DNA of 56,203 bases from Clostridia bacterium (lineage in GTDB: Bacteria; Bacillota; Peptococcia; DRI-13; SM3-B62): contig JAHDQS010000037.1 in assembly GCA_018433675.1 (NCBI GenBank), forward strand, positions 1 through 56,203, read 5' to 3'. This document shows, one piece after another, positions 1 through 56,203 of this stretch. The notes below the pieces were generated by a model, which was given only the letters and a program-made list of their open reading frames with translations, was not told the origin of the DNA and did not search any database. Every line of letters begins with the position of its first letter. Position 1 is the stretch's first letter. Position numbers and translations under genes: made by a program.

Positions 1-157
1 ATGGGTGATGCCGGTGATGCCTGAAAACATGATGTGGGAGGCTCGTTGACAAGAGGAACGTGGAATAAATGCGACAATGCAGTATGTTATATAGCTTTAA
101 AGGAAAGATGAAAAATTTGCCTACATTTACTTGACACGAACAGTAGAAAAACAATAT

Positions 158-186
158 TTGCAAATAGGCAGAAAATATAATATAAT
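158..186 (+). promoter_or_regulatory. sigma-A-type promoter of the riboswitch/protease transcript
   Basis: A -35 box TTGCAA at 158-163 and a -10 box TATAAT at 181-186 are separated by 17 bp. Transcription would start near 193, about 25 nt before the first riboswitch aptamer. A better -35 (TTGACA, 131-136) lies too far upstream to pair with this -10. Bases 1-130 hold no gene that I can support. Confidence 0.6.
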
Positions 187-216
187 AGTCCCATAGAAAG
201 AAAATATGTCTTCAAA

Positions 217-296
217 GAAAAAGGCAAACCCGGTGAAAGCCGGGGACGCAAAGCCACGAGTCTAAAGCCTGTAAAGGCCATGATAGTCGGGTTGCC
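217..296 (+). ncRNA. c-di-GMP-I (GEMM) riboswitch, copy 1
   Basis: The conserved aptamer parts are all readable: GGCAAACC at 223-230, a stem capped by a GAAA tetraloop, the GGACGCAAAGCC core, a second stem-loop, and closing GGGTTGCC. The family senses cyclic di-GMP. It is followed at 313-349 by an intrinsic terminator, so this copy probably controls transcription read-through. It differs from copy 2 (439-518) at only two of 80 positions, which points to recent duplication. Confidence 0.92.
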
Positions 297-312
297 GTGA
301 ATTGGGTGATTT

Positions 313-352
313 AAAACCCCTGTTTTGGTAACCCCAAAGCAGGGGTTTTCAT
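313..352 (+). terminator. intrinsic terminator, likely expression platform of riboswitch copy 1
   Basis: A 10-bp stem (aaaacccctg 313-322 with caggggtttt 340-349) encloses a second short stem (324-328 with 334-338). The T-run is the 3' arm itself. It lies 16 nt after the first aptamer and before the second one, so it could terminate transcription before the protease gene. Ligand-dependent switching is inferred. Confidence 0.8.
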
Positions 353-438
353 ATTTAGCATTTTCTACAACAAGAAAATTTTAATAGTTTTATCAAGTGC
401 CGTTTGCCTGGGTAATGCCCCGGCAGTGAATGACACTT

Positions 439-518
439 GAAAAAGGCAAACCCGGTGAAAGCCGGGGACGCAAAGCCGCGAGTCTAAAGTCTGTAAAGGC
501 CATGATAGTCGGGTTGCC
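439..518 (+). ncRNA. c-di-GMP-I (GEMM) riboswitch, copy 2
   Basis: This is a second full aptamer with the same conserved blocks as copy 1 (GGCAAACC at 445-452, GAAA loop, GGACGCAAAGCC, closing GGGTTGCC). It lies 52 nt before the protease ATG. No T-rich terminator follows. Instead a GCTCC/GGAGC hairpin (about 530-547) precedes the ribosome binding site, so this copy may act on translation or may be a leftover duplicate. The expression platform is inferred. Confidence 0.9.
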
Positions 519-570
519 AAGTATCAGCGCTCCTTATGATTTGGAGCATGCTGCCAGAGGGGGTGGAATA

Positions 571-1260
571 ATGTCCAGGAAAGCTGCACTTTTATTTATC
601 TCTTTTTTCTTATTGATTTGTGTTGGTGCAAATGCGGTTTCGGCGGCAGAAAACATCAAAGTATTCAATTGTGAAGAGAGCAGGATGGAACTTTTTGTCG
701 ATTCTAAGGACAAGGTTATGCTTGCTAAAGAATGGTATGAATATGAGTTTGAAATAAGCACTGTGAATAGTATTGGCGCATTAGAAATGAAGGCTGTAGA
801 CAGCCAAAGTTATCTTGAGGCGCTGCAGGAAGTCGAGTTTCCTGTGGCTGCTGTAGGATCTTATAAAATCTACTTTCTTGATTATAAACTGAAAGACTAT
901 TTTTCCGCCCTGGCTCTCAGTTTTAAGGATGGAAGTGTCGTGGTTTTCGGGAATTATTACGACTTGTCCCAGGATAAAATACACCAGCTTGCCGTACATG
1001 AATTAGGACATCAGGTTGATTTTTGTCTAATGGATGAAGAAAAAAGACATGAGTATAAAAGATTGCGAGGACTTGAAAATCAAGAGAAATTTAACGATTA
1101 CACCCAGGAATACAAAAACAGAGTGCAAGAAATCTTTGCTGAGGATTTTCGAATCCTTTTCGGAGGAGAAAAGGCAAAAAAAGCAGCACATTTGAACGGT
1201 GATCTGATAAATCCCGCGCAGGTCCCCGGTCTTAGAGAGTTTTTCTTATCCCTTCTTTAA
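571..1260 (+). CDS. secreted anthrax-lethal-factor-like zinc metalloprotease
   Basis: The protein has 229 residues: a signal peptide (hydrophobic core about 6-22, Ala-rich cleavage region) and a small protease domain. HELGH, with two zinc-binding His and the catalytic Glu, is followed about 45 residues later by EIFAEDF, whose Glu would be the third zinc ligand. This layout and the length match the lethal-factor-like (ATLF/PPEP) family, including the secreted Pro-Pro endopeptidase of Clostridioides difficile, whose gene is also under a c-di-GMP riboswitch. I start at ATG 571 with AGAGGGGGTGG upstream, because the longer open frame from 430 runs through riboswitch copy 2. A strong terminator follows directly. 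The likely role is c-di-GMP-controlled cleavage of a surface or secreted protein. The substrate and the Pro-Pro preference are not visible in the sequence. Confidence 0.78.
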   Translation: MSRKAALLFISFFLLICVGANAVSAAENIKVFNCEESRMELFVDSKDKVMLAKEWYEYEFEISTVNSIGALEMKAVDSQSYLEALQEVEFPVAAVGSYKIYFLDYKLKDYFSALALSFKDGSVVVFGNYYDLSQDKIHQLAVHELGHQVDFCLMDEEKRHEYKRLRGLENQEKFNDYTQEYKNRVQEIFAEDFRILFGGEKAKKAAHLNGDLINPAQVPGLREFFLSLL

Positions 1261-1285
1261 ACCCGTATCCTACGGGTTTTTTTTC
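1261..1285 (+). terminator. intrinsic terminator after the metalloprotease
   Basis: A 7-bp stem (acccgta 1261-1267 with tacgggt 1271-1277) with a 3-nt loop is followed by eight T residues. It begins right after the stop codon and isolates the protease gene from comM. Confidence 0.9.
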
Positions 1286-1423
1286 TTTGCAAGAGGAGAG
1301 TATAATAACTATTGAAAATAATATATAATATTATTAGCTATTTCGGTCGTTTTAAGCAGGAATATGTAATATAAAGAAAGAATAGTAATAAAAGGTAAAT
1401 GCAAAAACGCGGGGGAACAAACA

Positions 1424-2953
1424 TTGTTATCCAGGGTATTTAGCTGTACTACTATAGGGTTGGAACCTCATTTGGTTGAGGTTGAAGTTGATGTTGGTAA
1501 TGGGCTGCCTTGCTTCGAACTGGTTGGGCTGCCTGATACAACCGTAAGGGAGAGTAAGGAAAGGGTCAGGACTGCGATTAAAAATGCAGGATTTGATTTT
1601 CCGCCTCGCAGGATAATTGTTAATTTGGCTCCTGCAGATCTTAAAAAGGCAGGTCCGGGATTTGATTTGGCTATTGCCATTGGCATACTGGCTGCTACTC
1701 GGCAAATATGTGAAGAAGAAATTTGTAAGTATGTAATAGTAGGGGAACTTTCTTTAGATGGAAAGCTGAGAAGAATTCCCGGGATTTTGCCTATGGCCCT
1801 TTTTTTGGTGGGAAACGGTTGCAGAAGCTTTATAATTCCTGCAGATAATAGGGGAGAGGCTGGCTTAACTCCTCTCGATTCCTATGGATTTAACAATCTG
1901 GCCGAGGTAGGAAGGTTTTTGTCGAAAACAAAATCCTATCCAATGGTGAAAAAGACTAATACCAGTGAACTTTTGCAGGACCGTACGATTACGACGGCCG
2001 TTGATTTTGCGGATGTCAAGGGACAGAATGCCGCGAAACGTGCCTTGGAGGTTGCGGCTGCCGGAGGGCATAACATTTTAATGATTGGTCCGCCGGGATC
2101 GGGAAAAACAATGCTGGCCCAATGTATGCCTGCTATTTTACCGCCTCTGACTACAAAAGAAGCTCTGGAAATAAGTCAGGTTTACAGCATTGCCGGTTTA
2201 CTGAGCAAAGAAATACCATTGGTTACTAATAGGCCTTTTCGGACACCGCATCACAGTGCTTCTTTAGCCAGTATGATAGGGGGAGGCGCATTGCCCAGAC
2301 CGGGAGAAGTAACTTTGGCTACTCATGGTGTTTTATTTTTGGATGAGTTTCCTGAATACCGACGGGATGTTTTAGAGTCATTAAGGCAGCCCTTGGAAGA
2401 CGGAGTGGTCACTGTTGCTCGTGTTTCTTCTGTTATGACGTATCCCGCAAGGTTTCAGCTTGTGGCTGCTGCTAATCCATGTTATTGCGGCTATTATACG
2501 GATCCGGTCAGGGAATGCACCTGCACCCCATACCAGATCAAAAGGTATCGCAATAAAATATCGGGCCCGCTGATGGATAGAATAGATTTGCATGTGGAGG
2601 TTCCAAGATTAAGCTATCAGGCTCTCAATAGTACAAAAGGCGAAGAAAAATCGAAGACGGTACGCAGAAGAGTTGTTGCCGCCAGAGAACGGCAAATCAG
2701 GCGCTATGCTTCTGATGGAGTATATTGCAATGCACAGATGGGGGCGAAAGAGCGTGCTGTGTTTTGTCTTTTGGAAGATGACGCAAAGTTGCTGTTAAAG
2801 GAAGCCTTTAAATCGTTAGGGTTAAGCACAAGGGCGTATGCTTGTGTATTAAGGATGGCACGTACAATAGCGGATCTGGCCGGGGTTGAAATGATTACAG
2901 ATGAACATATAGCTGAGGCCCTTTTGTATCGCAGTTTTGAAAGAAATTTATAA
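1424..2953 (+). CDS. comM: YifB/ComM-family Mg-chelatase-like AAA+ ATPase
   Basis: The 509-residue protein has the family's full three-part layout. An N-terminal Lon-protease-like fold domain spans about 1-170. A Mg-chelatase AAA+ core carries Walker A GPPGSGKT at 222-229 and Walker B VLFLDEF. A C-terminal Mg_chelatase_C domain completes it. A Cys cluster (CYCG...CTC) sits before the sensor region, as in other members. ComM is a hexameric helicase that promotes branch migration during natural transformation in Gram-negative bacteria. Its job in Clostridia is less clear. The start is TTG at 1424, 8 nt after GGGGG. It lies alone between a terminator and a histidine kinase gene. Family assignment is firm; function is by homology. 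Confidence 0.93.
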   Translation: MLSRVFSCTTIGLEPHLVEVEVDVGNGLPCFELVGLPDTTVRESKERVRTAIKNAGFDFPPRRIIVNLAPADLKKAGPGFDLAIAIGILAATRQICEEEICKYVIVGELSLDGKLRRIPGILPMALFLVGNGCRSFIIPADNRGEAGLTPLDSYGFNNLAEVGRFLSKTKSYPMVKKTNTSELLQDRTITTAVDFADVKGQNAAKRALEVAAAGGHNILMIGPPGSGKTMLAQCMPAILPPLTTKEALEISQVYSIAGLLSKEIPLVTNRPFRTPHHSASLASMIGGGALPRPGEVTLATHGVLFLDEFPEYRRDVLESLRQPLEDGVVTVARVSSVMTYPARFQLVAAANPCYCGYYTDPVRECTCTPYQIKRYRNKISGPLMDRIDLHVEVPRLSYQALNSTKGEEKSKTVRRRVVAARERQIRRYASDGVYCNAQMGAKERAVFCLLEDDAKLLLKEAFKSLGLSTRAYACVLRMARTIADLAGVEMITDEHIAEALLYRSFERNL

Positions 2954-2984
2954 TTATAAATATGGTGTGGGGGTGTTTTGATAT

Positions 2985-5195
2985 ATGGAGGTGGTTAGAG
3001 ATGTAAAAAAACGGCTGATTAACTATTTTCAGCTTGTTCTGGTTTTATCGCTTTTAACAGCAGGGATCATAAATGAAACATTCTGGCAGGGATATTTGCA
3101 GCTCAGTTTAGCGGGAATAGAGTTGATTTGTGTTATTATCGCTTTTATGACATTGCTTATTCTTTTCTTCGCATACGAACGTAATCCGCTTGCAAATCGT
3201 CTTATCGGCATCGGCCTTTTCGTGAGTATTTTCGTAAACTTGTTTCAGGTGTATGGTTTGATACGATTCGGAATGGAACTGGTCGAGTTTGCGGATAACT
3301 ATTCGTTATTTGGGCGGTTTGTGGAAGCACTGATGCTTTTACTGGTTTCCCTGCATGTTAGGTACAATATACAGATAAAAAGGGGAAAAGGGTTATCTCT
3401 ATTTATACCAATATCCATTCTTTGTACAGTTCTGCTGATCTATTTGCAACATCTTTTTCCTAATTTTATCAGCAATAATGCCGATATAGGTTACCCCGAT
3501 TATTTTAATATTATGATAATGATTATTATCCTCATTAGTATGTATTGTATGATGAAAAAAAAGGAACCGGAGGGTGTGGTGAACTATCATCATATCAATC
3601 ATGCCATCGGTTTATGTCTTTTCTCTTCGATTTGCTTCATTGCCGGTGCAGGAGAGGGTACGTATTTTGTAACGTTGGGACATGTTTTGAGGATTTGTTG
3701 TTATCTTTATCTGTATATCGGCATTTTTTTTGGGACTGTTACCTATCCCTATAAAAAAATCAAAGAGACATGCAATTATATGAATGATGTGATTGATACT
3801 ATGCCTGTTCCCTTGACGGTGTACGACAGCAAGAGGAGATTGATATTTGCCAACAAGAAGTGCATAGATTTTCTCGGATACTCCTTTTCGGAAATAATCG
3901 GTCTTACAGCAGAGGAAATAGAAGAACTTGTCTATTATAAAAAACAAAAAAGGAGATGGCACGTAATCAAAGAAATATCGGAAAATTCCTCGTTTGTACA
4001 GAATGTAACAAGAACATACGTAAAGAAAAGCGGCGAGAATATCAAGGTGTTTGTCAGTGTATATAAATTGGCAAACGGCGGGTTTTTGTCCATTTTCGAC
4101 GAGGCCAAAAATGTCCAAGCTTTGGAGAATATGAAGCTGCAACTAAAAACGATCCTTAAATCTATCAATAGTATGGTCCTGATAGTTGATAACAGCAACA
4201 AAGTTGTAATGTGCAACGAAGCCTTTGTTAAATCTGTAGAGATGAAAAACGAGGATATTAATAGGCATGATTTTGATGAGCTGATGTCTAAGCTACGTTT
4301 CTCAGAAAAGAGATGGAAAAAATGCTATAAGCCTTGGGAAGAGGAAGGCGAATGTTTGGAGGTAACATTTGTATCGTACACGGGAAAGAAAAAGGAGGCG
4401 TTGGTAAACTATTCGCAAATAACGAATGTAGAGGGAGAAGCGATTGGGAAGATAATGGTTGCCTCAGATATTACTGTTCTTAATAAGGAATATCGTCGTA
4501 TGCAACAGCAGGAAAAACTGTCACTTCTCGGACAGATGGCTATCGGTGTTGTCCATGAGATAAAAAACCCGTTAACAACAATGTGGGGCTTCAGCCAATT
4601 GATATCACTGGAAACTAAAGATAATGAGAAGCTGCAGCAATATGCTAAGCAAATAGAGGGGGAGATAGAGAATCTCAATAAAGTGGTCAGCGACTTTTTT
4701 AGATTCGCGAGGCCGCAGCCTCCGGTGCTAAAGAAGATATCCCTCAAAGAATTAATTGAAAGCCTACGTTTTTTAATAGATTCACATTTGTTTAGCAAAA
4801 GGGTCAAAGCAGTATTCGATTTAGATGATGTGGAGTATTTGGTAATGGCAGACGAAAATCAACTCAAACAGGTAGTGCTGAACATTGTTAGAAATGCTGT
4901 TGATGCTCTGAGCAACACGGCAAATCCGCTGCTCGTGATAAACACCGGTTTTGATGAGGATGCAAGGCAGATGTACATCAAGATATTTAACAATGGCAGG
5001 GTAATGACTTCTGAGGAGAAAGAAAGAATAGGCACCCCTTTTTTTACGACAAAAGCAGAGAATACCGGTTTGGGTCTGAGTATTTGCTATCAGATCATTA
5101 AGGAACATGGCGGCGTTATAGATGTTGAAAGCGAAAAAGATATTGGTACTATATTTACCCTCTACTTTCCTGTAGAATTGGAATCAAGAAATTGA
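2985..5195 (+). CDS. membrane PAS-domain sensor histidine kinase (sporulation-kinase-like)
   Basis: This 736-residue orphan kinase begins with about seven to eight membrane helices (residues 12-255) resembling a MASE3-type sensor. Two PAS domains follow (about 265-375 and 386-497). The HisKA domain has phosphoacceptor His524 in VVHEIKNP, and the HATPase domain shows QVVLNIVRNAVDAL (N box), GTPFFTTK and GLGLSIC (G boxes). No response regulator is adjacent, which is typical of Spo0A phosphorelay kinases in spore formers. That link is an inference. It would autophosphorylate in response to an unknown membrane or cytosolic signal. The ATG at 2985 has only a G-rich stretch (2968-2973) as ribosome binding site, so expression may be modest. 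It ends 42 bp before dut. Confidence 0.88.
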   Translation: MEVVRDVKKRLINYFQLVLVLSLLTAGIINETFWQGYLQLSLAGIELICVIIAFMTLLILFFAYERNPLANRLIGIGLFVSIFVNLFQVYGLIRFGMELVEFADNYSLFGRFVEALMLLLVSLHVRYNIQIKRGKGLSLFIPISILCTVLLIYLQHLFPNFISNNADIGYPDYFNIMIMIIILISMYCMMKKKEPEGVVNYHHINHAIGLCLFSSICFIAGAGEGTYFVTLGHVLRICCYLYLYIGIFFGTVTYPYKKIKETCNYMNDVIDTMPVPLTVYDSKRRLIFANKKCIDFLGYSFSEIIGLTAEEIEELVYYKKQKRRWHVIKEISENSSFVQNVTRTYVKKSGENIKVFVSVYKLANGGFLSIFDEAKNVQALENMKLQLKTILKSINSMVLIVDNSNKVVMCNEAFVKSVEMKNEDINRHDFDELMSKLRFSEKRWKKCYKPWEEEGECLEVTFVSYTGKKKEALVNYSQITNVEGEAIGKIMVASDITVLNKEYRRMQQQEKLSLLGQMAIGVVHEIKNPLTTMWGFSQLISLETKDNEKLQQYAKQIEGEIENLNKVVSDFFRFARPQPPVLKKISLKELIESLRFLIDSHLFSKRVKAVFDLDDVEYLVMADENQLKQVVLNIVRNAVDALSNTANPLLVINTGFDEDARQMYIKIFNNGRVMTSEEKERIGTPFFTTKAENTGLGLSICYQIIKEHGGVIDVESEKDIGTIFTLYFPVELESRN

Positions 5196-5237
5196 TACCG
5201 GGTCAATGCCAAATCGAAAGCAAAGGGGAGTATAAAT

Positions 5238-5681
5238 ATGGAGAGTATTGAGGTTTGCATTGAATTATGTCACAGGGATGCACGTCTTCCTGAGTATGCA
5301 CGGGCCGGAGATGCCGGTATGGACATCTATGCCGTTGAGGATTGTTTGATTGAAGCAGGTGTTACAAAAATAGTTAAAACAGGTCTTAAAGTTGCCGTGC
5401 CGACAGGCTTTGAGATACAAATAAGGCCAAGAAGCGGGGTGTCGTTAAAAACCCCGCTTAGATTGGCCAATAGTCCCGGCACCATTGATGTGGGCTACCG
5501 GGATGAGATAGGTATAATTGTTCATAATACATCACAAACTGAAGATTTTCAGGTTAATAGAGGAGATAGGATAGCTCAAATGGTGTTGCAACGAGTACCG
5601 GTCATTGCCTGGAATGTTGTTGGGTCGGTTGCGGATATTGGATGGGATAGGGGCGGAGGCTTTGGCTCCAGCGGTTTTTAA
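5238..5681 (+). CDS. dut: dUTP diphosphatase (dUTPase)
   Basis: This 147-residue trimeric-type dUTPase hydrolyses dUTP to dUMP and pyrophosphate, which keeps uracil out of DNA and feeds thymidylate synthesis. All five family motifs are present: AGDAGMDIYA (23-32), RPRSGVSLK (63-71), GTIDVGYRDE with catalytic Asp84 (81-90), RGDRIAQMV (108-116) and the Gly-rich C-terminal arm RGGGFGSSG (138-146). The length matches the family. The ATG follows AAAGGGGAG. The gene converges on pepF with only 12 bp between stop codons and no visible terminator hairpin. Confidence 0.97.
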   Translation: MESIEVCIELCHRDARLPEYARAGDAGMDIYAVEDCLIEAGVTKIVKTGLKVAVPTGFEIQIRPRSGVSLKTPLRLANSPGTIDVGYRDEIGIIVHNTSQTEDFQVNRGDRIAQMVLQRVPVIAWNVVGSVADIGWDRGGGFGSSGF

Positions 5682-5693
5682 AAGGGAAAGATG

Positions 5694-7490
5694 TTAAATG
5701 GTTTTTTCTAAAAGGTCCAGGGTCTCAGAAAAATCTTGGAGGGCTGCAATGATAGGCTCAGAAGTAGTCATATCCACTCCGGCATCCTTAAGAAGGTTGA
5801 TAGGATAATCAGAACCACCTTTGGTAAGAAAGGCCAGGTATTGTTCGCGTTTTTTTGCGACCGGTTGTTCTTTTTCTGATAGGATGCCTTTGGCTAGAGA
5901 TATAGCGGCGGAAATTCCCGTAGCATATTGGTAAACATAAAAAGGATTATAGAAATGGGGAATGCGGGACCATTCGTAGGTCAATTCTTTATCAATGGTG
6001 AACCCTGGGCCATGGTAGAATTCATAAAGGGATCGATATGTTTCGCAGAGTGCTTGGGGCGTAACGGGTCGATCCTTTTGTACCATTTCATGCAGTTGGA
6101 CTTCAAAGTCTGCAAAGAAGGTTTGACGGAACAGTGTTGAACGAATACTGTCCAGATGTACGCACAGTAAATATGATTTTTCCTCTTTTGTTTCTGCTTT
6201 GCCTAAAAGGTAGCGGTAAAGCAGGTATTCGTTGACGGTAGAGGCTACTTCTGCGGTAAAAATGACGTAATCAGAATCTACATACGGTTGGTTTTTATTG
6301 CTATAGTAGCTGTGCATAACGTGGCCTAATTCATGGGCCATGGTGAAGATATCGTCCGGTGTGCCGGTAAAGTTGAGCAAGGAATAAGGATGAAGGCCAT
6401 ATACACCCGTGGCGTACGCTCCGGGGGTTTTTCCTTGGTTGGGATATGCATCTATCCAGCGATGTGAGAAGGCCTCGGTTAAGGTCTTGTTGTAGCTGTC
6501 GCCCAACACTTTGAGGGCTTCTTTAACTGTGTGGCATGCTTCTTCGTAGGTATAGGTTTTTTCTATGTTTTGAACAAGGGGGACAAAAAGATCGTAGAAA
6601 TGGATGTCCTGATAACCAAGGATGTTTTTTCGTAGGTCAATGTAGCGCTGAAGAAGACTGATGTTGCTGCGAACGGTTGTAATCAGTGTATCATATACTT
6701 CGAGAGGAATATGGTTTTGAGTTAAAGACATCTGGCGGGAGGAGGAATACTTTCTTGTTTTGGCCGTAAAGCTACTGTTTTTGAGGTTGCCGTTTATTAC
6801 TGAGGTAAGAGAGTTAATGTGAGAACCGTAGGTGCTTAACAGGCCATTAAAATATCGTTTGCGCAGGTTGCGGTCGTATGAGTTAAGGATTTTTCGATAA
6901 TTTGCTTCATTAGCCCTTATGGTTTCACCTTGGCCGTCGTCAATTTCCGGAAAGACGAGGTCATTTACGGTCATATCATCGTAAATCTTGTGAAATGAGC
7001 TACCCAATGAATTCATACGTGTTAATATTTCTTCTTCAGAAGCACTTAAAATGTGTTCTTTGCGTTTAAAAAGTTTTTCAAACATCAAGGAATATGTGGA
7101 AAGGGCGGGTCTTTCTTTTTGGTATTTCTCAAATGCTTCAGGTGTGAGTTGGATCAGTTCAGGTTCATAAAATGACAGCTTATCACCGAGCCTTGTATAG
7201 AGATTATCCAGTTTTTCGTAGTTTTCTTTATACACGGGGTTACTCATATCCGTATCGAAATGAAGTTTGGCATAACTGGCCGCCCATTCCAGTTTGATGC
7301 CCAAGCTGTCCATTAGGGTCAGTGCTTCCAGTAGGTTATGAGCGCCGCACGTTATCGATCCTTTTTTTGCTACGATTTCGTCACAAAGGTTTTCAATTTG
7401 TTGCTGGGATTCCTCCCAGTCATCCTGGGAGGCAAAGAGATCGTTCAGATTCCAGGTGTACTGCAAGGGAATTTCTTTTCTGTCTTTCAA
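5694..7490 (-). CDS. pepF: oligoendopeptidase F (M3B zinc metallopeptidase)
   Basis: This cytoplasmic peptidase degrades short peptides. With a TTG start at 7490 it has 598 residues, the usual family length. AGGAG lies 8 nt upstream of this TTG. The open frame extends 22 codons further upstream (to 7556) with an unconvincing hydrophobic leader, so I prefer the TTG. The zinc site is HELGH at 386-390, with the third-ligand Glu in FTAEVAST near 414. The N-terminal helical oligoendopeptidase domain precedes the M3 domain. It is divergent from the amidase gene at 7596, and the shared interval contains TATAAT-like boxes on the reverse strand but no convincing -35. Confidence 0.95.
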   Translation of the reverse strand: MKDRKEIPLQYTWNLNDLFASQDDWEESQQQIENLCDEIVAKKGSITCGAHNLLEALTLMDSLGIKLEWAASYAKLHFDTDMSNPVYKENYEKLDNLYTRLGDKLSFYEPELIQLTPEAFEKYQKERPALSTYSLMFEKLFKRKEHILSASEEEILTRMNSLGSSFHKIYDDMTVNDLVFPEIDDGQGETIRANEANYRKILNSYDRNLRKRYFNGLLSTYGSHINSLTSVINGNLKNSSFTAKTRKYSSSRQMSLTQNHIPLEVYDTLITTVRSNISLLQRYIDLRKNILGYQDIHFYDLFVPLVQNIEKTYTYEEACHTVKEALKVLGDSYNKTLTEAFSHRWIDAYPNQGKTPGAYATGVYGLHPYSLLNFTGTPDDIFTMAHELGHVMHSYYSNKNQPYVDSDYVIFTAEVASTVNEYLLYRYLLGKAETKEEKSYLLCVHLDSIRSTLFRQTFFADFEVQLHEMVQKDRPVTPQALCETYRSLYEFYHGPGFTIDKELTYEWSRIPHFYNPFYVYQYATGISAAISLAKGILSEKEQPVAKKREQYLAFLTKGGSDYPINLLKDAGVDMTTSEPIIAALQDFSETLDLLEKTI

Positions 7491-7595
7491 TATCACCACT
7501 CCTAATAATGAAAGTATCTTTAAATATTTAATTATATTATAAACTATGTTTCCCATTGTATACCAGTGAAGGTATGGGAAAAAGGGGCGATTTTA

Positions 7596-8426
7596 ATGCA
7601 GGATGTGAAGATTGGGCTTGTGCAGATGAATTCTGTGGTTGGTGAAACGGAAAATAATTATGACCGGATTAAGGAGTATGTAAGTTCTGCCGCTAAAGAA
7701 GGGGTGGAAATTTTGTGCTTTCCGGAAATGTGTCTACAGGGATATGCAATGCAATCACCTGTGATAACTTCAGTTGCATCCTCATGCAGTTGGATGAAAA
7801 ATCTGCAAAAGTTGGCAGCAGAACATAAGATGGTGTTGTTGGTAGGGTTTGCGGAGAGTAATAAGCACGGACAGCCGTATATTTCTCAATACATTGCTTT
7901 TCCTAATAAGGAACCTGCTGTTTATCGGAAATCGCATTTAGGGAAAAAGGAAGAGCTGTACTATTCGGCCGGAGATGATATACCTGTGTTTTCTTATGAA
8001 AAAGCTGTCTTTTCGGTGCAGCTTTGTTGGGAAGCTCATTTCCCCGAAATCAGTACTATACAGGCTTTAAAGGGAGCGGAAATTATTTTTATGCCCCATG
8101 CCGCGCCACAAAGTGTGAATGTTAGAAGGAAGATATGGCAAAAATACTTACCGGCCCGGGCGTATGATAACAGTGCTTTTGTTTGCGCTTGCAACAGTAT
8201 TGGTAAGAGCAACGGAACACAATTCGGAGGGGGTGCGGTGGTATACGATCCTAAGGGGGAGGTTGTCGGTGAAGATTTCAGCGGAAAAGCAGGAATGCTT
8301 ACGGTAAATTTGTCGTCCTCATTGCTTAATGCTATTCGTCGGAATAAGGGTCAAAAAATGACGGAACTGTTTATGCTGGCAAGACGAAGACCGGAACTGT
8401 ATCCGGAAATAATAAAGACAAAATAA
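7596..8426 (+). CDS. nitrilase-superfamily carbon-nitrogen hydrolase
   Basis: The 276-residue protein carries the Glu-Lys-Cys catalytic triad of the superfamily: Glu44 in CFPEMCLQGY, Lys112 in YRKSHLGK and Cys144 in LCWEAHFPE. Members hydrolyse amide C-N bonds (omega-amidase, N-carbamoylputrescine amidase and relatives). The substrate here cannot be decided from motifs or neighbours. I chose ATG 7596, preceded by AAAAGGGGCGA, over an in-frame GTG at 7566 that has no ribosome binding site. The gene stands alone, divergent from pepF, and is followed by a long perfect hairpin. Confidence 0.88.
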   Translation: MQDVKIGLVQMNSVVGETENNYDRIKEYVSSAAKEGVEILCFPEMCLQGYAMQSPVITSVASSCSWMKNLQKLAAEHKMVLLVGFAESNKHGQPYISQYIAFPNKEPAVYRKSHLGKKEELYYSAGDDIPVFSYEKAVFSVQLCWEAHFPEISTIQALKGAEIIFMPHAAPQSVNVRRKIWQKYLPARAYDNSAFVCACNSIGKSNGTQFGGGAVVYDPKGEVVGEDFSGKAGMLTVNLSSSLLNAIRRNKGQKMTELFMLARRRPELYPEIIKTK

Positions 8427-8444
8427 AAAAATGAGATAAACTGT

Positions 8445-8478
8445 GGTAATGCCCTCCAAAAGAAAGGAGGGCATTACC
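8445..8478. other. 13-bp perfect inverted repeat after the amidase gene
   Basis: GGTAATGCCCTCC (8445-8457) pairs perfectly with 8466-8478 around an 8-nt A-rich loop. Only three T residues follow, so it is a poor classical terminator on the plus strand. It may stabilise the 3' end of the mRNA or terminate with help from other factors. Confidence 0.6.
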
Positions 8479-8546
8479 ATTTCCTGGGAAATGAATGCAT
8501 ATTATTGTTTGCTGCGGGGGAAATTATTGTTGAAAGGAGGCTGATT

Positions 8547-9263
8547 ATGAGCAGGTTGCCTTTAGGTTCAATAATTCTTGCTGCAGCATTTATTTTGGTC
8601 TATTTTGGTTTGGCCCAGCGTCTTTTGGACAAAATGCGCATTTCTGACAAAACAGCATTGTTGATAATAGCGGGTCTGGTTGTAGGAAGTTTTATTGACA
8701 TTCCTATCATGAAAGGGGATGTTCAGGTGGCGGTCAATGTAGGAGGGGCATTAATACCAATTGGTCTGGCTGTATACCTTATGTCAAAAGCCGGTTCGCG
8801 AAAAGAGGTGGTTAGAACCGTATTCGCTTCATTAGTCACGGTAGGAGTAATCTATTTTATAGGGGGCTATTTGATGAAGGGGGAGGTTCGGGATAGGATG
8901 AGTGTTGTTGACCCCCTATACGTTTATCCCTTTGTCGGCGGTGGTATAGCTTATCTTTTTGGACGTTCAAGGAGGGCGGCATTTGTTGCGGCAACTATGG
9001 GTGTGCTGGGTTTGGATATCATTCATTATGTCTGGCTGCTTTCTACCGGGACACCAGGGAACGTTTTTATCGGTGGAGCCGGGGCCTTTGACTCAATTGT
9101 GATCGCCGGATTAGTAGCGGTTTTGTTGGCTGAGGTAATCGGCGAGACGCGGGAACGCCTGCAGGGAGGACCTGAATCAAAAGGACGAGACAGCAGTTTG
9201 CTTAAAAATCTCCGAGGTATCGATCGTGAAAGAAAGGATGGGGAAGGAGGTGGCGGTAAATGA
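8547..9263 (+). CDS. DUF1614-type integral membrane protein next to spoIIP
   Basis: The protein has 238 residues and about six to seven membrane segments, then a charged cytoplasmic tail (about 205-238). The pattern of short helices with VNVGGALIPIGLAVYL and the GGAGAFDSI loop resembles DUF1614 proteins, which I recall next to spoIIP in Clostridia. No catalytic motif is visible and the biochemical role is unknown. The start is ATG 8547 behind AAAGGAGG; an upstream in-frame extension to 8505 lacks a ribosome binding site. Its stop overlaps the spoIIP start by 4 bp (ATGA), implying translational coupling and a sporulation role by association. Confidence 0.72.
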   Translation: MSRLPLGSIILAAAFILVYFGLAQRLLDKMRISDKTALLIIAGLVVGSFIDIPIMKGDVQVAVNVGGALIPIGLAVYLMSKAGSRKEVVRTVFASLVTVGVIYFIGGYLMKGEVRDRMSVVDPLYVYPFVGGGIAYLFGRSRRAAFVAATMGVLGLDIIHYVWLLSTGTPGNVFIGGAGAFDSIVIAGLVAVLLAEVIGETRERLQGGPESKGRDSSLLKNLRGIDRERKDGEGGGGK

Positions 9264-10477
9264 CAGCTAGGGGTAACAGAGTAGTCTTGTTTATAGGTTT
9301 GGTTTTGGTGTTTTTAGGTGGCATTGCTTATCTTCATGAAGAAAACAAGGGGCCTGACAATATCCCGGTCCAAGTTGAACTTGATCAAGCCGAACTTGAG
9401 ACGGATATCCTTGAGATACTGGGGAAATGGGAAGGAGAGCTTACCGACGGTGAATATTTCACGCTGGTAGATGAGGATGGCAATGAGTTAGACCGTACAG
9501 GACATGAGGTGTTTATCGGGGATGAAATGATTTTGGAGGACAACAATAGGTATAAGGTTACAGAGGTGGATGACAAAAAGTTAATAGCAATCTGCGATTT
9601 GGTTGGCAAGGAAGAAATAGCCTGGGAGGAGGAAGAAAACCAGCTTCCTGTGTTGGATGTTGCTCAAGGGAAAAGCGTTATAGGGGTATATATGACCCAC
9701 AATGATGAATCATATGTTCCGTCCGATGGGCAGGAGAGCATTAAGGGCAACGGAGGCATTATCCAGGTAGGAGAAAAGCTAGCAGAAGAGTTGAAGAAAA
9801 ACGGTGTTGACGCCGAGATAAATCTTAATAAGCATGATCCTCATGATGCTAACGCCTATCATCGCTCTCGCAAAACTGCGGTTCAGCTCTTGAAAGCAAA
9901 TCCATCTGTTATTGTTGATGTTCATCGGGATGGTATTCCCGATCCGGGGTTTTATGCAACCAAAATTGACGGAGAGTCTGCTACTAAAATCAGGCTGGTG
10001 GTTGGCAGACAGAATCCCCATGTTTCTTCAAATCTTGAATTTGCCAAACAAATCAAGGGGTATTTTGATAAAAATACACCAGGCTTGATTAAGGGAATTT
10101 TTATGGGAAAAGGAAACTATAATCAGGATTTGGGGCCTAAGGCGATATTAGTTGAGGTGGGGACATATACAAACACCAAAGGGGCAGCCCTAAACGGTAT
10201 TACTGCGTTTGCCGATGGCCTGCCTGCTATTGTTGGAGCGGGTGTGGCTAAGGGGGTACCGGGAACGCCTGCTGCAAAAGGACCTTCTCCCGGAGTCGGT
10301 CGTTCGCTTATCTGGCTCTTGCTTTTTGTGGTTGTCGGCGGTGGTGCGTTCTTGCTGATAAGCACGGGTAGTATTAAAGATTCCGTCAAAAGAATAACGA
10401 ACATGGGAAAAGAGTTTTCCAATAATGCCGGAACGGTAAAGGTAGAAGAAAAAGGGAAGAACAAACAAAGGGAGTGA
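9260..10477 (+). CDS. spoIIP: stage II sporulation protein P (peptidoglycan amidase/endopeptidase)
   Basis: SpoIIP is a zinc cell-wall hydrolase that works with SpoIID and SpoIIM to thin septal peptidoglycan and drive engulfment of the forespore. The 405 residues show an N-terminal membrane anchor (about 8-25), a short beta-rich stretch (about 60-130), then the catalytic domain with YMTHNDESY (His147, Glu150) and VDVHRDG (His222), matching SpoIIP's zinc-site regions. Unusually, a second hydrophobic helix lies near 348-370, followed by a basic tail, whereas Bacillus SpoIIP has only the N-terminal anchor. It overlaps the DUF1614 gene by 4 bp. A likely sigma-A promoter for the next operon lies downstream at 10532. 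Confidence 0.9.
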   Translation: MTARGNRVVLFIGLVLVFLGGIAYLHEENKGPDNIPVQVELDQAELETDILEILGKWEGELTDGEYFTLVDEDGNELDRTGHEVFIGDEMILEDNNRYKVTEVDDKKLIAICDLVGKEEIAWEEEENQLPVLDVAQGKSVIGVYMTHNDESYVPSDGQESIKGNGGIIQVGEKLAEELKKNGVDAEINLNKHDPHDANAYHRSRKTAVQLLKANPSVIVDVHRDGIPDPGFYATKIDGESATKIRLVVGRQNPHVSSNLEFAKQIKGYFDKNTPGLIKGIFMGKGNYNQDLGPKAILVEVGTYTNTKGAALNGITAFADGLPAIVGAGVAKGVPGTPAAKGPSPGVGRSLIWLLLFVVVGGGAFLLISTGSIKDSVKRITNMGKEFSNNAGTVKVEEKGKNKQRE

Positions 10478-10531
10478 CAGCAGAAAAACAATAAATAGAG
10501 GAGAGTCGTTGGAGGAAAAGAAAAGTATCCC

Positions 10532-10560
10532 TTGACGCTGATAGTTCGATAAAGGATAAT
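10532..10560 (+). promoter_or_regulatory. sigma-A-type promoter for the DUF512-der-plsY-gpsA operon
   Basis: TTGACG (10532-10537) and GATAAT (10555-10560) are 17 bp apart, 45 bp before the first start codon. This would separate housekeeping expression of der and its partners from the sporulation gene upstream. Confidence 0.65.
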
Positions 10561-10604
10561 TAGTGATGAAATCCGATCAATAAACATTCTGTGGTGGTGG
10601 AAAA

Positions 10605-11903
10605 ATGTCCTGTGCGGTGATAGCTTTGGTTGAGGAAGGTACAATAGCTGACGAACTCGGTCTAATGGCCGGAGATCGGATTGTAAAGATAAACAAGAAG
10701 GATATAATAGACTTGATACAGTTTCAGTATGAATGGGCAGGAGAAGAAGTAGAGCTTGAGGTTGAAAAGAATTCAGGTGAAAGGCAAACAATAGAGATTG
10801 AGAAGGATTATGATGATTCGCCTGGAATTGTTTTTGAAAGTGCTGTTTTTGACGGTGTTAAGAGGTGCCAAAATAGATGTCTTTTTTGTTTTGTTGATCA
10901 AATGCCGCAAGGTATGCGAGAGAGTTTATATATTAAGGATGATGACTACCGGCTTTCCTTTTTACAGGGCAGTTATATTACGATGACTAATTTATCTGAA
11001 TGCGATATTCAGAGGATAAAGAAAGAGCATCTTTCCCCTTTGTACCTGTCGGTACATGCGACTGAGCCTGCACTGCGTATAAGGATGCTGAATAATCCCC
11101 GGGCCGGTGATTTGATTAAGACTTTAGCGGATTTAACGCAGGCAGGTATAGAGTTTCATACGCAAGTTGTTTTATGTCCCGGGATAAATGATGGGAAAAA
11201 CCTGGAGAAGACGTATCAAGACTTGTTTGAGCTCCCCGGTATTTTGTCTGTTGCCGTTGTGCCGGTCGGTCTGACAAGGTATAGAGACGGTTTGCCGGAA
11301 ATGCATTCATTTGATGGTAGACAAGCCGGTAGGTTGATTGATTGGGTCGAAGCAAGGCAGGGAGAATGTAAAAGAGATAGAGGCACAAATTTTATTTGGC
11401 CTTCTGATGAGTTTTATTTTCTTGCTAAGCGGGAACTACCCCCTCTTGAAGCATACGAAGACTTGTGTCAGTTAGAAAACGGTGTCGGTCAAGTAAGGCT
11501 ATTGTGGGATGAATTCGAGAAGCTGGAGTTGCCTGTCGGGTTGAAACCTTCCAGTGAGGTTTATTTTGCAACGGGGGTTTCGGGGAGACCTGTCATGCTT
11601 CCATTGGTGAGGAAGATTATTGATGCGACCGGGCTTAAGGTGAATCTTCGGACGATTGCAAACAGTTTTTTTGGTCCGTCCGTCACTGTTACAGGCCTCT
11701 TGACAGGAAAGTGTCTTCTTAAGGGATTAAAAGGTATTGATAAGGGTAGCACGGTTATAATTCCCGAGGTGATGCTTGAGGAACGCCAGGGTAAATTTTT
11801 AGATGATCAAGAACCAAAAGAGATAGCAAAGGAATTGGGAATAAAATTAGTGACAGTTCCTGTTTGTGCACGGGAAATTGCGGACGTGCTTCGATCTATT
11901 TGA
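10605..11903 (+). CDS. DUF512 protein with PDZ and radical-SAM-like domains
   Basis: The 432-residue protein joins a PDZ-like domain (about 1-70) to a radical-SAM-type cluster motif CQNRCLFC (Cys88, Cys92, Cys95, spacing CxxxCxxC) and a C-terminal DUF512 region. Such proteins are often annotated as Fe-S oxidoreductases and commonly sit beside der in Clostridia; their reaction is not established. It should bind a 4Fe-4S cluster and perhaps SAM. The ATG at 10605 is preceded by the G-rich stretch GTGGTGGTGG. Its stop lies 13 bp before the der start, so the two are probably co-transcribed. Confidence 0.88.
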
Positions 11904-11916
11904 GGATGGTGAAGAG

Positions 11917-13236
11917 ATGAGTAAGCCGATTGTGGCTATTGTAGGAAGACCAAATGTTGGAAAATCCACTTTGTTTAATCGTCTTGTAGGAGGGCGTACG
12001 GCTATTGTCGAGGATACGGCCGGAGTGACAAGAGACAGGATTTATCAAGATACGGATTGGACAGATAGGATATTTACTTTAATAGATACCGGTGGTATGG
12101 ATTTTATCAGCAAGGATGATACTATTTTAGGTCAAGTGAGAAAACAAGTGCAGATGGCAGTGCAGGAAGCGGATGTCATTATTTTTCTGGTTGACGGTCG
12201 GGTGGGTTCAACCAGTGATGACGAGAAGCTGGCCGAGATGCTGCGTCGTTCACAAAAACCGGTGATTCTGGCGGTCAATAAGATAGAAGACTATAGTAAA
12301 CCGGATTCCATATATGATTTTTATTCCCTGGGACTTGGTGAACCCCTGCCCATTTCGGCAGCCCATGGCATGAATACGGGAGATCTTCTGGATGAGGTAG
12401 TCAGCGCATTTCCACCGCAGCAGGAGGAAGAAGAAAATCCGGATACCATCAAGATAGCCTTTGTGGGCAGGCCCAATGTGGGTAAATCCTCCCTTGTTAA
12501 TGTTATTCTGGGACAGGATAGGTCTATTGTCAGTCAAATTCCCGGAACGACAAGGGATGCCATTGATACTCCTTTTGAGAATAATGGACAAAAGTATATT
12601 CTCATTGATACAGCCGGAATGAGGCGTAAACGAAGCATTGATGAGAATACGGAGCGGTATAGTGTAATCAGAGCATTAAGAGCTATTGACAGGTGCGATG
12701 TAGCTTTGCTCGTCATTGATGCCACAACCGGTCTTACTGAGCAGGACAAGCGTATTGCCGGTTATATCCGCGAATCCGGCAAAGGCACTGTGCTGGTAGT
12801 GAATAAATGGGATTTGGTCGAAAAGGATGGCAAAACCATTAATAAATATGAGAAGACTATTCGTTCGGGACTCGCCTTTATGCAGTATGTGCCTCTGATT
12901 TTTGTTTCGGCCTTAACAAAGCAACGTGTTAATAAAATACTGGAATTAGTCGAATATGTTGCTGATCAGCAATCCAGGAGAATAAGCACCAGTGTATTGA
13001 ATGAGGTTATTTCCGAAGCCGTACAGTTGACACCACCGCCGACTGATAAAGGGAGGAGGCTGAAGGTGATATATTGCACACAACCCGGTATTAAGCCGCC
13101 GACCTTTGTGTTTTTTGTCAATGACCCTGAGCTTATGCATTTTTCTTACCGTCGTCATTTGGAGAATGTTATCCGGGAGAATTTCGGCTTTGAGGGTTCG
13201 CCTCTTCGATTTGTTATAAAGAAGAGAGAAGGGTAG
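11917..13236 (+). CDS. der: ribosome-assembly GTPase Der (EngA)
   Basis: Der is a double-GTPase needed for maturation of the 50S ribosomal subunit. The protein has 439 residues, with GRPNVGKST in the first G domain, a repeat GRPNVGKSS in the second and a C-terminal KH-like domain, the standard layout and length. DTAGVTRDR and DTGG mark the G2/G3 region of domain one; DTAGMRRK and NKWD mark domain two. I start at ATG 11917 ([10 protein letters not shown]). The longer frame from 11866 would overlap the DUF512 gene and adds non-homologous residues. It is in an operon with plsY and gpsA. Confidence 0.97.
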
Positions 13237-13246
13237 GAGTGATGGA

Positions 13247-13834
13247 ATGATGAGAGTTGTGCTTGTTGCGCTTTTTGGCTATTTAATTGGCTCGATATCA
13301 TTCGGGATTATTGTGACAAAGCTGGTGAGGGGTGTGGATATTAGGGCCCTTGGCAGCGGCAATACCGGCTTTACAAATGTGTTGCGAGTAATAGGCAAAG
13401 GTCCCGCCGCTGTTGTCTTGCTTGGTGATGTCTTTAAAGGGATTGCCGCGGTTCTGTTAGGCTTTTACCTTGGTGATACTATGCTTGCTGTTTGTGGGGG
13501 AATAGCGGCTATGATCGGCCACAATTACCCTCTATATTTTGGTTTAAAAGGTGGAAAAGGGGTAGCAACGGGATTTGGTGTTGTAATTGCCTTGGTTCCT
13601 GATGTTATGGCCGTAGCATTAGCGATATTTGTTGTCACTGTATTGATAACACGCTATGTTTCGTTAGGCTCTATCTTGGGGGCACTCAGCGTACCGGTTA
13701 CTTCTTTGATATTTGGAAAGCCTACTTCGGTAGTCGTGTTCGCTTTTTTTGCTTGTTCAATGGTGATTTTTCGGCACAAATCAAATATTATTAAGCTATA
13801 TCATGGCAAGGAAAGCAAGCTGGGTGAGAATTAA
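13247..13834 (+). CDS. plsY: glycerol-3-phosphate acyltransferase PlsY
   Basis: PlsY transfers an acyl group from acyl-phosphate to glycerol-3-phosphate, making lysophosphatidic acid, the first membrane step of phospholipid synthesis. The 195-residue polytopic protein shows the family signatures: GYLIGSISFG near the N-terminus, GSGNTGFTNVLR, and GHNYPLYFGLKGGKGVATG. Two adjacent ATG codons (13247, 13250) follow a GGAG; either may be used. It lies 10 bp after der and 12 bp before gpsA, which supplies its glycerol-3-phosphate substrate, so the two enzymes act in sequence. Confidence 0.96.
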   Translation: MMRVVLVALFGYLIGSISFGIIVTKLVRGVDIRALGSGNTGFTNVLRVIGKGPAAVVLLGDVFKGIAAVLLGFYLGDTMLAVCGGIAAMIGHNYPLYFGLKGGKGVATGFGVVIALVPDVMAVALAIFVVTVLITRYVSLGSILGALSVPVTSLIFGKPTSVVVFAFFACSMVIFRHKSNIIKLYHGKESKLGEN

Positions 13835-13846
13835 GGAGGTGTTGAC

Positions 13847-14887
13847 TTGCTCAATAAGGTCGCAGTTATTGGTGCGGGAAGCTGGGGAACGGCATTAGCC
13901 GTTCTATTGGCAAAAATAGGTAATGATGTTCATATTTATGGCAGAAATAAAGAGAAAGTAAGTTCATTCAACTGTGATCGAGAAAACACCTGGTATTTAC
14001 CGGGTATTATGCTGCCATCAAATATTGTTGCCACCACGAGTCTTGAAGAGGCTACGGAGGGAGTAAAATACATAGTAATGTCGGTTCCTTCACATATGGT
14101 GAGGGAGGCGGCACAAAATCTGAAGCCGTACATTGCCTCCGGTGCTGTAGTTATTAATGTTGCTAAGGGTATTGAAACTGGGACACTAATGAGATTAAGC
14201 GAGGTTTTAGCAGAAGAATTAGCGGGTTCGGATGCTGAAATCGCTGTTTTGTCGGGACCGAGTCATGCTGAAGAGGTTAGTCGTGACATTCCTACGGCTG
14301 TTGTTGCGAGTGCTCGTAAAAGAAGCGTGGCTGAAGAAGTACAGGATTTGTTTATGTCACCGGGCTTCAGAGTTTATACTAATCCCGATATATTGGGGGT
14401 GGAGCTGGGGGGAGCACTAAAAAATGTTATTGCTCTTGGAACAGGTATAGCCGACGGATTGGGGTTTGGCGATAACACGACTGCTGCTTTAATAACCCGC
14501 GGTGCTGAAGAAATAGCCCGTTTAGGGAGAGCAGCGGGAGCTAATACCCTTACTTTCGCCGGATTATCGGGTATCGGGGATTTGATCGTGACCTGTACCA
14601 GCAAACATAGCCGTAACCGCAGGACAGGATATTTGATCGGCAACGGTGTGCAGCTTAAAGAGGCGGTTGCGGAGGTGGGCATGGTGGTTGAAGGTGTGAA
14701 AGCTACAGAGGCGGCGCATTCCTTAAGCCGGAGCTATCAGGTAACGATGCCGATATGTGATGAAATGTATAAGGTGCTCTTTGAGAATAAAGACCCGCGG
14801 GAAGCGGTGATTTCTTTAATGTCGAGAGAAAAAAAGCATGAGGTGGAGGGAATTTTGGCGGCAGATTCATCATTTAGTGAATGGTAA
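13847..14887 (+). CDS. gpsA: NAD(P)-dependent glycerol-3-phosphate dehydrogenase
   Basis: GpsA reduces dihydroxyacetone phosphate to glycerol-3-phosphate for lipid synthesis. The 346-residue protein has the Rossmann motif GAGSWGTALA at the N-terminus, VAKGIE in the NAD domain, LSGPSHAEEV in the linker region, and the C-terminal helical domain with LGGALKNVIALGTG carrying the catalytic Lys. The start is TTG at 13847, 8 nt after AAGGAGGT. It is the last gene of the operon beginning at 10605 and is followed by a very strong terminator hairpin. Confidence 0.97.
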   Translation: MLNKVAVIGAGSWGTALAVLLAKIGNDVHIYGRNKEKVSSFNCDRENTWYLPGIMLPSNIVATTSLEEATEGVKYIVMSVPSHMVREAAQNLKPYIASGAVVINVAKGIETGTLMRLSEVLAEELAGSDAEIAVLSGPSHAEEVSRDIPTAVVASARKRSVAEEVQDLFMSPGFRVYTNPDILGVELGGALKNVIALGTGIADGLGFGDNTTAALITRGAEEIARLGRAAGANTLTFAGLSGIGDLIVTCTSKHSRNRRTGYLIGNGVQLKEAVAEVGMVVEGVKATEAAHSLSRSYQVTMPICDEMYKVLFENKDPREAVISLMSREKKHEVEGILAADSSFSEW

Positions 14888-14922
14888 GCTGTCTTCGTAT
14901 GAAGAGATAATATTTTTGTATT

Positions 14923-14978
14923 AAAGAAAACTTACTTCAGTGGGGTTTTGCTCCATCTGAAGTAAGTTTTCTTTATCT
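14923..14978 (+). terminator. terminator of the DUF512-der-plsY-gpsA operon
   Basis: An 18-bp perfect stem (14923-14940 with 14957-14974) has a loop that folds further (TGGGG/CTCCA). The arms are A-rich and T-rich at their ends, so it could also stop transcription from the opposite strand. Confidence 0.88.
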
Positions 14979-15151
14979 TGTGTAATAAATATGTCCGTAA
15001 GCAAGTATATATGTAGTGTTATGGAAAACGTAAGCAAATTATAATAGCGTCTAATCTGTGACTGGGGGGATGAAGATACTATAATATAGAGTTATTTGGG
15101 CAGTGGGAGGATAGAAGGACAGGGTTTGGGTTATAAAAAGGAGGGGATAAT

Positions 15152-16624
15152 GTGGAAAATGTTTTTCGTGATATTGCTGAAAGAACGGGAGGTGATATCT
15201 ATCTGGGTGTGGTCGGACCCGTTCGTGCAGGCAAATCAACTTTTATAAAGAAGTTTATGGAGTTGTTGGTAATTCCCAATATAATGGAGCCTTACGATCG
15301 AGAAAGGTCCGTGGATGAACTGCCGCAGAGCGGTGCGGGTAGGACGATCATGACCACAGAACCAAAATTCATACCTAATGAAGCAGTGGAAATTGAGATA
15401 AAAGAAGGATTAAATGTAAGGGTAAGAATTGTTGATTGCGTTGGTTACTCTGTTGCGGGGGCCAAAGGATATGAAGATGAAACAGGTCCCCGGATGGTAA
15501 ACACTCCTTGGTCGGAGGAAGCAATGCCTTTTCAGGATGCCGCCGAGATGGGTACCAGAAAGGTAATTACCGATCACTCAACGTTAGGGATAGTTGTGAC
15601 CACAGATGGAAGCATTACCGGGATACCGAGAGAAGATTATGCAGAGGCAGAAGCTAGGGTTATCAGGGAATTAAAAGAAATGAGCAAACCGTTTGTAGTG
15701 CTGTTGAATTCTATTAAGGCCAATGATGTAGGGACGATTGAACTTGCTCAAGATTTGGAAACAATGTATGAGGTGCCTGTTATTCCTCTGGATGTTGCTC
15801 AATTATCCCAAGGTATGATAATGCAGGTGCTGGAGGAAGCCCTGTTTGAATTTCCCGTTACCGAAGTTAATGTGAGCCTGCCTAAGTGGATAGAGGAATT
15901 AGAAGAAGAACAATGGCTCCGGAGAGCTTTCGAAAATGCGGTACACGATACCATCAGTAAAGTTAGACGTTTAAGAGATATCGATCAGGCTATTGAGGAA
16001 ATGGCGAAGCTTGATATCATTGAAGAGGTTGTACTGGAAAACATGGATCTGGGCAGCGGTGCGGCTGCGATTGAAATGACTGCTAAGGACGGCTTGTTTT
16101 ACCAGGTGCTGGGTGAGAAAACCGGCTTGCAGATTGAAGGAGATCATGACCTATTCAAGTTGGTGAAGGAATTAAACATTTCAAAAAATGAATACGAAAA
16201 GGTTGAAGTGGCTTTAAAACAAGTGCAAGAAAGCGGCTATGGTGTTGTAAACCCCATAATTTCTGAAATAGTGCTTGAGGAGCCTGAATTAATCAAGCAA
16301 GGTGGTCTCTTTGGAGTAAAACTAAGGGCCAGTGCGCCGGCCTTACATATAATTCGTACTGACATAGCGGCAGAAATCACACCGCTAATGGGAACTGAAA
16401 AGCAATGTGCCGACCTTGCCAGATATATAACGGAAAAGTTTCAAGAAAACCCCTCGCAGATTTGGTCATATGATATCTTCGGAAAATCACTACATGATTT
16501 AGTCAAAGAAAGCATTCAGGGTAAATTGCAGTTGATGCCGGAAAATGCTCAAAACAAATTAAAAGAGACCTTGAATAGGATCGTCAATGATGGCGGCGGT
16601 GGAATTATTTGCATCATAATATGA
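15152..16624 (+). CDS. spoIVA: spore coat morphogenesis ATPase SpoIVA
   Basis: SpoIVA polymerises on the forespore surface using ATP hydrolysis and forms the basement layer of the spore coat, anchored by the small peptide SpoVM. The 490 residues align over the whole length with the Bacillus protein. They include the near-invariant AERTGGDIYLGVVG, Walker A GPVRAGKST (22-30), the TIMTTEPKF segment, DCVGYSV and the C-terminal region ending in hydrophobic residues. The start is GTG at 15152 behind AAAAGGAGGGG; an ATG two bases earlier is out of frame. It is monocistronic between two terminators. A mother-cell sigma-E promoter is expected but I could not pick out a convincing match. Confidence 0.97.
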   Translation: MENVFRDIAERTGGDIYLGVVGPVRAGKSTFIKKFMELLVIPNIMEPYDRERSVDELPQSGAGRTIMTTEPKFIPNEAVEIEIKEGLNVRVRIVDCVGYSVAGAKGYEDETGPRMVNTPWSEEAMPFQDAAEMGTRKVITDHSTLGIVVTTDGSITGIPREDYAEAEARVIRELKEMSKPFVVLLNSIKANDVGTIELAQDLETMYEVPVIPLDVAQLSQGMIMQVLEEALFEFPVTEVNVSLPKWIEELEEEQWLRRAFENAVHDTISKVRRLRDIDQAIEEMAKLDIIEEVVLENMDLGSGAAAIEMTAKDGLFYQVLGEKTGLQIEGDHDLFKLVKELNISKNEYEKVEVALKQVQESGYGVVNPIISEIVLEEPELIKQGGLFGVKLRASAPALHIIRTDIAAEITPLMGTEKQCADLARYITEKFQENPSQIWSYDIFGKSLHDLVKESIQGKLQLMPENAQNKLKETLNRIVNDGGGGIICIII

Positions 16625-16626
16625 TA

Positions 16627-16652
16627 AGTCGGTCGATTAGACCGATTTTTTT
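16627..16652 (+). terminator. intrinsic terminator after spoIVA
   Basis: The stem TCGGTC (16629-16634) with GACCGA (16640-16645) has a 5-nt loop and is followed by a run of T residues. Confidence 0.85.
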
Positions 16653-16665
16653 CTTTACGGTATAG

Positions 16666-16694
16666 TTGTCGTATTATTGTGTGGGTGTTATAAT
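16666..16694 (+). promoter_or_regulatory. sigma-A-type promoter of the ACT-hom-thrB operon
   Basis: TTGTCG (16666-16671) and TATAAT (16689-16694) are 17 bp apart. The leader that follows is about 55 nt and contains a small GAGGA/TCCTC hairpin (16706-16721) but no evident attenuator or T-box. Confidence 0.65.
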
Positions 16695-16756
16695 GTCTAT
16701 CATACGAGGAGAAATATCCTCTTGACAAGGACAAGGTGGGGATAGGTGGTGTTCTT

Positions 16757-17206
16757 ATGCAGGAAAAACGGGTAAAGGAATTCTATATGGTACGGAAGGA
16801 TATATTGCCTGAGGCAATATATAAAACAGCCTTGGTTAAAGAGTTGATTGCCCGAGGGGAAGCATTTACTGTAAATGAGGCAGTAGGAAAAGTTGGTATG
16901 AGCCGTAGCGCTTTTTACAAATACCGCGATGGGGTGTTTCCCTTTTATCAGGCCAGTAAGGAAAAGATAATCACAGTATCCTTGCTTTTAGAGCACAAAA
17001 CAGGTGTGCTTTCTAATGTTCTCAACACTGTTGCTTTGATGAAGGGTAATGTTCTTACAATAAATCAGGGCATACCCTTGCAGGGTATGGCGGTAGTTAA
17101 TCTGAGTATAGATACTATGGGGATTGTGGGAGATGTTGAAGGTCTCATTGTCAAATTACAGCAGATTGACGGAGCAAAGAAAGTAGAAATAGTCGGACAC
17201 AGTTAG
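16757..17206 (+). CDS. ACT-domain protein of the PheB/UPF0735 family
   Basis: The 149-residue protein matches the PheB (UPF0735) layout. A short N-terminal helix-turn-helix-like segment (about 10-65, containing GMSRSAFYKYRDGVFPF) is followed by one ACT domain (about 70-148) that would bind an amino acid. The family's exact role is unsettled. Its position directly before hom and thrB suggests it senses threonine or another product and regulates this pathway. I chose ATG 16757 over an in-frame GTG at 16736, because residues from MQEKRVKEFYMVR onward fit the family start. It is spaced 9 bp from hom. Confidence 0.85.
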   Translation: MQEKRVKEFYMVRKDILPEAIYKTALVKELIARGEAFTVNEAVGKVGMSRSAFYKYRDGVFPFYQASKEKIITVSLLLEHKTGVLSNVLNTVALMKGNVLTINQGIPLQGMAVVNLSIDTMGIVGDVEGLIVKLQQIDGAKKVEIVGHS

Positions 17207-17215
17207 GAGGAATTG

Positions 17216-18517
17216 ATGATGAAAAAGGTTGATATTGCAATACTGGGATTTGGAACGGTTGGGCAGGGAGTCGCAAAAATCGTCTATGATAAAGCGAACC
17301 AATGGGAGAAGAAATGCGGTGCAGAAATCAGCATTAAGAAGGTTCTGGTCAGGAAGGTAGGTAAAAAAAGGGATATTGAGCTTCCTGGGGGTGTGTTAAC
17401 TACAGATTGGAACGAAATAATAAATGATCCTTCGATTAAAGTTATTGTTGAGTTAATGGGAGGAATTGAACCGGCCAGGACATATGTGAGTGAGGGGTTG
17501 AAGAAAGGAAAGCATATTGTTACTGCTAATAAAGATCTCTTGGCGGAGTATGGCGAGGAAATATTTGAGCTTAGCAAAAAGGTTAAATTAGATTTATATT
17601 TTGAGGCTAGTGTAGCCGGTGGTATTCCGATCATAGCTCCACTCAAACAGAGTTTGGCCTCTAATGATATTAAGGAAGTAATGGGTATTGTGAATGGTAC
17701 TACGAATTATATCCTAACCAGAATGCTCAAGGACGGCATGAGCTATGAAGAGGCCCTAAAGGGGGCGCAGGAACTGGGATATGCCGAAGCCGATCCGACA
17801 GCGGATGTTGGAGGATACGACGCTGCACGTAAGATAGCTATTCTGGCTTCCATAGCTTTTCATACCAGAGTAAAGTTGAAAGATGTTTATGTTGAAGGTA
17901 TCACAGGGATAACGCCCGAGGATTTAAGGCATGCCGCTGAGCTGGGTTATGTGATTAAGTTGCTGGGCATTGCTCGAGAAGAAAATAATGAGATCGAGGC
18001 AAGGGTACATCCTGTTTTGGTTCCTGTGAAGCATCCCTTGGCGGGAGTTAACGATTCTTTCAATGCGGTGTATGTTTACGGTGATGCGGTTGGAGAAACG
18101 ATGTTTTTCGGACGGGGAGCCGGAAGAATGCCTACGGCTAGTTCCGTAATGGGTGATGTAGTAGAAGTTGTAAATAATATCGTGAATGATTGTAACGGCA
18201 GAGTCACCTGCACTTGCTACGAAAAGAAAAAAATCAAGCCGATACAAGAAGTTAGTTCAAATTTCTATTTGCGTTTGCATGTTTCGGACAAACCCGGTGT
18301 TTTAGCAAGTATTGCTACGGTATTCAGTGAGTATGGTGTAAGCTTGGCCTCGGTAATACAGAAAAACGGTAAGCAACGAAATGATGTTGCAGAATTGGTA
18401 GTGGTGACTCATCTTGTTAAGGAAAAAGATATGCAAGATGCCATCAAGGTTATAAAAGAAATGTCCAGTACACGAAGAATAGATAATTTGATTAGGGTAG
18501 AGAAGATTAAAGATTAA
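17216..18517 (+). CDS. hom: homoserine dehydrogenase
   Basis: The enzyme reduces aspartate semialdehyde to homoserine, the branch point to threonine and methionine. The protein has about 433 residues: an N-terminal NAD(P)-binding domain (GFGTVGQGV), a catalytic domain with NGTTNYILTRM and the homoserine dehydrogenase signature region AQELGYAEADPTADVGGYDAARK, and a C-terminal ACT domain (about 350-430) that implies threonine feedback inhibition. Two ATG codons, 17216 and 17219, follow AGGAGG (17205-17210); the second has the better spacing. It is followed after 35 bp by thrB. No thrC lies in the window. Confidence 0.96.
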   Translation: MMKKVDIAILGFGTVGQGVAKIVYDKANQWEKKCGAEISIKKVLVRKVGKKRDIELPGGVLTTDWNEIINDPSIKVIVELMGGIEPARTYVSEGLKKGKHIVTANKDLLAEYGEEIFELSKKVKLDLYFEASVAGGIPIIAPLKQSLASNDIKEVMGIVNGTTNYILTRMLKDGMSYEEALKGAQELGYAEADPTADVGGYDAARKIAILASIAFHTRVKLKDVYVEGITGITPEDLRHAAELGYVIKLLGIAREENNEIEARVHPVLVPVKHPLAGVNDSFNAVYVYGDAVGETMFFGRGAGRMPTASSVMGDVVEVVNNIVNDCNGRVTCTCYEKKKIKPIQEVSSNFYLRLHVSDKPGVLASIATVFSEYGVSLASVIQKNGKQRNDVAELVVVTHLVKEKDMQDAIKVIKEMSSTRRIDNLIRVEKIKD

Positions 18518-18552
18518 ATATCAAAGCTCTATAATGAGATGTAGGAGGAGAT

Positions 18553-19434
18553 ATGCTCAAGGTAAGTGTGCCGGCTTCGTCGGCTAATTTAGGTCCGGGC
18601 TTCGATTTTGTAGGATTGGCGTTAAATCTATACAATCATTTCTATTTTTTTGAAAAAGGTCGGGAAAATCCTCCCGCTGAAGCAATAATAATCACAGATG
18701 GTAGTCTTGTTCATCAGGGAATGGATCTGCTGGGAGAAAGGTATGGACGAGACACGCGGAATATAGGAGTTGCCATAACAGCCGGTGTTCCCCGGACAAG
18801 AGGTTTAGGGAGTAGCGCCACTTTGACTTTGGCGGGGGTTATTGCTGCCAATACATTGTTTTCACTTAACAAAAACGTTGAAGATATCATTAATCTCGCT
18901 ACTTCCATCGAGGGTCATCCGGATAATGTTGCGGCTGCCCTGGTGGGTGGTCTGGTTGTTTGCCTCAAAACAGCAGAGGGTATTAAATTTATTAAAACAA
19001 TGCCCAAGGCACCTCTGAAGGTGATTGTGGCTGTGCCTGAGTTTATCTTATCAACAGATGATGCCAGAAAGGTGTTGCCTAACAAGGTTTCATATTCTGA
19101 TGCTGTGAATAATGCGGGGCGTTTTGGGTTTTTTATGGCAGCTATGCTGACGGGGGATTACAGTCGGCTTTCATTAGCTATGGAGGATCTAATTCATCAG
19201 CCATACAGGATGCAGCTCGTTCCCGGTATGCAAGAGGTTATGAAGGCCGCACTGGATTCCGGGGCGTTAGGAAGCTGTCTGTCAGGCGCAGGACCATCAA
19301 TACTTGCCTTTCATGATTCGGACGGTGCCGTGATAAGTGAAAACATGAAAGCAACGTGGCAGAGGTCAGGGGTCAACGCCGATATTTACTTACTGGATGT
19401 TGCTGAGGAAGGTATGCTTTGTGAAGAAATATAG
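18553..19434 (+). CDS. thrB: homoserine kinase
   Basis: This GHMP-family kinase phosphorylates homoserine with ATP, committing it to threonine. The 293-residue protein has the N-terminal VPASSANLGPGFD motif, the ATP-binding loop PRTRGLGSSATL (about 80-91), and the C-terminal GHMP motif CLSGAGPSILA. The start is ATG behind TAGGAGGAG. It is the last gene of the ACT-hom-thrB unit. No hairpin terminator is seen before the tRNA-Pro promoter 24 bp downstream. Confidence 0.96.
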   Translation: MLKVSVPASSANLGPGFDFVGLALNLYNHFYFFEKGRENPPAEAIIITDGSLVHQGMDLLGERYGRDTRNIGVAITAGVPRTRGLGSSATLTLAGVIAANTLFSLNKNVEDIINLATSIEGHPDNVAAALVGGLVVCLKTAEGIKFIKTMPKAPLKVIVAVPEFILSTDDARKVLPNKVSYSDAVNNAGRFGFFMAAMLTGDYSRLSLAMEDLIHQPYRMQLVPGMQEVMKAALDSGALGSCLSGAGPSILAFHDSDGAVISENMKATWQRSGVNADIYLLDVAEEGMLCEEI

Positions 19435-19457
19435 GTGACAGGGTGGGGTTCTTCTTC

Positions 19458-19486
19458 TTGACATGGCAGATGGAGGGATATATAAT
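19458..19486 (+). promoter_or_regulatory. strong promoter of tRNA-Pro(GGG)
   Basis: The boxes are perfect consensus: TTGACA (19458-19463), 17 bp, TATAAT (19481-19486). The tRNA begins 15 bp after the -10. Confidence 0.88.
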
Positions 19487-19501
19487 ATCAAATGTGGTTA
19501 T

Positions 19502-19579
19502 CGGGGCGTAGCTCAGTTTGGCTAGAGCGCCATCTTGGGGTGGTGGAGGCCGCTGGTTCAAGTCCAGTCGCTCCGACCA
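19502..19579 (+). tRNA. tRNA-Pro (anticodon GGG)
   Basis: The full cloverleaf is present with encoded CCA: 7-bp acceptor stem CGGGGCG/CGCTCCG, D-arm, anticodon arm CCATC-TTGGGGT-GGTGG giving anticodon GGG, and T-arm with TTCAAGT. Its last 11 bases plus one flanking T recur at 21183-21194 (see the islet entry). Confidence 0.95.
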
Positions 19580-19806
19580 TAAGTAAGTCATTTTAGGATT
19601 TGCCCATATTTCTGTAAATCGACAATTTTGTCTTATTGTCTTAATAATCTTCAGAACGTTATTCCGGAAAGCCTCGCTGAGCCTTCAGCCAGGGACATCA
19701 ACCCCCGGCCTATTTTTTTTACCCCTCATCTCTTGCGCCTTTAAATCGGGAGCCTATTGATATATTATGTTATTATATCCCAAGGGAAACAAGGGAGGTT
19801 TATGAT

Positions 19807-21108
19807 ATGCGGAAAACGATCAGTATTGCAATAGTAATCTTACTTATAATCACGTTGTTGCCCGCCTGTAGTTCCGATACACCATCGGCAGCGGAAGAAA
19901 CGGCAGCAGCGGAGCCGTCAACAGCGGACAGTACATATGTAAAACCGCTCGATCTGTTCGGCGGGGAGTTAAACCCTTTTTCCGATATTGAGTTTCCCGA
20001 AAGCTACACGCCGTATAAGGTTGATGTCAATATGAATGCCGACTTCGTCTTTTATGAGCTTTCATTATTGACCGAGGACCCGGAAGTCGTTTCCTTTACC
20101 GCGGCATTATTGAATGCCGAAGAGGATGATATTACGGCTCTGAAGCAGGCGTTACAGGAAGGAGACCTGCAAGAAACCGGGATGTATGGCGATACACTTG
20201 AATTCGAGATAGAAGTAAAGCCTGTGGAAGCCGACAGCGATTACTATACGGACGCGGTGGGTTATACTGTTACGTTATCGACGCAGCTTAACGAGGATAT
20301 GTTGGTACCGTACAGGCAGATCCTGAAGCAAAACATCAACAGTGGCGCGTTTCAATCTATGGGCGCGGATGAGCTGATTGATCAATTTGATTTGGCCGGC
20401 AACGGCAGTATAATCGTTGTGACGGGAAGCGTAAACTATGTAAATATAGGTTTTAATTACGAACTCGGCGAAGATTTTGATAAATGGAGCGATTACTTTC
20501 TCTCCGATACGTATCTCGGGCAGGACACCGTTATATACTGGGGAGAAGAAAATGTTTTCTCGTTTAATTACGGTGAATTGGTAACACGTGTTACATTGAT
20601 CCCTGAAAGCAACCGCGTCAGTTTTTATCAGGAAGTTGAAGGCACAGATGTAAACATATCGGATTACGTTCCTCCGCTTTCGCTCATCATGGTGGGTTTT
20701 GACAAGATGTGCAATTATTCAAGCGAGGATGGCAACATTTATGTTGGTATCCGCAAAGAGGTCTTTGGAGATATCGATAAGGGAGATGGCAACAATTATA
20801 TCCAATATAGTGATAACGGCAATGGGTATGACTGTTTTCTGGTGAGATACTGCAGAACTGAAGGGAAATACTATGTACAAATACAGAAGAACGACCTCAA
20901 AGCGGAGTACTACTACTATGCGTTTGAGGATAAATACACGGATATGGACGGTGTCGAGGATATTAGCGAACTAAAAGAACAAATGCAGACGATCATGAAT
21001 ACCGACGCAGATATGGTCATGGTACACCCGATCAATACGTTCGAGCAGTATATCATTGACACATTCGGCGTCAATTCCGATGCGTTGTATGATCTGCCGC
21101 TGGGATAG
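19807..21108 (+). CDS. putative lipoprotein of unknown function
   Basis: I do not recognise this 433-residue protein. It has a short basic N-terminus, a hydrophobic stretch and a lipobox LPAC (Cys21), then an Ala/Glu/Ser/Thr-rich linker (about 22-45), so it should be a lipid-anchored extracellular protein. The mature part is acidic and rich in Tyr, Asp and Asn with predicted beta structure. It has a repeated theme of aromatic/acidic residues and no evident enzyme motif. The start is ATG 19807 behind AAGGGAGG. Codon choice appears more GC-rich than in flanking genes. It lies alone inside a segment bounded by a repeat of the tRNA-Pro 3' end, which suggests horizontal origin. Confidence 0.75.
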   Translation: MRKTISIAIVILLIITLLPACSSDTPSAAEETAAAEPSTADSTYVKPLDLFGGELNPFSDIEFPESYTPYKVDVNMNADFVFYELSLLTEDPEVVSFTAALLNAEEDDITALKQALQEGDLQETGMYGDTLEFEIEVKPVEADSDYYTDAVGYTVTLSTQLNEDMLVPYRQILKQNINSGAFQSMGADELIDQFDLAGNGSIIVVTGSVNYVNIGFNYELGEDFDKWSDYFLSDTYLGQDTVIYWGEENVFSFNYGELVTRVTLIPESNRVSFYQEVEGTDVNISDYVPPLSLIMVGFDKMCNYSSEDGNIYVGIRKEVFGDIDKGDGNNYIQYSDNGNGYDCFLVRYCRTEGKYYVQIQKNDLKAEYYYYAFEDKYTDMDGVEDISELKEQMQTIMNTDADMVMVHPINTFEQYIIDTFGVNSDALYDLPLG

Positions 21109-21182
21109 AAATCCGAGCCGCGCTATTCAACAAACAGCCACCCCGCTTATAAACAGCACCCAAAAATTTAGACAGCTAATTC

Positions 21183-21194
21183 CGCTCCGACCAT
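21183..21194 (+). repeat. second copy of the 12-bp tRNA-Pro 3' end (possible attachment-site remnant)
   Basis: CGCTCCGACCAT here is identical to 19569-19580. The bases before it (ctaattc) do not continue the tRNA match and the bases after it are a T-run, so the identity covers only the 3' acceptor strand, CCA and one T. Confidence 0.6.
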
Positions 21195-21227
21195 TTTTTT
21201 ACTTCAGATAGTATAAGAAACCATTAC

Positions 21228-21254
21228 AACTTGGCGAAAGCCAAGTTTTCTTTT
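21228..21254 (+). terminator. intrinsic terminator after the lipoprotein/tRNA-Pro region
   Basis: The 8-bp stem AACTTGGC/GCCAAGTT (21228-21235 with 21240-21247) closes a GAAA tetraloop and is followed by TTCTTTTTC. Confidence 0.88.
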
Positions 21255-21288
21255 TCAGGCACATTTGCAGGTAAAGAAGATTTTCTTG

Positions 21289-21316
21289 TTGACATCGAAC
21301 TAATATATGCTAAAAT
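21289..21316 (+). promoter_or_regulatory. sigma-A-type promoter of speD
   Basis: TTGACA (21289-21294), a 16-bp spacer and TAAAAT (21311-21316) are preceded by an extended -10 TG. The start codon is about 73 bp downstream. Confidence 0.7.
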
Positions 21317-21389
21317 TTATTTTGATTGGCAAGAAAGCAAATCTGGTTTTTGGGGGTATTTTTATTTGAAAAATAAGGAGGCATGATAA

Positions 21390-21767
21390 ATGAAAGCATT
21401 GGGCCGTCATGTGCTGGCCGAGATTTATGATTGTGACTTTGAGGTCTTGAATGACATCAAAAAGGTAGAAGAGATCATGGTAAATGCTGCTCTTGAAGCC
21501 GGTGCGGAAGTAAGAGAAATAGCCTTCCACAAATTCAGTCCGCAAGGAGTCAGTGGAGTTGTGGTTATTTCTGAATCGCATCTGGCAATACACACATGGC
21601 CGGAGTTGGGATATGCGGCAGTGGATGTGTTTACATGCGGGGATACCGTTAATCCCTGGGATTCATGCAATTATTTGGTGGATAAATTCAAGGCAGGGCA
21701 TATGACCGCTACTGAAGTAAAAAGGGGTATTGTCGAAGGTATACAAAAAGAAGCTGTAAATTTGTAG
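21390..21767 (+). CDS. speD: S-adenosylmethionine decarboxylase proenzyme
   Basis: SpeD makes decarboxylated SAM, the aminopropyl donor for spermidine. The 125-residue prokaryotic class 1B form self-cleaves between Glu62 and Ser63 in ISESHLAIHTWPE, and Ser63 becomes the pyruvoyl cofactor. His68 and Cys83 (FTCGD), the other known catalytic residues of this form, are present. The ATG follows AAGGAGG. The gene has its own promoter and terminator. No spermidine synthase (speE) is nearby, so the partner must lie elsewhere. Confidence 0.97.
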   Translation: MKALGRHVLAEIYDCDFEVLNDIKKVEEIMVNAALEAGAEVREIAFHKFSPQGVSGVVVISESHLAIHTWPELGYAAVDVFTCGDTVNPWDSCNYLVDKFKAGHMTATEVKRGIVEGIQKEAVNL

Positions 21768-21807
21768 GGGGGATATTTATTTTACCTCGACGAAGTATGA
21801 AAAAAGA

Positions 21808-21856
21808 CTAACGCCGGCTTTCAAACTGTATGTTTGTAGGTCGGTGTTTAGTTTTG
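21808..21856 (+). terminator. terminator after speD
   Basis: An 11-bp stem with one bulge (CTAACGCCGGC 21808-21818 with GTCGGTGTTTAG ending 21851) encloses an inner CAAAC/GTTTG stem and is followed by TTTT. It overlaps the cheR promoter. Confidence 0.75.
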
Positions 21857-21863
21857 CTATAAT
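21834..21863 (+). promoter_or_regulatory. possible promoter of cheR
   Basis: TTGTAG (21834-21839) and TATAAT (21858-21863) are 18 bp apart, with TGC directly before the -10 (extended type). The -35 lies within the 3' arm of the speD terminator. Confidence 0.5.
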
Positions 21864-21878
21864 AGCCTGTAAGGGGAA

Positions 21879-21906
21879 TAATTATCTGCTTTAAGCAGGA
21901 TAATTA
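21879..21906 (+). promoter_or_regulatory. near-perfect palindrome in the cheR leader
   Basis: TAATTATC (21879-21886) pairs with GATAATTA (21899-21906), with an inner TGCTT/AAGCA. It lies just after the likely transcription start, so it could be an operator or an RNA hairpin. No T-run follows, which argues against a terminator. Confidence 0.45.
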
Positions 21907-21960
21907 CTTATCGTAAAGAATTCAGCAAAAGGTGGAACATTTGATATAGGTAGGTGAGCT

Positions 21961-22761
21961 ATGAAAATCGATAGTATTGATGACGGAAAGATGGATGATT
22001 ACGAGAAATTTATATTTGATTTAAAACGAAACCTTGATGTTGATTTAAGAGGGTATAAGAGACCGCAGATGGAAAGAAGAATTAATTCACTGATGCGAAC
22101 ATTAAAAATAAAGGATTACAATTCTTTTATACTTGAAATGAAAAGGGAAAAGGCTGTGTTGGATCGATTTATTGACCACTTGACGATAAATGTGTCGCAG
22201 TTTTTTCGAAACGATACGCAGTGGGTCGTAGTTGAGGAGAAAATATTGCCGTTGCTGTTATCAAAGAATAAAAATCTTAGAATATGGAGCGCCGGTTGTT
22301 CGACAGGGGAAGAACCTTATACGATGTCCATGATTTTGCGTAAGATTGCCCCGGAAGGTAAACATCATATCCTGGCTACTGATTTTGACAATAATGTCTT
22401 GAATAAAGCTAGAGCGGGATTCTATCCGGCTAAGCAGATAGAAACGGTACCTGATAAAATAAGGAAGACTTATTTTAATGAGTGCGAAGGCGGATATGTT
22501 GTAAAAGAGGATTTGAAAAAAACGATTGAGTTTCGTTCGCATAATCTTTTGCGCGATAGTTTCCCTCAGGAGTTGGATTTAATTATCTGTCGTAATGTAG
22601 TAATATATTTTAAGGAGGAAACAAAAAACTACTTGTATAGAAAACTGTTTTTGGCACTGAAGCCGCAAGGGATTTTATTCACAGGAAGCACCGAACAAAT
22701 CATTAACTACCGTGATATTGGTTTTGAGCAGGCCGCAGTATTCTTCTATAAAAAACCCTAG
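21961..22761 (+). CDS. cheR: chemotaxis receptor methyltransferase CheR
   Basis: CheR transfers methyl groups from SAM to glutamates of chemoreceptors for adaptation. The 266-residue protein has the N-terminal all-alpha CheR domain (about 1-75, ending near SQFFRND) and a SAM-binding domain with motif I WSAGCSTGEEPYT, ATDFDNNVL and IICRNVVIYF. Length and layout are normal. It is separated from any other chemotaxis gene and lies 25 bp before a gamma-carbonic anhydrase gene. The start is ATG 21961 behind AGGTGAGCT. Confidence 0.95.
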   Translation: MKIDSIDDGKMDDYEKFIFDLKRNLDVDLRGYKRPQMERRINSLMRTLKIKDYNSFILEMKREKAVLDRFIDHLTINVSQFFRNDTQWVVVEEKILPLLLSKNKNLRIWSAGCSTGEEPYTMSMILRKIAPEGKHHILATDFDNNVLNKARAGFYPAKQIETVPDKIRKTYFNECEGGYVVKEDLKKTIEFRSHNLLRDSFPQELDLIICRNVVIYFKEETKNYLYRKLFLALKPQGILFTGSTEQIINYRDIGFEQAAVFFYKKP

Positions 22762-22786
22762 GGTTGGAAAAAAGAGAGGAAATTTA

Positions 22787-23308
22787 ATGAATAATTTGGA
22801 AGCATGCATACCATTCAAAGGGAAGAAACCATTCATAGATGAGGATGTTTTTCTCGCTCCGGGATCGAAAATAATAGGTGATGTTGTGATCGGAAAAGGC
22901 TCCAGTATATGGTTTAATGCAGTATTAAGAGGGGATGTCGAAAGGATAGAAATTGGGGAGTACACTAACATTCAGGATAATGCAGTTGTACATTGTGATT
23001 CCGATATTCCGACAGATATAGGCAGTTATGTAACGATTGGGCACAATGCCGTCATACACGCGTGTATGATACAGGATCATTGTCTGATAGGAATGGGAGC
23101 CATTGTTATGGATGGTGCCCTGATTGGAGAAGGTTCTGTCATTGGGGCGGGAACCATCATCACGAAGAACAAATTGATACCGCCGTATTCTCTTGTTATC
23201 GGATCGCCTGCGGAAGTGGTCGAGACCCTTGATGAGTCAACCAAGGAGAAGAGGGCCAGTCATGCCTTGAGATACTATGAGAATACAAAAGCATATAAAC
23301 ATGAATAG
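22787..23308 (+). CDS. gamma-class carbonic anhydrase family protein
   Basis: The 173-residue left-handed beta-helix protein contains hexapeptide repeats (IIGDVVIGKGSSIW, ITKN, LIGMGAIVMDGALIGEGSVIGAG) and the metal-binding His triad: His69 (VVHC), His86 (IGHNAVI) and His91 (IHAC). Proteins of this YrdA/CaiE-like group may be carbonic anhydrases or related metal-dependent enzymes; the Glu residues used by the Methanosarcina enzyme are not clearly conserved. I chose ATG 22787 with GAGAGG upstream; an open extension to 22712 overlaps cheR. It probably shares the cheR transcript. Confidence 0.9.
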   Translation: MNNLEACIPFKGKKPFIDEDVFLAPGSKIIGDVVIGKGSSIWFNAVLRGDVERIEIGEYTNIQDNAVVHCDSDIPTDIGSYVTIGHNAVIHACMIQDHCLIGMGAIVMDGALIGEGSVIGAGTIITKNKLIPPYSLVIGSPAEVVETLDESTKEKRASHALRYYENTKAYKHE

Positions 23309-23347
23309 CTTGGGTTATGGTATTTTTTAGCATGAGGAGGGATGTTA

Positions 23348-25465
23348 TTGCAGAGCGAAATATTTGTTTTAGACATTGGGACAAGGTCTGTTATGGCGCT
23401 TTTGGCTTCACTGCAAGGTGATAGTTTAATTGTGTCACATCTTGCTTTTAAAGAGCACAAGACGCGTTCAATGCTGGATGGACAGATACATAATGTCGAT
23501 GAGGTTGCCGGAGTTATAGGGGAACTCTTAGAGGAGATGCGTGAAACATCGGGTCAAGAGCTCAAAAAAGTTGCTGTAGCGGCAGCGGGACGATCCCTAA
23601 AAACTACGCGCGGCAAGGCGAAGGTGAGATATCGGGTGAGCTCTCTAATAACGGCGGAGGAGCGTTATTCGCTGGAATTACAAGCTGTTCAGGATGCACA
23701 ATTACAGCTGCCCAAAGAGGATGTTGAGAAAGCGCCTCTTTCTCAACAGTATTTTTGTGTCGGCTATAATGTTATTGCAGAATATCTGGATGGTATCAGA
23801 TTAACAAATATAGTTGGACAAAAAGGGCAAGATGCTGAGATGGAGGTAGTTGCTACTTTTCTGCCTAGAATCGTCGTGGATTCATTGCAAAGGGCTGTCG
23901 AACTGGCAGGGCTTGAATTGGTTAGTATTACCTTGGAACCTATTGCCGTTGCCAACTTGGTGTTGAATCATTCAATGCGACGCTTAAATCTGGTTTTAGT
24001 CGATATCGGGGCAGGAACATCTGATATCGCGGTATGTACTGAAGACAGCATCAGTGCCTTTGGTATGGTGCCAATTGCCGGTGATGAAATAACAGAGGTT
24101 ATAAGCAGTGAATATGTTCTTGATTTTAACCGAGCCGAAGAAGTTAAAAGACAGTTAGAAACAAAGGATAGGATTGAGACAATTGATGTCTTGGGAGTTA
24201 AACAAGCGGTTTTCAGTGCGGCAGTAAAACCTGTTATTGAATCATCTGTAGTAAACCTCGCAGCGGCTATAGCAAGGGAAATTCTTAGTCTTAACGGAAA
24301 GCCGCCCCAAGCGGTGCTTTTGGTGGGAGGTGGCAGCCTTACTTGGGAATTGCCTAGGATGTTGGCCCAAGCCTTGGAAATACCGGAAATGAGGGTAGTG
24401 GTGCAGCAGGCGGGCAAACTGCCTAATATTGAAAACCTTCCGCCGGATTATAGAGGTCCGTCGTTTATTACTGTTTTGGGTATTGCCCATACGGCGTTAA
24501 GTAGCCCGACTGTAGGATTCATTAAAATAACAATAAACGGAAAGACCTATAGACTTCTTAACGTGTTTGTAAATAGGCTGGCTGAAGCATTATTGGCAGG
24601 TGGATTTAATCTCAAAGATGTTTATGGACGGCCTGGTAATGCACTTGCCTGCGAGCTTAACGGGAAGCTGTTTACGATATCGGGCAAGCCCGGGAAACCT
24701 GGCATGGTTACCTTAAACGGCAAACCGGCAAGCTTTAGCGATAGCATCAAGGACGATGATGTAATAACATTTAAACCGGGTTTTGTCGGGGAAGATGGCC
24801 GAGGAATATTTGCCGATATAATAAGGGATCGGGTTGGACATTGCAGCGTCAATGGAATGCAGTATTCTCTTTACCCGAAGGTTATGGCTGACGGCAAAGA
24901 GGTTGAATTGGAAGAAGAGATATGGGAAGGTTGTAAAATCGAAATAGAGGAAGGTAAGCAGATAGGAATGATCCTAACTGAGATGGGAATAATAGACGAG
25001 AACAAAGCGATCTGGGTAAATAAGAGAAAGATTCCCTTGTCGGATTTAGCCACAATAAAAAACAACGGGAAAAAAGCCCGTCGCAATGATGTTGTTGTGG
25101 CCGGGGATGAAGTAACTTGTGAACAACCTGTGGAATATAAAGTAGAGGATTTTCTTCCTTTTCACGTCGAACAGTCAATTGAAGTGTCGGTGAACGGTGA
25201 GACTATTTGTATGAGTTCTCACCAGGTCTTGGTGAATGAAAAACCTGCCGGAGCACAAACAGTAATACATTCCGGGGATGCTATTGAATACAAACTTGGG
25301 GGCAGAGAGTTTCAACCAATATTGGTAGATGTGTTCAATAAAATAGATTTTAATCCAACTCCACCGGAAGGTTGTTCGAAGCTGGTATTAAGCATTAACG
25401 GAGAGGAAGCCGAATACACAAGACCGTTAAAAAACGGGGATGAAATTAGTATTGGGTGGAAGTGA
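23348..25465 (+). CDS. FtsA-like actin-fold protein with C-terminal beta-grasp-like repeats
   Basis: The 705-residue protein begins with an FtsA/PilM-like actin ATPase fold: phosphate-1 loop LDIGTRSVMA near the N-terminus, VDIGAGTSDIAV for phosphate 2, and VLLVGGGS in the adenosine region (to about 385). The remaining 320 residues are unlike FtsA. They contain repeated short units of the form NGxxxxxxxxLKxGDEI (INGKT, LNGKPASF, VNGETI, INGEEAEYTRPLKNGDEI) that look like ubiquitin/ThiS-type beta-grasp folds. Long FtsA-domain proteins of this kind occur in Clostridia; their role, perhaps in envelope or division assembly, is unproven. AGGAGG (23336-23341) best serves TTG 23348; ATG 23342 is too close. 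Confidence 0.78.
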   Translation: MQSEIFVLDIGTRSVMALLASLQGDSLIVSHLAFKEHKTRSMLDGQIHNVDEVAGVIGELLEEMRETSGQELKKVAVAAAGRSLKTTRGKAKVRYRVSSLITAEERYSLELQAVQDAQLQLPKEDVEKAPLSQQYFCVGYNVIAEYLDGIRLTNIVGQKGQDAEMEVVATFLPRIVVDSLQRAVELAGLELVSITLEPIAVANLVLNHSMRRLNLVLVDIGAGTSDIAVCTEDSISAFGMVPIAGDEITEVISSEYVLDFNRAEEVKRQLETKDRIETIDVLGVKQAVFSAAVKPVIESSVVNLAAAIAREILSLNGKPPQAVLLVGGGSLTWELPRMLAQALEIPEMRVVVQQAGKLPNIENLPPDYRGPSFITVLGIAHTALSSPTVGFIKITINGKTYRLLNVFVNRLAEALLAGGFNLKDVYGRPGNALACELNGKLFTISGKPGKPGMVTLNGKPASFSDSIKDDDVITFKPGFVGEDGRGIFADIIRDRVGHCSVNGMQYSLYPKVMADGKEVELEEEIWEGCKIEIEEGKQIGMILTEMGIIDENKAIWVNKRKIPLSDLATIKNNGKKARRNDVVVAGDEVTCEQPVEYKVEDFLPFHVEQSIEVSVNGETICMSSHQVLVNEKPAGAQTVIHSGDAIEYKLGGREFQPILVDVFNKIDFNPTPPEGCSKLVLSINGEEAEYTRPLKNGDEISIGWK

Positions 25466-25473
25466 TTGTAGTG

Positions 25474-26175
25474 CTATTTTAGGCTTCTCAGTATTCGGAA
25501 AAGAAAGTATGGATTGTCAAGTTCGGATTGACTGATTTCTACTACATTAATATTATCTTTTTGCAGAAGACGACGGTACAGTTTGGGCAAGCGATGGGCG
25601 TTATGCGGGAGGATAAATGCCGTTTTTTTATCCGGCAAGTAATAATCTATCACGAGGCTGCGATATTCATAATTCTTTATTACCTTTTCATTTGGGTATG
25701 CACTCATAACGGCATCATTAAAGTTCATTGCAAAAGGTTTGGTCTGTTCCTTAGTCGGGGCAATATCAGATGTATCAATTGCTTCGGAAACAACGGGGCG
25801 AAGTTCTGCGCTTTCTTCGGAGATACCTAGTGTCTCCAGTTTGTTTTGAGTTTCTTCGCTTGGTTCTTTCACCGTAAGGGTAATAACCTTATTGATGGAA
25901 TTTTGAAGTTCGCCAAAGCTGTTTAGCAGGTAAGGGTGAGGCAGCTGCTGTGAAATCAACTGTTTAAGCAGAGATTCCATCAGGTATTCTTTTCCGTCTA
26001 TGAGCTGTAAAAGATAAGGTTTGATTTCTTTTAATAAAGTTACGGCGTTATCGATATCTTCATCAAGCCTGTTCCCGCAGGTATTACTTGCGCTTACCAG
26101 TATCCTGACTACTTGATTGACGTTCGTAATAATTTTGTTTTCCGCAACGCTTCTATATGGATACAATAGAACCAC
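25474..26175 (-). CDS. unknown protein with possible nuclease-like C-terminal domain
   Basis: I do not recognise this 233-residue protein. The N-terminal half is helical and Leu-rich (about 15-100). A charged linker with Glu, Ser and Thr follows (about 100-150). The C-terminal part (about 160-233) reads KNYEYRSLVIDYYLP, then a helical stretch, then NINVVEISQSELDNP. That order of strands and helix faintly recalls RAP or PD-(D/E)XK folds, but the catalytic Glu-x-Lys is not evident, so this is only a hint. The start is GTG 26175 or, with a better-placed GAGGGTGG, TTG 26166. It converges on the FtsA-like gene with 8 bp between them and is divergent from the tRNA array. Confidence 0.7.
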   Translation of the reverse strand: MVLLYPYRSVAENKIITNVNQVVRILVSASNTCGNRLDEDIDNAVTLLKEIKPYLLQLIDGKEYLMESLLKQLISQQLPHPYLLNSFGELQNSINKVITLTVKEPSEETQNKLETLGISEESAELRPVVSEAIDTSDIAPTKEQTKPFAMNFNDAVMSAYPNEKVIKNYEYRSLVIDYYLPDKKTAFILPHNAHRLPKLYRRLLQKDNINVVEISQSELDNPYFLFRILRSLK

Positions 26176-26319
26176 CCTCGATACTTTATGGATTTATGAT
26201 ATTTATATTTAGCATCATAATAATAGATATTAAAAAATTAACAGGATTATGACATTATTTAATTCTGTAGGCATCAAATAATACATCAATAATTTGGGCA
26301 CATTTGAACTAAATTACAC

Positions 26320-26348
26320 TTGACCGATACGATAATATTTGATATTAT
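26320..26348 (+). promoter_or_regulatory. promoter of the seven-tRNA array
   Basis: TTGACC (26320-26325) and TATTAT (26343-26348) are 17 bp apart, with the first tRNA beginning 20 bp later. No other promoter-like boxes are seen between the tRNAs, so one transcript is likely. Confidence 0.75.
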
Positions 26349-26367
26349 ATATCTCGCCACGTCAAAA

Positions 26368-26444
26368 CGGGGCATAGCGCAGTTTGGTAGCGCACCTGGT
26401 TTGGGACCAGGGGGTCGGGGGTTCAAATCCCTCTGCCCCGACCA
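26368..26444 (+). tRNA. tRNA-Pro (anticodon TGG)
   Basis: The acceptor stem CGGGGCA pairs with TGCCCCG, and CCA is encoded. The anticodon arm CCTGG-TTTGGGA-CCAGG gives anticodon TGG. It is the second Pro tRNA in the window besides the GGG one at 19502. Confidence 0.96.
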
Positions 26445-26462
26445 TTGCTTTTAATGATACAA

Positions 26463-26537
26463 GGCCCGGTGGTCAAGTGGTTAAGACACGGCCCTTTCAA
26501 GGCTGTAACACGGGTTCGACTCCCGTCCGGGTCACCA
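26463..26537 (+). tRNA. tRNA-Glu (anticodon TTC)
   Basis: The acceptor stem is GGCCCGG/CCGGGTC with encoded CCA. The anticodon arm CGGCC-CTTTCAA-GGCTG gives anticodon TTC. Confidence 0.96.
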
Positions 26538-26544
26538 TATTAGC

Positions 26545-26621
26545 GGAGCTGTGGTGTAGTGGCCTAACATGCCTGCCTGTCACGCAGGAGATCGCGAGTT
26601 CGACTCTCGTCAGCTCCGCCA
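26545..26621 (+). tRNA. tRNA-Asp (anticodon GTC)
   Basis: The acceptor stem is GGAGCTG/CAGCTCC with encoded CCA. The anticodon arm CCTGC-CTGTCAC-GCAGG gives anticodon GTC. Confidence 0.96.
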
Positions 26622-26628
26622 TAAAAAT

Positions 26629-26704
26629 GCCGACGTAGCTCAATTGGCAGAGCAGCTGATTTGTAATCAGCAGGTTGCGGGTTCGAGTCCCATCGTCGGC
26701 TCCA
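26629..26704 (+). tRNA. tRNA-Thr (anticodon TGT)
   Basis: The acceptor stem is GCCGACG/CGTCGGC with encoded CCA. The anticodon arm GCTGA-TTTGTAA-TCAGC gives anticodon TGT. Confidence 0.96.
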
Positions 26705-26728
26705 TACTAATTTTCACAAGTCAAAAAT

Positions 26729-26814
26729 GGAGGGATTCCCGAGTTGGCCAAAGGGGGCAGACTGTAAATCTGCTGGCACTGCCTTCGAAGGTTCGAATCC
26801 TTCTCCCTCCACCA
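26729..26814 (+). tRNA. tRNA-Tyr (anticodon GTA)
   Basis: This is a class II tRNA with a long variable arm. The acceptor stem is GGAGGGA/TCCCTCC with encoded CCA. The anticodon arm GCAGA-CTGTAAA-TCTGC gives anticodon GTA. Confidence 0.96.
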
Positions 26815-26820
26815 TTTTAT

Positions 26821-26897
26821 TGGGGTGTAGCCAAGTCTGGTAAGGCAACGGACTTTGACTCCGTCATGCGTTGGTTCGAATCCAGCCACCCCAGCCA
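26821..26897 (+). tRNA. tRNA-Gln (anticodon TTG)
   Basis: The acceptor stem is TGGGGTG/CACCCCA with encoded CCA. The anticodon arm ACGGA-CTTTGAC-TCCGT gives anticodon TTG. Confidence 0.96.
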
Positions 26898-26927
26898 CTG
26901 AAACAAATATTAAATTATTATAAATAT

Positions 26928-27014
26928 GCGGCTGTGGCGGAATTGGCAGACGCGCTAGATTCAGGTTCTAGTGTTCGCAAGGACGTGGAGGTTCAAGTCC
27001 TCTCAGCCGCACCA
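26928..27014 (+). tRNA. tRNA-Leu (anticodon CAG)
   Basis: This is a class II tRNA with a long variable arm. The acceptor stem is GCGGCTG/CAGCCGC with encoded CCA. The anticodon arm CTAGA-TTCAGGT-TCTAG gives anticodon CAG. It is the last gene of the array. Confidence 0.96.
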
Positions 27015-27033
27015 AAGATGAGCAAAAAAAATG

Positions 27034-27060
27034 ACCACCTGCAATGCGCGGGTGGTTTTC
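27034..27060 (+). terminator. first terminator after the tRNA array
   Basis: ACCACC (27034-27039) pairs with GGTGGT (27051-27056), followed by TTTTC. A second, longer hairpin follows directly. Confidence 0.75.
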
Positions 27061-27063
27061 GCA

Positions 27064-27116
27064 ATATAAAAGAGCGGCTTCAAGATCACACAGATCTTGA
27101 AGCCGCTCTTTTATAT
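27064..27116. terminator. 24-bp perfect hairpin, bidirectional terminator
   Basis: The left arm 27064-27087 is fully complementary to 27093-27116 around a 5-nt loop (acaca). One arm ends in A-rich and the other in T-rich sequence, so it can work on both strands. Together with the hairpin just upstream it insulates the tRNA array from the region that follows. Confidence 0.8.
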
Positions 27117-27724
27117 GTACTGGAGTTTTTACATTTTAATCTAATATACCTTGATCTATAGTTTGTCTATATCATAAGTTTCGCGTATTGGATAAAATTC
27201 TGTAAATTAACTACACAAAATTAGTAATGCAAAAAATATTTTAAAAGCAAGAAGGAAAATTTCAAAACAAGACGAAGTATATATACGTAAATGGAATAGA
27301 AAACAAAAAAAATGGAACATACTTCATGGGGATATTCACCCGATACCTTTAGGCAAAACACAAAAGGGTGGGTAGCGTGACTGTATAGTGCATATCCGAG
27401 TTGACATTAGTTTATGGACAAATATTTGCTGCAAAATGAAAATAAAAACTATTACAACCGCATAAAAACGGAACATAAAATATTAAATCCAAAAACTATA
27501 ACCGTGAGGTGGTTGTAAAGGATATAGAAGGCGTCAGGATAACAAAAAGAGGGGATGTTTTTTGATGACAGGTTTCAATGGAAAGAAAAAAACATTTAGA
27601 AATTTCTATACTAATAGCAATACTATTAGCATAGAAACAATCTTGCCTCCATGATTCAGGGATTGCCAGCGAACAAAAACCCATCAAGGTAAGTTTTTAT
27701 AATCAAAATGTAAGGGTGAGGTAA
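27117..27724 (+). other. 608-bp intergenic region upstream of the TRAP operon
   Basis: This AT-rich stretch has no convincing gene. It holds GAAGTAT/ATACTTC repeats (27274 and 27319), a CACC...GGTG fold around 27338-27372, a weak promoter (TTGACA 27401-27406, TATTTG 27423-27428), a TACAACC/GGTTGTA pair (27453 and 27511), and a 29-codon open frame (27565-27654) behind AGAGGGG that contains an inverted repeat. It is probably the regulatory leader of the TRAP module. No known riboswitch was recognised. Confidence 0.5.
27604..27636 (+). promoter_or_regulatory. 33-bp imperfect inverted repeat upstream of dctQ
   Basis: TTCTAT-a-CTAATAG (27604-27617) mirrors CTATTAG-c-ATAGAA (27623-27636) with one mismatch and a 5-nt centre. 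Its length and symmetry fit a dimeric-regulator operator or an mRNA hairpin for the transporter operon. No regulator gene lies in the module. Confidence 0.5.
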
Positions 27725-28249
27725 ATGAAGAGGTTTATTAAGACGGTTAATTTAATCAGTGAGTGGACAGGCCAAGCTGTAAAATGGTTAGTCCTGGTTT
27801 TGATCGTTACTGTTTCTTATGACGTTTTCATGCGGTATGTATTAAATAAACCAACAATTTGGTCATTTACGCTTAGTTATATGATTGGGGGGACTTTTTT
27901 TGTCATCGGACAGCCATATTTGCAGAAATACAAGGGGAATGTCAGGGTAGATATTCTTTATAACAAATTAAGCAAAAAGGCAAAACTGCTTCTTGATATT
28001 ATTAGCAGCTCATTACTATTTTTTCCGGTTTATTTCTTATTGACAAGAACTTTCTGGAATGATTTTATTCGATCTTTTCAACGGATGGAAGTGGATATAA
28101 GTACTACTTGGTATCCGCCGTTGTGGCCTTTTAAACTAATAGTCGCAATAGGTTTTACACTTTTTCTTATACAGTTTGTTGCGGATATATTGGAAGGTAT
28201 TTTTGATTATCTTAACCTCCGTACGAAAGGGGTTGATGAAAAATGCTAG
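27725..28249 (+). CDS. dctQ: TRAP transporter small membrane subunit (DctQ)
   Basis: This 174-residue protein has the four-helix DctQ layout, with the helix-2 region SYDVFMRYVLNKPTIW resembling the conserved family motif (normally VxxRYxFxxpxxW). In TRAP systems DctQ and DctM form the sodium-driven membrane part fed by a DctP binding protein. The start is ATG 27725 behind GGGTGAGG. Its stop overlaps the dctM start by 7 bp, so the two subunits are translationally coupled. The matching dctP is at 31231, after two dehydratase genes, instead of adjacent. Confidence 0.92.
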   Translation: MKRFIKTVNLISEWTGQAVKWLVLVLIVTVSYDVFMRYVLNKPTIWSFTLSYMIGGTFFVIGQPYLQKYKGNVRVDILYNKLSKKAKLLLDIISSSLLFFPVYFLLTRTFWNDFIRSFQRMEVDISTTWYPPLWPFKLIVAIGFTLFLIQFVADILEGIFDYLNLRTKGVDEKC

Positions 28250-29577
28250 AATTCACTCCGGAGTTTACCACTATAATTATGTTCGGTGGAGCGATATTAG
28301 GAATATTGGCGGGATTACCTATAGCTTTTGCTTTAGCAGGAATAACGGCTATTGTTGGGGTTTTGACCCAGGGCGTGCAAATATTTGAAATGTTTCGCAT
28401 GGGAGTATATTCCATTATGAGCGATTATGTATTTTTGGCTGTTCCTCTTTTTGTCTTTATGGGAAGTATGGTGGAAAAGACAGGTATTACAAAAAAAATG
28501 TTTGACACTTTATATGTATGGCTAGGTGGTCTGCGGGGAGGCTTAGCAATAGTTACTATTATTATCGGGGCAATTCTGGCGGCTTGTGTCGGTGTTGTTG
28601 CCGCTTCTGTAATTATGCTGGGTGTAATCGGTATCCCTGCAATGCTAAACAAAGGATATGACAAAAAAATTATTTGCGGTTCAATTTGCGCAGGCGGTTC
28701 TCTCGGTGTTCTTATACCACCTAGCATATTGATTGTGATGTATGGTCCTACAGCATCTCTGTCGGTTGGAAAACTGTTTATGGCAGCATTCATTCCGGGA
28801 CTTTTGCTAACAGGACTTTACGTTATTTACATTTATATACGTTGCTTGATTAATCCTAATTTGGGTCCGGTTTTATCGATTGAAGAAAGAAAAGTTCCAT
28901 TGGCCCAAAAAATCAAGATGCTTTTCACCTCTCTTCTTCCTCCCCTGTTTTTGATTTTTTCCGTTTTGGGGTCGATACTTCTTGGATTGGCTACTCCGAC
29001 GGAGGCAGCGGCTATCGGTGCTTTGGCTTCAGTTATATTGGCTGCTTGTTACCGGGTTTTGAACTGGGAACATTTAAAGGATGTATGTCTGACTACGGTA
29101 AAAGTGTCTTGTCTTGCCCAAATGGTAGCGTGGGGCGCTAAAATGTTTACGAATCTATTCCTAAAAATGGGTTGCGGCGATGTAGTGACAAGCACATTGC
29201 TTAATCTTCCTTTAGGAAAATGGGGTACTTTCTTTGTAATTATGTTCATACTCTTCATTTTAGGCATGTTTATTGACTGGCTGGGGATTATCTTTATTAT
29301 GGTGCCGATTATTACACCTCTTGCTGTGAAACTGGGATTTGACCCAATATGGTTTTCTATGATGGTTATAATTAACCTCCAGTTTTCTTTCATAACACCG
29401 CCTTTTGCATACTCCATATTTTATCTCAAAGGGATAGTAAAGGAAGAGTGGGACATTACGACTCAGGATATTATCTCAGGCATCTTACCCTACTTGGGCT
29501 TGATTGCTATTGCCATAGTTCTATGTATTATTTTTCCCGATATTATACTGTGGTTGCCTAATTTGTCAGTTAAATAA
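28243..29577 (+). CDS. dctM: TRAP transporter large membrane subunit (DctM)
   Basis: The 444-residue protein has about 12 membrane segments and the typical DctM features: an N-terminal IMFGGAILGILAGLPIAFAL, the central GGSLGVLIPPSILIVMYG hairpin that forms part of the substrate gate, and ATPTEAAAIGALA. DctM is the transport channel of TRAP systems, importing organic acids with Na+. The ATG overlaps dctQ and has AAAGGGG upstream inside that gene. Substrate identity depends on DctP and cannot be read here, but the following dehydratase suggests a sugar acid. Confidence 0.95.
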   Translation: MLEFTPEFTTIIMFGGAILGILAGLPIAFALAGITAIVGVLTQGVQIFEMFRMGVYSIMSDYVFLAVPLFVFMGSMVEKTGITKKMFDTLYVWLGGLRGGLAIVTIIIGAILAACVGVVAASVIMLGVIGIPAMLNKGYDKKIICGSICAGGSLGVLIPPSILIVMYGPTASLSVGKLFMAAFIPGLLLTGLYVIYIYIRCLINPNLGPVLSIEERKVPLAQKIKMLFTSLLPPLFLIFSVLGSILLGLATPTEAAAIGALASVILAACYRVLNWEHLKDVCLTTVKVSCLAQMVAWGAKMFTNLFLKMGCGDVVTSTLLNLPLGKWGTFFVIMFILFILGMFIDWLGIIFIMVPIITPLAVKLGFDPIWFSMMVIINLQFSFITPPFAYSIFYLKGIVKEEWDITTQDIISGILPYLGLIAIAIVLCIIFPDIILWLPNLSVK

Positions 29578-29618
29578 GATGAGCATTGAAATTAAACCTA
29601 TGAAAAGGGGGATTACCT

Positions 29619-29918
29619 ATGAGTAATGACAGTAAAGCAATCATTATTGACGAAAAGGATAATGTTGCCACTTTATTGTGCGACGGTGCTAAGAAAGGAT
29701 CGACGATGCAGGTTCAAATCGGTGAAAAAGAGGTGCAGGTTGAGATGCGGGACAACGTGGAATTCGGACATAAGATTGCGTTACATGATATCAAAAAGGG
29801 TGAACCTATTTTTAAATATGGAGAGATTATTGGACAGGCAGCAAGAGATATAGCCAAAGGGGAGCATGTCCATATCCATAATGTTGATAGTTGCAGAGGG
29901 TTAGCTGAAGAAAAGTAA
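29619..29918 (+). CDS. UxaA-type dehydratase small subunit (SAF domain)
   Basis: The 99-residue protein is a SAF domain matching the N-terminal part of altronate/galactarate dehydratases, with the characteristic DNV.FGHKIAL, KKGEPIFKYGEIIG and AKGEHVHIHNV segments. In many bacteria this domain is a separate small subunit working with the large subunit encoded next (6 bp gap to its open frame, 46 bp to the chosen start). Together they would dehydrate an aldonate or related hydroxy acid to a 2-keto-3-deoxy acid. The start is ATG behind AAAGGGGG. It is called by domain pattern and context. Confidence 0.88.
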   Translation: MSNDSKAIIIDEKDNVATLLCDGAKKGSTMQVQIGEKEVQVEMRDNVEFGHKIALHDIKKGEPIFKYGEIIGQAARDIAKGEHVHIHNVDSCRGLAEEK

Positions 29919-29963
29919 AATCAAATGATTCGGAAGGTTAAAAACATACAAGGAGTGATGAGA

Positions 29964-31121
29964 ATGGAATTGACGGGTTACCAACGTTCCAACGGACAGG
30001 TGGGCTTTAGGAACTATGTTGCAATCCTGCCGTCGGTGGGATGTGCTAATGATATCGTTAATGGACTGGGACATTTATATCCTAATGTGCTGGTTTTAAA
30101 TCACAGGCAAGGGTGTGGGCAGCTAGGGATTGACAAAGAGCAATCCGCAAGAACACTTGCCGGTTTGGGCAAGAACCCAAATATAGGCGCGGTTCTTGTG
30201 GTTGGGCTGGGATGTGAATCAATCACAGCAAATTATCTAGCCAATGAAATAGCAAAAACAGGGAAAAGGGTTGAGGTGTTGGTGGCGCAGAACGAGGGTT
30301 CAAATCTCAATACGCTGTCTAAGGGTAACGTTATTTTAAAAGATATGATTCATGAAGTCTCCAATATGAAAAGGACTCCATGTGATTTAAACAGTCTGAC
30401 ATTAGGTATAAAGTGCGGTTTGACAGATACTACATCCGGGCTTTCGTCAAATCCGGCGACGGGAGTCGCTGCTGATAGAATAATCGAAGCCGGAGGAACG
30501 GTCGTTTTTGGGGAAACACCTGAGGTGATTGGGGCGGAACATATATTGGGCAAAAGGGCTGTCAGTGAGGAGGTGAAACAGAGGCTTTGTCATTATGTGG
30601 AGCTATGTGAAAAAAGAGTTAAGGATTCCGGTGTAGATATTAGAGGAGCTAATCCGGCACCGGGCAACATAAAAGGCGGTATTACAAGTATTGAAGAAAA
30701 ATCCTTAGGTGCTATTAAAAAAGCAGGAAGTAAACCGCTCCAAGATGTTTTAGCCTATGGAGAAGTGCCGGAGGGAAAAGGTCTTTTCTTTATGGACGGT
30801 CCGGGCAGGACTCCGGAAGCGCTTACCGGCTTAAATGCTACAGGAGCACAGATAATAGTGTTTTCCACCGGCGGTGGTTCGCCGGCAGGAACACGTATTT
30901 CACCGGTTATTAAGGTTACCGGCAACTCAAGAACCGCTGAGGTAAGAAAAGATCATATAGATGTAAGTGTTGAGGGAATCATTAAAGGTGAAATGAATTT
31001 ACAGCAAGCAGGAGAAAGAATCTTTCAAGAAATAATTGAAGTAGCTTCCGGAAAAATGTCGAAAGCCGAGGTTTTTGGATATGGTAGCTTAAGTGTTTGG
31101 AATCTTGGAGTACATATGTAA
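29964..31121 (+). CDS. UxaA-family dehydratase large subunit
   Basis: The 385-residue protein matches the C-terminal catalytic part of UxaA/GarD dehydratases: N-terminal GYQRSNGQVGFRNYVAILPSVGCAN, HRQGCGQLG with Cys and His likely near the metal, ILVVGLGCE-type turn, and LGIKCGLTDTTSGLSSNPATG. The family uses Fe2+ or Mn2+ to dehydrate altronate, galactarate and related sulfo- or sugar acids. I start at ATG 29964, 8 nt after AAGGAG; the open frame extends to 29925. The exact substrate is unknown. No oxidoreductase, kinase or aldolase of the classical uronate route accompanies it, which suggests a different pathway. Confidence 0.9.
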   Translation: MELTGYQRSNGQVGFRNYVAILPSVGCANDIVNGLGHLYPNVLVLNHRQGCGQLGIDKEQSARTLAGLGKNPNIGAVLVVGLGCESITANYLANEIAKTGKRVEVLVAQNEGSNLNTLSKGNVILKDMIHEVSNMKRTPCDLNSLTLGIKCGLTDTTSGLSSNPATGVAADRIIEAGGTVVFGETPEVIGAEHILGKRAVSEEVKQRLCHYVELCEKRVKDSGVDIRGANPAPGNIKGGITSIEEKSLGAIKKAGSKPLQDVLAYGEVPEGKGLFFMDGPGRTPEALTGLNATGAQIIVFSTGGGSPAGTRISPVIKVTGNSRTAEVRKDHIDVSVEGIIKGEMNLQQAGERIFQEIIEVASGKMSKAEVFGYGSLSVWNLGVHM

Positions 31122-31230
31122 AAACACTTGTCTCGGTATTTCGCAAGTTAAGGGGGGTGACTTGATTTAAGTCTTAAATGAAATGGGGTTGTAGAATAAT
31201 AGTGGAAATAAAAACGAGGAGTGACATTTT

Positions 31231-32346
31231 ATGAAAAAAAGGATTGGGATATTTTTGTTGAGTGTTTTATTCTTATCAAGTGTCATTTTGTCAGGTTGTT
31301 CAGTAAAAGACCAAGAAACAGCTGCAACTGAAACAAGCGGTACAGAAGCAAAAACATACAATCTGACTATGCAGATTTCTGCTGCTGCAGGGACACCGTA
31401 TATGACCTGTGCTCAAGAGTTTGCCAGGAGAGTTAAAGAATCCAGCAACAACAGGCTGATCATAGATGTACAAGCTGGGGGTGCCATTGTGCCTGCCCAT
31501 GAAGTAACGGATGCTATTAACTCAGGTGTGCTGGATATAGCTGCTCCTAATCCCTCTATGGACCAAGGTCGTTTTGGAACAAAAGTGCTTCTTTTTGGCG
31601 CTTCGGGAACAACAGCGGGACCAAATGCTATGGAGTATTTGGGGTGGTTCTATAAAGGCGATGGAATGGAGATGGCAAATGAACTATATAAAGATTTTAA
31701 TGCCGTAGTAATCGGTGTTGCCAGTATTGCACCGGCAGAACTGTTTTGTCATTCCGACAAGCCTATTGATAAAATAGAGGATTTTAAAGGTTTGAAGTTC
31801 CGTACCATGGGTCTTTGGGCTGAGATCTTAAAGGATATGGGAGCGTCAGTTGTAACTGTTTCCGGCGGAGAAATCTATCAGGCTATGGAACAAGGAGTTG
31901 TTGATGCGTTTGAATATTGCGGACCGGGGGTAGATTGGGACATGGGGTTCCATGAAGTAGCCCAGTGCATTGGTGTACCGGGAATACATTCTCCGTTAAG
32001 CAGTAACCTGCTTATTGTTAATAAAACTAAATGGGAAGAGTTGCCCGCAGACCTTCAGGCGTTATTGAAGAGTGAAGCTTTGGCTACTTCCTTGAACGAC
32101 TATCTTGAGTTTTCTTATGGTGATGTCCTCGGTTTGCAAAAATATAAAGATTATGGCACAGAAACTGTTGTGCTCTCAGATGAATTGCAAAAGGAAATCT
32201 CTCAACGGGCTAAAAATCTAATGGAAGAATATTCTCAAGAGGATGCGGAATTTAAGAAAATCTATGATAACCAGCTCGACTTCATCCAAAAATGGATTTA
32301 TCGCGAAGATGCACTGCAACCGAAATACAACATATACAATAATTAA
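31231..32346 (+). CDS. dctP: TRAP transporter substrate-binding lipoprotein (DctP)
   Basis: This 371-residue extracellular binding protein carries a signal peptide with lipobox LSGC, so it is lipid-anchored, as expected in a Gram-positive. The mature protein shows the DctP pattern including the FKGLKFRTMG segment, whose Arg usually clamps the substrate carboxylate, and GEIYQAMEQGVVDAFEY. It should bind a carboxylate and pass it to DctQM. It is placed after the dehydratase genes. Two hairpins follow it before the decarboxylase gene. The ATG is preceded by GAGGAG. Confidence 0.93.
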   Translation: MKKRIGIFLLSVLFLSSVILSGCSVKDQETAATETSGTEAKTYNLTMQISAAAGTPYMTCAQEFARRVKESSNNRLIIDVQAGGAIVPAHEVTDAINSGVLDIAAPNPSMDQGRFGTKVLLFGASGTTAGPNAMEYLGWFYKGDGMEMANELYKDFNAVVIGVASIAPAELFCHSDKPIDKIEDFKGLKFRTMGLWAEILKDMGASVVTVSGGEIYQAMEQGVVDAFEYCGPGVDWDMGFHEVAQCIGVPGIHSPLSSNLLIVNKTKWEELPADLQALLKSEALATSLNDYLEFSYGDVLGLQKYKDYGTETVVLSDELQKEISQRAKNLMEEYSQEDAEFKKIYDNQLDFIQKWIYREDALQPKYNIYNN

Positions 32347-32350
32347 AGCA

Positions 32351-32424
32351 TATTAGGTTCTTGACACAAACCTAATACAACTCAACCCGGGCGGGGTCTG
32401 AAGATTGTATACTCGACCCTGCCC
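32351..32424 (+). promoter_or_regulatory. two stem-loops between dctP and the decarboxylase gene
   Basis: A 9-bp stem (TATTAGGTT 32351-32359 with AACCTAATA 32369-32377) is followed by a GC-rich stem (32389-32398 with 32415-32424). Neither has a T-run. Such hairpins often stabilise the upstream mRNA and favour expression of a binding protein over downstream genes. Confidence 0.55.
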
Positions 32425-32462
32425 CCCAAATTTATATAAATTATAAACGGAGGATGGAAAAA

Positions 32463-33194
32463 ATGGGGAATCTAACGAGGAAAAAATTTGGTTTATCCAT
32501 GCCAGTAAACTCGCCTTTATATAGTATGCCTGTATATTTTGAGGGTGTTGAGTCATTTTGGGTTGAGTATGAGACGGAGGTCGAAGCGGTTAACGAATTT
32601 TTACCAGAAGGATTAGATTCACTATCTCCGGCCGAAGCGTCGCTTGTAGTACTAAACATCGGCAACAGAAGTAGTGTAGGACCATATAAGGAAGCGGCTA
32701 TAACTATAGCTTGTAAATGGGAAGGCGAAATAAAAAGATTTATAGCACAACAGTTCGTCACTGCCGATGCTGCTATGGCTGCCGGACGTGAACCTTATGG
32801 ATGTCCCAAAAAAATTGGGCACATAGAAATAACCCACGAAAATGAAATAATGTTGGGTATTATCGAACGGCCTAGAAATAAAAGGATTTGTACAGTTTCC
32901 GTTTTACCGGAAAAACCAGTTGGAGCTGTAACACCAATGGTTAAAGTTCCGACGGTTAATTTAAAGGTTATCCCCAGCGTTGATGAAAAAGAGAAGTTTT
33001 CTTCCGTTGAGCTTATTGAGTACGAAGGGGTAAGAACAAATGTTAAAATGTGGGAATGCAAGGGCGATATAACCTTTGATTCGCCAAGCATATTTGATCC
33101 CTGGTACAAGATACCTGTTAAGAAAATCAAAAAGGCATATTATAGCACATTCGATTATATGATGCCCTTCGGTAGGGTGATAAAAAAATACTGA
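32463..33194 (+). CDS. acetoacetate decarboxylase-family protein
   Basis: The 243-residue protein keeps the Schiff-base Lys116 in YGCPKKIGH, matching the PKK of clostridial acetoacetate decarboxylase (Lys115), and Glu77 in PYKEAAI, near the family's conserved active-site Glu. Family members decarboxylate beta-keto acids or act as aldolase/dehydratases on related substrates. Here it follows a TRAP carboxylate transporter and UxaA-like dehydratase, so a role on the dehydrated keto acid is more likely than solvent production; that is inference. GGAGG lies 9 nt before ATG 32463; the earlier ATG 32454 directly abuts it and is less likely. Confidence 0.87.
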   Translation: MGNLTRKKFGLSMPVNSPLYSMPVYFEGVESFWVEYETEVEAVNEFLPEGLDSLSPAEASLVVLNIGNRSSVGPYKEAAITIACKWEGEIKRFIAQQFVTADAAMAAGREPYGCPKKIGHIEITHENEIMLGIIERPRNKRICTVSVLPEKPVGAVTPMVKVPTVNLKVIPSVDEKEKFSSVELIEYEGVRTNVKMWECKGDITFDSPSIFDPWYKIPVKKIKKAYYSTFDYMMPFGRVIKKY

Positions 33195-33221
33195 GGAGGT
33201 TCAAAAAATAAGGTATCACAC

Positions 33222-33246
33222 AAAAAAAGACGGTAATGGTACCGTC
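33222..33246 (-). terminator. terminator of the DUF4931 gene
   Basis: On the reverse strand a 7-bp stem (33240-33246 with 33229-33235) with a 4-nt loop is followed by seven T residues (33228-33222). Confidence 0.85.
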
Positions 33247-33254
33247 ATAGGAAA

Positions 33255-34016
33255 CTAGAAAAATATCTTCCTGATCTTTGTTACAGTGTGGTCTATGTTA
33301 TCCACGACTTGAGGGATATGATAGCCGATAAACAAGGGAGAAGTAATAAAACGGGGGATGATTTTGGCACAGATCCTATCGTTGAGATGATAAAAGAAAA
33401 GGTTATAGCTTTGACAACTTCTATTAAAATGGTTTAGGACGTAATATACGGCAATCTGGATGTAATCAGACATGATGTCTATTTGATCGATTTTCTCAAG
33501 TATCACGTTGAATTCCTGAAAACCTACCAGTGGATTAGTTGAAATATTAAATTCTACATTTCTGTTTATATCAATTGGTATTCCTTCGAAGTGTTGATGT
33601 CGGATGTTTCGGCGATAATCAATTTTTTTAAGTCCGATAATTTGCATATGGGGGTGAGAGACAGTGCCGCCGGAGTATTGTCCATGGTTTTTAAAAAAAA
33701 TCACAGACTTAAACGAGGCATCATTTTCCATTTCCAGCCACTTGTTGACACCAAATCTGAGCAAGCGGTACAGGTGGTCTTTGGGATATGTGGAAATATC
33801 GGCATGACAATCGTCAGTTTCAATAAGTACGGTTTGGAAGGTATCTTGTAATACACAGTACTTGTTTTTAACCAGCACAATGTTTCCATCTTCGGCCAGA
33901 ATGTTTTTAAGATTATCACGGTCGCAGAAAGGACAGTAAGTGTCGGTTTGTTTTTCATAACCCTTTAATTTTTGACTGCCGGTCATCGTATCAAACCACA
34001 GGAGATTATCTGACAT
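33255..34016 (-). CDS. GalT-like HIT-fold protein (DUF4931)
   Basis: The 253-residue protein has a zinc-type CPFC (Cys28, Cys31) and the histidine triad motif HPHMQ (121-125) used by galactose-1-phosphate uridylyltransferases to form the nucleotidyl-His intermediate. GGTVSHPHMQIIG is the clearest match. It is shorter than GalT (about 350), as in DUF4931 proteins. It should be a nucleotide-transferring or hydrolysing enzyme with unknown sugar or base substrate. No sugar-nucleotide genes are adjacent. It is divergent from trpB2 and ends at its own terminator. Confidence 0.82.
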   Translation of the reverse strand: MSDNLLWFDTMTGSQKLKGYEKQTDTYCPFCDRDNLKNILAEDGNIVLVKNKYCVLQDTFQTVLIETDDCHADISTYPKDHLYRLLRFGVNKWLEMENDASFKSVIFFKNHGQYSGGTVSHPHMQIIGLKKIDYRRNIRHQHFEGIPIDINRNVEFNISTNPLVGFQEFNVILEKIDQIDIMSDYIQIAVYYVLNHFNRSCQSYNLFFYHLNDRICAKIIPRFITSPLFIGYHIPQVVDNIDHTVTKIRKIFF

Positions 34017-34191
34017 GCTCTTTCACCCGATTCACATTTAATTAGGAATCCACCACCTTTAATAATAACGGGATTATACAAGAAAATCTATAGTGGATAT
34101 TGCTTAAAGATACTTGAATGTATTAGAGGTGGTGTGATAAAATGAAGCAAATCTAAAGAAAAAAGCCATAGCAAAGGAGAGACGAGTTGAG

Positions 34192-35553
34192 ATGAGTAAA
34201 GAAGAGTATACGAAAATTGTTTTGCCAGAGGAAAAAATACCAAGGTACTGGTACAATGTACAGGCTGATATGCCTAATCCCATGGAACCGGGACTAAATC
34301 CCCAAACGAAACAGGTATTAAAACCGGAGGATTTGGCTCCGATTTTCCCCATGTCTTTAATTGGGCAGGAGGTAACTACGGAAAGATACGTAGAAATTCC
34401 TGAAGAAGTAAGAGAGATTTATAAAAAGTGGAGACCATCTCCTCTTTTTAGGGCTCGTGGTTTGGAAAAGGCCTTAGGTACGTCGTCTCGTATTTATTAT
34501 AAGTACGAGGGAGTAAGCCCGGTAGGAAGCCATAAACTCAACACAGCAGTTCCGCAAGCATATTACAATAAAGAGGCTGGAATTAAACGCTTATCCACAG
34601 AAACAGGCGCTGGACAGTGGGGGACGGCTCTAGCCTTAGCCTGCAAAATGTTTGATATTGAGTGCATAGTGTATATGGTGAGGATCAGTTTCCAGCAAAA
34701 GCCATATAGACGGACATTTATGCAAGCCTACGGAGCTGAATGTCTGGCAAGTCCAACCGATCAAACCGAGATAGGGAGAAGGGTACTAAAAGAATATCCG
34801 GATACACCGGGTACTTTGGGTATCGCTATAAGTGAGGCTGTTGAAGATGCAGTCGGAAGGGATGATACCAACTACTCATTAGGAAGCGTATTAAATCATG
34901 TGTGTCTTCACCAGTCAATAATAGGTCAAGAGGTAAAATTACAGATGGAAATGGTTGACGATTATCCGGATGTTGTTATCGGTTGTTGTGGTGGGGGCAG
35001 TAATTTTGCCGGAATTGCTTTTCCCTTTATACCTGATAAGCTACAGGGCAAAAAGGTTCGGCTTGTGGGTGTGGAGCCGGCGGCTTGCCCGACAATGACT
35101 AAGGGCGCGTATGCTTATGATTTTTGCGATGTAGCAGGAATGACTCCTTTGATGAAGATGTATACCCTTGGACATGAGTTTACTCCACCGGGTATTCATG
35201 CCGGAGGGTTGAGGTACCATGGAGAGTCACCATTGTTAAGCAGGCTCTATTATGACGGTTTGACAGAAGCAGTGGCAGTAAAACAAAAGGGTGTGTTTGA
35301 AGCTGCTTTGCTCTTTGCTCAAACAGAGGGAATTATACCTGCGCCTGAGTCGGCTCATGCGATTAAAACTGCTATCGATGAGGCTTTAAAAGCCAAAGAA
35401 GAAGGTGTTGAAAAAAGCATAGTCTTGAATCTGAGCGGACATGGTCATTTGGATCTGACTGCTTATGAAAACTATTTTGCCGGCAAGATAGAGGATGTTG
35501 AATTCCCTGAGGAAGAGTTAAAAAAACAATTAGCAAATCTTCCCAAGGTATAA
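34192..35553 (+). CDS. trpB: tryptophan synthase beta-like protein TrpB2
   Basis: This 453-residue PLP enzyme belongs to the longer TrpB2 branch, which joins indole and serine (or O-phosphoserine in archaea) to give tryptophan without tight dependence on TrpA. The PLP Lys115 lies in GSHKLNTA, the catalytic Glu137 in TETGAGQWG, and the phosphate loop is [11 protein letters not shown]. The TrpB2-specific N-terminal extension ([13 protein letters not shown]) is present. There is no trpA or other trp gene nearby, which suggests indole salvage. The start is ATG 34192 with GGAGAG upstream. A terminator follows. Confidence 0.94.
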
Positions 35554-35595
35554 CTGTAGAACCATTTATGTTTTTAGAATAGCTTAATATCAGCG

Positions 35596-35624
35596 GCACC
35601 GGCTGTTTTGGTCGGTGCTTTTGT
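35596..35624 (+). terminator. terminator after trpB2
   Basis: GCACCGGC (35596-35603) pairs with GTCGGTGC (35611-35618), one G-T included, followed by TTTT. Confidence 0.8.
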
Positions 35625-35697
35625 TTATGGCTCTTTTCTTCGAAATGTGTTAGAATCTAGATAAATGTCGAAAAAAGACTGAGAGGACGGCGATAAG

Positions 35698-37290
35698 GTG
35701 AAGATACAGTTTTTTGGCGCCGCAGAAACTGTTACAGGTTCCTGCTTTATGGTTACAACGGAGCAAGAAAAGTTTCTGGTTGATTGTGGATTGTTTCAGG
35801 GTTCGAAAGATTTGAAAGAAAGAAACTATGGAGATTTTGCTTTTAATCCGGCAGAAATTGATTTTATTCTCTTAACACATGCCCATATTGATCATTGTGG
35901 GTTGATTCCCAAGGCATACAAGCACGGTTTTGCCGGGAAGATATATACCACCATAGCGACGAAAGAATTGTGCGGTGTTGTCCTGCCTGATAGTGCACAT
36001 ATTCAGGAGATGGAGGTAGAAAGAAAGAACAGAAAGCTTGCCAGAAGTGGGGCAGAACCTCTTGAGCCTATTTATACAGTGAATGATGCTAAGGAATGCT
36101 TAAAAAGATTTATCGGTCAAAAATATGAGGAAGAAATTGTTATCACCCCAAATGTAACTGTTCGTTTTGAGGATGCCGGTCACATTTTAGGTTCTGCCAT
36201 CATCGAAATTTTCATTAAGGAGGCAGGAGAAGAAAAGAAGCTGGTATTTACAGGAGATATCGGGAATATTAATCAACCTATCATTGATGATCCGACGATA
36301 ATAAAACAGGCAGATGTTGTGGTGATGGAATCAACTTATGGGAACCGTTATCACCTTGAAGCCGAAAATAAATTAGAAACTCTGGCCAGGATAATCAAAA
36401 TGACACAGAAGAAAGGTGGAAATCTGGTTATACCTTCTTTTGCCGTTGAAAGAACACAAGATTTGATTTATCATTTACAGGTAATGATGAAGGAAGGGGT
36501 CATTGAACCGATCGACATATATATCGATAGCCCGATGGCTGTGGAGGCTACAAAGGTATTTATTGAGAATCCGGAGTTTTTTACGGACGAAGTGTTTTGC
36601 AACATAAGCGGTGCTGAGGCCCGTAAATACTTTGAAGGACCTCACATCAATTATGTTACTGCTGTGGAGGGTTCGATTGCCCTAAATAAGATTAAAGGTG
36701 CAATCATTATTTCTGCCAGCGGCATGGCTGATGCCGGCAGAATCAAGCACCATTTAAAACATAATTTGTGGCGGCGTGAGTCTACGGTTTTATTCGTCGG
36801 GTATCAGGCTCAGGGAACATTGGGAAGAAGAATTCTGGAAGGAGAGAAAAAAGTCAGAATTCACGGGGAGGAGATTGCAGTAAAAGCCGATATCTTCCGA
36901 ATTGATGGTTTTTCCTCTCATGCAGACCAAAGAGCCTTGGTTGAATGGGTTAATAATTTCGAAAAGAAGCCATCTCATCTCTTCCTGGTACATGGTGAGG
37001 GGGAAGCCTTATCAACATTGCAAAGGGTGATTGAACAAGAAGCAGGCATTGCGGCTAAAATTGCTGAATATCAGGCTGAATATGAAATCGAGGATGGAGT
37101 TGCCGCGAAGGTAAAGGAACCGGTAACCGTAAAAGAAAGCCTTGTTATGCCGGAATTAACAGATTCCTTCAAGAATATCCAAGAGAAAATACGGGATATG
37201 GCAACTATGCCGGGTAAGGATGAGCGTAAGCTGCAGTATTTGCTTGCACAACTAAATGAAATTGAAAGAGAATTAAGTCGAGTAGGCTGA
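35698..37290 (+). CDS. beta-CASP metallo-beta-lactamase ribonuclease
   Basis: The 530-residue protein has the MBL metal motif HAHIDHCG (61-68), an upstream GSCFMV/VDCG strand pair, the beta-CASP domain with FAVERTQD and SASGMADAGRIKHHL, and the C-terminal RMMBL motif DGFSSHADQ. It resembles YSH1/CPSF-type RNA exo- or endonucleases rather than RNase J (no long C-terminal dimer domain). A helical tail of about 70 residues follows. Its likely role is RNA processing or decay in the cytoplasm. The start is GTG 35698. It is probably cotranscribed with the next gene. Confidence 0.9.
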   Translation: MKIQFFGAAETVTGSCFMVTTEQEKFLVDCGLFQGSKDLKERNYGDFAFNPAEIDFILLTHAHIDHCGLIPKAYKHGFAGKIYTTIATKELCGVVLPDSAHIQEMEVERKNRKLARSGAEPLEPIYTVNDAKECLKRFIGQKYEEEIVITPNVTVRFEDAGHILGSAIIEIFIKEAGEEKKLVFTGDIGNINQPIIDDPTIIKQADVVVMESTYGNRYHLEAENKLETLARIIKMTQKKGGNLVIPSFAVERTQDLIYHLQVMMKEGVIEPIDIYIDSPMAVEATKVFIENPEFFTDEVFCNISGAEARKYFEGPHINYVTAVEGSIALNKIKGAIIISASGMADAGRIKHHLKHNLWRRESTVLFVGYQAQGTLGRRILEGEKKVRIHGEEIAVKADIFRIDGFSSHADQRALVEWVNNFEKKPSHLFLVHGEGEALSTLQRVIEQEAGIAAKIAEYQAEYEIEDGVAAKVKEPVTVKESLVMPELTDSFKNIQEKIRDMATMPGKDERKLQYLLAQLNEIERELSRVG

Positions 37291-37322
37291 GAGTATCAGA
37301 CTTTTTGAGGGAGCTGGTATTA

Positions 37323-38528
37323 TTGCAGAAATTGTTGCGGAAATCGTCTGAGCCGTTGGTTATCTTTGTAGTAATTCTTTTTGCTTTGGCTTCTGCACTT
37401 TACATTGTGGGGACTTCCGTAACAACGGAAAATAATGATGACGATCTTACTCTGATTCAACATAAATTAAGAGACACTCATCTTTTGATGTCCATGGAGG
37501 AAAAGGCATATCACAAGGAAAGGAGTCTTTCGGAGGATTACCGACCTACGGCAAGGATTCCGGTTCAAGTGAAAGGAATATATGTAAGCGGCAGGGTCTT
37601 TAATGCACCAACTCTGCTGGCAAACATACTGAACCTGGTAGAGGAAACGGAGTTAAACTCTCTAGTCATCGATATCAAGGATGATGATGGTAATCTCAGT
37701 GCTATGCTGCCGGTTGAATTTGATAAGGATATTAAGCCGAAGGTTTACGGTGGTGGCAAGAACACTAAGGAAAAGATGGACACTCTTTATGCTAAAGGCA
37801 TTTATCCTATTGCCAGAATAGTTGTATTTAAGGACCCTGTCCTTGCCGAGAGTAAGAAAAACCTTGCCCTAAAAAGACAGGACGGTTTGATATGGCGTGA
37901 TAAGAGCGGTTTAGCCTGGGTGGACCCACATAACAAAGAAGTATGGGAATATACTGTTAATGTGGCAAAGGGAGCTGCAATGTTAGGATTTAGGGAGATA
38001 CAGTTTGATTACGTGCGTTTTCCCACCGACGGCAATTTGAAAAACGCTGTTTATCCGTATGCCACAGGTCAAAAGATGGAAGACGTCATCAATGAGTTTT
38101 TAGCATATGCGAAGGAGGAATTGGAGCCATATAATGTTTTTTTGTCAGCAGACGTCTTTGGTTTAACTACCTTAACAACAGGTGATATGGGGATGGGACA
38201 AAAGTATGAAAAAATTATTTCTGAGGTAGATTATGTTTGTCCTATGGTGTATCCTTCTCACTATGGACGAGGTAATTATGGTTTTCAAAACCCCAACGCA
38301 TATCCTTATGAGGTTGTTAAGAGTTCTTTGCTTGACGGGTTGAAACGTATGGAGGGTAGTAACACTATAATTCGGCCCTGGCTGCAGAGTTTTAGCTTAG
38401 GGTCACCGGCATACGGTGTAAAAGAAATTAGGGAGCAAATTGAGGCTGTGTATGATGCGGGTCTTAATGAGTGGATTCTTTGGAACGCGGGCAACAAGTA
38501 CAGAAAAGACGCCCTGCTGCCTAATTAG
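37323..38528 (+). CDS. membrane-anchored DUF4015 putative glycoside hydrolase
   Basis: With TTG 37323 the protein has 401 residues: an N-terminal membrane anchor (about 9-30), a short spacer, then a TIM-barrel-like domain of the DUF4015 family beginning VKGIYVSGR. Hallmarks are LVIDIKDDDGN, WVDPHNKEVWEY and FDYVRFPTDG, with acidic residues likely at the active site, and YPSHYGRGNYG. Such extracellular proteins are predicted glycosidases with unknown substrate. The open frame extends to TTG 37305, but GAGGGAG fits the later TTG better. Its stop overlaps the convergent next gene by 4 bp. Confidence 0.85.
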   Translation: MQKLLRKSSEPLVIFVVILFALASALYIVGTSVTTENNDDDLTLIQHKLRDTHLLMSMEEKAYHKERSLSEDYRPTARIPVQVKGIYVSGRVFNAPTLLANILNLVEETELNSLVIDIKDDDGNLSAMLPVEFDKDIKPKVYGGGKNTKEKMDTLYAKGIYPIARIVVFKDPVLAESKKNLALKRQDGLIWRDKSGLAWVDPHNKEVWEYTVNVAKGAAMLGFREIQFDYVRFPTDGNLKNAVYPYATGQKMEDVINEFLAYAKEELEPYNVFLSADVFGLTTLTTGDMGMGQKYEKIISEVDYVCPMVYPSHYGRGNYGFQNPNAYPYEVVKSSLLDGLKRMEGSNTIIRPWLQSFSLGSPAYGVKEIREQIEAVYDAGLNEWILWNAGNKYRKDALLPN

Positions 38529-39163
38529 CCGCAGCCCTTATGCAGATAAATCATCCAGGTCTTATTCGTGATGCATTTTAAAATAATGGCTTCTTCGCTT
38601 TTTTTGATGGGTCGTCCGCACTTAAGACAATATCTATCTTTATCGGCTCTCCCATCCAGCTTTTCTATAGGTACTTGCGACCATTTTTGCCAGCTTTTCC
38701 AGCCTGATTTGCAGTATTTGGCTCTGTTCTCGTAATCTGCTATAATCCATTTAAACAGTCTGTGAAAACCAAAAGCAAAACGAGCATGCTTGACGAAATC
38801 AGGAGGAAGGCCTAAGGCTATTACGTAATTGGTGAATGATGCTTCAACCTTGCTTTGCAATGGGTCCTTGATCTTTGTGTTGACCCAATTGTAGTTTTTA
38901 TCATCAAGCCATGTGCGTAGGTCATCAAAGATATAACCTTGACAGACGTAAACAGGTTCTTTTGCAGTGACGTCCAGCTTTGTAAAGGCTTCAGCTACTA
39001 TTTTTGTTGCGTATTGCTGGTACGTTTTTTCAGAAAAATAGGGTTGTTGAAAAAACATGATGGGAATAACTCTAAAAACATATTCGTTACTTTCCGGTCT
39101 AAGAATTCCAATTCCTGTTCCACCAATAAGACTGCCACTGCCGGCGTCATCGATATGAATCAT
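38525..39163 (-). CDS. conserved unknown protein with C-terminal zinc motif
   Basis: I do not recognise this 212-residue protein with certainty. It opens with MIHIDDAGSGSLIGGTGIGI, a Gly-rich acidic beta-turn reminiscent of RNase H-like folds. An aromatic-rich middle follows (KYCKSGWKSWQKW about 148-160). It ends with YCLKCGRPI and later single Cys residues (ILKC, KGC), suggesting a C-terminal zinc site. No signal peptide or membrane segment is seen. The ATG at 39163 follows GAGGTGGAA on the reverse strand. It converges with the DUF4015 gene with a 4-bp overlap. Confidence 0.75.
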   Translation of the reverse strand: MIHIDDAGSGSLIGGTGIGILRPESNEYVFRVIPIMFFQQPYFSEKTYQQYATKIVAEAFTKLDVTAKEPVYVCQGYIFDDLRTWLDDKNYNWVNTKIKDPLQSKVEASFTNYVIALGLPPDFVKHARFAFGFHRLFKWIIADYENRAKYCKSGWKSWQKWSQVPIEKLDGRADKDRYCLKCGRPIKKSEEAIILKCITNKTWMIYLHKGCG

Positions 39164-39215
39164 ATTTCCACCTCGCTTTTTCTAGTATGGCTATTAGAAA
39201 TGAATTGTATTAAAA

Positions 39216-39245
39216 TTGACTGGTTTCCAATCTACAAAGTATAAT
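39216..39245 (+). promoter_or_regulatory. sigma-A-type promoter of the FakA-like gene
   Basis: TTGACT (39216-39221), 18 bp, TATAAT (39240-39245). The GTG start lies about 50 bp downstream. Confidence 0.7.
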
Positions 39246-39297
39246 AGTAGATAATCTCTTGTTTTTTTGTGCTTATTCTGGCTAAGGGGGAGAACGG

Positions 39298-40920
39298 GTG
39301 AAAACTGAACAGGTTGACGGGCATCTTTGGGCTAAGCTGGTCTTGGCTTCAAGTAGATGCTTAGATGAAAAAAAGAACATTGTAGATGCATTAAATGTGT
39401 TTCCCGTACCGGACGGTGATACGGGAACAAATATGAGTTTAACCTTGGCCTCGGCAGCCAGGGCAGCGCAAAAGGAACCGGTTCAAGAGATCGGAGAAAT
39501 GGCAAAAAAAATCTCATATGGAGCCTTAATGGGGGCGCGTGGCAATTCCGGCGTAATTCTTTCTCAGTTGTTTGCCGGGTTTGCAAAGGCGGCCGAGAAA
39601 GAGCAAGCTTTAACTCCAATAAAGTTTGCAAAAGCCCTTGAGGCTGCTGTGAAGACAGCATATCAGGCGGTAATGAATCCGGTGGAAGGGACCATTTTGA
39701 CGGTCTCTAAGGAGGCTGCAAAAGCCGCTAGGAAGGCAGCGAAGAAAAAGGGCTGCCAGATCGCAGATGTTGTTGAAGCGGCATATAAGGGCTCCCTTGT
39801 AACCTTAGAAAAAACCCCGCAGATGTTACCGGTTCTTAAGCAGGCCGGCGTCGTTGATGCCGGCGGTCAAGGCTTAGTTTATATTTTTGAAGGGATGCTC
39901 CGTGTTTTAAAAGGTGAGGAATTTGATTTCGGAGTTTCAGCAGAGACAGAACTAATGATAGATACTAACAATGAATTCCATACGCACAAATTCGTTGGTG
40001 AGTTAAAGTACCGGTATTGTACGGAATTTATCCTGAGAAACAAGGAAAAGAAAATTGAATTAGAAAAAATCAGAAGTTTTCTTGCAGATAAAGGCGATTG
40101 TTTGCTGGTAGTCGGAAACCAAGAAGCGGGGAAAATTCATATACATACGAACCATCCCGGGAAAGTATTGGAGTTTTGTACAGACATGGGTTCTTTACAT
40201 GATATTAAAATTGATAACATGCAGGAACAGACTGAGGAGATGCAGTATGATATGAATGCTGCCAAGGATATAGGTATAATCTGTACTGCGGTGGGAACAG
40301 GTATGTCGGAAATATTCAAGAGTCTTGGTGTGGATGCTGTGATCTCTGGGGGGCAGACCATGAATCCGAGTACCCAGGATTTCATTGAAGCCATTGACAA
40401 TATTATGGCCACAGAAGTGCTCCTCTTGCCAAATAACAGCAATATTATTCTTGCCGCACAGCAGGCCGCTAAGGTATCCGAAAAGCCATGCGCAGTTGTG
40501 CAAACAAAAACAATACCACAGGGAATTGCGGCATTGATGGCTTTTAACCATGAAAATGAACTGGATTTTAATAAAGAAAAAATGGAAGAGGCAAGCAAGA
40601 AAATTATCACTATTGAAATAACGTATGCAATTCGTGATTCTGAATATGAGGGCAGAAGGATAAAGAAGGACCAGATACTGGGTATGGTGAACGGTAAGCT
40701 GGAAGCAACTGGAGAAACGGCGGTTCAGGTTGTCGAGGATACGATCAGAAGGTTTATCGGGACCGAACATGAACTTGTCACTGTTTATTATGGTGATGAT
40801 GTCACAGAGGATGAAGCCCGTGGGTTGCTGGAGAAACTGTCCCAAGAACACGCTGATGTTGATTTCGAACTGCATTACGGAGGTCAGCCCTTATACTTTT
40901 ATATGATATCAATAGAGTAA
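39298..40920 (+). CDS. DAK2-domain kinase, FakA/YloV-like
   Basis: This 540-residue protein resembles the catalytic subunit of fatty acid kinase, which phosphorylates FakB-bound fatty acids to acyl-phosphate, the substrate of PlsX/PlsY. The DAK2 nucleotide domain (about 1-205) shows FPVPDGDTGTNM with metal-binding Asp residues, GARGNSGVILSQ, PVEGTILTVS and DAGGQGLVYIFEGML. A middle domain (about 225-325) and a C-terminal DegV/EDD-like domain follow, as in YloV. GTG 39298 has AAGGGGGAGAACGG before it. In Bacillus, yloV follows the asp23-family gene yloU; that gene is not present here. Confidence 0.9.
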   Translation: MKTEQVDGHLWAKLVLASSRCLDEKKNIVDALNVFPVPDGDTGTNMSLTLASAARAAQKEPVQEIGEMAKKISYGALMGARGNSGVILSQLFAGFAKAAEKEQALTPIKFAKALEAAVKTAYQAVMNPVEGTILTVSKEAAKAARKAAKKKGCQIADVVEAAYKGSLVTLEKTPQMLPVLKQAGVVDAGGQGLVYIFEGMLRVLKGEEFDFGVSAETELMIDTNNEFHTHKFVGELKYRYCTEFILRNKEKKIELEKIRSFLADKGDCLLVVGNQEAGKIHIHTNHPGKVLEFCTDMGSLHDIKIDNMQEQTEEMQYDMNAAKDIGIICTAVGTGMSEIFKSLGVDAVISGGQTMNPSTQDFIEAIDNIMATEVLLLPNNSNIILAAQQAAKVSEKPCAVVQTKTIPQGIAALMAFNHENELDFNKEKMEEASKKIITIEITYAIRDSEYEGRRIKKDQILGMVNGKLEATGETAVQVVEDTIRRFIGTEHELVTVYYGDDVTEDEARGLLEKLSQEHADVDFELHYGGQPLYFYMISIE

Positions 40921-40977
40921 TGCAAAACATTAACGTAGTTAGAGCAAGGATGGACGAGAGGGTTGGTGAGATAAATA

Positions 40978-41736
40978 GTGTTAGAAATAAATTCTCTGAT
41001 GTCTAATTCAGCCCTGACATTAAACAAGCCGGAAATTTCTATTAGAATTGACGGCAGCTTGGAATTAATAAAAGGACAAAAGATAGATGCCTTAGTCCTG
41101 GAAAAAGAAAATGATGGTTACATGCTGCAATTTGGTTCTAAGAGCTTTTTTGCCCGCTCAAAAAACCCCTTGGCGGTAGGACAATGGATCAGACTTATGG
41201 TATTGGGTAAAAAGGATGACAGCATTATGCTCAAGAATGTTTCTTTCCATAATAGCGAGGACAGTGAAGAGGTTACATCTTTGAAACAATTGATAAAAAA
41301 GCACGGTGTTGAGAGTACAAAGGATATTGAAAAGGTCGAGAGTTTCCTGCCCAAGATTCCTATTGAAACAAGCCAGGCCATAAAGTACTTGCTTGATCCA
41401 AGCCTATTGGCTGCAATTATCTTCCCTGAAAACGAAACTGAAAAGAAACAACAAAAAATTGAAATCCGTTACTATCGGGAAAAGGAAAAAAAAGACGTAT
41501 GGGAACTGCTATTTGAGCTTTCCGCACAGCAACTCGGGAATTTACAACTGTCAATAATGATGATCGGAAACGATATATACACAAGGATATGGGCAGAATC
41601 TGTAGAAACAGCGGTAATGTTGGAGACGAAGATAAAGGAAATAAGGGAGATATGCATGCATACAGAGATTCTGTCGCCAAATTCAGGACCTTTGTTTTCT
41701 AATAAACAAAGCAGCAATGTTGATTTAATGGTTTGA
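40978..41736 (+). CDS. YlqG-like protein with FliK-type hook-length domain
   Basis: The 252-residue protein has an N-terminal beta-rich part (about 15-85), a helical middle (about 90-135), and a C-terminal region containing LLFELSAQQLGNLQLSIMMIG, which fits the FliK C-terminal (Flg_hook) pattern around residues 165-225. It is directly followed by a FlhB-C-like gene, exactly the order of ylqG-ylqH in Bacillus, where the pair sits outside the flagellar operon. FliK and FlhB interact in flagellar export, so the two may act together. Their function is unknown. The start is GTG 40978. Confidence 0.65.
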   Translation: MLEINSLMSNSALTLNKPEISIRIDGSLELIKGQKIDALVLEKENDGYMLQFGSKSFFARSKNPLAVGQWIRLMVLGKKDDSIMLKNVSFHNSEDSEEVTSLKQLIKKHGVESTKDIEKVESFLPKIPIETSQAIKYLLDPSLLAAIIFPENETEKKQQKIEIRYYREKEKKDVWELLFELSAQQLGNLQLSIMMIGNDIYTRIWAESVETAVMLETKIKEIREICMHTEILSPNSGPLFSNKQSSNVDLMV

Positions 41737-41746
41737 GGTGAAAAAT

Positions 41747-42040
41747 TTGAGGAAGAATAAGCAGGCGGTCGCCATAAAATATGATCAAGAGAGCAAGCAA
41801 AGAAGAAATGCTCCTCAGGTTGTGGCCGTGGGCGACGGATTTATTGCCGAAAAAATCGTCAGCATTGCAAGAGAACAGGGCGTTCCTGTTGTAGAGGATG
41901 TTGAGGTAGTTGCAAAACTAGTTCGTATTCCTCTTGGTTCGGAAATACCTCCGGAATTATATGCTGCTGTTGCGAAGATACTGGCTTTTATTTACAAATT
42001 GGATGAGGAAAAAAGAACCGCAAGAAGCAGCGGCAGATAA
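41747..42040 (+). CDS. FlhB C-terminal-domain homologue (YlqH-like)
   Basis: The roughly 97-residue soluble protein corresponds to the cytoplasmic C-terminal domain of the flagellar export switch FlhB (AVAIKYD, APQVVAVGDGFIAEKIVSIAREQGVPVVED). The membrane domain is absent and the self-cleavage NPTH motif is replaced by KNKQ, so it should not autocleave. GAGGTG (41735-41740) fits TTG 41747 best; the open frame begins at GTG 41738. It partners the FliK-like gene just upstream. A role in a non-flagellar or accessory export context is a guess. Confidence 0.87.
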   Translation: MRKNKQAVAIKYDQESKQRRNAPQVVAVGDGFIAEKIVSIAREQGVPVVEDVEVVAKLVRIPLGSEIPPELYAAVAKILAFIYKLDEEKRTARSSGR

Positions 42041-42067
42041 CTTGAATGTTGCAAGAAGGTGGACATA

Positions 42068-42547
42068 TTGTTTAATGTTGTTTTGTTGGAGCCTGAGATA
42101 CCTGCGAATACAGGGAATATAGCGCGCACCTGTTCAGTTACCGGTTGCAGCCTTCATTTAATAGAACCTCTGGGTTTCTCAATCGATGATAAGCATTTGA
42201 AGAGAGCGGGACTTGATTACTGGCAATATTTAGACATTCATATCCACAAGAACCTGGATGAATTTATGAGGACGATAGGAGATACTTCACTTTTGTTTTT
42301 TGCTACTACGAAGGGTAAAAAGTGCTATTCTGAGATTGATTATCCGGAGGGTTGTTATTTGATGTTTGGGAAAGAAACAAAGGGTTTACCGAAGGAATTA
42401 TTGGCTTTCTATCCCGATCAATGCTTACGTATCCCGATGTGCAGTGAAGTGCGTTCCATTAATTTGAGTAATTCTGTGGCGATTTTCGTCTATGAAGCTT
42501 TACGACAGCATAATTTTTCCGGATTGAAGAAAACAAAAAACTCCTGA
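42068..42547 (+). CDS. trmL: tRNA (cytidine/uridine-34-2'-O)-methyltransferase TrmL
   Basis: This SPOUT-fold enzyme methylates the ribose at wobble position 34 of certain tRNA-Leu species. The 159-residue protein begins FNVVLLEPEIPANTGNIARTC and has the knot motifs LMFGKETKGLP and RSINLSNSVAIFVYEALRQ, as usual. TTG 42068 places family residues at the start and has AAGGTGG 5 nt upstream; GTG 42059 is the alternative. Its stop codon sits inside the terminator stem that follows. A tRNA-Arg gene follows on the other strand. Confidence 0.93.
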   Translation: MFNVVLLEPEIPANTGNIARTCSVTGCSLHLIEPLGFSIDDKHLKRAGLDYWQYLDIHIHKNLDEFMRTIGDTSLLFFATTKGKKCYSEIDYPEGCYLMFGKETKGLPKELLAFYPDQCLRIPMCSEVRSINLSNSVAIFVYEALRQHNFSGLKKTKNS

Positions 42548-42562
42548 TCGTTCAGGAGTTTT
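42537..42562 (+). terminator. terminator after trmL
   Basis: An 11-bp stem (42537-42547 with 42552-42562) with loop TCGT has A- and T-rich ends, so it may also terminate tRNA-Arg transcripts coming from the opposite strand. Confidence 0.85.
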
Positions 42563-42585
42563 GATGTGTTATGGTAAATGAATAA

Positions 42586-42660
42586 TGGTACGCCCGGTAG
42601 GAATCGAACCTACGCACCTGGCTCCGGAGGCCAGTGCTCTATCCACTGAGCTACGGGCGC
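42586..42660 (-). tRNA. tRNA-Arg (anticodon CCG)
   Basis: On the reverse strand the acceptor stem is GCGCCCG/CGGGCGT with encoded CCA. The anticodon arm CTGGC-CTCCGGA-GCCAG gives anticodon CCG. Confidence 0.95.
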
Positions 42661-42682
42661 ATTAAATAAAATGGCAAACATG

Positions 42683-42711
42683 ATTATAAACTATCTGTGT
42701 TCAATTGTCAA
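42683..42711 (-). promoter_or_regulatory. consensus promoter of tRNA-Arg
   Basis: On the reverse strand TTGACA (42711-42706), 17 bp, TATAAT (42688-42683). The tRNA begins 22 bp downstream. Confidence 0.88.
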
Positions 42712-42795
42712 AGTTGAGTAAGATCACTATGTGAGCTATCATGATATGGGATTGTTAAGTAATGTGTTTACTATGGTAAAGAGAGGGGAAATGGT

Positions 42796-44046
42796 ATGGT
42801 AGGGGAATCAATTATTAGGGACATCAAGCTTGCCGGGAGTGGGCAGCAAAAATTAAGCTGGGTAAGGAACTTTATGCCGGTTCTCAACAGAATCAGGAGT
42901 GATTATGAAAGGGAAAAACCGTTTGCAGGCTGCAAGGTTGCGATTTGTCTGCATTTAGAGGCCAAAACTGGGTATTTGGCGATGGTGTTAAAAGCGGGCG
43001 GTGCCGATGTAACGGTAACTGCATCAAATCCCCTTTCCACTCAGGATGATGTTGTGGCCGCTCTGGTTGAAAATGGAATCAGAGCATATGCTCGACATGG
43101 TGCAGATGAAAAGGAATATCGTCGGCATCACCATGAGACTCTCAGACACAAGCCTAATTTAATTATTGATGACGGCGGGGACTTGCTTTCTCTTTTACAT
43201 ACTGACTATGCAGAGGATATTTCCGGTGTTATCGGCGGCTGTGAGGAGACAACAACAGGCCTGATAAGGCTACGCGCAATGGAAAAGGAAAATGTGTTAA
43301 AAGTACCCGTTTATGCTGTTAACGATGCGGCTATGAAACACCTGTTTGATAATCGTTATGGTACAGGCCAATCTGTATGGGACGGGATAATGAATACGAC
43401 AAATCTCATTATTGCGGGTAAAAATGTTGTGGTTTCAGGGTATGGCTGGTGTGGTAAAGGTGTGGCGCTTAGAGCAAAAGGACTGGGCGCCAGGGTCATT
43501 GTTACCGAGATTGATCCAATTAAGGCCAATGAAGCATTACTTGACGGTTTCGAGGCTATGACGATGAGTGAGGCGGCACCAAGGGGAGACATTTTTGTTA
43601 CGGTAACGGGTAATAAAGATGTCATTAACAGGAAGCATCTTGAGGTTATGAAGGACGGAGCCGTTTTGAGCAATGCAGGTCATTTTGACGTAGAGATAAG
43701 CAAACCTGGTTTATGCGAGTGTGCCGTTTCGGTGCGGAAGATAAAACCTAATATAGAAGAGTTTGTGATGTCCGACGGAAGAAAGATATTCTTGCTTGCT
43801 GAAGGAAGATTAGTAAATCTGGCCTCAGGTAACGGACATCCGGTGGAAATAATGGATCTTTCCTTCGCCATTCAGGCTCTGTCATTGTTTCACTTGCTTA
43901 AAAACAGAAATGACATTCGTCCCGGTGTGATCCCGGTACCAAAGGAGATTGACCGGCTGGTTGCCAGTCTGCGCTTGGAGGCGTTAGGAAGGAAAATTGA
44001 TTCTTTAACCGATACACAAGATGAATATTTGAGCAATTGGTCTTAA
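42796..44046 (+). CDS. ahcY: adenosylhomocysteinase (short, archaeal-type)
   Basis: SahH hydrolyses S-adenosylhomocysteine to adenosine and homocysteine, recycling the product of methylation. The 416-residue protein shows STQDD, EETTTGLIRL, AVNDAAMKHLFDNRYGTGQS and the NAD-binding GYGWCGKGVA. It lacks the C-terminal Lys-Tyr tail of the long bacterial and eukaryotic form and ends DRLVASLRLEALGRKIDSLT..YLSNW like archaeal and Thermotoga enzymes. Some of that group prefer S-inosylhomocysteine, so substrate preference is open. ATG 42796 follows AGAGGGGAAATGGT. It is alone between tRNA-Arg and dinG. Confidence 0.92.
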   Translation: MVGESIIRDIKLAGSGQQKLSWVRNFMPVLNRIRSDYEREKPFAGCKVAICLHLEAKTGYLAMVLKAGGADVTVTASNPLSTQDDVVAALVENGIRAYARHGADEKEYRRHHHETLRHKPNLIIDDGGDLLSLLHTDYAEDISGVIGGCEETTTGLIRLRAMEKENVLKVPVYAVNDAAMKHLFDNRYGTGQSVWDGIMNTTNLIIAGKNVVVSGYGWCGKGVALRAKGLGARVIVTEIDPIKANEALLDGFEAMTMSEAAPRGDIFVTVTGNKDVINRKHLEVMKDGAVLSNAGHFDVEISKPGLCECAVSVRKIKPNIEEFVMSDGRKIFLLAEGRLVNLASGNGHPVEIMDLSFAIQALSLFHLLKNRNDIRPGVIPVPKEIDRLVASLRLEALGRKIDSLTDTQDEYLSNWS

Positions 44047-44075
44047 TAACATGAATTGTATAGGCGGGCTGTTTA

Positions 44076-46853
44076 ATGACAAAATTTGACTGGGTATTCA
44101 TCGATCTGGAAACAACCGGTATTCAACCTGAAACAGATCGGATCATAGAAGTAGCTGCAATCAGTGTTAAGAGCGATGGGACAAGAGAAACTTACCAGCA
44201 AATGGTGAATCCGGGGATTACAATCCCGGAATTTATCACACAGCTTACGGGTATAAGCAATGATATGGTTAAAAACGCACCGCGGATGAGCGAAATCCTG
44301 CCGCCATTGTTGTGCTTTATTGAAGGAAAAGTCATTGTGGCGCATAATGCTGCTTTTGACCTTTCCTTTTTAAGGGCGGCCAATGGTGCGAAGCTGCCGA
44401 ATTTGCATGTTTGTACCTTTGAGTTGGCACGCCTCTTGTTTCCCGGTTTGACATCGTATAGTCTGCAGAATCTGGTCAGAATGTTTGAAATCCCAGAGGC
44501 AAGACCGGAGCATCGCGCATTGGCTGATACCCTTGCGTTGGAGGGCCTGTTTGCAAAGTTGATGAAAAGATTAAAAAGTCTATCGATAAAAAACTTGGAG
44601 GAAGTCAATTATTTCTTTCAGGACCAAGAGAAGGGATTAACTTTTTTATGGCAAGAGGTTTTACGTGAAAAGGTGCGAGAATACAATTTTACAGAAGATA
44701 CTAATACGTCGTCGCATAAAGATGGAGGAGTCAAAGATATAAAAGAAAAAAATGATTCCGGCTTTGAAAAAATATGGGATATTGATTATCTCATAAAAAT
44801 GTTTTTGCCGGGAGGGAAGATAGCCCTGGCTTTTCAAACATATCAAGAAAGACCGGCGCAAATAAAACTTCTCAAGTCGGTGGCTAAAGCTTTTATGCAG
44901 AGGCGTCATTTGCTTGCCGAGGCCGGAACAGGGGTTGGCAAATCATTGGCCTATCTCGTGCCGGCGGTGTATTGGTCCGTGACTGAAGGAGAAAAGGTTG
45001 TTATATCCACCCATACTATTGCACTACAGGAACAGTTATTGCAAAGTGACATCAAGTTTTTAAAAGAGGAGTTAAGGATTCCGTTGCATGCGGCGGTTTT
45101 TAAAGGTAGGAGTAATTATGTTTGCCGACGGAGGTATCAGGCCGCAAAAGAGAATGTTACAAGAATGTCTTGGATAGAGAAGTTGTTTTTTGCCAGAGTG
45201 GGGCTGTGGCTGACAAATAACGAGACAGGAGATAAGGACTCTCTTAATCTTGGCGAGTGGGAGCATGAGATTTATCATCAGTTGGCCTCATCAAGTGATA
45301 ACTGTCATTCTCATGACTGTCCATATTACCAGGCTTGTTTTTACCAAAAGGCCAGGCAACATGCTCAAGATGCCGATGTGCTGATTATTAATCATTCTCT
45401 GCTGTTGACGGATCTTAAACTAGGTGGAAAAGTACTTCCCCCGTACAAATATTTGGTTATTGATGAAGCACATCATTTGGAGGAAGAGGGTTCGAAGCAG
45501 TTCAGCGAAGTGTTTTCTTTGCGTGATTACTCAAGAACCTTGGTGAGTCTTGCCAGAAAAAGAGATATCTTTAGAAAAAAAGGAGTACTATTCTCTTGGA
45601 AGCAATATTTTCTTGCTGAAGACAACGAAAATGACAATTCCGTTCCCATGGTACAAATGATAGAAAAAGCTGAAGCTATTATCGGTAAATTGCAGGAAAG
45701 ACTTAAGGAAATTTTGAATTACACCGCAGTAATGACCTCCGAAACCATTAGAATTAAGGAGGAAATGAAAGAGAGTCGGTTCTGGAAAGAAATATCTTTG
45801 CTTTTCGATAATTTCATGGTGATAAATGCTGATCTATTGGAGACATTAAAGGTTATTCAGACTGGAATTAAGGGCGATAACTATGAATTACACAATTTTT
45901 ACAACAGCCTTGCTACTGACTATCATTTAGTACGTGAGTTTTTTTGTGACATTCGGGATAATAATATGGTCTATTGGATGGAAAAAGCCAAAAATGATTT
46001 GAAGCTAAATATAACACCGGTTAAAACGGCAGACATATTTAGTGAAAAATTGTTTAGTGAAAAAGAAGCAGTTATCATGACTTCAGCAACACTGAGCATC
46101 GAGGGACGTTTTTCCTTCTTGCTTGAGCAATTGGGTATTGATGAGGATATTGTAGATACAGTATCAATTGATTCACCATTTTTTTATGACGAACAATCAC
46201 TTTTACTGGTAGATAGAAGCCTGCCTGATCCGGTCAAAACAAGCGAGGAGTGTTACAATCTTGCTTTAGGGGATGCTCTGAAGACATTGCTTTGTGCAAC
46301 AAAGGGCGGTACAATGGTATTGTTCACCTCTCACAAACAGATGAGAAGTATTTACAACATGATAAAAGAACCGCTAAAACATGCCGGCTTGGAGCTACTT
46401 GTTGACGGAATCAATGGCAGCCGCAATGTATTGTTGAGGGAAATAAAAAACAATCCCTTTGCTGTTGTTTTCGGAGCCAATACTTTTTGGGAAGGAATCG
46501 ACTTGCCGGGTAAAGCTTTGACAGCTTTAGTAATTGTAAAGCTCCCATTTTTGCCGCCAAACTTGCCTTTAGTGGAAGCAAAAATAGAGCAACTCAACAG
46601 GGATGGCAAGAATGGATTCTATTCTTACAGTCTTCCTCAGGCGGTTGTAAGGTTTAAACAAGGATATGGCAGATTGATACGCTCGATTGATGATTGCGGT
46701 GTTGTTGTGGTAATGGATAGGAGAATTGTTGACAAAAAATACGGCAAGGTATTTCTCCGGTCCTTGCCCTGTAGCAATTATTTTGTAGGAGAAACAGATG
46801 ATATTGCTTACAGGATAGAAAATTGGTTTTCTGAAATGAATATTCATAAGTAA
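44076..46853 (+). CDS. dinG: DinG-family helicase with N-terminal exonuclease domain
   Basis: The 925-residue protein joins a DEDDh 3'-5' exonuclease (FIDLETTGIQ, AHNAAFDLSFL, EHRALADTLAL; about 1-165) to an XPD/DinG superfamily 2 helicase. Walker A is AGTGVGKSLAY, the DEAH box is VIDEAHHLEEE, and GRLIRS marks motif VI. Between them, Cys residues (YVCRRRY, CHSHDCPYYQACFY) resemble the Fe-S cluster ligands of DinG/XPD. This exonuclease-helicase fusion is the usual Firmicutes form. It probably acts in DNA repair or unwinding of R-loops and G-quadruplexes. The start is ATG 44076 after GGCGGGCTG. Confidence 0.94.
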   Translation: MTKFDWVFIDLETTGIQPETDRIIEVAAISVKSDGTRETYQQMVNPGITIPEFITQLTGISNDMVKNAPRMSEILPPLLCFIEGKVIVAHNAAFDLSFLRAANGAKLPNLHVCTFELARLLFPGLTSYSLQNLVRMFEIPEARPEHRALADTLALEGLFAKLMKRLKSLSIKNLEEVNYFFQDQEKGLTFLWQEVLREKVREYNFTEDTNTSSHKDGGVKDIKEKNDSGFEKIWDIDYLIKMFLPGGKIALAFQTYQERPAQIKLLKSVAKAFMQRRHLLAEAGTGVGKSLAYLVPAVYWSVTEGEKVVISTHTIALQEQLLQSDIKFLKEELRIPLHAAVFKGRSNYVCRRRYQAAKENVTRMSWIEKLFFARVGLWLTNNETGDKDSLNLGEWEHEIYHQLASSSDNCHSHDCPYYQACFYQKARQHAQDADVLIINHSLLLTDLKLGGKVLPPYKYLVIDEAHHLEEEGSKQFSEVFSLRDYSRTLVSLARKRDIFRKKGVLFSWKQYFLAEDNENDNSVPMVQMIEKAEAIIGKLQERLKEILNYTAVMTSETIRIKEEMKESRFWKEISLLFDNFMVINADLLETLKVIQTGIKGDNYELHNFYNSLATDYHLVREFFCDIRDNNMVYWMEKAKNDLKLNITPVKTADIFSEKLFSEKEAVIMTSATLSIEGRFSFLLEQLGIDEDIVDTVSIDSPFFYDEQSLLLVDRSLPDPVKTSEECYNLALGDALKTLLCATKGGTMVLFTSHKQMRSIYNMIKEPLKHAGLELLVDGINGSRNVLLREIKNNPFAVVFGANTFWEGIDLPGKALTALVIVKLPFLPPNLPLVEAKIEQLNRDGKNGFYSYSLPQAVVRFKQGYGRLIRSIDDCGVVVVMDRRIVDKKYGKVFLRSLPCSNYFVGETDDIAYRIENWFSEMNIHK

Positions 46854-46927
46854 AACCGGGCTTTTGCCGGTCAGCAAAAGATGGTAAAATGAGAACGGTG
46901 ATGCTTTTGAAAGGAGGGATGAAATCT

Positions 46928-47584
46928 GTGAAAAAACATGACCTTTTTATCCTGCCGGATGCTCTTTTGTTTGCTATTGTGGGAATTGCGGTATCATTTA
47001 TTGTTTATTATTCTCTGGGGTTAACGGCATCCTTGTTGCCGATTATTTTAACTTTATTTGTGCTGCTTTTTTTTCGTAATCCTCCGCGAAAAGCTATCGC
47101 TGGGCCCGGAGATGTTCTTTCTCCTGCGGACGGAAGGGTTGTATCTATTGATGAAGTTGAAGAAACAGAGTATATTAATGGCCCGGCAATAAAAATAAGT
47201 ATATTTTTAAGCCTGGCGGATGTGCATGTTAATAGAAGCCCTATTGCCGGGAAAGTCGAGTATCTTAAATACAAACCCGGTAAGTTTTTTCCGGCCTTTA
47301 AAGGACATGCGTCCCATTTAAACGAACGAAACTATTTAGGTATCAGGAATGAAGAAAACCCCGGACAATATTTGCTGGTTGTGCAAATTACGGGGTTTAT
47401 AGCCCGAAGAATTGCATGCTGGTCAAAAAAAGGAGATGTTCTTACTTTAGGACAAAGGTTCGGTGTAATAAAGTTTGGGTCCCGAACGGACGTTTACCTT
47501 CCTAAAGGATGCGAAGTATTGACAAAAAAAGGGCATCGTGTAAAAGGAGGGGTAACAGTTATTGGGAGGTTATGTAATGAGTAA
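46928..47584 (+). CDS. psd: phosphatidylserine decarboxylase proenzyme
   Basis: Psd converts phosphatidylserine to phosphatidylethanolamine through a pyruvoyl group formed by self-cleavage. The roughly 218-residue protein is the short archaeal-type form. It has two N-terminal membrane helices (about 12-50), FFRNPPRK, LSPADGRVV, and the cleavage motif KFGSRTDVYLP, where Gly-Ser is cut. GTG 46928 lies 10 nt after AGGAGG; ATG 46919 in the same frame is only 1 nt from it. It overlaps pssA by 8 bp, so the two lipid enzymes are coupled. Confidence 0.93.
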   Translation: MKKHDLFILPDALLFAIVGIAVSFIVYYSLGLTASLLPIILTLFVLLFFRNPPRKAIAGPGDVLSPADGRVVSIDEVEETEYINGPAIKISIFLSLADVHVNRSPIAGKVEYLKYKPGKFFPAFKGHASHLNERNYLGIRNEENPGQYLLVVQITGFIARRIACWSKKGDVLTLGQRFGVIKFGSRTDVYLPKGCEVLTKKGHRVKGGVTVIGRLCNE

Positions 47585-48080
47585 AAAATTGATACCGAAT
47601 GTTGTGACCGTCCTAAATATGGTTTTTGGGATTGCCGCGCTCTGGTATACAATGGAAGGGTATTATAAACAGGCGGCTGTCGCTATTTTGATTGCCATGG
47701 TGATGGATACCGTTGACGGCAGACTGGCAAGACGTTGGCAGGTTTCTTCCGAGTTTGGCAAAGAGCTTGACTCCCTGGCGGACTTGATTTCCTTTGGGGT
47801 CGCACCAGCGTTGCTGTTATATTCGAGTGTTCTGTATTTATTGGGCGGTGGTGGATTGATAGTGGCAATTGTTTTTGCATTATGCGGAGCCGTTAGGCTG
47901 GCAAGATTCAACGTCCTGAATATCAAAACATATTTTATAGGTTTGCCGATTACGGTGGCCGGTCCCTTAGTGGCGGTATCCGTATTGTTGTCTAATATGC
48001 TACCGTTATATTTTTATCCTGTGTTTTCTTTTCTGCTATCATATTTAATGGTCAGTAGTATTAGAATGCCAAAACTATAG
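47577..48080 (+). CDS. pssA: CDP-diacylglycerol-serine O-phosphatidyltransferase
   Basis: PssA condenses CDP-diacylglycerol with serine to phosphatidylserine, which the upstream Psd then decarboxylates. The 167-residue membrane protein has about six helices and the CDP-alcohol transferase signature D-G-x2-A-R-x8-G-x3-D-x3-D (in DTVDGRLARRW...GKELDSLAD). ATG 47577 lies within the psd gene behind GGGAGG, giving an 8-bp overlap. It is shorter than some relatives (about 170-250), which is normal for Firmicutes. Confidence 0.94.
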   Translation: MSKKLIPNVVTVLNMVFGIAALWYTMEGYYKQAAVAILIAMVMDTVDGRLARRWQVSSEFGKELDSLADLISFGVAPALLLYSSVLYLLGGGGLIVAIVFALCGAVRLARFNVLNIKTYFIGLPITVAGPLVAVSVLLSNMLPLYFYPVFSFLLSYLMVSSIRMPKL

Positions 48081-48140
48081 GCATATAACCCGAAAATTGA
48101 CATATACATTATTAGGACAAGGTGTGTGTGAGGGATAACG

Positions 48141-48464
48141 ATGCTGTGCTTATTATCCTTTGTGGCGGGTTATTTGCTGAATGAAGAATTATCAATAAAA
48201 AGAATAGTGAGAAGTCTGAACTATTTTCATGAGGGCTGGTTTTTCCATGATTGCGACGCGGGCATTGTTATTTACTGGATATTTGCGGTGCTTTCTTTTG
48301 CCAAGGCCTATACATGGGCCATTGTCATTGATGCTATCGTAATAGATGATTATTATTTTGTCGGATGTTTTTATGTATTAGGTAATTTTTTGGCTGCAGG
48401 AAAGACCGGCGGGCTTCGTATAACACCATGGGTGTCGGTATTGGGAATATTGCTGGCATGGTAA
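48141..48464 (+). CDS. hypothetical small membrane protein (possibly decayed gene)
   Basis: This open frame gives 107 residues with several hydrophobic stretches (about 1-14, 40-52, 58-72, 75-90). No family is recognised. A GAGGG lies upstream of the ATG. The sequence has an unusual number of Trp, Cys and aromatic residues, and neighbouring frames of the same DNA also give hydrophobic fragments. A frameshifted remnant of another small membrane protein gene is therefore possible. Confidence 0.35.
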   Translation: MLCLLSFVAGYLLNEELSIKRIVRSLNYFHEGWFFHDCDAGIVIYWIFAVLSFAKAYTWAIVIDAIVIDDYYFVGCFYVLGNFLAAGKTGGLRITPWVSVLGILLAW

Positions 48465-48549
48465 TATTACAATTTTCCGCCGGACAGTCACCTTTTTCCG
48501 CTAAGGCAATAAAATATCATGGAAAGATTAAAGGATGGAAGGTGACGAC

Positions 48550-48627
48550 ATGAAGGATATTAAAGCTGTGTACTATTTCCCATTGCCAAGTTTTTTATTG
48601 AATATACTGAAGAAAAAAACAAAATGA
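48550..48627 (+). CDS. 25-residue amphipathic micro-ORF, possible SpoVM-like peptide
   Basis: ATG 48550 follows GGATGGAAGGTG at 8-13 nt spacing. The 25-residue product has a short basic start, the core VYYFPLPSFLLNILKKK, and a basic end. When its V-Y is aligned with F3-Y4 of Bacillus SpoVM (FYTIKLPKFLGGIVR), Tyr, Leu, Pro, Phe, Leu and Ile fall at identical spacing. That includes the Pro9 position known to matter for SpoVM placement. SpoVM is a 26-residue membrane-curvature-sensing peptide that anchors SpoIVA, whose gene is also in the window. The stop lies in the terminator stem. Short length makes this resemblance tentative. Confidence 0.45.
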   Translation: MKDIKAVYYFPLPSFLLNILKKKTK

Positions 48628-48665
48628 AACGGGAGTGTGGTGCCACCCCGTTTCATTTTGTTTTT
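48621..48665. terminator. bidirectional terminator between the micro-ORF and the TIGR04086 gene
   Basis: A 13-bp perfect stem (48621-48633 with 48647-48659) with an inner GTGG/CCAC is followed by GTTTTT on the plus strand and by a T-run on the minus strand. It serves the two converging genes. Confidence 0.88.
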
Positions 48666-49083
48666 AAACATCTTCACCTGCAAGCCCTATTCCGATAAAA
48701 CCTCCCAAAACACCGAAGATAACAGCAAAAAGGAATCTTTTCATTACAAAGTAAATACCTATGGTTTGTGTGGTGAATATTATTCCTATGATGAGTATGA
48801 CGACAAGATAAGCCAAACTACATGCAAGACCGTGCAATAAACCCTTGAACTTCGCCGAACGGGCACCTATTACGGCAGACATGAAAATGCTGACAAAGAA
48901 GGTGAAGCCTGCGAAACTGCCCAGGAGAGATTCAGAAAGAGAGGTATATTGCAGAATAAGACTGAACAAGGCGGTTAGCAATACGGTTAACAGCAAGGCC
49001 CATAATACACCTTTTATTACGGAAGCTCCGTTAAATCCCGTCTTGCTCATTCTTGTAGGCAGATATTCCCCGTACTTTGACAT
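48664..49083 (-). CDS. TIGR04086-family four-helix membrane protein
   Basis: The 139-residue protein has four predicted membrane helices (about 25-47, 53-75, 82-105, 112-135) and Gly-rich loops (SVIGARSAKFKGLLHGLACSLAY, GVLGGFIGIGLAGE), as in the TIGR04086 family of Firmicutes membrane proteins. Function is unknown; no enzyme motif is visible. ATG 49083 may be replaced by the internal Met12 (MSKTGFNG). Its 3' end lies on the shared bidirectional terminator. It is divergent from the TPR gene. Confidence 0.8.
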   Translation of the reverse strand: MSKYGEYLPTRMSKTGFNGASVIKGVLWALLLTVLLTALFSLILQYTSLSESLLGSFAGFTFFVSIFMSAVIGARSAKFKGLLHGLACSLAYLVVILIIGIIFTTQTIGIYFVMKRFLFAVIFGVLGGFIGIGLAGEDV

Positions 49084-49236
49084 GCTTTATCACTCACCTA
49101 ATGCTTCCTCTTTAACAAATGATTATGCCGCTAAATACAAATTATGTTTAACGTAAAAGATGGCAAAATATGGAAGGAATTTAAGTATTTGTGGCGAAAT
49201 ACAACATAATCCCATGAGATAAAACAAGAAGGGAGT

Positions 49237-50388
49237 ATGAGGATGAGAGTATTTAAGGAAAGGATTAAGGCAGCCTGGTTTAAGGGTAATTACTACGCTT
49301 ATTATTTGTTGCGGGATAACAAAAAAGCCTGTTATTATTTGGATTCACTGCTTAATAATGCTAATAGCTTCATGGCTGATGCAGAGGAATGGGCGAAGTT
49401 GGGGATTATGAGCATGAAAATAAAAAGATATGATGTGGCTTCTGATATATTAAAAAGGGCGGTAGACTATAGCGCCAGGGAAGCGAAATATCTTTATCTG
49501 CTAGGGAAAAATGAACAGCAAAAAGGGGATTACCATTCGGCAGAAGCTCTGTTCGACGAGGCGTGGGAGAAAGATAAAGATTTTTATGAAGCGCTCTTTT
49601 CCAAAGGAGAAATTAAGTTTAAACGGGGAAGATATCAAGAGGCATTGCAATGTTTCCAAATATATCTTAAAGCCAGAAAAAATGACTCGCTGGCACTTAA
49701 TAACGCAGGATTATCTCACTTGTTTCTTAACGAATTGGCTGAGGCTGAGGAATGTTTTAGTGAGGCAGTGAGGTTGAGACCGAAAGACAATGATATCATT
49801 TTTAATTATGCGACCCTTTTTCTTCGAGAAAAGAAATATAAGGAAGCAGTAAAAAAATATGAGATGATAACCGGCGAGGGAAATACAAGGGTACTGTGCG
49901 CCCTGGGTTATTGTTACGGGCAAATCGGTGAGTTTACCAAAAGCAGGAGTTGTTATCATAAAGTCTTAGAGGCGGACAGCAAAAACAGGGAGGCATTACT
50001 GAATCTTGCCGTAGTCTGTGCAAAATCAGGGGAAAGGGCTTGTGCCCTTCGAATCTTTACCAATTTGCTGCAATTGAACCCTGAGGACTATGAACTGCTC
50101 AATGATATAGCCTGGGTTTACGAAATGATGGAAGACTATGAAAAGGCTGAGGAATACTACTTAAAGGGGTTGAATGTGTCTGCAGGTGATCCTAAAATAG
50201 CCTATAACCTGGTCTGCTGTCTGGACAGGCAAGGCAAGTACTCTGAAGCAATTGATGCGGCAAAGTATCTTAAAACTACTCCGGACTGGCAAAGAACAGC
50301 CTGGTCTTCAGTAGCAAGAATCTATGAAAAAATGGGTGCAGATTCGTTGGCGATATATTATTATAATAGGGCGTTGGGTTTAGAATGA
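49237..50388 (+). CDS. tetratricopeptide-repeat protein
   Basis: The 383-residue protein is built almost wholly of TPR helical hairpins (about ten repeats from residue 40 on), with repeated A-x-x-x-F/Y-x-x-A/G-L patterns such as YQEALQCFQIYLKA, ELAEAEECFSEAV, YEKAEEYYLKGLN. No signal peptide or membrane segment is seen, so it is probably cytoplasmic. The repeats form a scaffold for protein partners that cannot be named from sequence. The ATG at 49237 follows AAGGGAGT. It is followed 54 bp later by folE. Confidence 0.85.
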   Translation: MRMRVFKERIKAAWFKGNYYAYYLLRDNKKACYYLDSLLNNANSFMADAEEWAKLGIMSMKIKRYDVASDILKRAVDYSAREAKYLYLLGKNEQQKGDYHSAEALFDEAWEKDKDFYEALFSKGEIKFKRGRYQEALQCFQIYLKARKNDSLALNNAGLSHLFLNELAEAEECFSEAVRLRPKDNDIIFNYATLFLREKKYKEAVKKYEMITGEGNTRVLCALGYCYGQIGEFTKSRSCYHKVLEADSKNREALLNLAVVCAKSGERACALRIFTNLLQLNPEDYELLNDIAWVYEMMEDYEKAEEYYLKGLNVSAGDPKIAYNLVCCLDRQGKYSEAIDAAKYLKTTPDWQRTAWSSVARIYEKMGADSLAIYYYNRALGLE

Positions 50389-50442
50389 GAAAAGAGTATG
50401 ATAGAATGTACAGGAAAATACTAATAAAAATGAGGTAATCGT

Positions 50443-51009
50443 ATGGATCAGGAAAAAATAAAAAAAGCGGTAAGGGATATAATTGAGGCAATCGGTGAAG
50501 ACCCGGAAAGAGAAGGCCTTCGTGATACACCGCTTCGTGTTGCAAAAATGTACGAAGAAGTTTTTTCCGGATTGAAGCAAAATCCGGAAGAGCATTTGGA
50601 GGTGTATTTTAACGAGGAGCATGAGGAAATGGTCTTGGTAAAAGATATACCGATGTACTCTTTTTGTGAGCACCATTTGCTGCCCTTTTATGGTTTAGCT
50701 CATGTTGCTTATATACCAAGGAATAAAAAGGTTACCGGACTTTCAAAGCTTGCCCGGGTTGTTGATCTTTATTCTCGCAGGCCACAGTTGCAGGAAAGGT
50801 TAACAGCACAAATAGCAGATTCGATTGTCAAATTTCTTCACCCCCATGGTGTCATTGTAGTCATAGAAGCAGAGCATATGTGTATGACGCTCCGCGGGGT
50901 AAAAAAGCCTGGGAGCAAGACAATAACTTCCGCAGTAAGAGGCATTTTCAGAACTGAAGTGGCAACTCGCGCTGAAGCGTTATCGTTGATAGGAAACAGA
51001 AGGGCTTAG
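50443..51009 (+). CDS. folE: GTP cyclohydrolase I
   Basis: FolE converts GTP to dihydroneopterin triphosphate, the first step of folate synthesis (or queuosine in some bacteria). The 188-residue protein contains the zinc motif [11 protein letters not shown] and the later CMTLRGV, with active-site His in HPHGV and [27 protein letters not shown] is the classic N-terminal region. Length is typical for the homodecameric type I enzyme. The start is ATG 50443 with GAGGTAAT upstream. It is followed 10 bp later by a YpmA-like gene. Confidence 0.97.
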
Positions 51010-51019
51010 AGGAGGAAAT

Positions 51020-51205
51020 ATGGATAATAATAAGGAAGAAAAGGACAAGCTGGTGTTGCTGGCATCAAGAAGCTTTGCCGGTTATAGCGATATGTATAAA
51101 GTCGTTGATTTTGTGAATAAAAACATCAAGGATAAGGGAGTAATGCTCGGTCTTACCAAGGAAAGCGATACTGAAAGGATGAGTATTAATATTTACGAGT
51201 TTTAA
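51020..51205 (+). CDS. YpmA-like small protein (DUF4264)
   Basis: The 61-residue protein reads DMYKVVDFVNKNIKDKGVMLGLTKE, which matches the pattern of Bacillus YpmA/DUF4264 proteins (helix, then beta-hairpin with IVDxLN). No function is known. AGAGGAGGA lies 5 nt before the ATG and the gene is tightly packed between folE and surE, which supports it being real. It is predicted to be cytosolic. Confidence 0.85.
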   Translation: MDNNKEEKDKLVLLASRSFAGYSDMYKVVDFVNKNIKDKGVMLGLTKESDTERMSINIYEF

Positions 51206-51248
51206 TTGGATGTAATAGCGTAAAGATGGATGCTTTATAGGAGGGTTT

Positions 51249-52025
51249 ATGCAGATATTATTGACCAATGATGATGGAATAATGGCCCGGGGATTAAATA
51301 CCCTGGCCATGAAGCTGGAAAAACTGGGAGAAATATATGTCGTTGCTCCTTTGGAAGAAAGAAGTGCAACGGGACACGGTATAACGATATGGGACCCTAT
51401 TAGAACAAAAGAAATTGAAATGCAAGGTGCAAAAAAAGCCTGGGCTATATCAGGCACCCCTGCAGATTGTGTGAAGCTTGGAGTGCAAGAGTTTTTGAAG
51501 GAAGACTGCAGCCTGGTTGTTTCAGGAATAAATAACGGGCCAAACCTCGGTACCGATGTTTTATATTCCGGTACCGTATCGGCAGCTATAGAGGGCGCTG
51601 TTTTAGGAATTCCGTCGATTGCGGTGTCCCTTGCTTCATTTGAATATAACGATTTTGAAACAGCCGCCGAAGTGGTTTGCAGACTTGTAAAGGAATTAAT
51701 GAAAAATAAAAGTGTCATTCCCAAAGATACTCTTTTGAATGTGAATATCCCGGCTGTGAAGAAGGAATTGTTAAAAGGCTATAAAATAACCAGGCTTGGT
51801 GTTCGCGAGTATGAAAATGTTTTTGACAGGAGGGTGGATCCCAGAGGTAATGTATATTACTGGCTCAAGGGTGAGATAATTCCCCAGCAGGATAGGGATC
51901 CGGAAATCGATGCGGTGGCTGTGGATAATAACTATATTTCTATCTCACCGATACACTTTGATTTGACAGATTATAGGATTATACAAAGCATTAAAAAAAG
52001 CGGCTTAGAAAATATAAAAATATAA
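51249..52025 (+). CDS. surE: 5'/3'-nucleotidase SurE
   Basis: SurE is a metal-dependent survival phosphatase that removes phosphate from nucleoside 5'- and 3'-monophosphates. The 258-residue protein has the N-terminal LLTNDDGI with the two metal-binding Asp, PLEERSATGHGIT, SGTPADCVKLG, and VSGINNGPNLGTDVLYSGTVSAAIEG. The start is ATG 51249 after TAGGAGGG. It converges on spoVB with only 11 bp between the two stops and no obvious terminator. Confidence 0.97.
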   Translation: MQILLTNDDGIMARGLNTLAMKLEKLGEIYVVAPLEERSATGHGITIWDPIRTKEIEMQGAKKAWAISGTPADCVKLGVQEFLKEDCSLVVSGINNGPNLGTDVLYSGTVSAAIEGAVLGIPSIAVSLASFEYNDFETAAEVVCRLVKELMKNKSVIPKDTLLNVNIPAVKKELLKGYKITRLGVREYENVFDRRVDPRGNVYYWLKGEIIPQQDRDPEIDAVAVDNNYISISPIHFDLTDYRIIQSIKKSGLENIKI

Positions 52026-52036
52026 GCAGGATAGGT

Positions 52037-53560
52037 TCACCTTTCTTTCCTAAATTGATGGAGAATGAGACGAGAGTATTTGTCTCCCATGATTAAAAGC
52101 AGTAGAAAAAAGAGAAGTACATAAAGGATAGTAAGAACTACTAAGTTAAAGCAATTGTCTTGCACAAGAATTTTACTGATGTCTAACAGTTTGTAAAGCA
52201 GCAACCCGGCAATTCCCAGGCGCAGGCAAAGGAAAAAATCCAGTTTGAAGCCTGTTTTTATTTTTATGACGGTTAGGTTGAGAAGGGCCAAAACAAAATA
52301 TCCGGCGACATAGCAGAGTGGGATGCCATAAAGCCCCAATAAAGGATTGCAGCCAAAATAGTATATACCTAAAAGACGAATGCCTCCGCTGATGAGGGTC
52401 GTCACAAAAATGGTTTTAACGAGGCCGATGCCTTGTAGGATGCCGGAACTGGTTTGCGCAAGATAAAGGAAAATGCAGCCATAAGTCAGAGTTTGCAGCA
52501 GGACACCCGCCTGATGAGATTGAAATAAAAGCGCCGTCATATAAGGACCCCAAAAGTACAGGATAATAGCACAAGGGATACCGGCCAGCAGGGTTATGCT
52601 GATTGCATCCGTTGTGCGCTTAGCTAACTGTTCTTTTTGTCTTTGGGCATTTGCTGCGGAAATTGAAGGAACAAGTGAGGTGGAAAGGGAAAAAGACAAG
52701 GTTGACGGTATCATAAGCAGAGTGAAGGCCACCCCGGTAAGTTCACCGTAAAACGAGGTGGCTTGAGACAATGTGCTGCCAAACTTTATTAATTGTCTTG
52801 GAATTAGGCTGGCCTCTAATGTAGTCAAGAGGGTATGGATGACCCTGGTAATTGTTATGGGTATTCCAAAGGAAAAGAGTTTTGAAAGAAGCGCAATCTT
52901 AGGAAGAGCTACAAGTTTTCCTGTTAGCGCTTGTTTATGATATAGTTTTCTCAAATATATCAGGCCGCCAACCTCGCTGAGGAAAATAGCAGTTGCCAGG
53001 CCTACGGCAGCCCATATTAACCCATAATCGTGTAAAAAGTACACGAGGGCGATTCCAGAGATAAAACGGATGACCTGTTCGATGATCTGGTTATAAGCAG
53101 AGGGACGCATATCTTGCAGACCTTGGAAATAGCTGCGAATCGCAGATGCCGAGGCAACAATAGGCAAGAGGATAACCAAGATGAGAAAGGAAGGAATAAC
53201 CCTGGAATCTGTATAAAAATGTCGTATTAATAAAGGAGAAAAAAACAGTAACAATAAAGAGACAAGGGTTGAAATGATTACCAAAGTGGTGATGCTCCTT
53301 GCCAACATATTTTCTGCGCTTTTTCGCCCGGAAACAGCAATTATTTCCGGAACATATTTGGCAATTGCAGTCGGTAAACCGGCTGTTGTAAGCAGGAGTG
53401 CTGTTACGTATAATGGATATATCATGTTAAAGATACCGATTCCCTCGGTGCCGATTAACCTGACTATTACTACCTGATATACAAAACCTAATGTTCTGAC
53501 AAGGATACTGGCCAGCATGAGAATCAGTGCGCCCTTGAGAAAGGATTGTCGGGAAGACAT
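52037..53560 (-). CDS. spoVB: SpoVB-like polysaccharide/lipid flippase
   Basis: This 507-residue MOP-superfamily membrane protein has about 14 helices and the SpoVB N-terminal pattern FLKGALILMLASILVRTLGFVYQVVIVRLIGTEGIG. SpoVB is involved in spore cortex synthesis, probably as a lipid-linked peptidoglycan precursor transporter; related members also flip precursors in vegetative cells, so the exact role is uncertain. ATG 53560 on the reverse strand follows GGAGGTG. It is monocistronic and divergent from the EF-G-like gene. Confidence 0.9.
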   Translation of the reverse strand: MSSRQSFLKGALILMLASILVRTLGFVYQVVIVRLIGTEGIGIFNMIYPLYVTALLLTTAGLPTAIAKYVPEIIAVSGRKSAENMLARSITTLVIISTLVSLLLLFFSPLLIRHFYTDSRVIPSFLILVILLPIVASASAIRSYFQGLQDMRPSAYNQIIEQVIRFISGIALVYFLHDYGLIWAAVGLATAIFLSEVGGLIYLRKLYHKQALTGKLVALPKIALLSKLFSFGIPITITRVIHTLLTTLEASLIPRQLIKFGSTLSQATSFYGELTGVAFTLLMIPSTLSFSLSTSLVPSISAANAQRQKEQLAKRTTDAISITLLAGIPCAIILYFWGPYMTALLFQSHQAGVLLQTLTYGCIFLYLAQTSSGILQGIGLVKTIFVTTLISGGIRLLGIYYFGCNPLLGLYGIPLCYVAGYFVLALLNLTVIKIKTGFKLDFFLCLRLGIAGLLLYKLLDISKILVQDNCFNLVVLTILYVLLFFLLLLIMGDKYSRLILHQFRKER

Positions 53561-53814
53561 ACGAACACCTCCACATTAGCATCTAAAGATAACTATGTGG
53601 ACCGATGAAAAATTATCATAAGATAATTAAACGTGAATATTGGTAAGAATAGATGATAATGGGATAAGGGTAGAAGTTGATGAGTTTATATTAACGAAAA
53701 AAGAAGGATTTTATTAATTTATGATTAATATAAAAAAGATGGCTTTAAAGTAATATGCTTTTGCCGGTATGCCCGCAGGCAATTGTAAAATATATTCTCA
53801 AAGGAGGGCTTGTA

Positions 53815-55854
53815 TTGATAACATATTCAAGTAATGCAATCAGAAATGTAGGAGTTCTGGCTCATGGAGGGGCGGGTAAGACATCGCTGACAGAATCCAT
53901 GTTGTTTAATGCCGGTCACACAACCCGTTTGGGTAAGGTGGATGACGGTACAACGACAACGGATTATTTACCTGAAGAGATCAAGAGAAAAGTAACGGTT
54001 AGCACAACACTCGCTCCTGTTGAGTGGAAGAACAATAAAATCAATATTCTTGATACTCCGGGTTATGCGGACTTTATCGGCGAGGTAAAAAGCGCACTTC
54101 GGGCTGTTGATAATATTATCCTTGTTGTTGATGGAGTGGGCGGCATCGAGGTTCAGACAGAGGTGCATTGGGATACTGCGCAGGAAGCAGGTATCCCTCG
54201 TTTGATTTTTGTTAATAAATTGGATCGCGAAAATGCCAATTTTGATCGTGTTCTAGCGGATATGAAGGAAAAATTCGGAAACCATGTCGTTCCATTCATG
54301 CTTCCGATTGGCAGTGAGGATAGCTTTTGCGGTGTAGTCGATATTATGAAAAAAAAGGCTTATAAATTTGAAGGCAAGGATGTAAAAGAGGAAGAAGTAC
54401 CGTCTGAAATGTTGTCGGAACTTGAAAAACATCGGGAGGCCATTATTGAAGCAGCAGCAGAAGGTGATGATGAGCTCTTAATGAAATATCTTGAGGGTGA
54501 ATCGTTATCGGACGAAGAAGTTGCCAAGGGTTTAAAAGAAAGTATTATGAAGGCCAAGGTTGTTCCGGTTTTTTGTGGTTCTGCCTTGAAAAATATAGGT
54601 ATTCAACCGGTAATGGATGCAATGATTGATTTAATGTCTTCTCCCCTTGATATTGCGGAATTGTCAGGTGAAAAGCCGGAAGGCAATCATTTGGCGGCAG
54701 TTGTCTTTAAAACCTTAGCCGATCCTTTCGTTGGAAAACTGAGCTTTATCAAGATTGTTAACGGTGTATTGAAAAGTGATTCTACAGTTACAAATATCAA
54801 TAAAGAAAAGGACGAACGTTATGGGTCCTTGTTGGTAATGAGAGGCAAAACCCAGGACAATGTAAAAGAAGCTCAGGCAGGAGACGTTGTAGCCATCGCT
54901 AAACTAGCGGTCACAACAACAGGAGATACCTTGGGAGAAAAGAATAAGACAAAGGCGTTGGAAGGTGTGAAGTTTCCGACACCTACCTTTTCCGTGGCAG
55001 TACATGCTAAATCCCGTAATGACGAGGATAAGGTAGGTAATGCATTATTCAGATTAACTGAAGAAGATCCTACTTTAAAATTAGAAAAGAACACCGAAAC
55101 AAAACAAACGATTCTCACAGGTATGGGAGAGCAGCACCTTGATATCACTATGGAAAGGCTGCAACGCAAATTTGGAGTAGAGGTAAACACTACTACCCCC
55201 AAGGTTCCCTATCGCGAAACCATAAGAGGGACTGCTGAGAATGAATATAAGCATAAGAAACAATCAGGGGGACACGGACAATACGGTCATGTCAAGCTGC
55301 GTTTTGAACCTAATCCCGATTCGGAATTCGAGTTTACGGAGACAATCTTCGGCGGATCCGTACCGAAAAACTACCATCCGGCTGTTGAAAAAGGAGTACG
55401 TGATGCTATGGCCGAGGGGGTTTTGGCAGGATTCCCGATGAGCAACATCAAGGTTACGTTGTATGATGGTTCATATCATGATGTTGACTCCTCTGAAATG
55501 TCCTTTAAGATTGCCGCACAAATGTGCTTTAAAAAAGGTATGGAAAAGGCAAAACCTGTATTAATGGAGCCGATAATGAACGTGGAGGTTATGGTTCCTG
55601 ATCAGTTTATGGGTGATATAATCAGCGACTTAACCGGCAAAAGGGGTAGGATACTGGGAATGGAGCCTCAAGGAAAGTGGCAGGTCGTCAAAGCCCAGGC
55701 TCCCCTTGCTGAAATGTATCGTTATGCAATTGACTTAAAATCCATAACCCAAGGTCGAGGTACATTTACCATGGAGTTCGACCATTATGAGGATGTACCG
55801 CAGCAGGTTGCTAAGGATATCATTGAAGCCGCTGAAAAAGCGAAGGAAGAATAA
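53815..55854 (+). CDS. elongation factor G-like GTPase (EF-G paralogue)
   Basis: With TTG 53815 (7 nt after AAAGGAGG) the protein has 679 residues and the five-domain EF-G layout. The G1 loop reads AHGGAGKT instead of the AHIDAGKT of canonical EF-G. DTPGYADF (G3) and NKLDREN (G4) complete the GTPase. The C-terminal part contains KQSGGHGQYGHV (domain IV) and GRGTFTMEF (domain V end). The G1 variation and divergent sequence place it with EF-G-like paralogues (EF-G2 type), not tetracycline-protection proteins. The role may be a specialised or stress translation factor; this is not known. An open extension to 53755 is unlikely. Confidence 0.92.
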   Translation: MITYSSNAIRNVGVLAHGGAGKTSLTESMLFNAGHTTRLGKVDDGTTTTDYLPEEIKRKVTVSTTLAPVEWKNNKINILDTPGYADFIGEVKSALRAVDNIILVVDGVGGIEVQTEVHWDTAQEAGIPRLIFVNKLDRENANFDRVLADMKEKFGNHVVPFMLPIGSEDSFCGVVDIMKKKAYKFEGKDVKEEEVPSEMLSELEKHREAIIEAAAEGDDELLMKYLEGESLSDEEVAKGLKESIMKAKVVPVFCGSALKNIGIQPVMDAMIDLMSSPLDIAELSGEKPEGNHLAAVVFKTLADPFVGKLSFIKIVNGVLKSDSTVTNINKEKDERYGSLLVMRGKTQDNVKEAQAGDVVAIAKLAVTTTGDTLGEKNKTKALEGVKFPTPTFSVAVHAKSRNDEDKVGNALFRLTEEDPTLKLEKNTETKQTILTGMGEQHLDITMERLQRKFGVEVNTTTPKVPYRETIRGTAENEYKHKKQSGGHGQYGHVKLRFEPNPDSEFEFTETIFGGSVPKNYHPAVEKGVRDAMAEGVLAGFPMSNIKVTLYDGSYHDVDSSEMSFKIAAQMCFKKGMEKAKPVLMEPIMNVEVMVPDQFMGDIISDLTGKRGRILGMEPQGKWQVVKAQAPLAEMYRYAIDLKSITQGRGTFTMEFDHYEDVPQQVAKDIIEAAEKAKEE

Positions 55855-55863
55855 AAAATAGAG

Positions 55864-55904
55864 AAAAAGCTGTCGTCGTGATTAAAAACGAGGCAGCTTT
55901 TTTT
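55864..55904 (+). terminator. terminator after the EF-G-like gene
   Basis: AAAAAGCTG (55864-55872) pairs with CAGCTTTTT (55894-55902), followed by more T residues. Confidence 0.85.
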
Positions 55905-55936
55905 AGTGGCATCAGTGTCGGCTTTATTGCCGGAGC

Positions 55937-55959
55937 AAAAAAAAAGCCCCGAAAGGCTT
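55937..55959 (-). terminator. terminator after tRNA-Trp
   Basis: On the reverse strand AAGCC (55959-55955) pairs with GGCTT (55948-55944) and is followed by a run of T residues. The stem is short but the T-run is long. Confidence 0.65.
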
Positions 55960-55967
55960 GATAATTC

Positions 55968-56043
55968 TGGCAGGGGCAGAAGGACTTGAACCCTCAACCA
56001 ACGGATTTGGAGTCCGCTACTCTACCAATTGAGCTATACCCCT
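55968..56043 (-). tRNA. tRNA-Trp (anticodon CCA)
   Basis: On the reverse strand the acceptor stem is AGGGGTA/TGCCCCT with encoded CCA. The anticodon arm GCGGA-CTCCAAA-TCCGT gives anticodon CCA. Confidence 0.95.
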
Positions 56044-56061
56044 GTATGCTGTGCGAATAAT

Positions 56062-56090
56062 ATTATAAGGCAAAAAGGTTGCGATGTCAA
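56062..56090 (-). promoter_or_regulatory. consensus promoter of tRNA-Trp
   Basis: On the reverse strand TTGACA (56090-56085), 17 bp, TATAAT (56067-56062), 18 bp before the tRNA. Bases 56091-56203 show no feature that I can support. Confidence 0.88.
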
Positions 56091-56203
56091 TCAAGTAAGC
56101 TAGAGTTTGTGTAAGCTTGAGTTTCAGTAGATTGCAAATGACCTAGTGGATTAGGAGTGTGTTTGTTCTGTGTTAATGAATATTGTCTTGTTTATTACGG
56201 TGC

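Follow-up and report, generated by a model that had tools for sequence, protein, structure and literature searches.

A Single-Gene Islet without an Integrase at the 3′ End of a tRNA-Pro Gene in a Clostridia Bacterium

Organization of the tRNA-Pro Locus

The window, i.e., the whole stretch of 56,203 nt analysed here, belongs to the 3.0-Mb draft genome of a Clostridia bacterium (G000) and carries a tRNA-Pro(GGG) gene, which ARAGORN places at 19502-19579. The 12-bp sequence CGCTCCGACCAT occurs there in two exact copies, at 19569-19580 and 21183-21194, with a spacing of 1614 bp. As the tRNA ends at 19579, the repeat comprises the last 11 nt of tRNA-Pro and one T. Throughout the genome this sequence was found twice on the forward strand and not at all on the reverse strand, its reversed control gave no match, and 100 shuffles of the window indicated that no such pair is expected by chance. 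The recurrence of the tRNA-Pro 3′ end 1.6 kb downstream, noticed in a first-pass annotation made from the letters of the window, is thereby confirmed, and these two copies are the only ones in the genome. The unique part of the insert measures 1602 bp, or 1614 bp with one repeat. The following features were recognized:

19458-19486, forward strand: consensus promoter of tRNA-Pro (TTGACA, 17 nt, TATAAT), from the pattern scan alone
19502-19579, forward strand: tRNA-Pro, anticodon GGG, the target gene, still complete after the insertion (ARAGORN; identical in the congener G001)
19569-19580, forward strand: 12-bp core repeat on the tRNA side, proposed attL core (exact repeat)
19581-21182, forward strand: unique part of the insert, 1602 bp (absent from G001)
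19628-19645, forward strand: tandem TTGTCTTA repeats (TTGTCTTATT / TTGTCTTAAT), candidate integrase arm sites (post hoc motif search)
19688-19720, forward strand: imperfect hairpin followed by U8, possible insert-borne terminator (-9.8 kcal/mol, z -1.98)
19807-21108, forward strand: predicted lipoprotein gene, 433 aa (ORF; lipobox-like LLPAC at residue 21)
21183-21194, forward strand: 12-bp core repeat on the far side, proposed attR core (exact repeat)
21228-21254, forward strand: terminator that originally followed tRNA-Pro, now 1.6 kb away from it (terminator scan, folding, alignment with G001)

The window scan returned a perfect consensus promoter for tRNA-Pro and called one terminator, which is the displaced one. 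Its hairpin (21228-21247) is the counterpart of the terminator that directly follows tRNA-Pro in G001, in agreement with the earlier suggestion that the original terminator had been moved away from its gene. The weak hairpin and U8 at 19688-19720, which was not called as a terminator in two other scans, may stop tRNA-Pro transcription within the insert; if it does not, transcripts started at the tRNA promoter may extend into the lipoprotein gene. No strong fold was seen at the right end of the insert.

The Lipoprotein Gene

The insert contains one convincing ORF, provided with a good ribosome-binding site. The N-terminus of the 433-aa product is lipobox-like, and the protein is a predicted lipoprotein; the lipobox cysteine is also present in the homologue from the genome G010. 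The protein matched no family in Pfam, NCBIfam, PADLOC, or PHROGs and no sequence in the PDB, the latter searched with a two-sequence profile, and its single-sequence structure model, with a mean pLDDT of 35, was uninformative.

Homologues are rare. They were detected in two of 99 other genomes, namely G010 (28% identity over nearly the full length) and G006 (two broken pieces), and in two of 397 other genomes of the phylum (G006 again, together with a weak match in G128, E 7e-4). No relatives were found in plasmids, phages, or viral contigs. A first scan of a genome collection gave no match, and a second one, performed with a two-sequence alignment, gave a single locus in the MAG HGW-Firmicutes-12, which may be the same as the G010 homologue. 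No tRNA was found near the homologue in the fetched stretches of G010 (20 kb) and G006 (12 kb), and these two loci thus lend no support to a tRNA-linked gene family. Further copies of the islet were not found elsewhere in the G000 draft genome.

The first-pass annotation had also attributed a different base use to this gene, which proved true only for third codon positions. With a GC3 of 0.52 the ORF stands out from the 41 other ORFs of the window (0.403 ± 0.025, highest value 0.453), whereas the overall GC of the insert (0.439) is ordinary: of 547 windows as long as the insert, 18% equal or exceed it. By codon likelihood the ORF ranks as the 15th most atypical of 42.

The Empty Site and the Direction of Change

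G001 is the sole other genome of the genus that was compared. A 201-bp probe made of tRNA-Pro and its upstream DNA matches G001 up to base 141 of the probe, which corresponds exactly to position 19580 of the window. When the surroundings of the insert were compared with G001 by BLAST, two collinear pieces were obtained that overlap on the G001 side by exactly 12 bp (L031 5438-5449), and the flanks are ~94-95% identical over 5.5 and 5.9 kb. The alignment with G001 reads tRNA-Pro directly followed by TTTTTTTA.TTCAG and a terminator hairpin, which is the sequence found after the second copy in the window; joining the two repeat copies of G000 restores the same arrangement of tRNA, TTTTTTTA, and hairpin terminator. 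The congener therefore presents the empty site foreseen in the first-pass annotation, with tRNA-Pro joined straight to the T-run.

The locus was followed into other relatives through the neighbouring gene speD. Among the 12 speD loci of relatives that were read, G001 included, eight have tRNA-Pro(GGG) 37-639 bp upstream, with CCA followed by T. At the remaining four (L014, L017, L018, and L020) the tRNA was not in the fetched stretch; two of these genomes, G009 and G008, were followed up, and G005 and G006 lie outside the inspected set. In G008, tRNA-Pro is located on a different contig from speD and has no second copy of its end. G009, where 1.6 kb separate tRNA-Pro from speD, was considered as a non-empty site and rejected, the tRNA being followed by its own terminator and there being no second tRNA-end copy. 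Its spacer (L102) contains an ORF that, by reading, is aminotransferase-like and of which a remnant is found in G002 (L103). The spacer thus belongs to the normal surroundings of the gene and does not represent an islet between att sites.

Altogether, ten relatives with tRNA-Pro were inspected (G001 and nine more); in these the end of the tRNA is followed by T, and the second copy is present in none of them. At the level of the class, CGCTCCGACCAT occurs in 18 of 46 genomes (G000 and 17 of the 45 others), and G000 alone has it twice on one contig; in G016 there is one on each of two contigs. The occupied site is the derived state, most simply a gain in the G000 lineage given the ten relatives without a second copy.

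Two explanations that dispense with a site-specific integration event have to be weighed at this point. As the direction of change is itself inferred and 12 bp would be plausible as a microhomology, the DNA might have been lost by precise excision from G001 and the other relatives, or gained by illegitimate recombination at the 12 bp in the absence of a site-specific enzyme. Both are improbable, since independent loss in each of the ten relatives is unlikely and since copies of tRNA 3′ ends are enriched in this genome (see below), which favours site specificity. Even less credit can be given to a transposon-type insertion whose 12-bp target duplication happened to hit the tRNA end. The exact direct repeat and the clean empty site are what such an event would leave behind, but no terminal inverted repeats exist at the ends of the insert (11 of 24 positions match, a value that 70% of shuffles reach), no transposase ORF is present in it, the repeat ends exactly where the tRNA ends, and the copies at other tRNA 3′ ends vary in length.

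Recombinases and the Proposed Mechanism

Neither ORF analysis nor family searches revealed an integrase gene or fragment in the insert, and no tyrosine recombinase or large serine recombinase was found on the contig of the window (C55). Together with the empty site in G001, this supports the claim of the first-pass annotation that DNA lacking its own integrase was inserted at the tRNA. The G000 draft genome encodes three tyrosine recombinases (306, 307, and 378-380 aa), and its large serine recombinases are all broken. Judged solely by length and score, the 306- and 307-aa proteins are taken to be XerC and XerD; the 378-aa protein scores above the cut-off of the NCBI model NF040815 (‘XerA’) and is XerA-like. 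No element integrase was recognized among these recombinases, and none of them, intact or broken, is located inside the tRNA islets of the genome. G001 has an integrase fragment (a 56-aa frame with a stop), and serine recombinase fragments occur in both genomes. One of those in G001, an 84-aa frame of a large serine recombinase (G001:C27:6335-6885), lies ~275 bp downstream of tRNA-Ala(CGC).

Recombination by a tyrosine integrase at the 3′ end of a tRNA gene rebuilds the tRNA on one side and leaves a copy of its 3′ fragment on the other, the direct repeats measuring 8-60 bp (PMC5704250). At the present locus, a circle with a 12-bp core identical to the tRNA end would have recombined with the tRNA-Pro gene through such an enzyme. 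A full tRNA-Pro would thereby have been rebuilt on the left, and the old 3′ fragment would have moved 1.6 kb downstream together with the terminator. We infer a tyrosine integrase as the agent, probably one encoded elsewhere or since lost; it may have disappeared with the rest of a larger island, or have belonged to an element that is no longer present or is missing from the assembly. With a probability of about 80%, the insert is thus best explained as a cargo-only islet of 1614 bp (attL, lipoprotein gene, attR) that integrated site-specifically at the 3′ end of tRNA-Pro(GGG) after the split from the congener. Besides the exact repeat, the empty site, and the missing integrase, the GC3 outlier, the sporadic homologues, the lack of terminal inverted repeats, and the like arrangement at other tRNA genes (see below) speak in its favour.

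Some observations weigh against this explanation: no responsible integrase was found, the overall GC and codon likelihood of the gene are ordinary, the islets of the genome have no end sequences in common, the complete genome G002 shows nothing comparable (see below), the 12-bp core is short, and the candidates for arm sites are weak. The latter are two tandem TTGTCTTA octamers at 48-65 bp from the left border; a loose inverted counterpart, with 2 mismatches, is found at 21166-21175, and 8 bp separate it from the right core. When up to 2 mismatches are allowed, TTGTCTTA has 215 matches across the window, and the octamers, picked post hoc, are at most suggestive as candidate integrase arm sites.

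How a site-specifically integrated islet came to lack an integrase admits two answers. A larger, integrase-bearing island might have decayed in place at tRNA-Pro, with deletions leaving the lipoprotein gene and two att ends, so that the 1.6-kb unit may be a remnant of an element whose integrase was lost after integration. This is the route given for classical CIMEs in PMC5704250. The recombinase fragments of the two genomes are in line with it, and the ~6% divergence from the congener (93.5% mean identity, 181 blocks) allows time for deletion. Four frames of the 226 bp between the tRNA and the gene, one of them mostly inside the gene, were scanned and show no integrase remnant, the lipoprotein gene has stayed intact, and other tRNAs carry islets that are just as small, all of which speaks against decay. 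Its chances are about even.

Alternatively, the element would have lacked an integrase from the outset and would rely on the recombinase of other elements, as is the case for CALIN cassettes and MITEs in other systems. Two short insertions polymorphic between the congeners, at tRNA-Pro in G000 and at tRNA-Leu in G001, speak for this, but the genome contains no other copy of the Pro islet, and the missing protein matches in plasmids, phages, and viral contigs also count against it. A ~99% identical block at tRNA-Ala(GGC), described below, hints that a region containing an integrase-less islet has moved recently; as this block extends ~0.9 kb beyond the tRNA copy, homologous recombination of the ordinary kind accounts for it just as well. 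On balance, mobilization in trans of a minimal element is somewhat unlikely.

Similar Islets at Other tRNA Genes

The tRNA genes of the draft genome were surveyed for repeats of at least 12 nt that end within -1 to +2 of a given point and recur at most 10 kb downstream. Five of the 48 tRNA 3′ ends in G000 have such a copy, compared with 44 of 8400 random points, a rate at which about 0.25 of the 48 would be expected (binomial P about 6e-6); the criterion was chosen after a first scan, and this enrichment test is therefore not blind. Repeats of 11-12 nt from that first scan were treated as chance when they ended elsewhere than at the 3′ end of a tRNA. The five islets of G000 are:

tRNA-Pro: copy at 1614 bp; predicted lipoprotein
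tRNA-Thr(CGT): copy at 1703 bp; KilA-N protein
tRNA-Ala(GGC): copy at 818 bp; Phd and ParE
tRNA-Leu(CAA): copies at 1958 and 1976 bp; Phd/ParE modules
tRNA-Ala(CGC): copy at 9431 bp; several genes

Apart from the Pro islet, three of the four are short (0.8-2 kb), the cargo being a KilA-N candidate defence gene at tRNA-Thr and Phd/ParE modules at the other two. From this company it might be guessed, by analogy, that the lipoprotein has an accessory surface or defence function. Strong islet-borne terminators stand directly behind the tRNA in the Thr, Leu, and Ala(GGC) islets, and none was found in the Pro and Ala(CGC) islets. No end sequences are common to the islets beyond homologous copies of the same islet, so no single enzyme accounts for all of them.

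Two of 54 listed tRNAs have a 3′-end copy in G001, where 41 of 8000 random points do; the list counts seven tRNAs twice owing to the overlap of loci L031 and L069, and the number by Rfam is 47. In G002, a complete genome from another family of the order, a copy was found for one of 49 tRNAs (control 68 of 8000). It is a small tandem duplication (L086), in which the tRNA-Ala(GGC) 3′ end and terminator are repeated (79 bp) 201 bp downstream, and the pattern is accordingly not order-wide.

The Thr(CGT) islet (L032:8658-10435, 1.7 kb) encodes a KilA-N protein matching the PADLOC candidate defence model PDC-S22 (E 1.8e-130), and G001 has different DNA at this tRNA. The Ala(CGC) island (L036, G000:C25) extends over 9.4 kb, has no tyrosine recombinase match, and is closed at its far end by a 32-nt copy, beside which the ORFs, by reading, resemble an AbiE-type pair. 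Tandem islets are found at tRNA-Leu(CAA) (L047, G000:C6; L067, G001:C59), where an older Phd/ParE islet is common to both genomes and is accompanied by an extra Phd/ParE pair in G000 and by a 692-bp islet in G001. The latter, which holds a 98-aa ORF for a putative small membrane protein, lies between the tRNA and the older islet. G000 across the tRNA-Leu end aligns with G001 across the internal copy (83%), which makes the 692-bp islet a second short insertion by which G000 and G001 differ. One tRNA-Leu 3′ copy in G000 (L047:9948-10052) is split by 44 bp in the T-loop region into pieces of 40 and 21 nt.

At tRNA-Ala(GGC), the two genomes share a block of ~99% identity (islet 748/758, downstream 928/937), preceded by upstream DNA at 90% (1417/1567). 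The block begins at the tRNA 3′ end, covers ~1.7 kb, and includes the Phd/ParE module (L043:2443-4168, L063). Against a background of 93.5 ± 2.4% mean identity in 181 blocks, only two blocks reach 99% or more, both at this tRNA, and they may reflect either element transfer or homologous recombination.

A further difference between the genomes lies within the window, where a 6.2-kb segment (27059-33248) absent from G001 starts 45 bp after tRNA-Leu(CAG); G001 continues within 10 bp (L069:1317-1327). It encodes, by reading of its ORFs, a TRAP transporter and sugar-acid-type enzymes, and its left border is an inverted repeat, not a tRNA copy.

These islets could be members of a genus-wide set of minimal tRNA-gene cassettes, that is, one-operon units of 0.7-1.7 kb made of hardly anything but cargo and att cores, which would spread between tRNA 3′ ends with borrowed integrases. 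Their possible cargo would comprise the lipoprotein (Pro), the small membrane protein (Leu), Phd/ParE (Ala), and the KilA-N candidate defence gene (Thr), and they might be seen as a tRNA-based counterpart of integrase-less integron cassettes. Such a generalization is tentative and, on present evidence, unlikely.

Comparison with Known Systems

Islands in tRNA genes are normally recognized through their integrase. Single-gene units without one escape integrase-based detection, yet at least five tRNA loci are concerned in one draft genome, two of them differing between congeners. If such units are moved by borrowed integrases, tRNA genes might serve as landing sites for a traffic of single genes encoding toxin-antitoxin systems, defence functions, and surface proteins. 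Part of the unexplained presence and absence of genes would then be directly testable through tRNA-end copies and empty sites.

Compared with integrase-bearing tRNA islands, the Pro insert has the same position at the 3′ end and the same copy at the far border but no integrase of its own. The terminal inverted repeats of insertion sequences and MITEs are absent. Hitcher elements such as MITEs and CALINs, the integrase-less integron cassettes, likewise depend on a recombinase from elsewhere (PMC11389934); the Pro islet differs from them in lacking terminal inverted repeats, in that an attC site is not expected, and in its target, a tRNA gene. Looser parallels are offered by islets at tRNA genes of Streptomyces (PMC1934918) and remnants at tRNA genes of Sulfolobus (PMC3718332). 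Among the papers listed by the literature searches, none was noticed that names tRNA islets of a single gene without an integrase.

The nearest published pattern found is that of the Dehalococcoides ssrA genomic islands: 15 of them are devoid of an integration module and were suggested to be CIMEs (PMC3146451). They too are integrase-less, adjoining units between short direct repeats (20 bp there) of the 3′ end of a tRNA-like gene. They follow one another at a single gene, ssrA, next to islands that do have a serine-recombinase module (PMC3146451), whereas in G000 the islets are spread over several tRNA genes, and no intact recombinase module was found in the draft genome.

CIMEs, or cis-mobilizable elements, were defined for relatives of streptococcal ICEs and IMEs (PMC5704250). 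The insert resembles them in having attL and attR at a tRNA 3′ end and no integration or transfer genes, and its 12-bp direct repeats fall within the 8-60 bp given in PMC5704250 for tyrosine-recombinase elements. Tandem accretion is seen here at tRNA-Leu. Unlike those CIMEs, the Pro islet consists of one gene in 1.6 kb and has no parent ICE or IME, autonomous neighbour, or accretion partner at tRNA-Pro. As to descent from an ICE or IME, the insert holds no remnant of one, and among the 46 class genomes only G000 has the paired 12-mer. By analogy, the insert might work as a CIME does, with a passenger gene between att sites that could be mobilized by any integrase recognizing them. The unusual points here are the small size, the content of one gene, and how many different tRNA genes are affected within a single genome; the tRNA-Pro insert is a very small, CIME-like example of the known stripped-down, site-specifically integrated islands.
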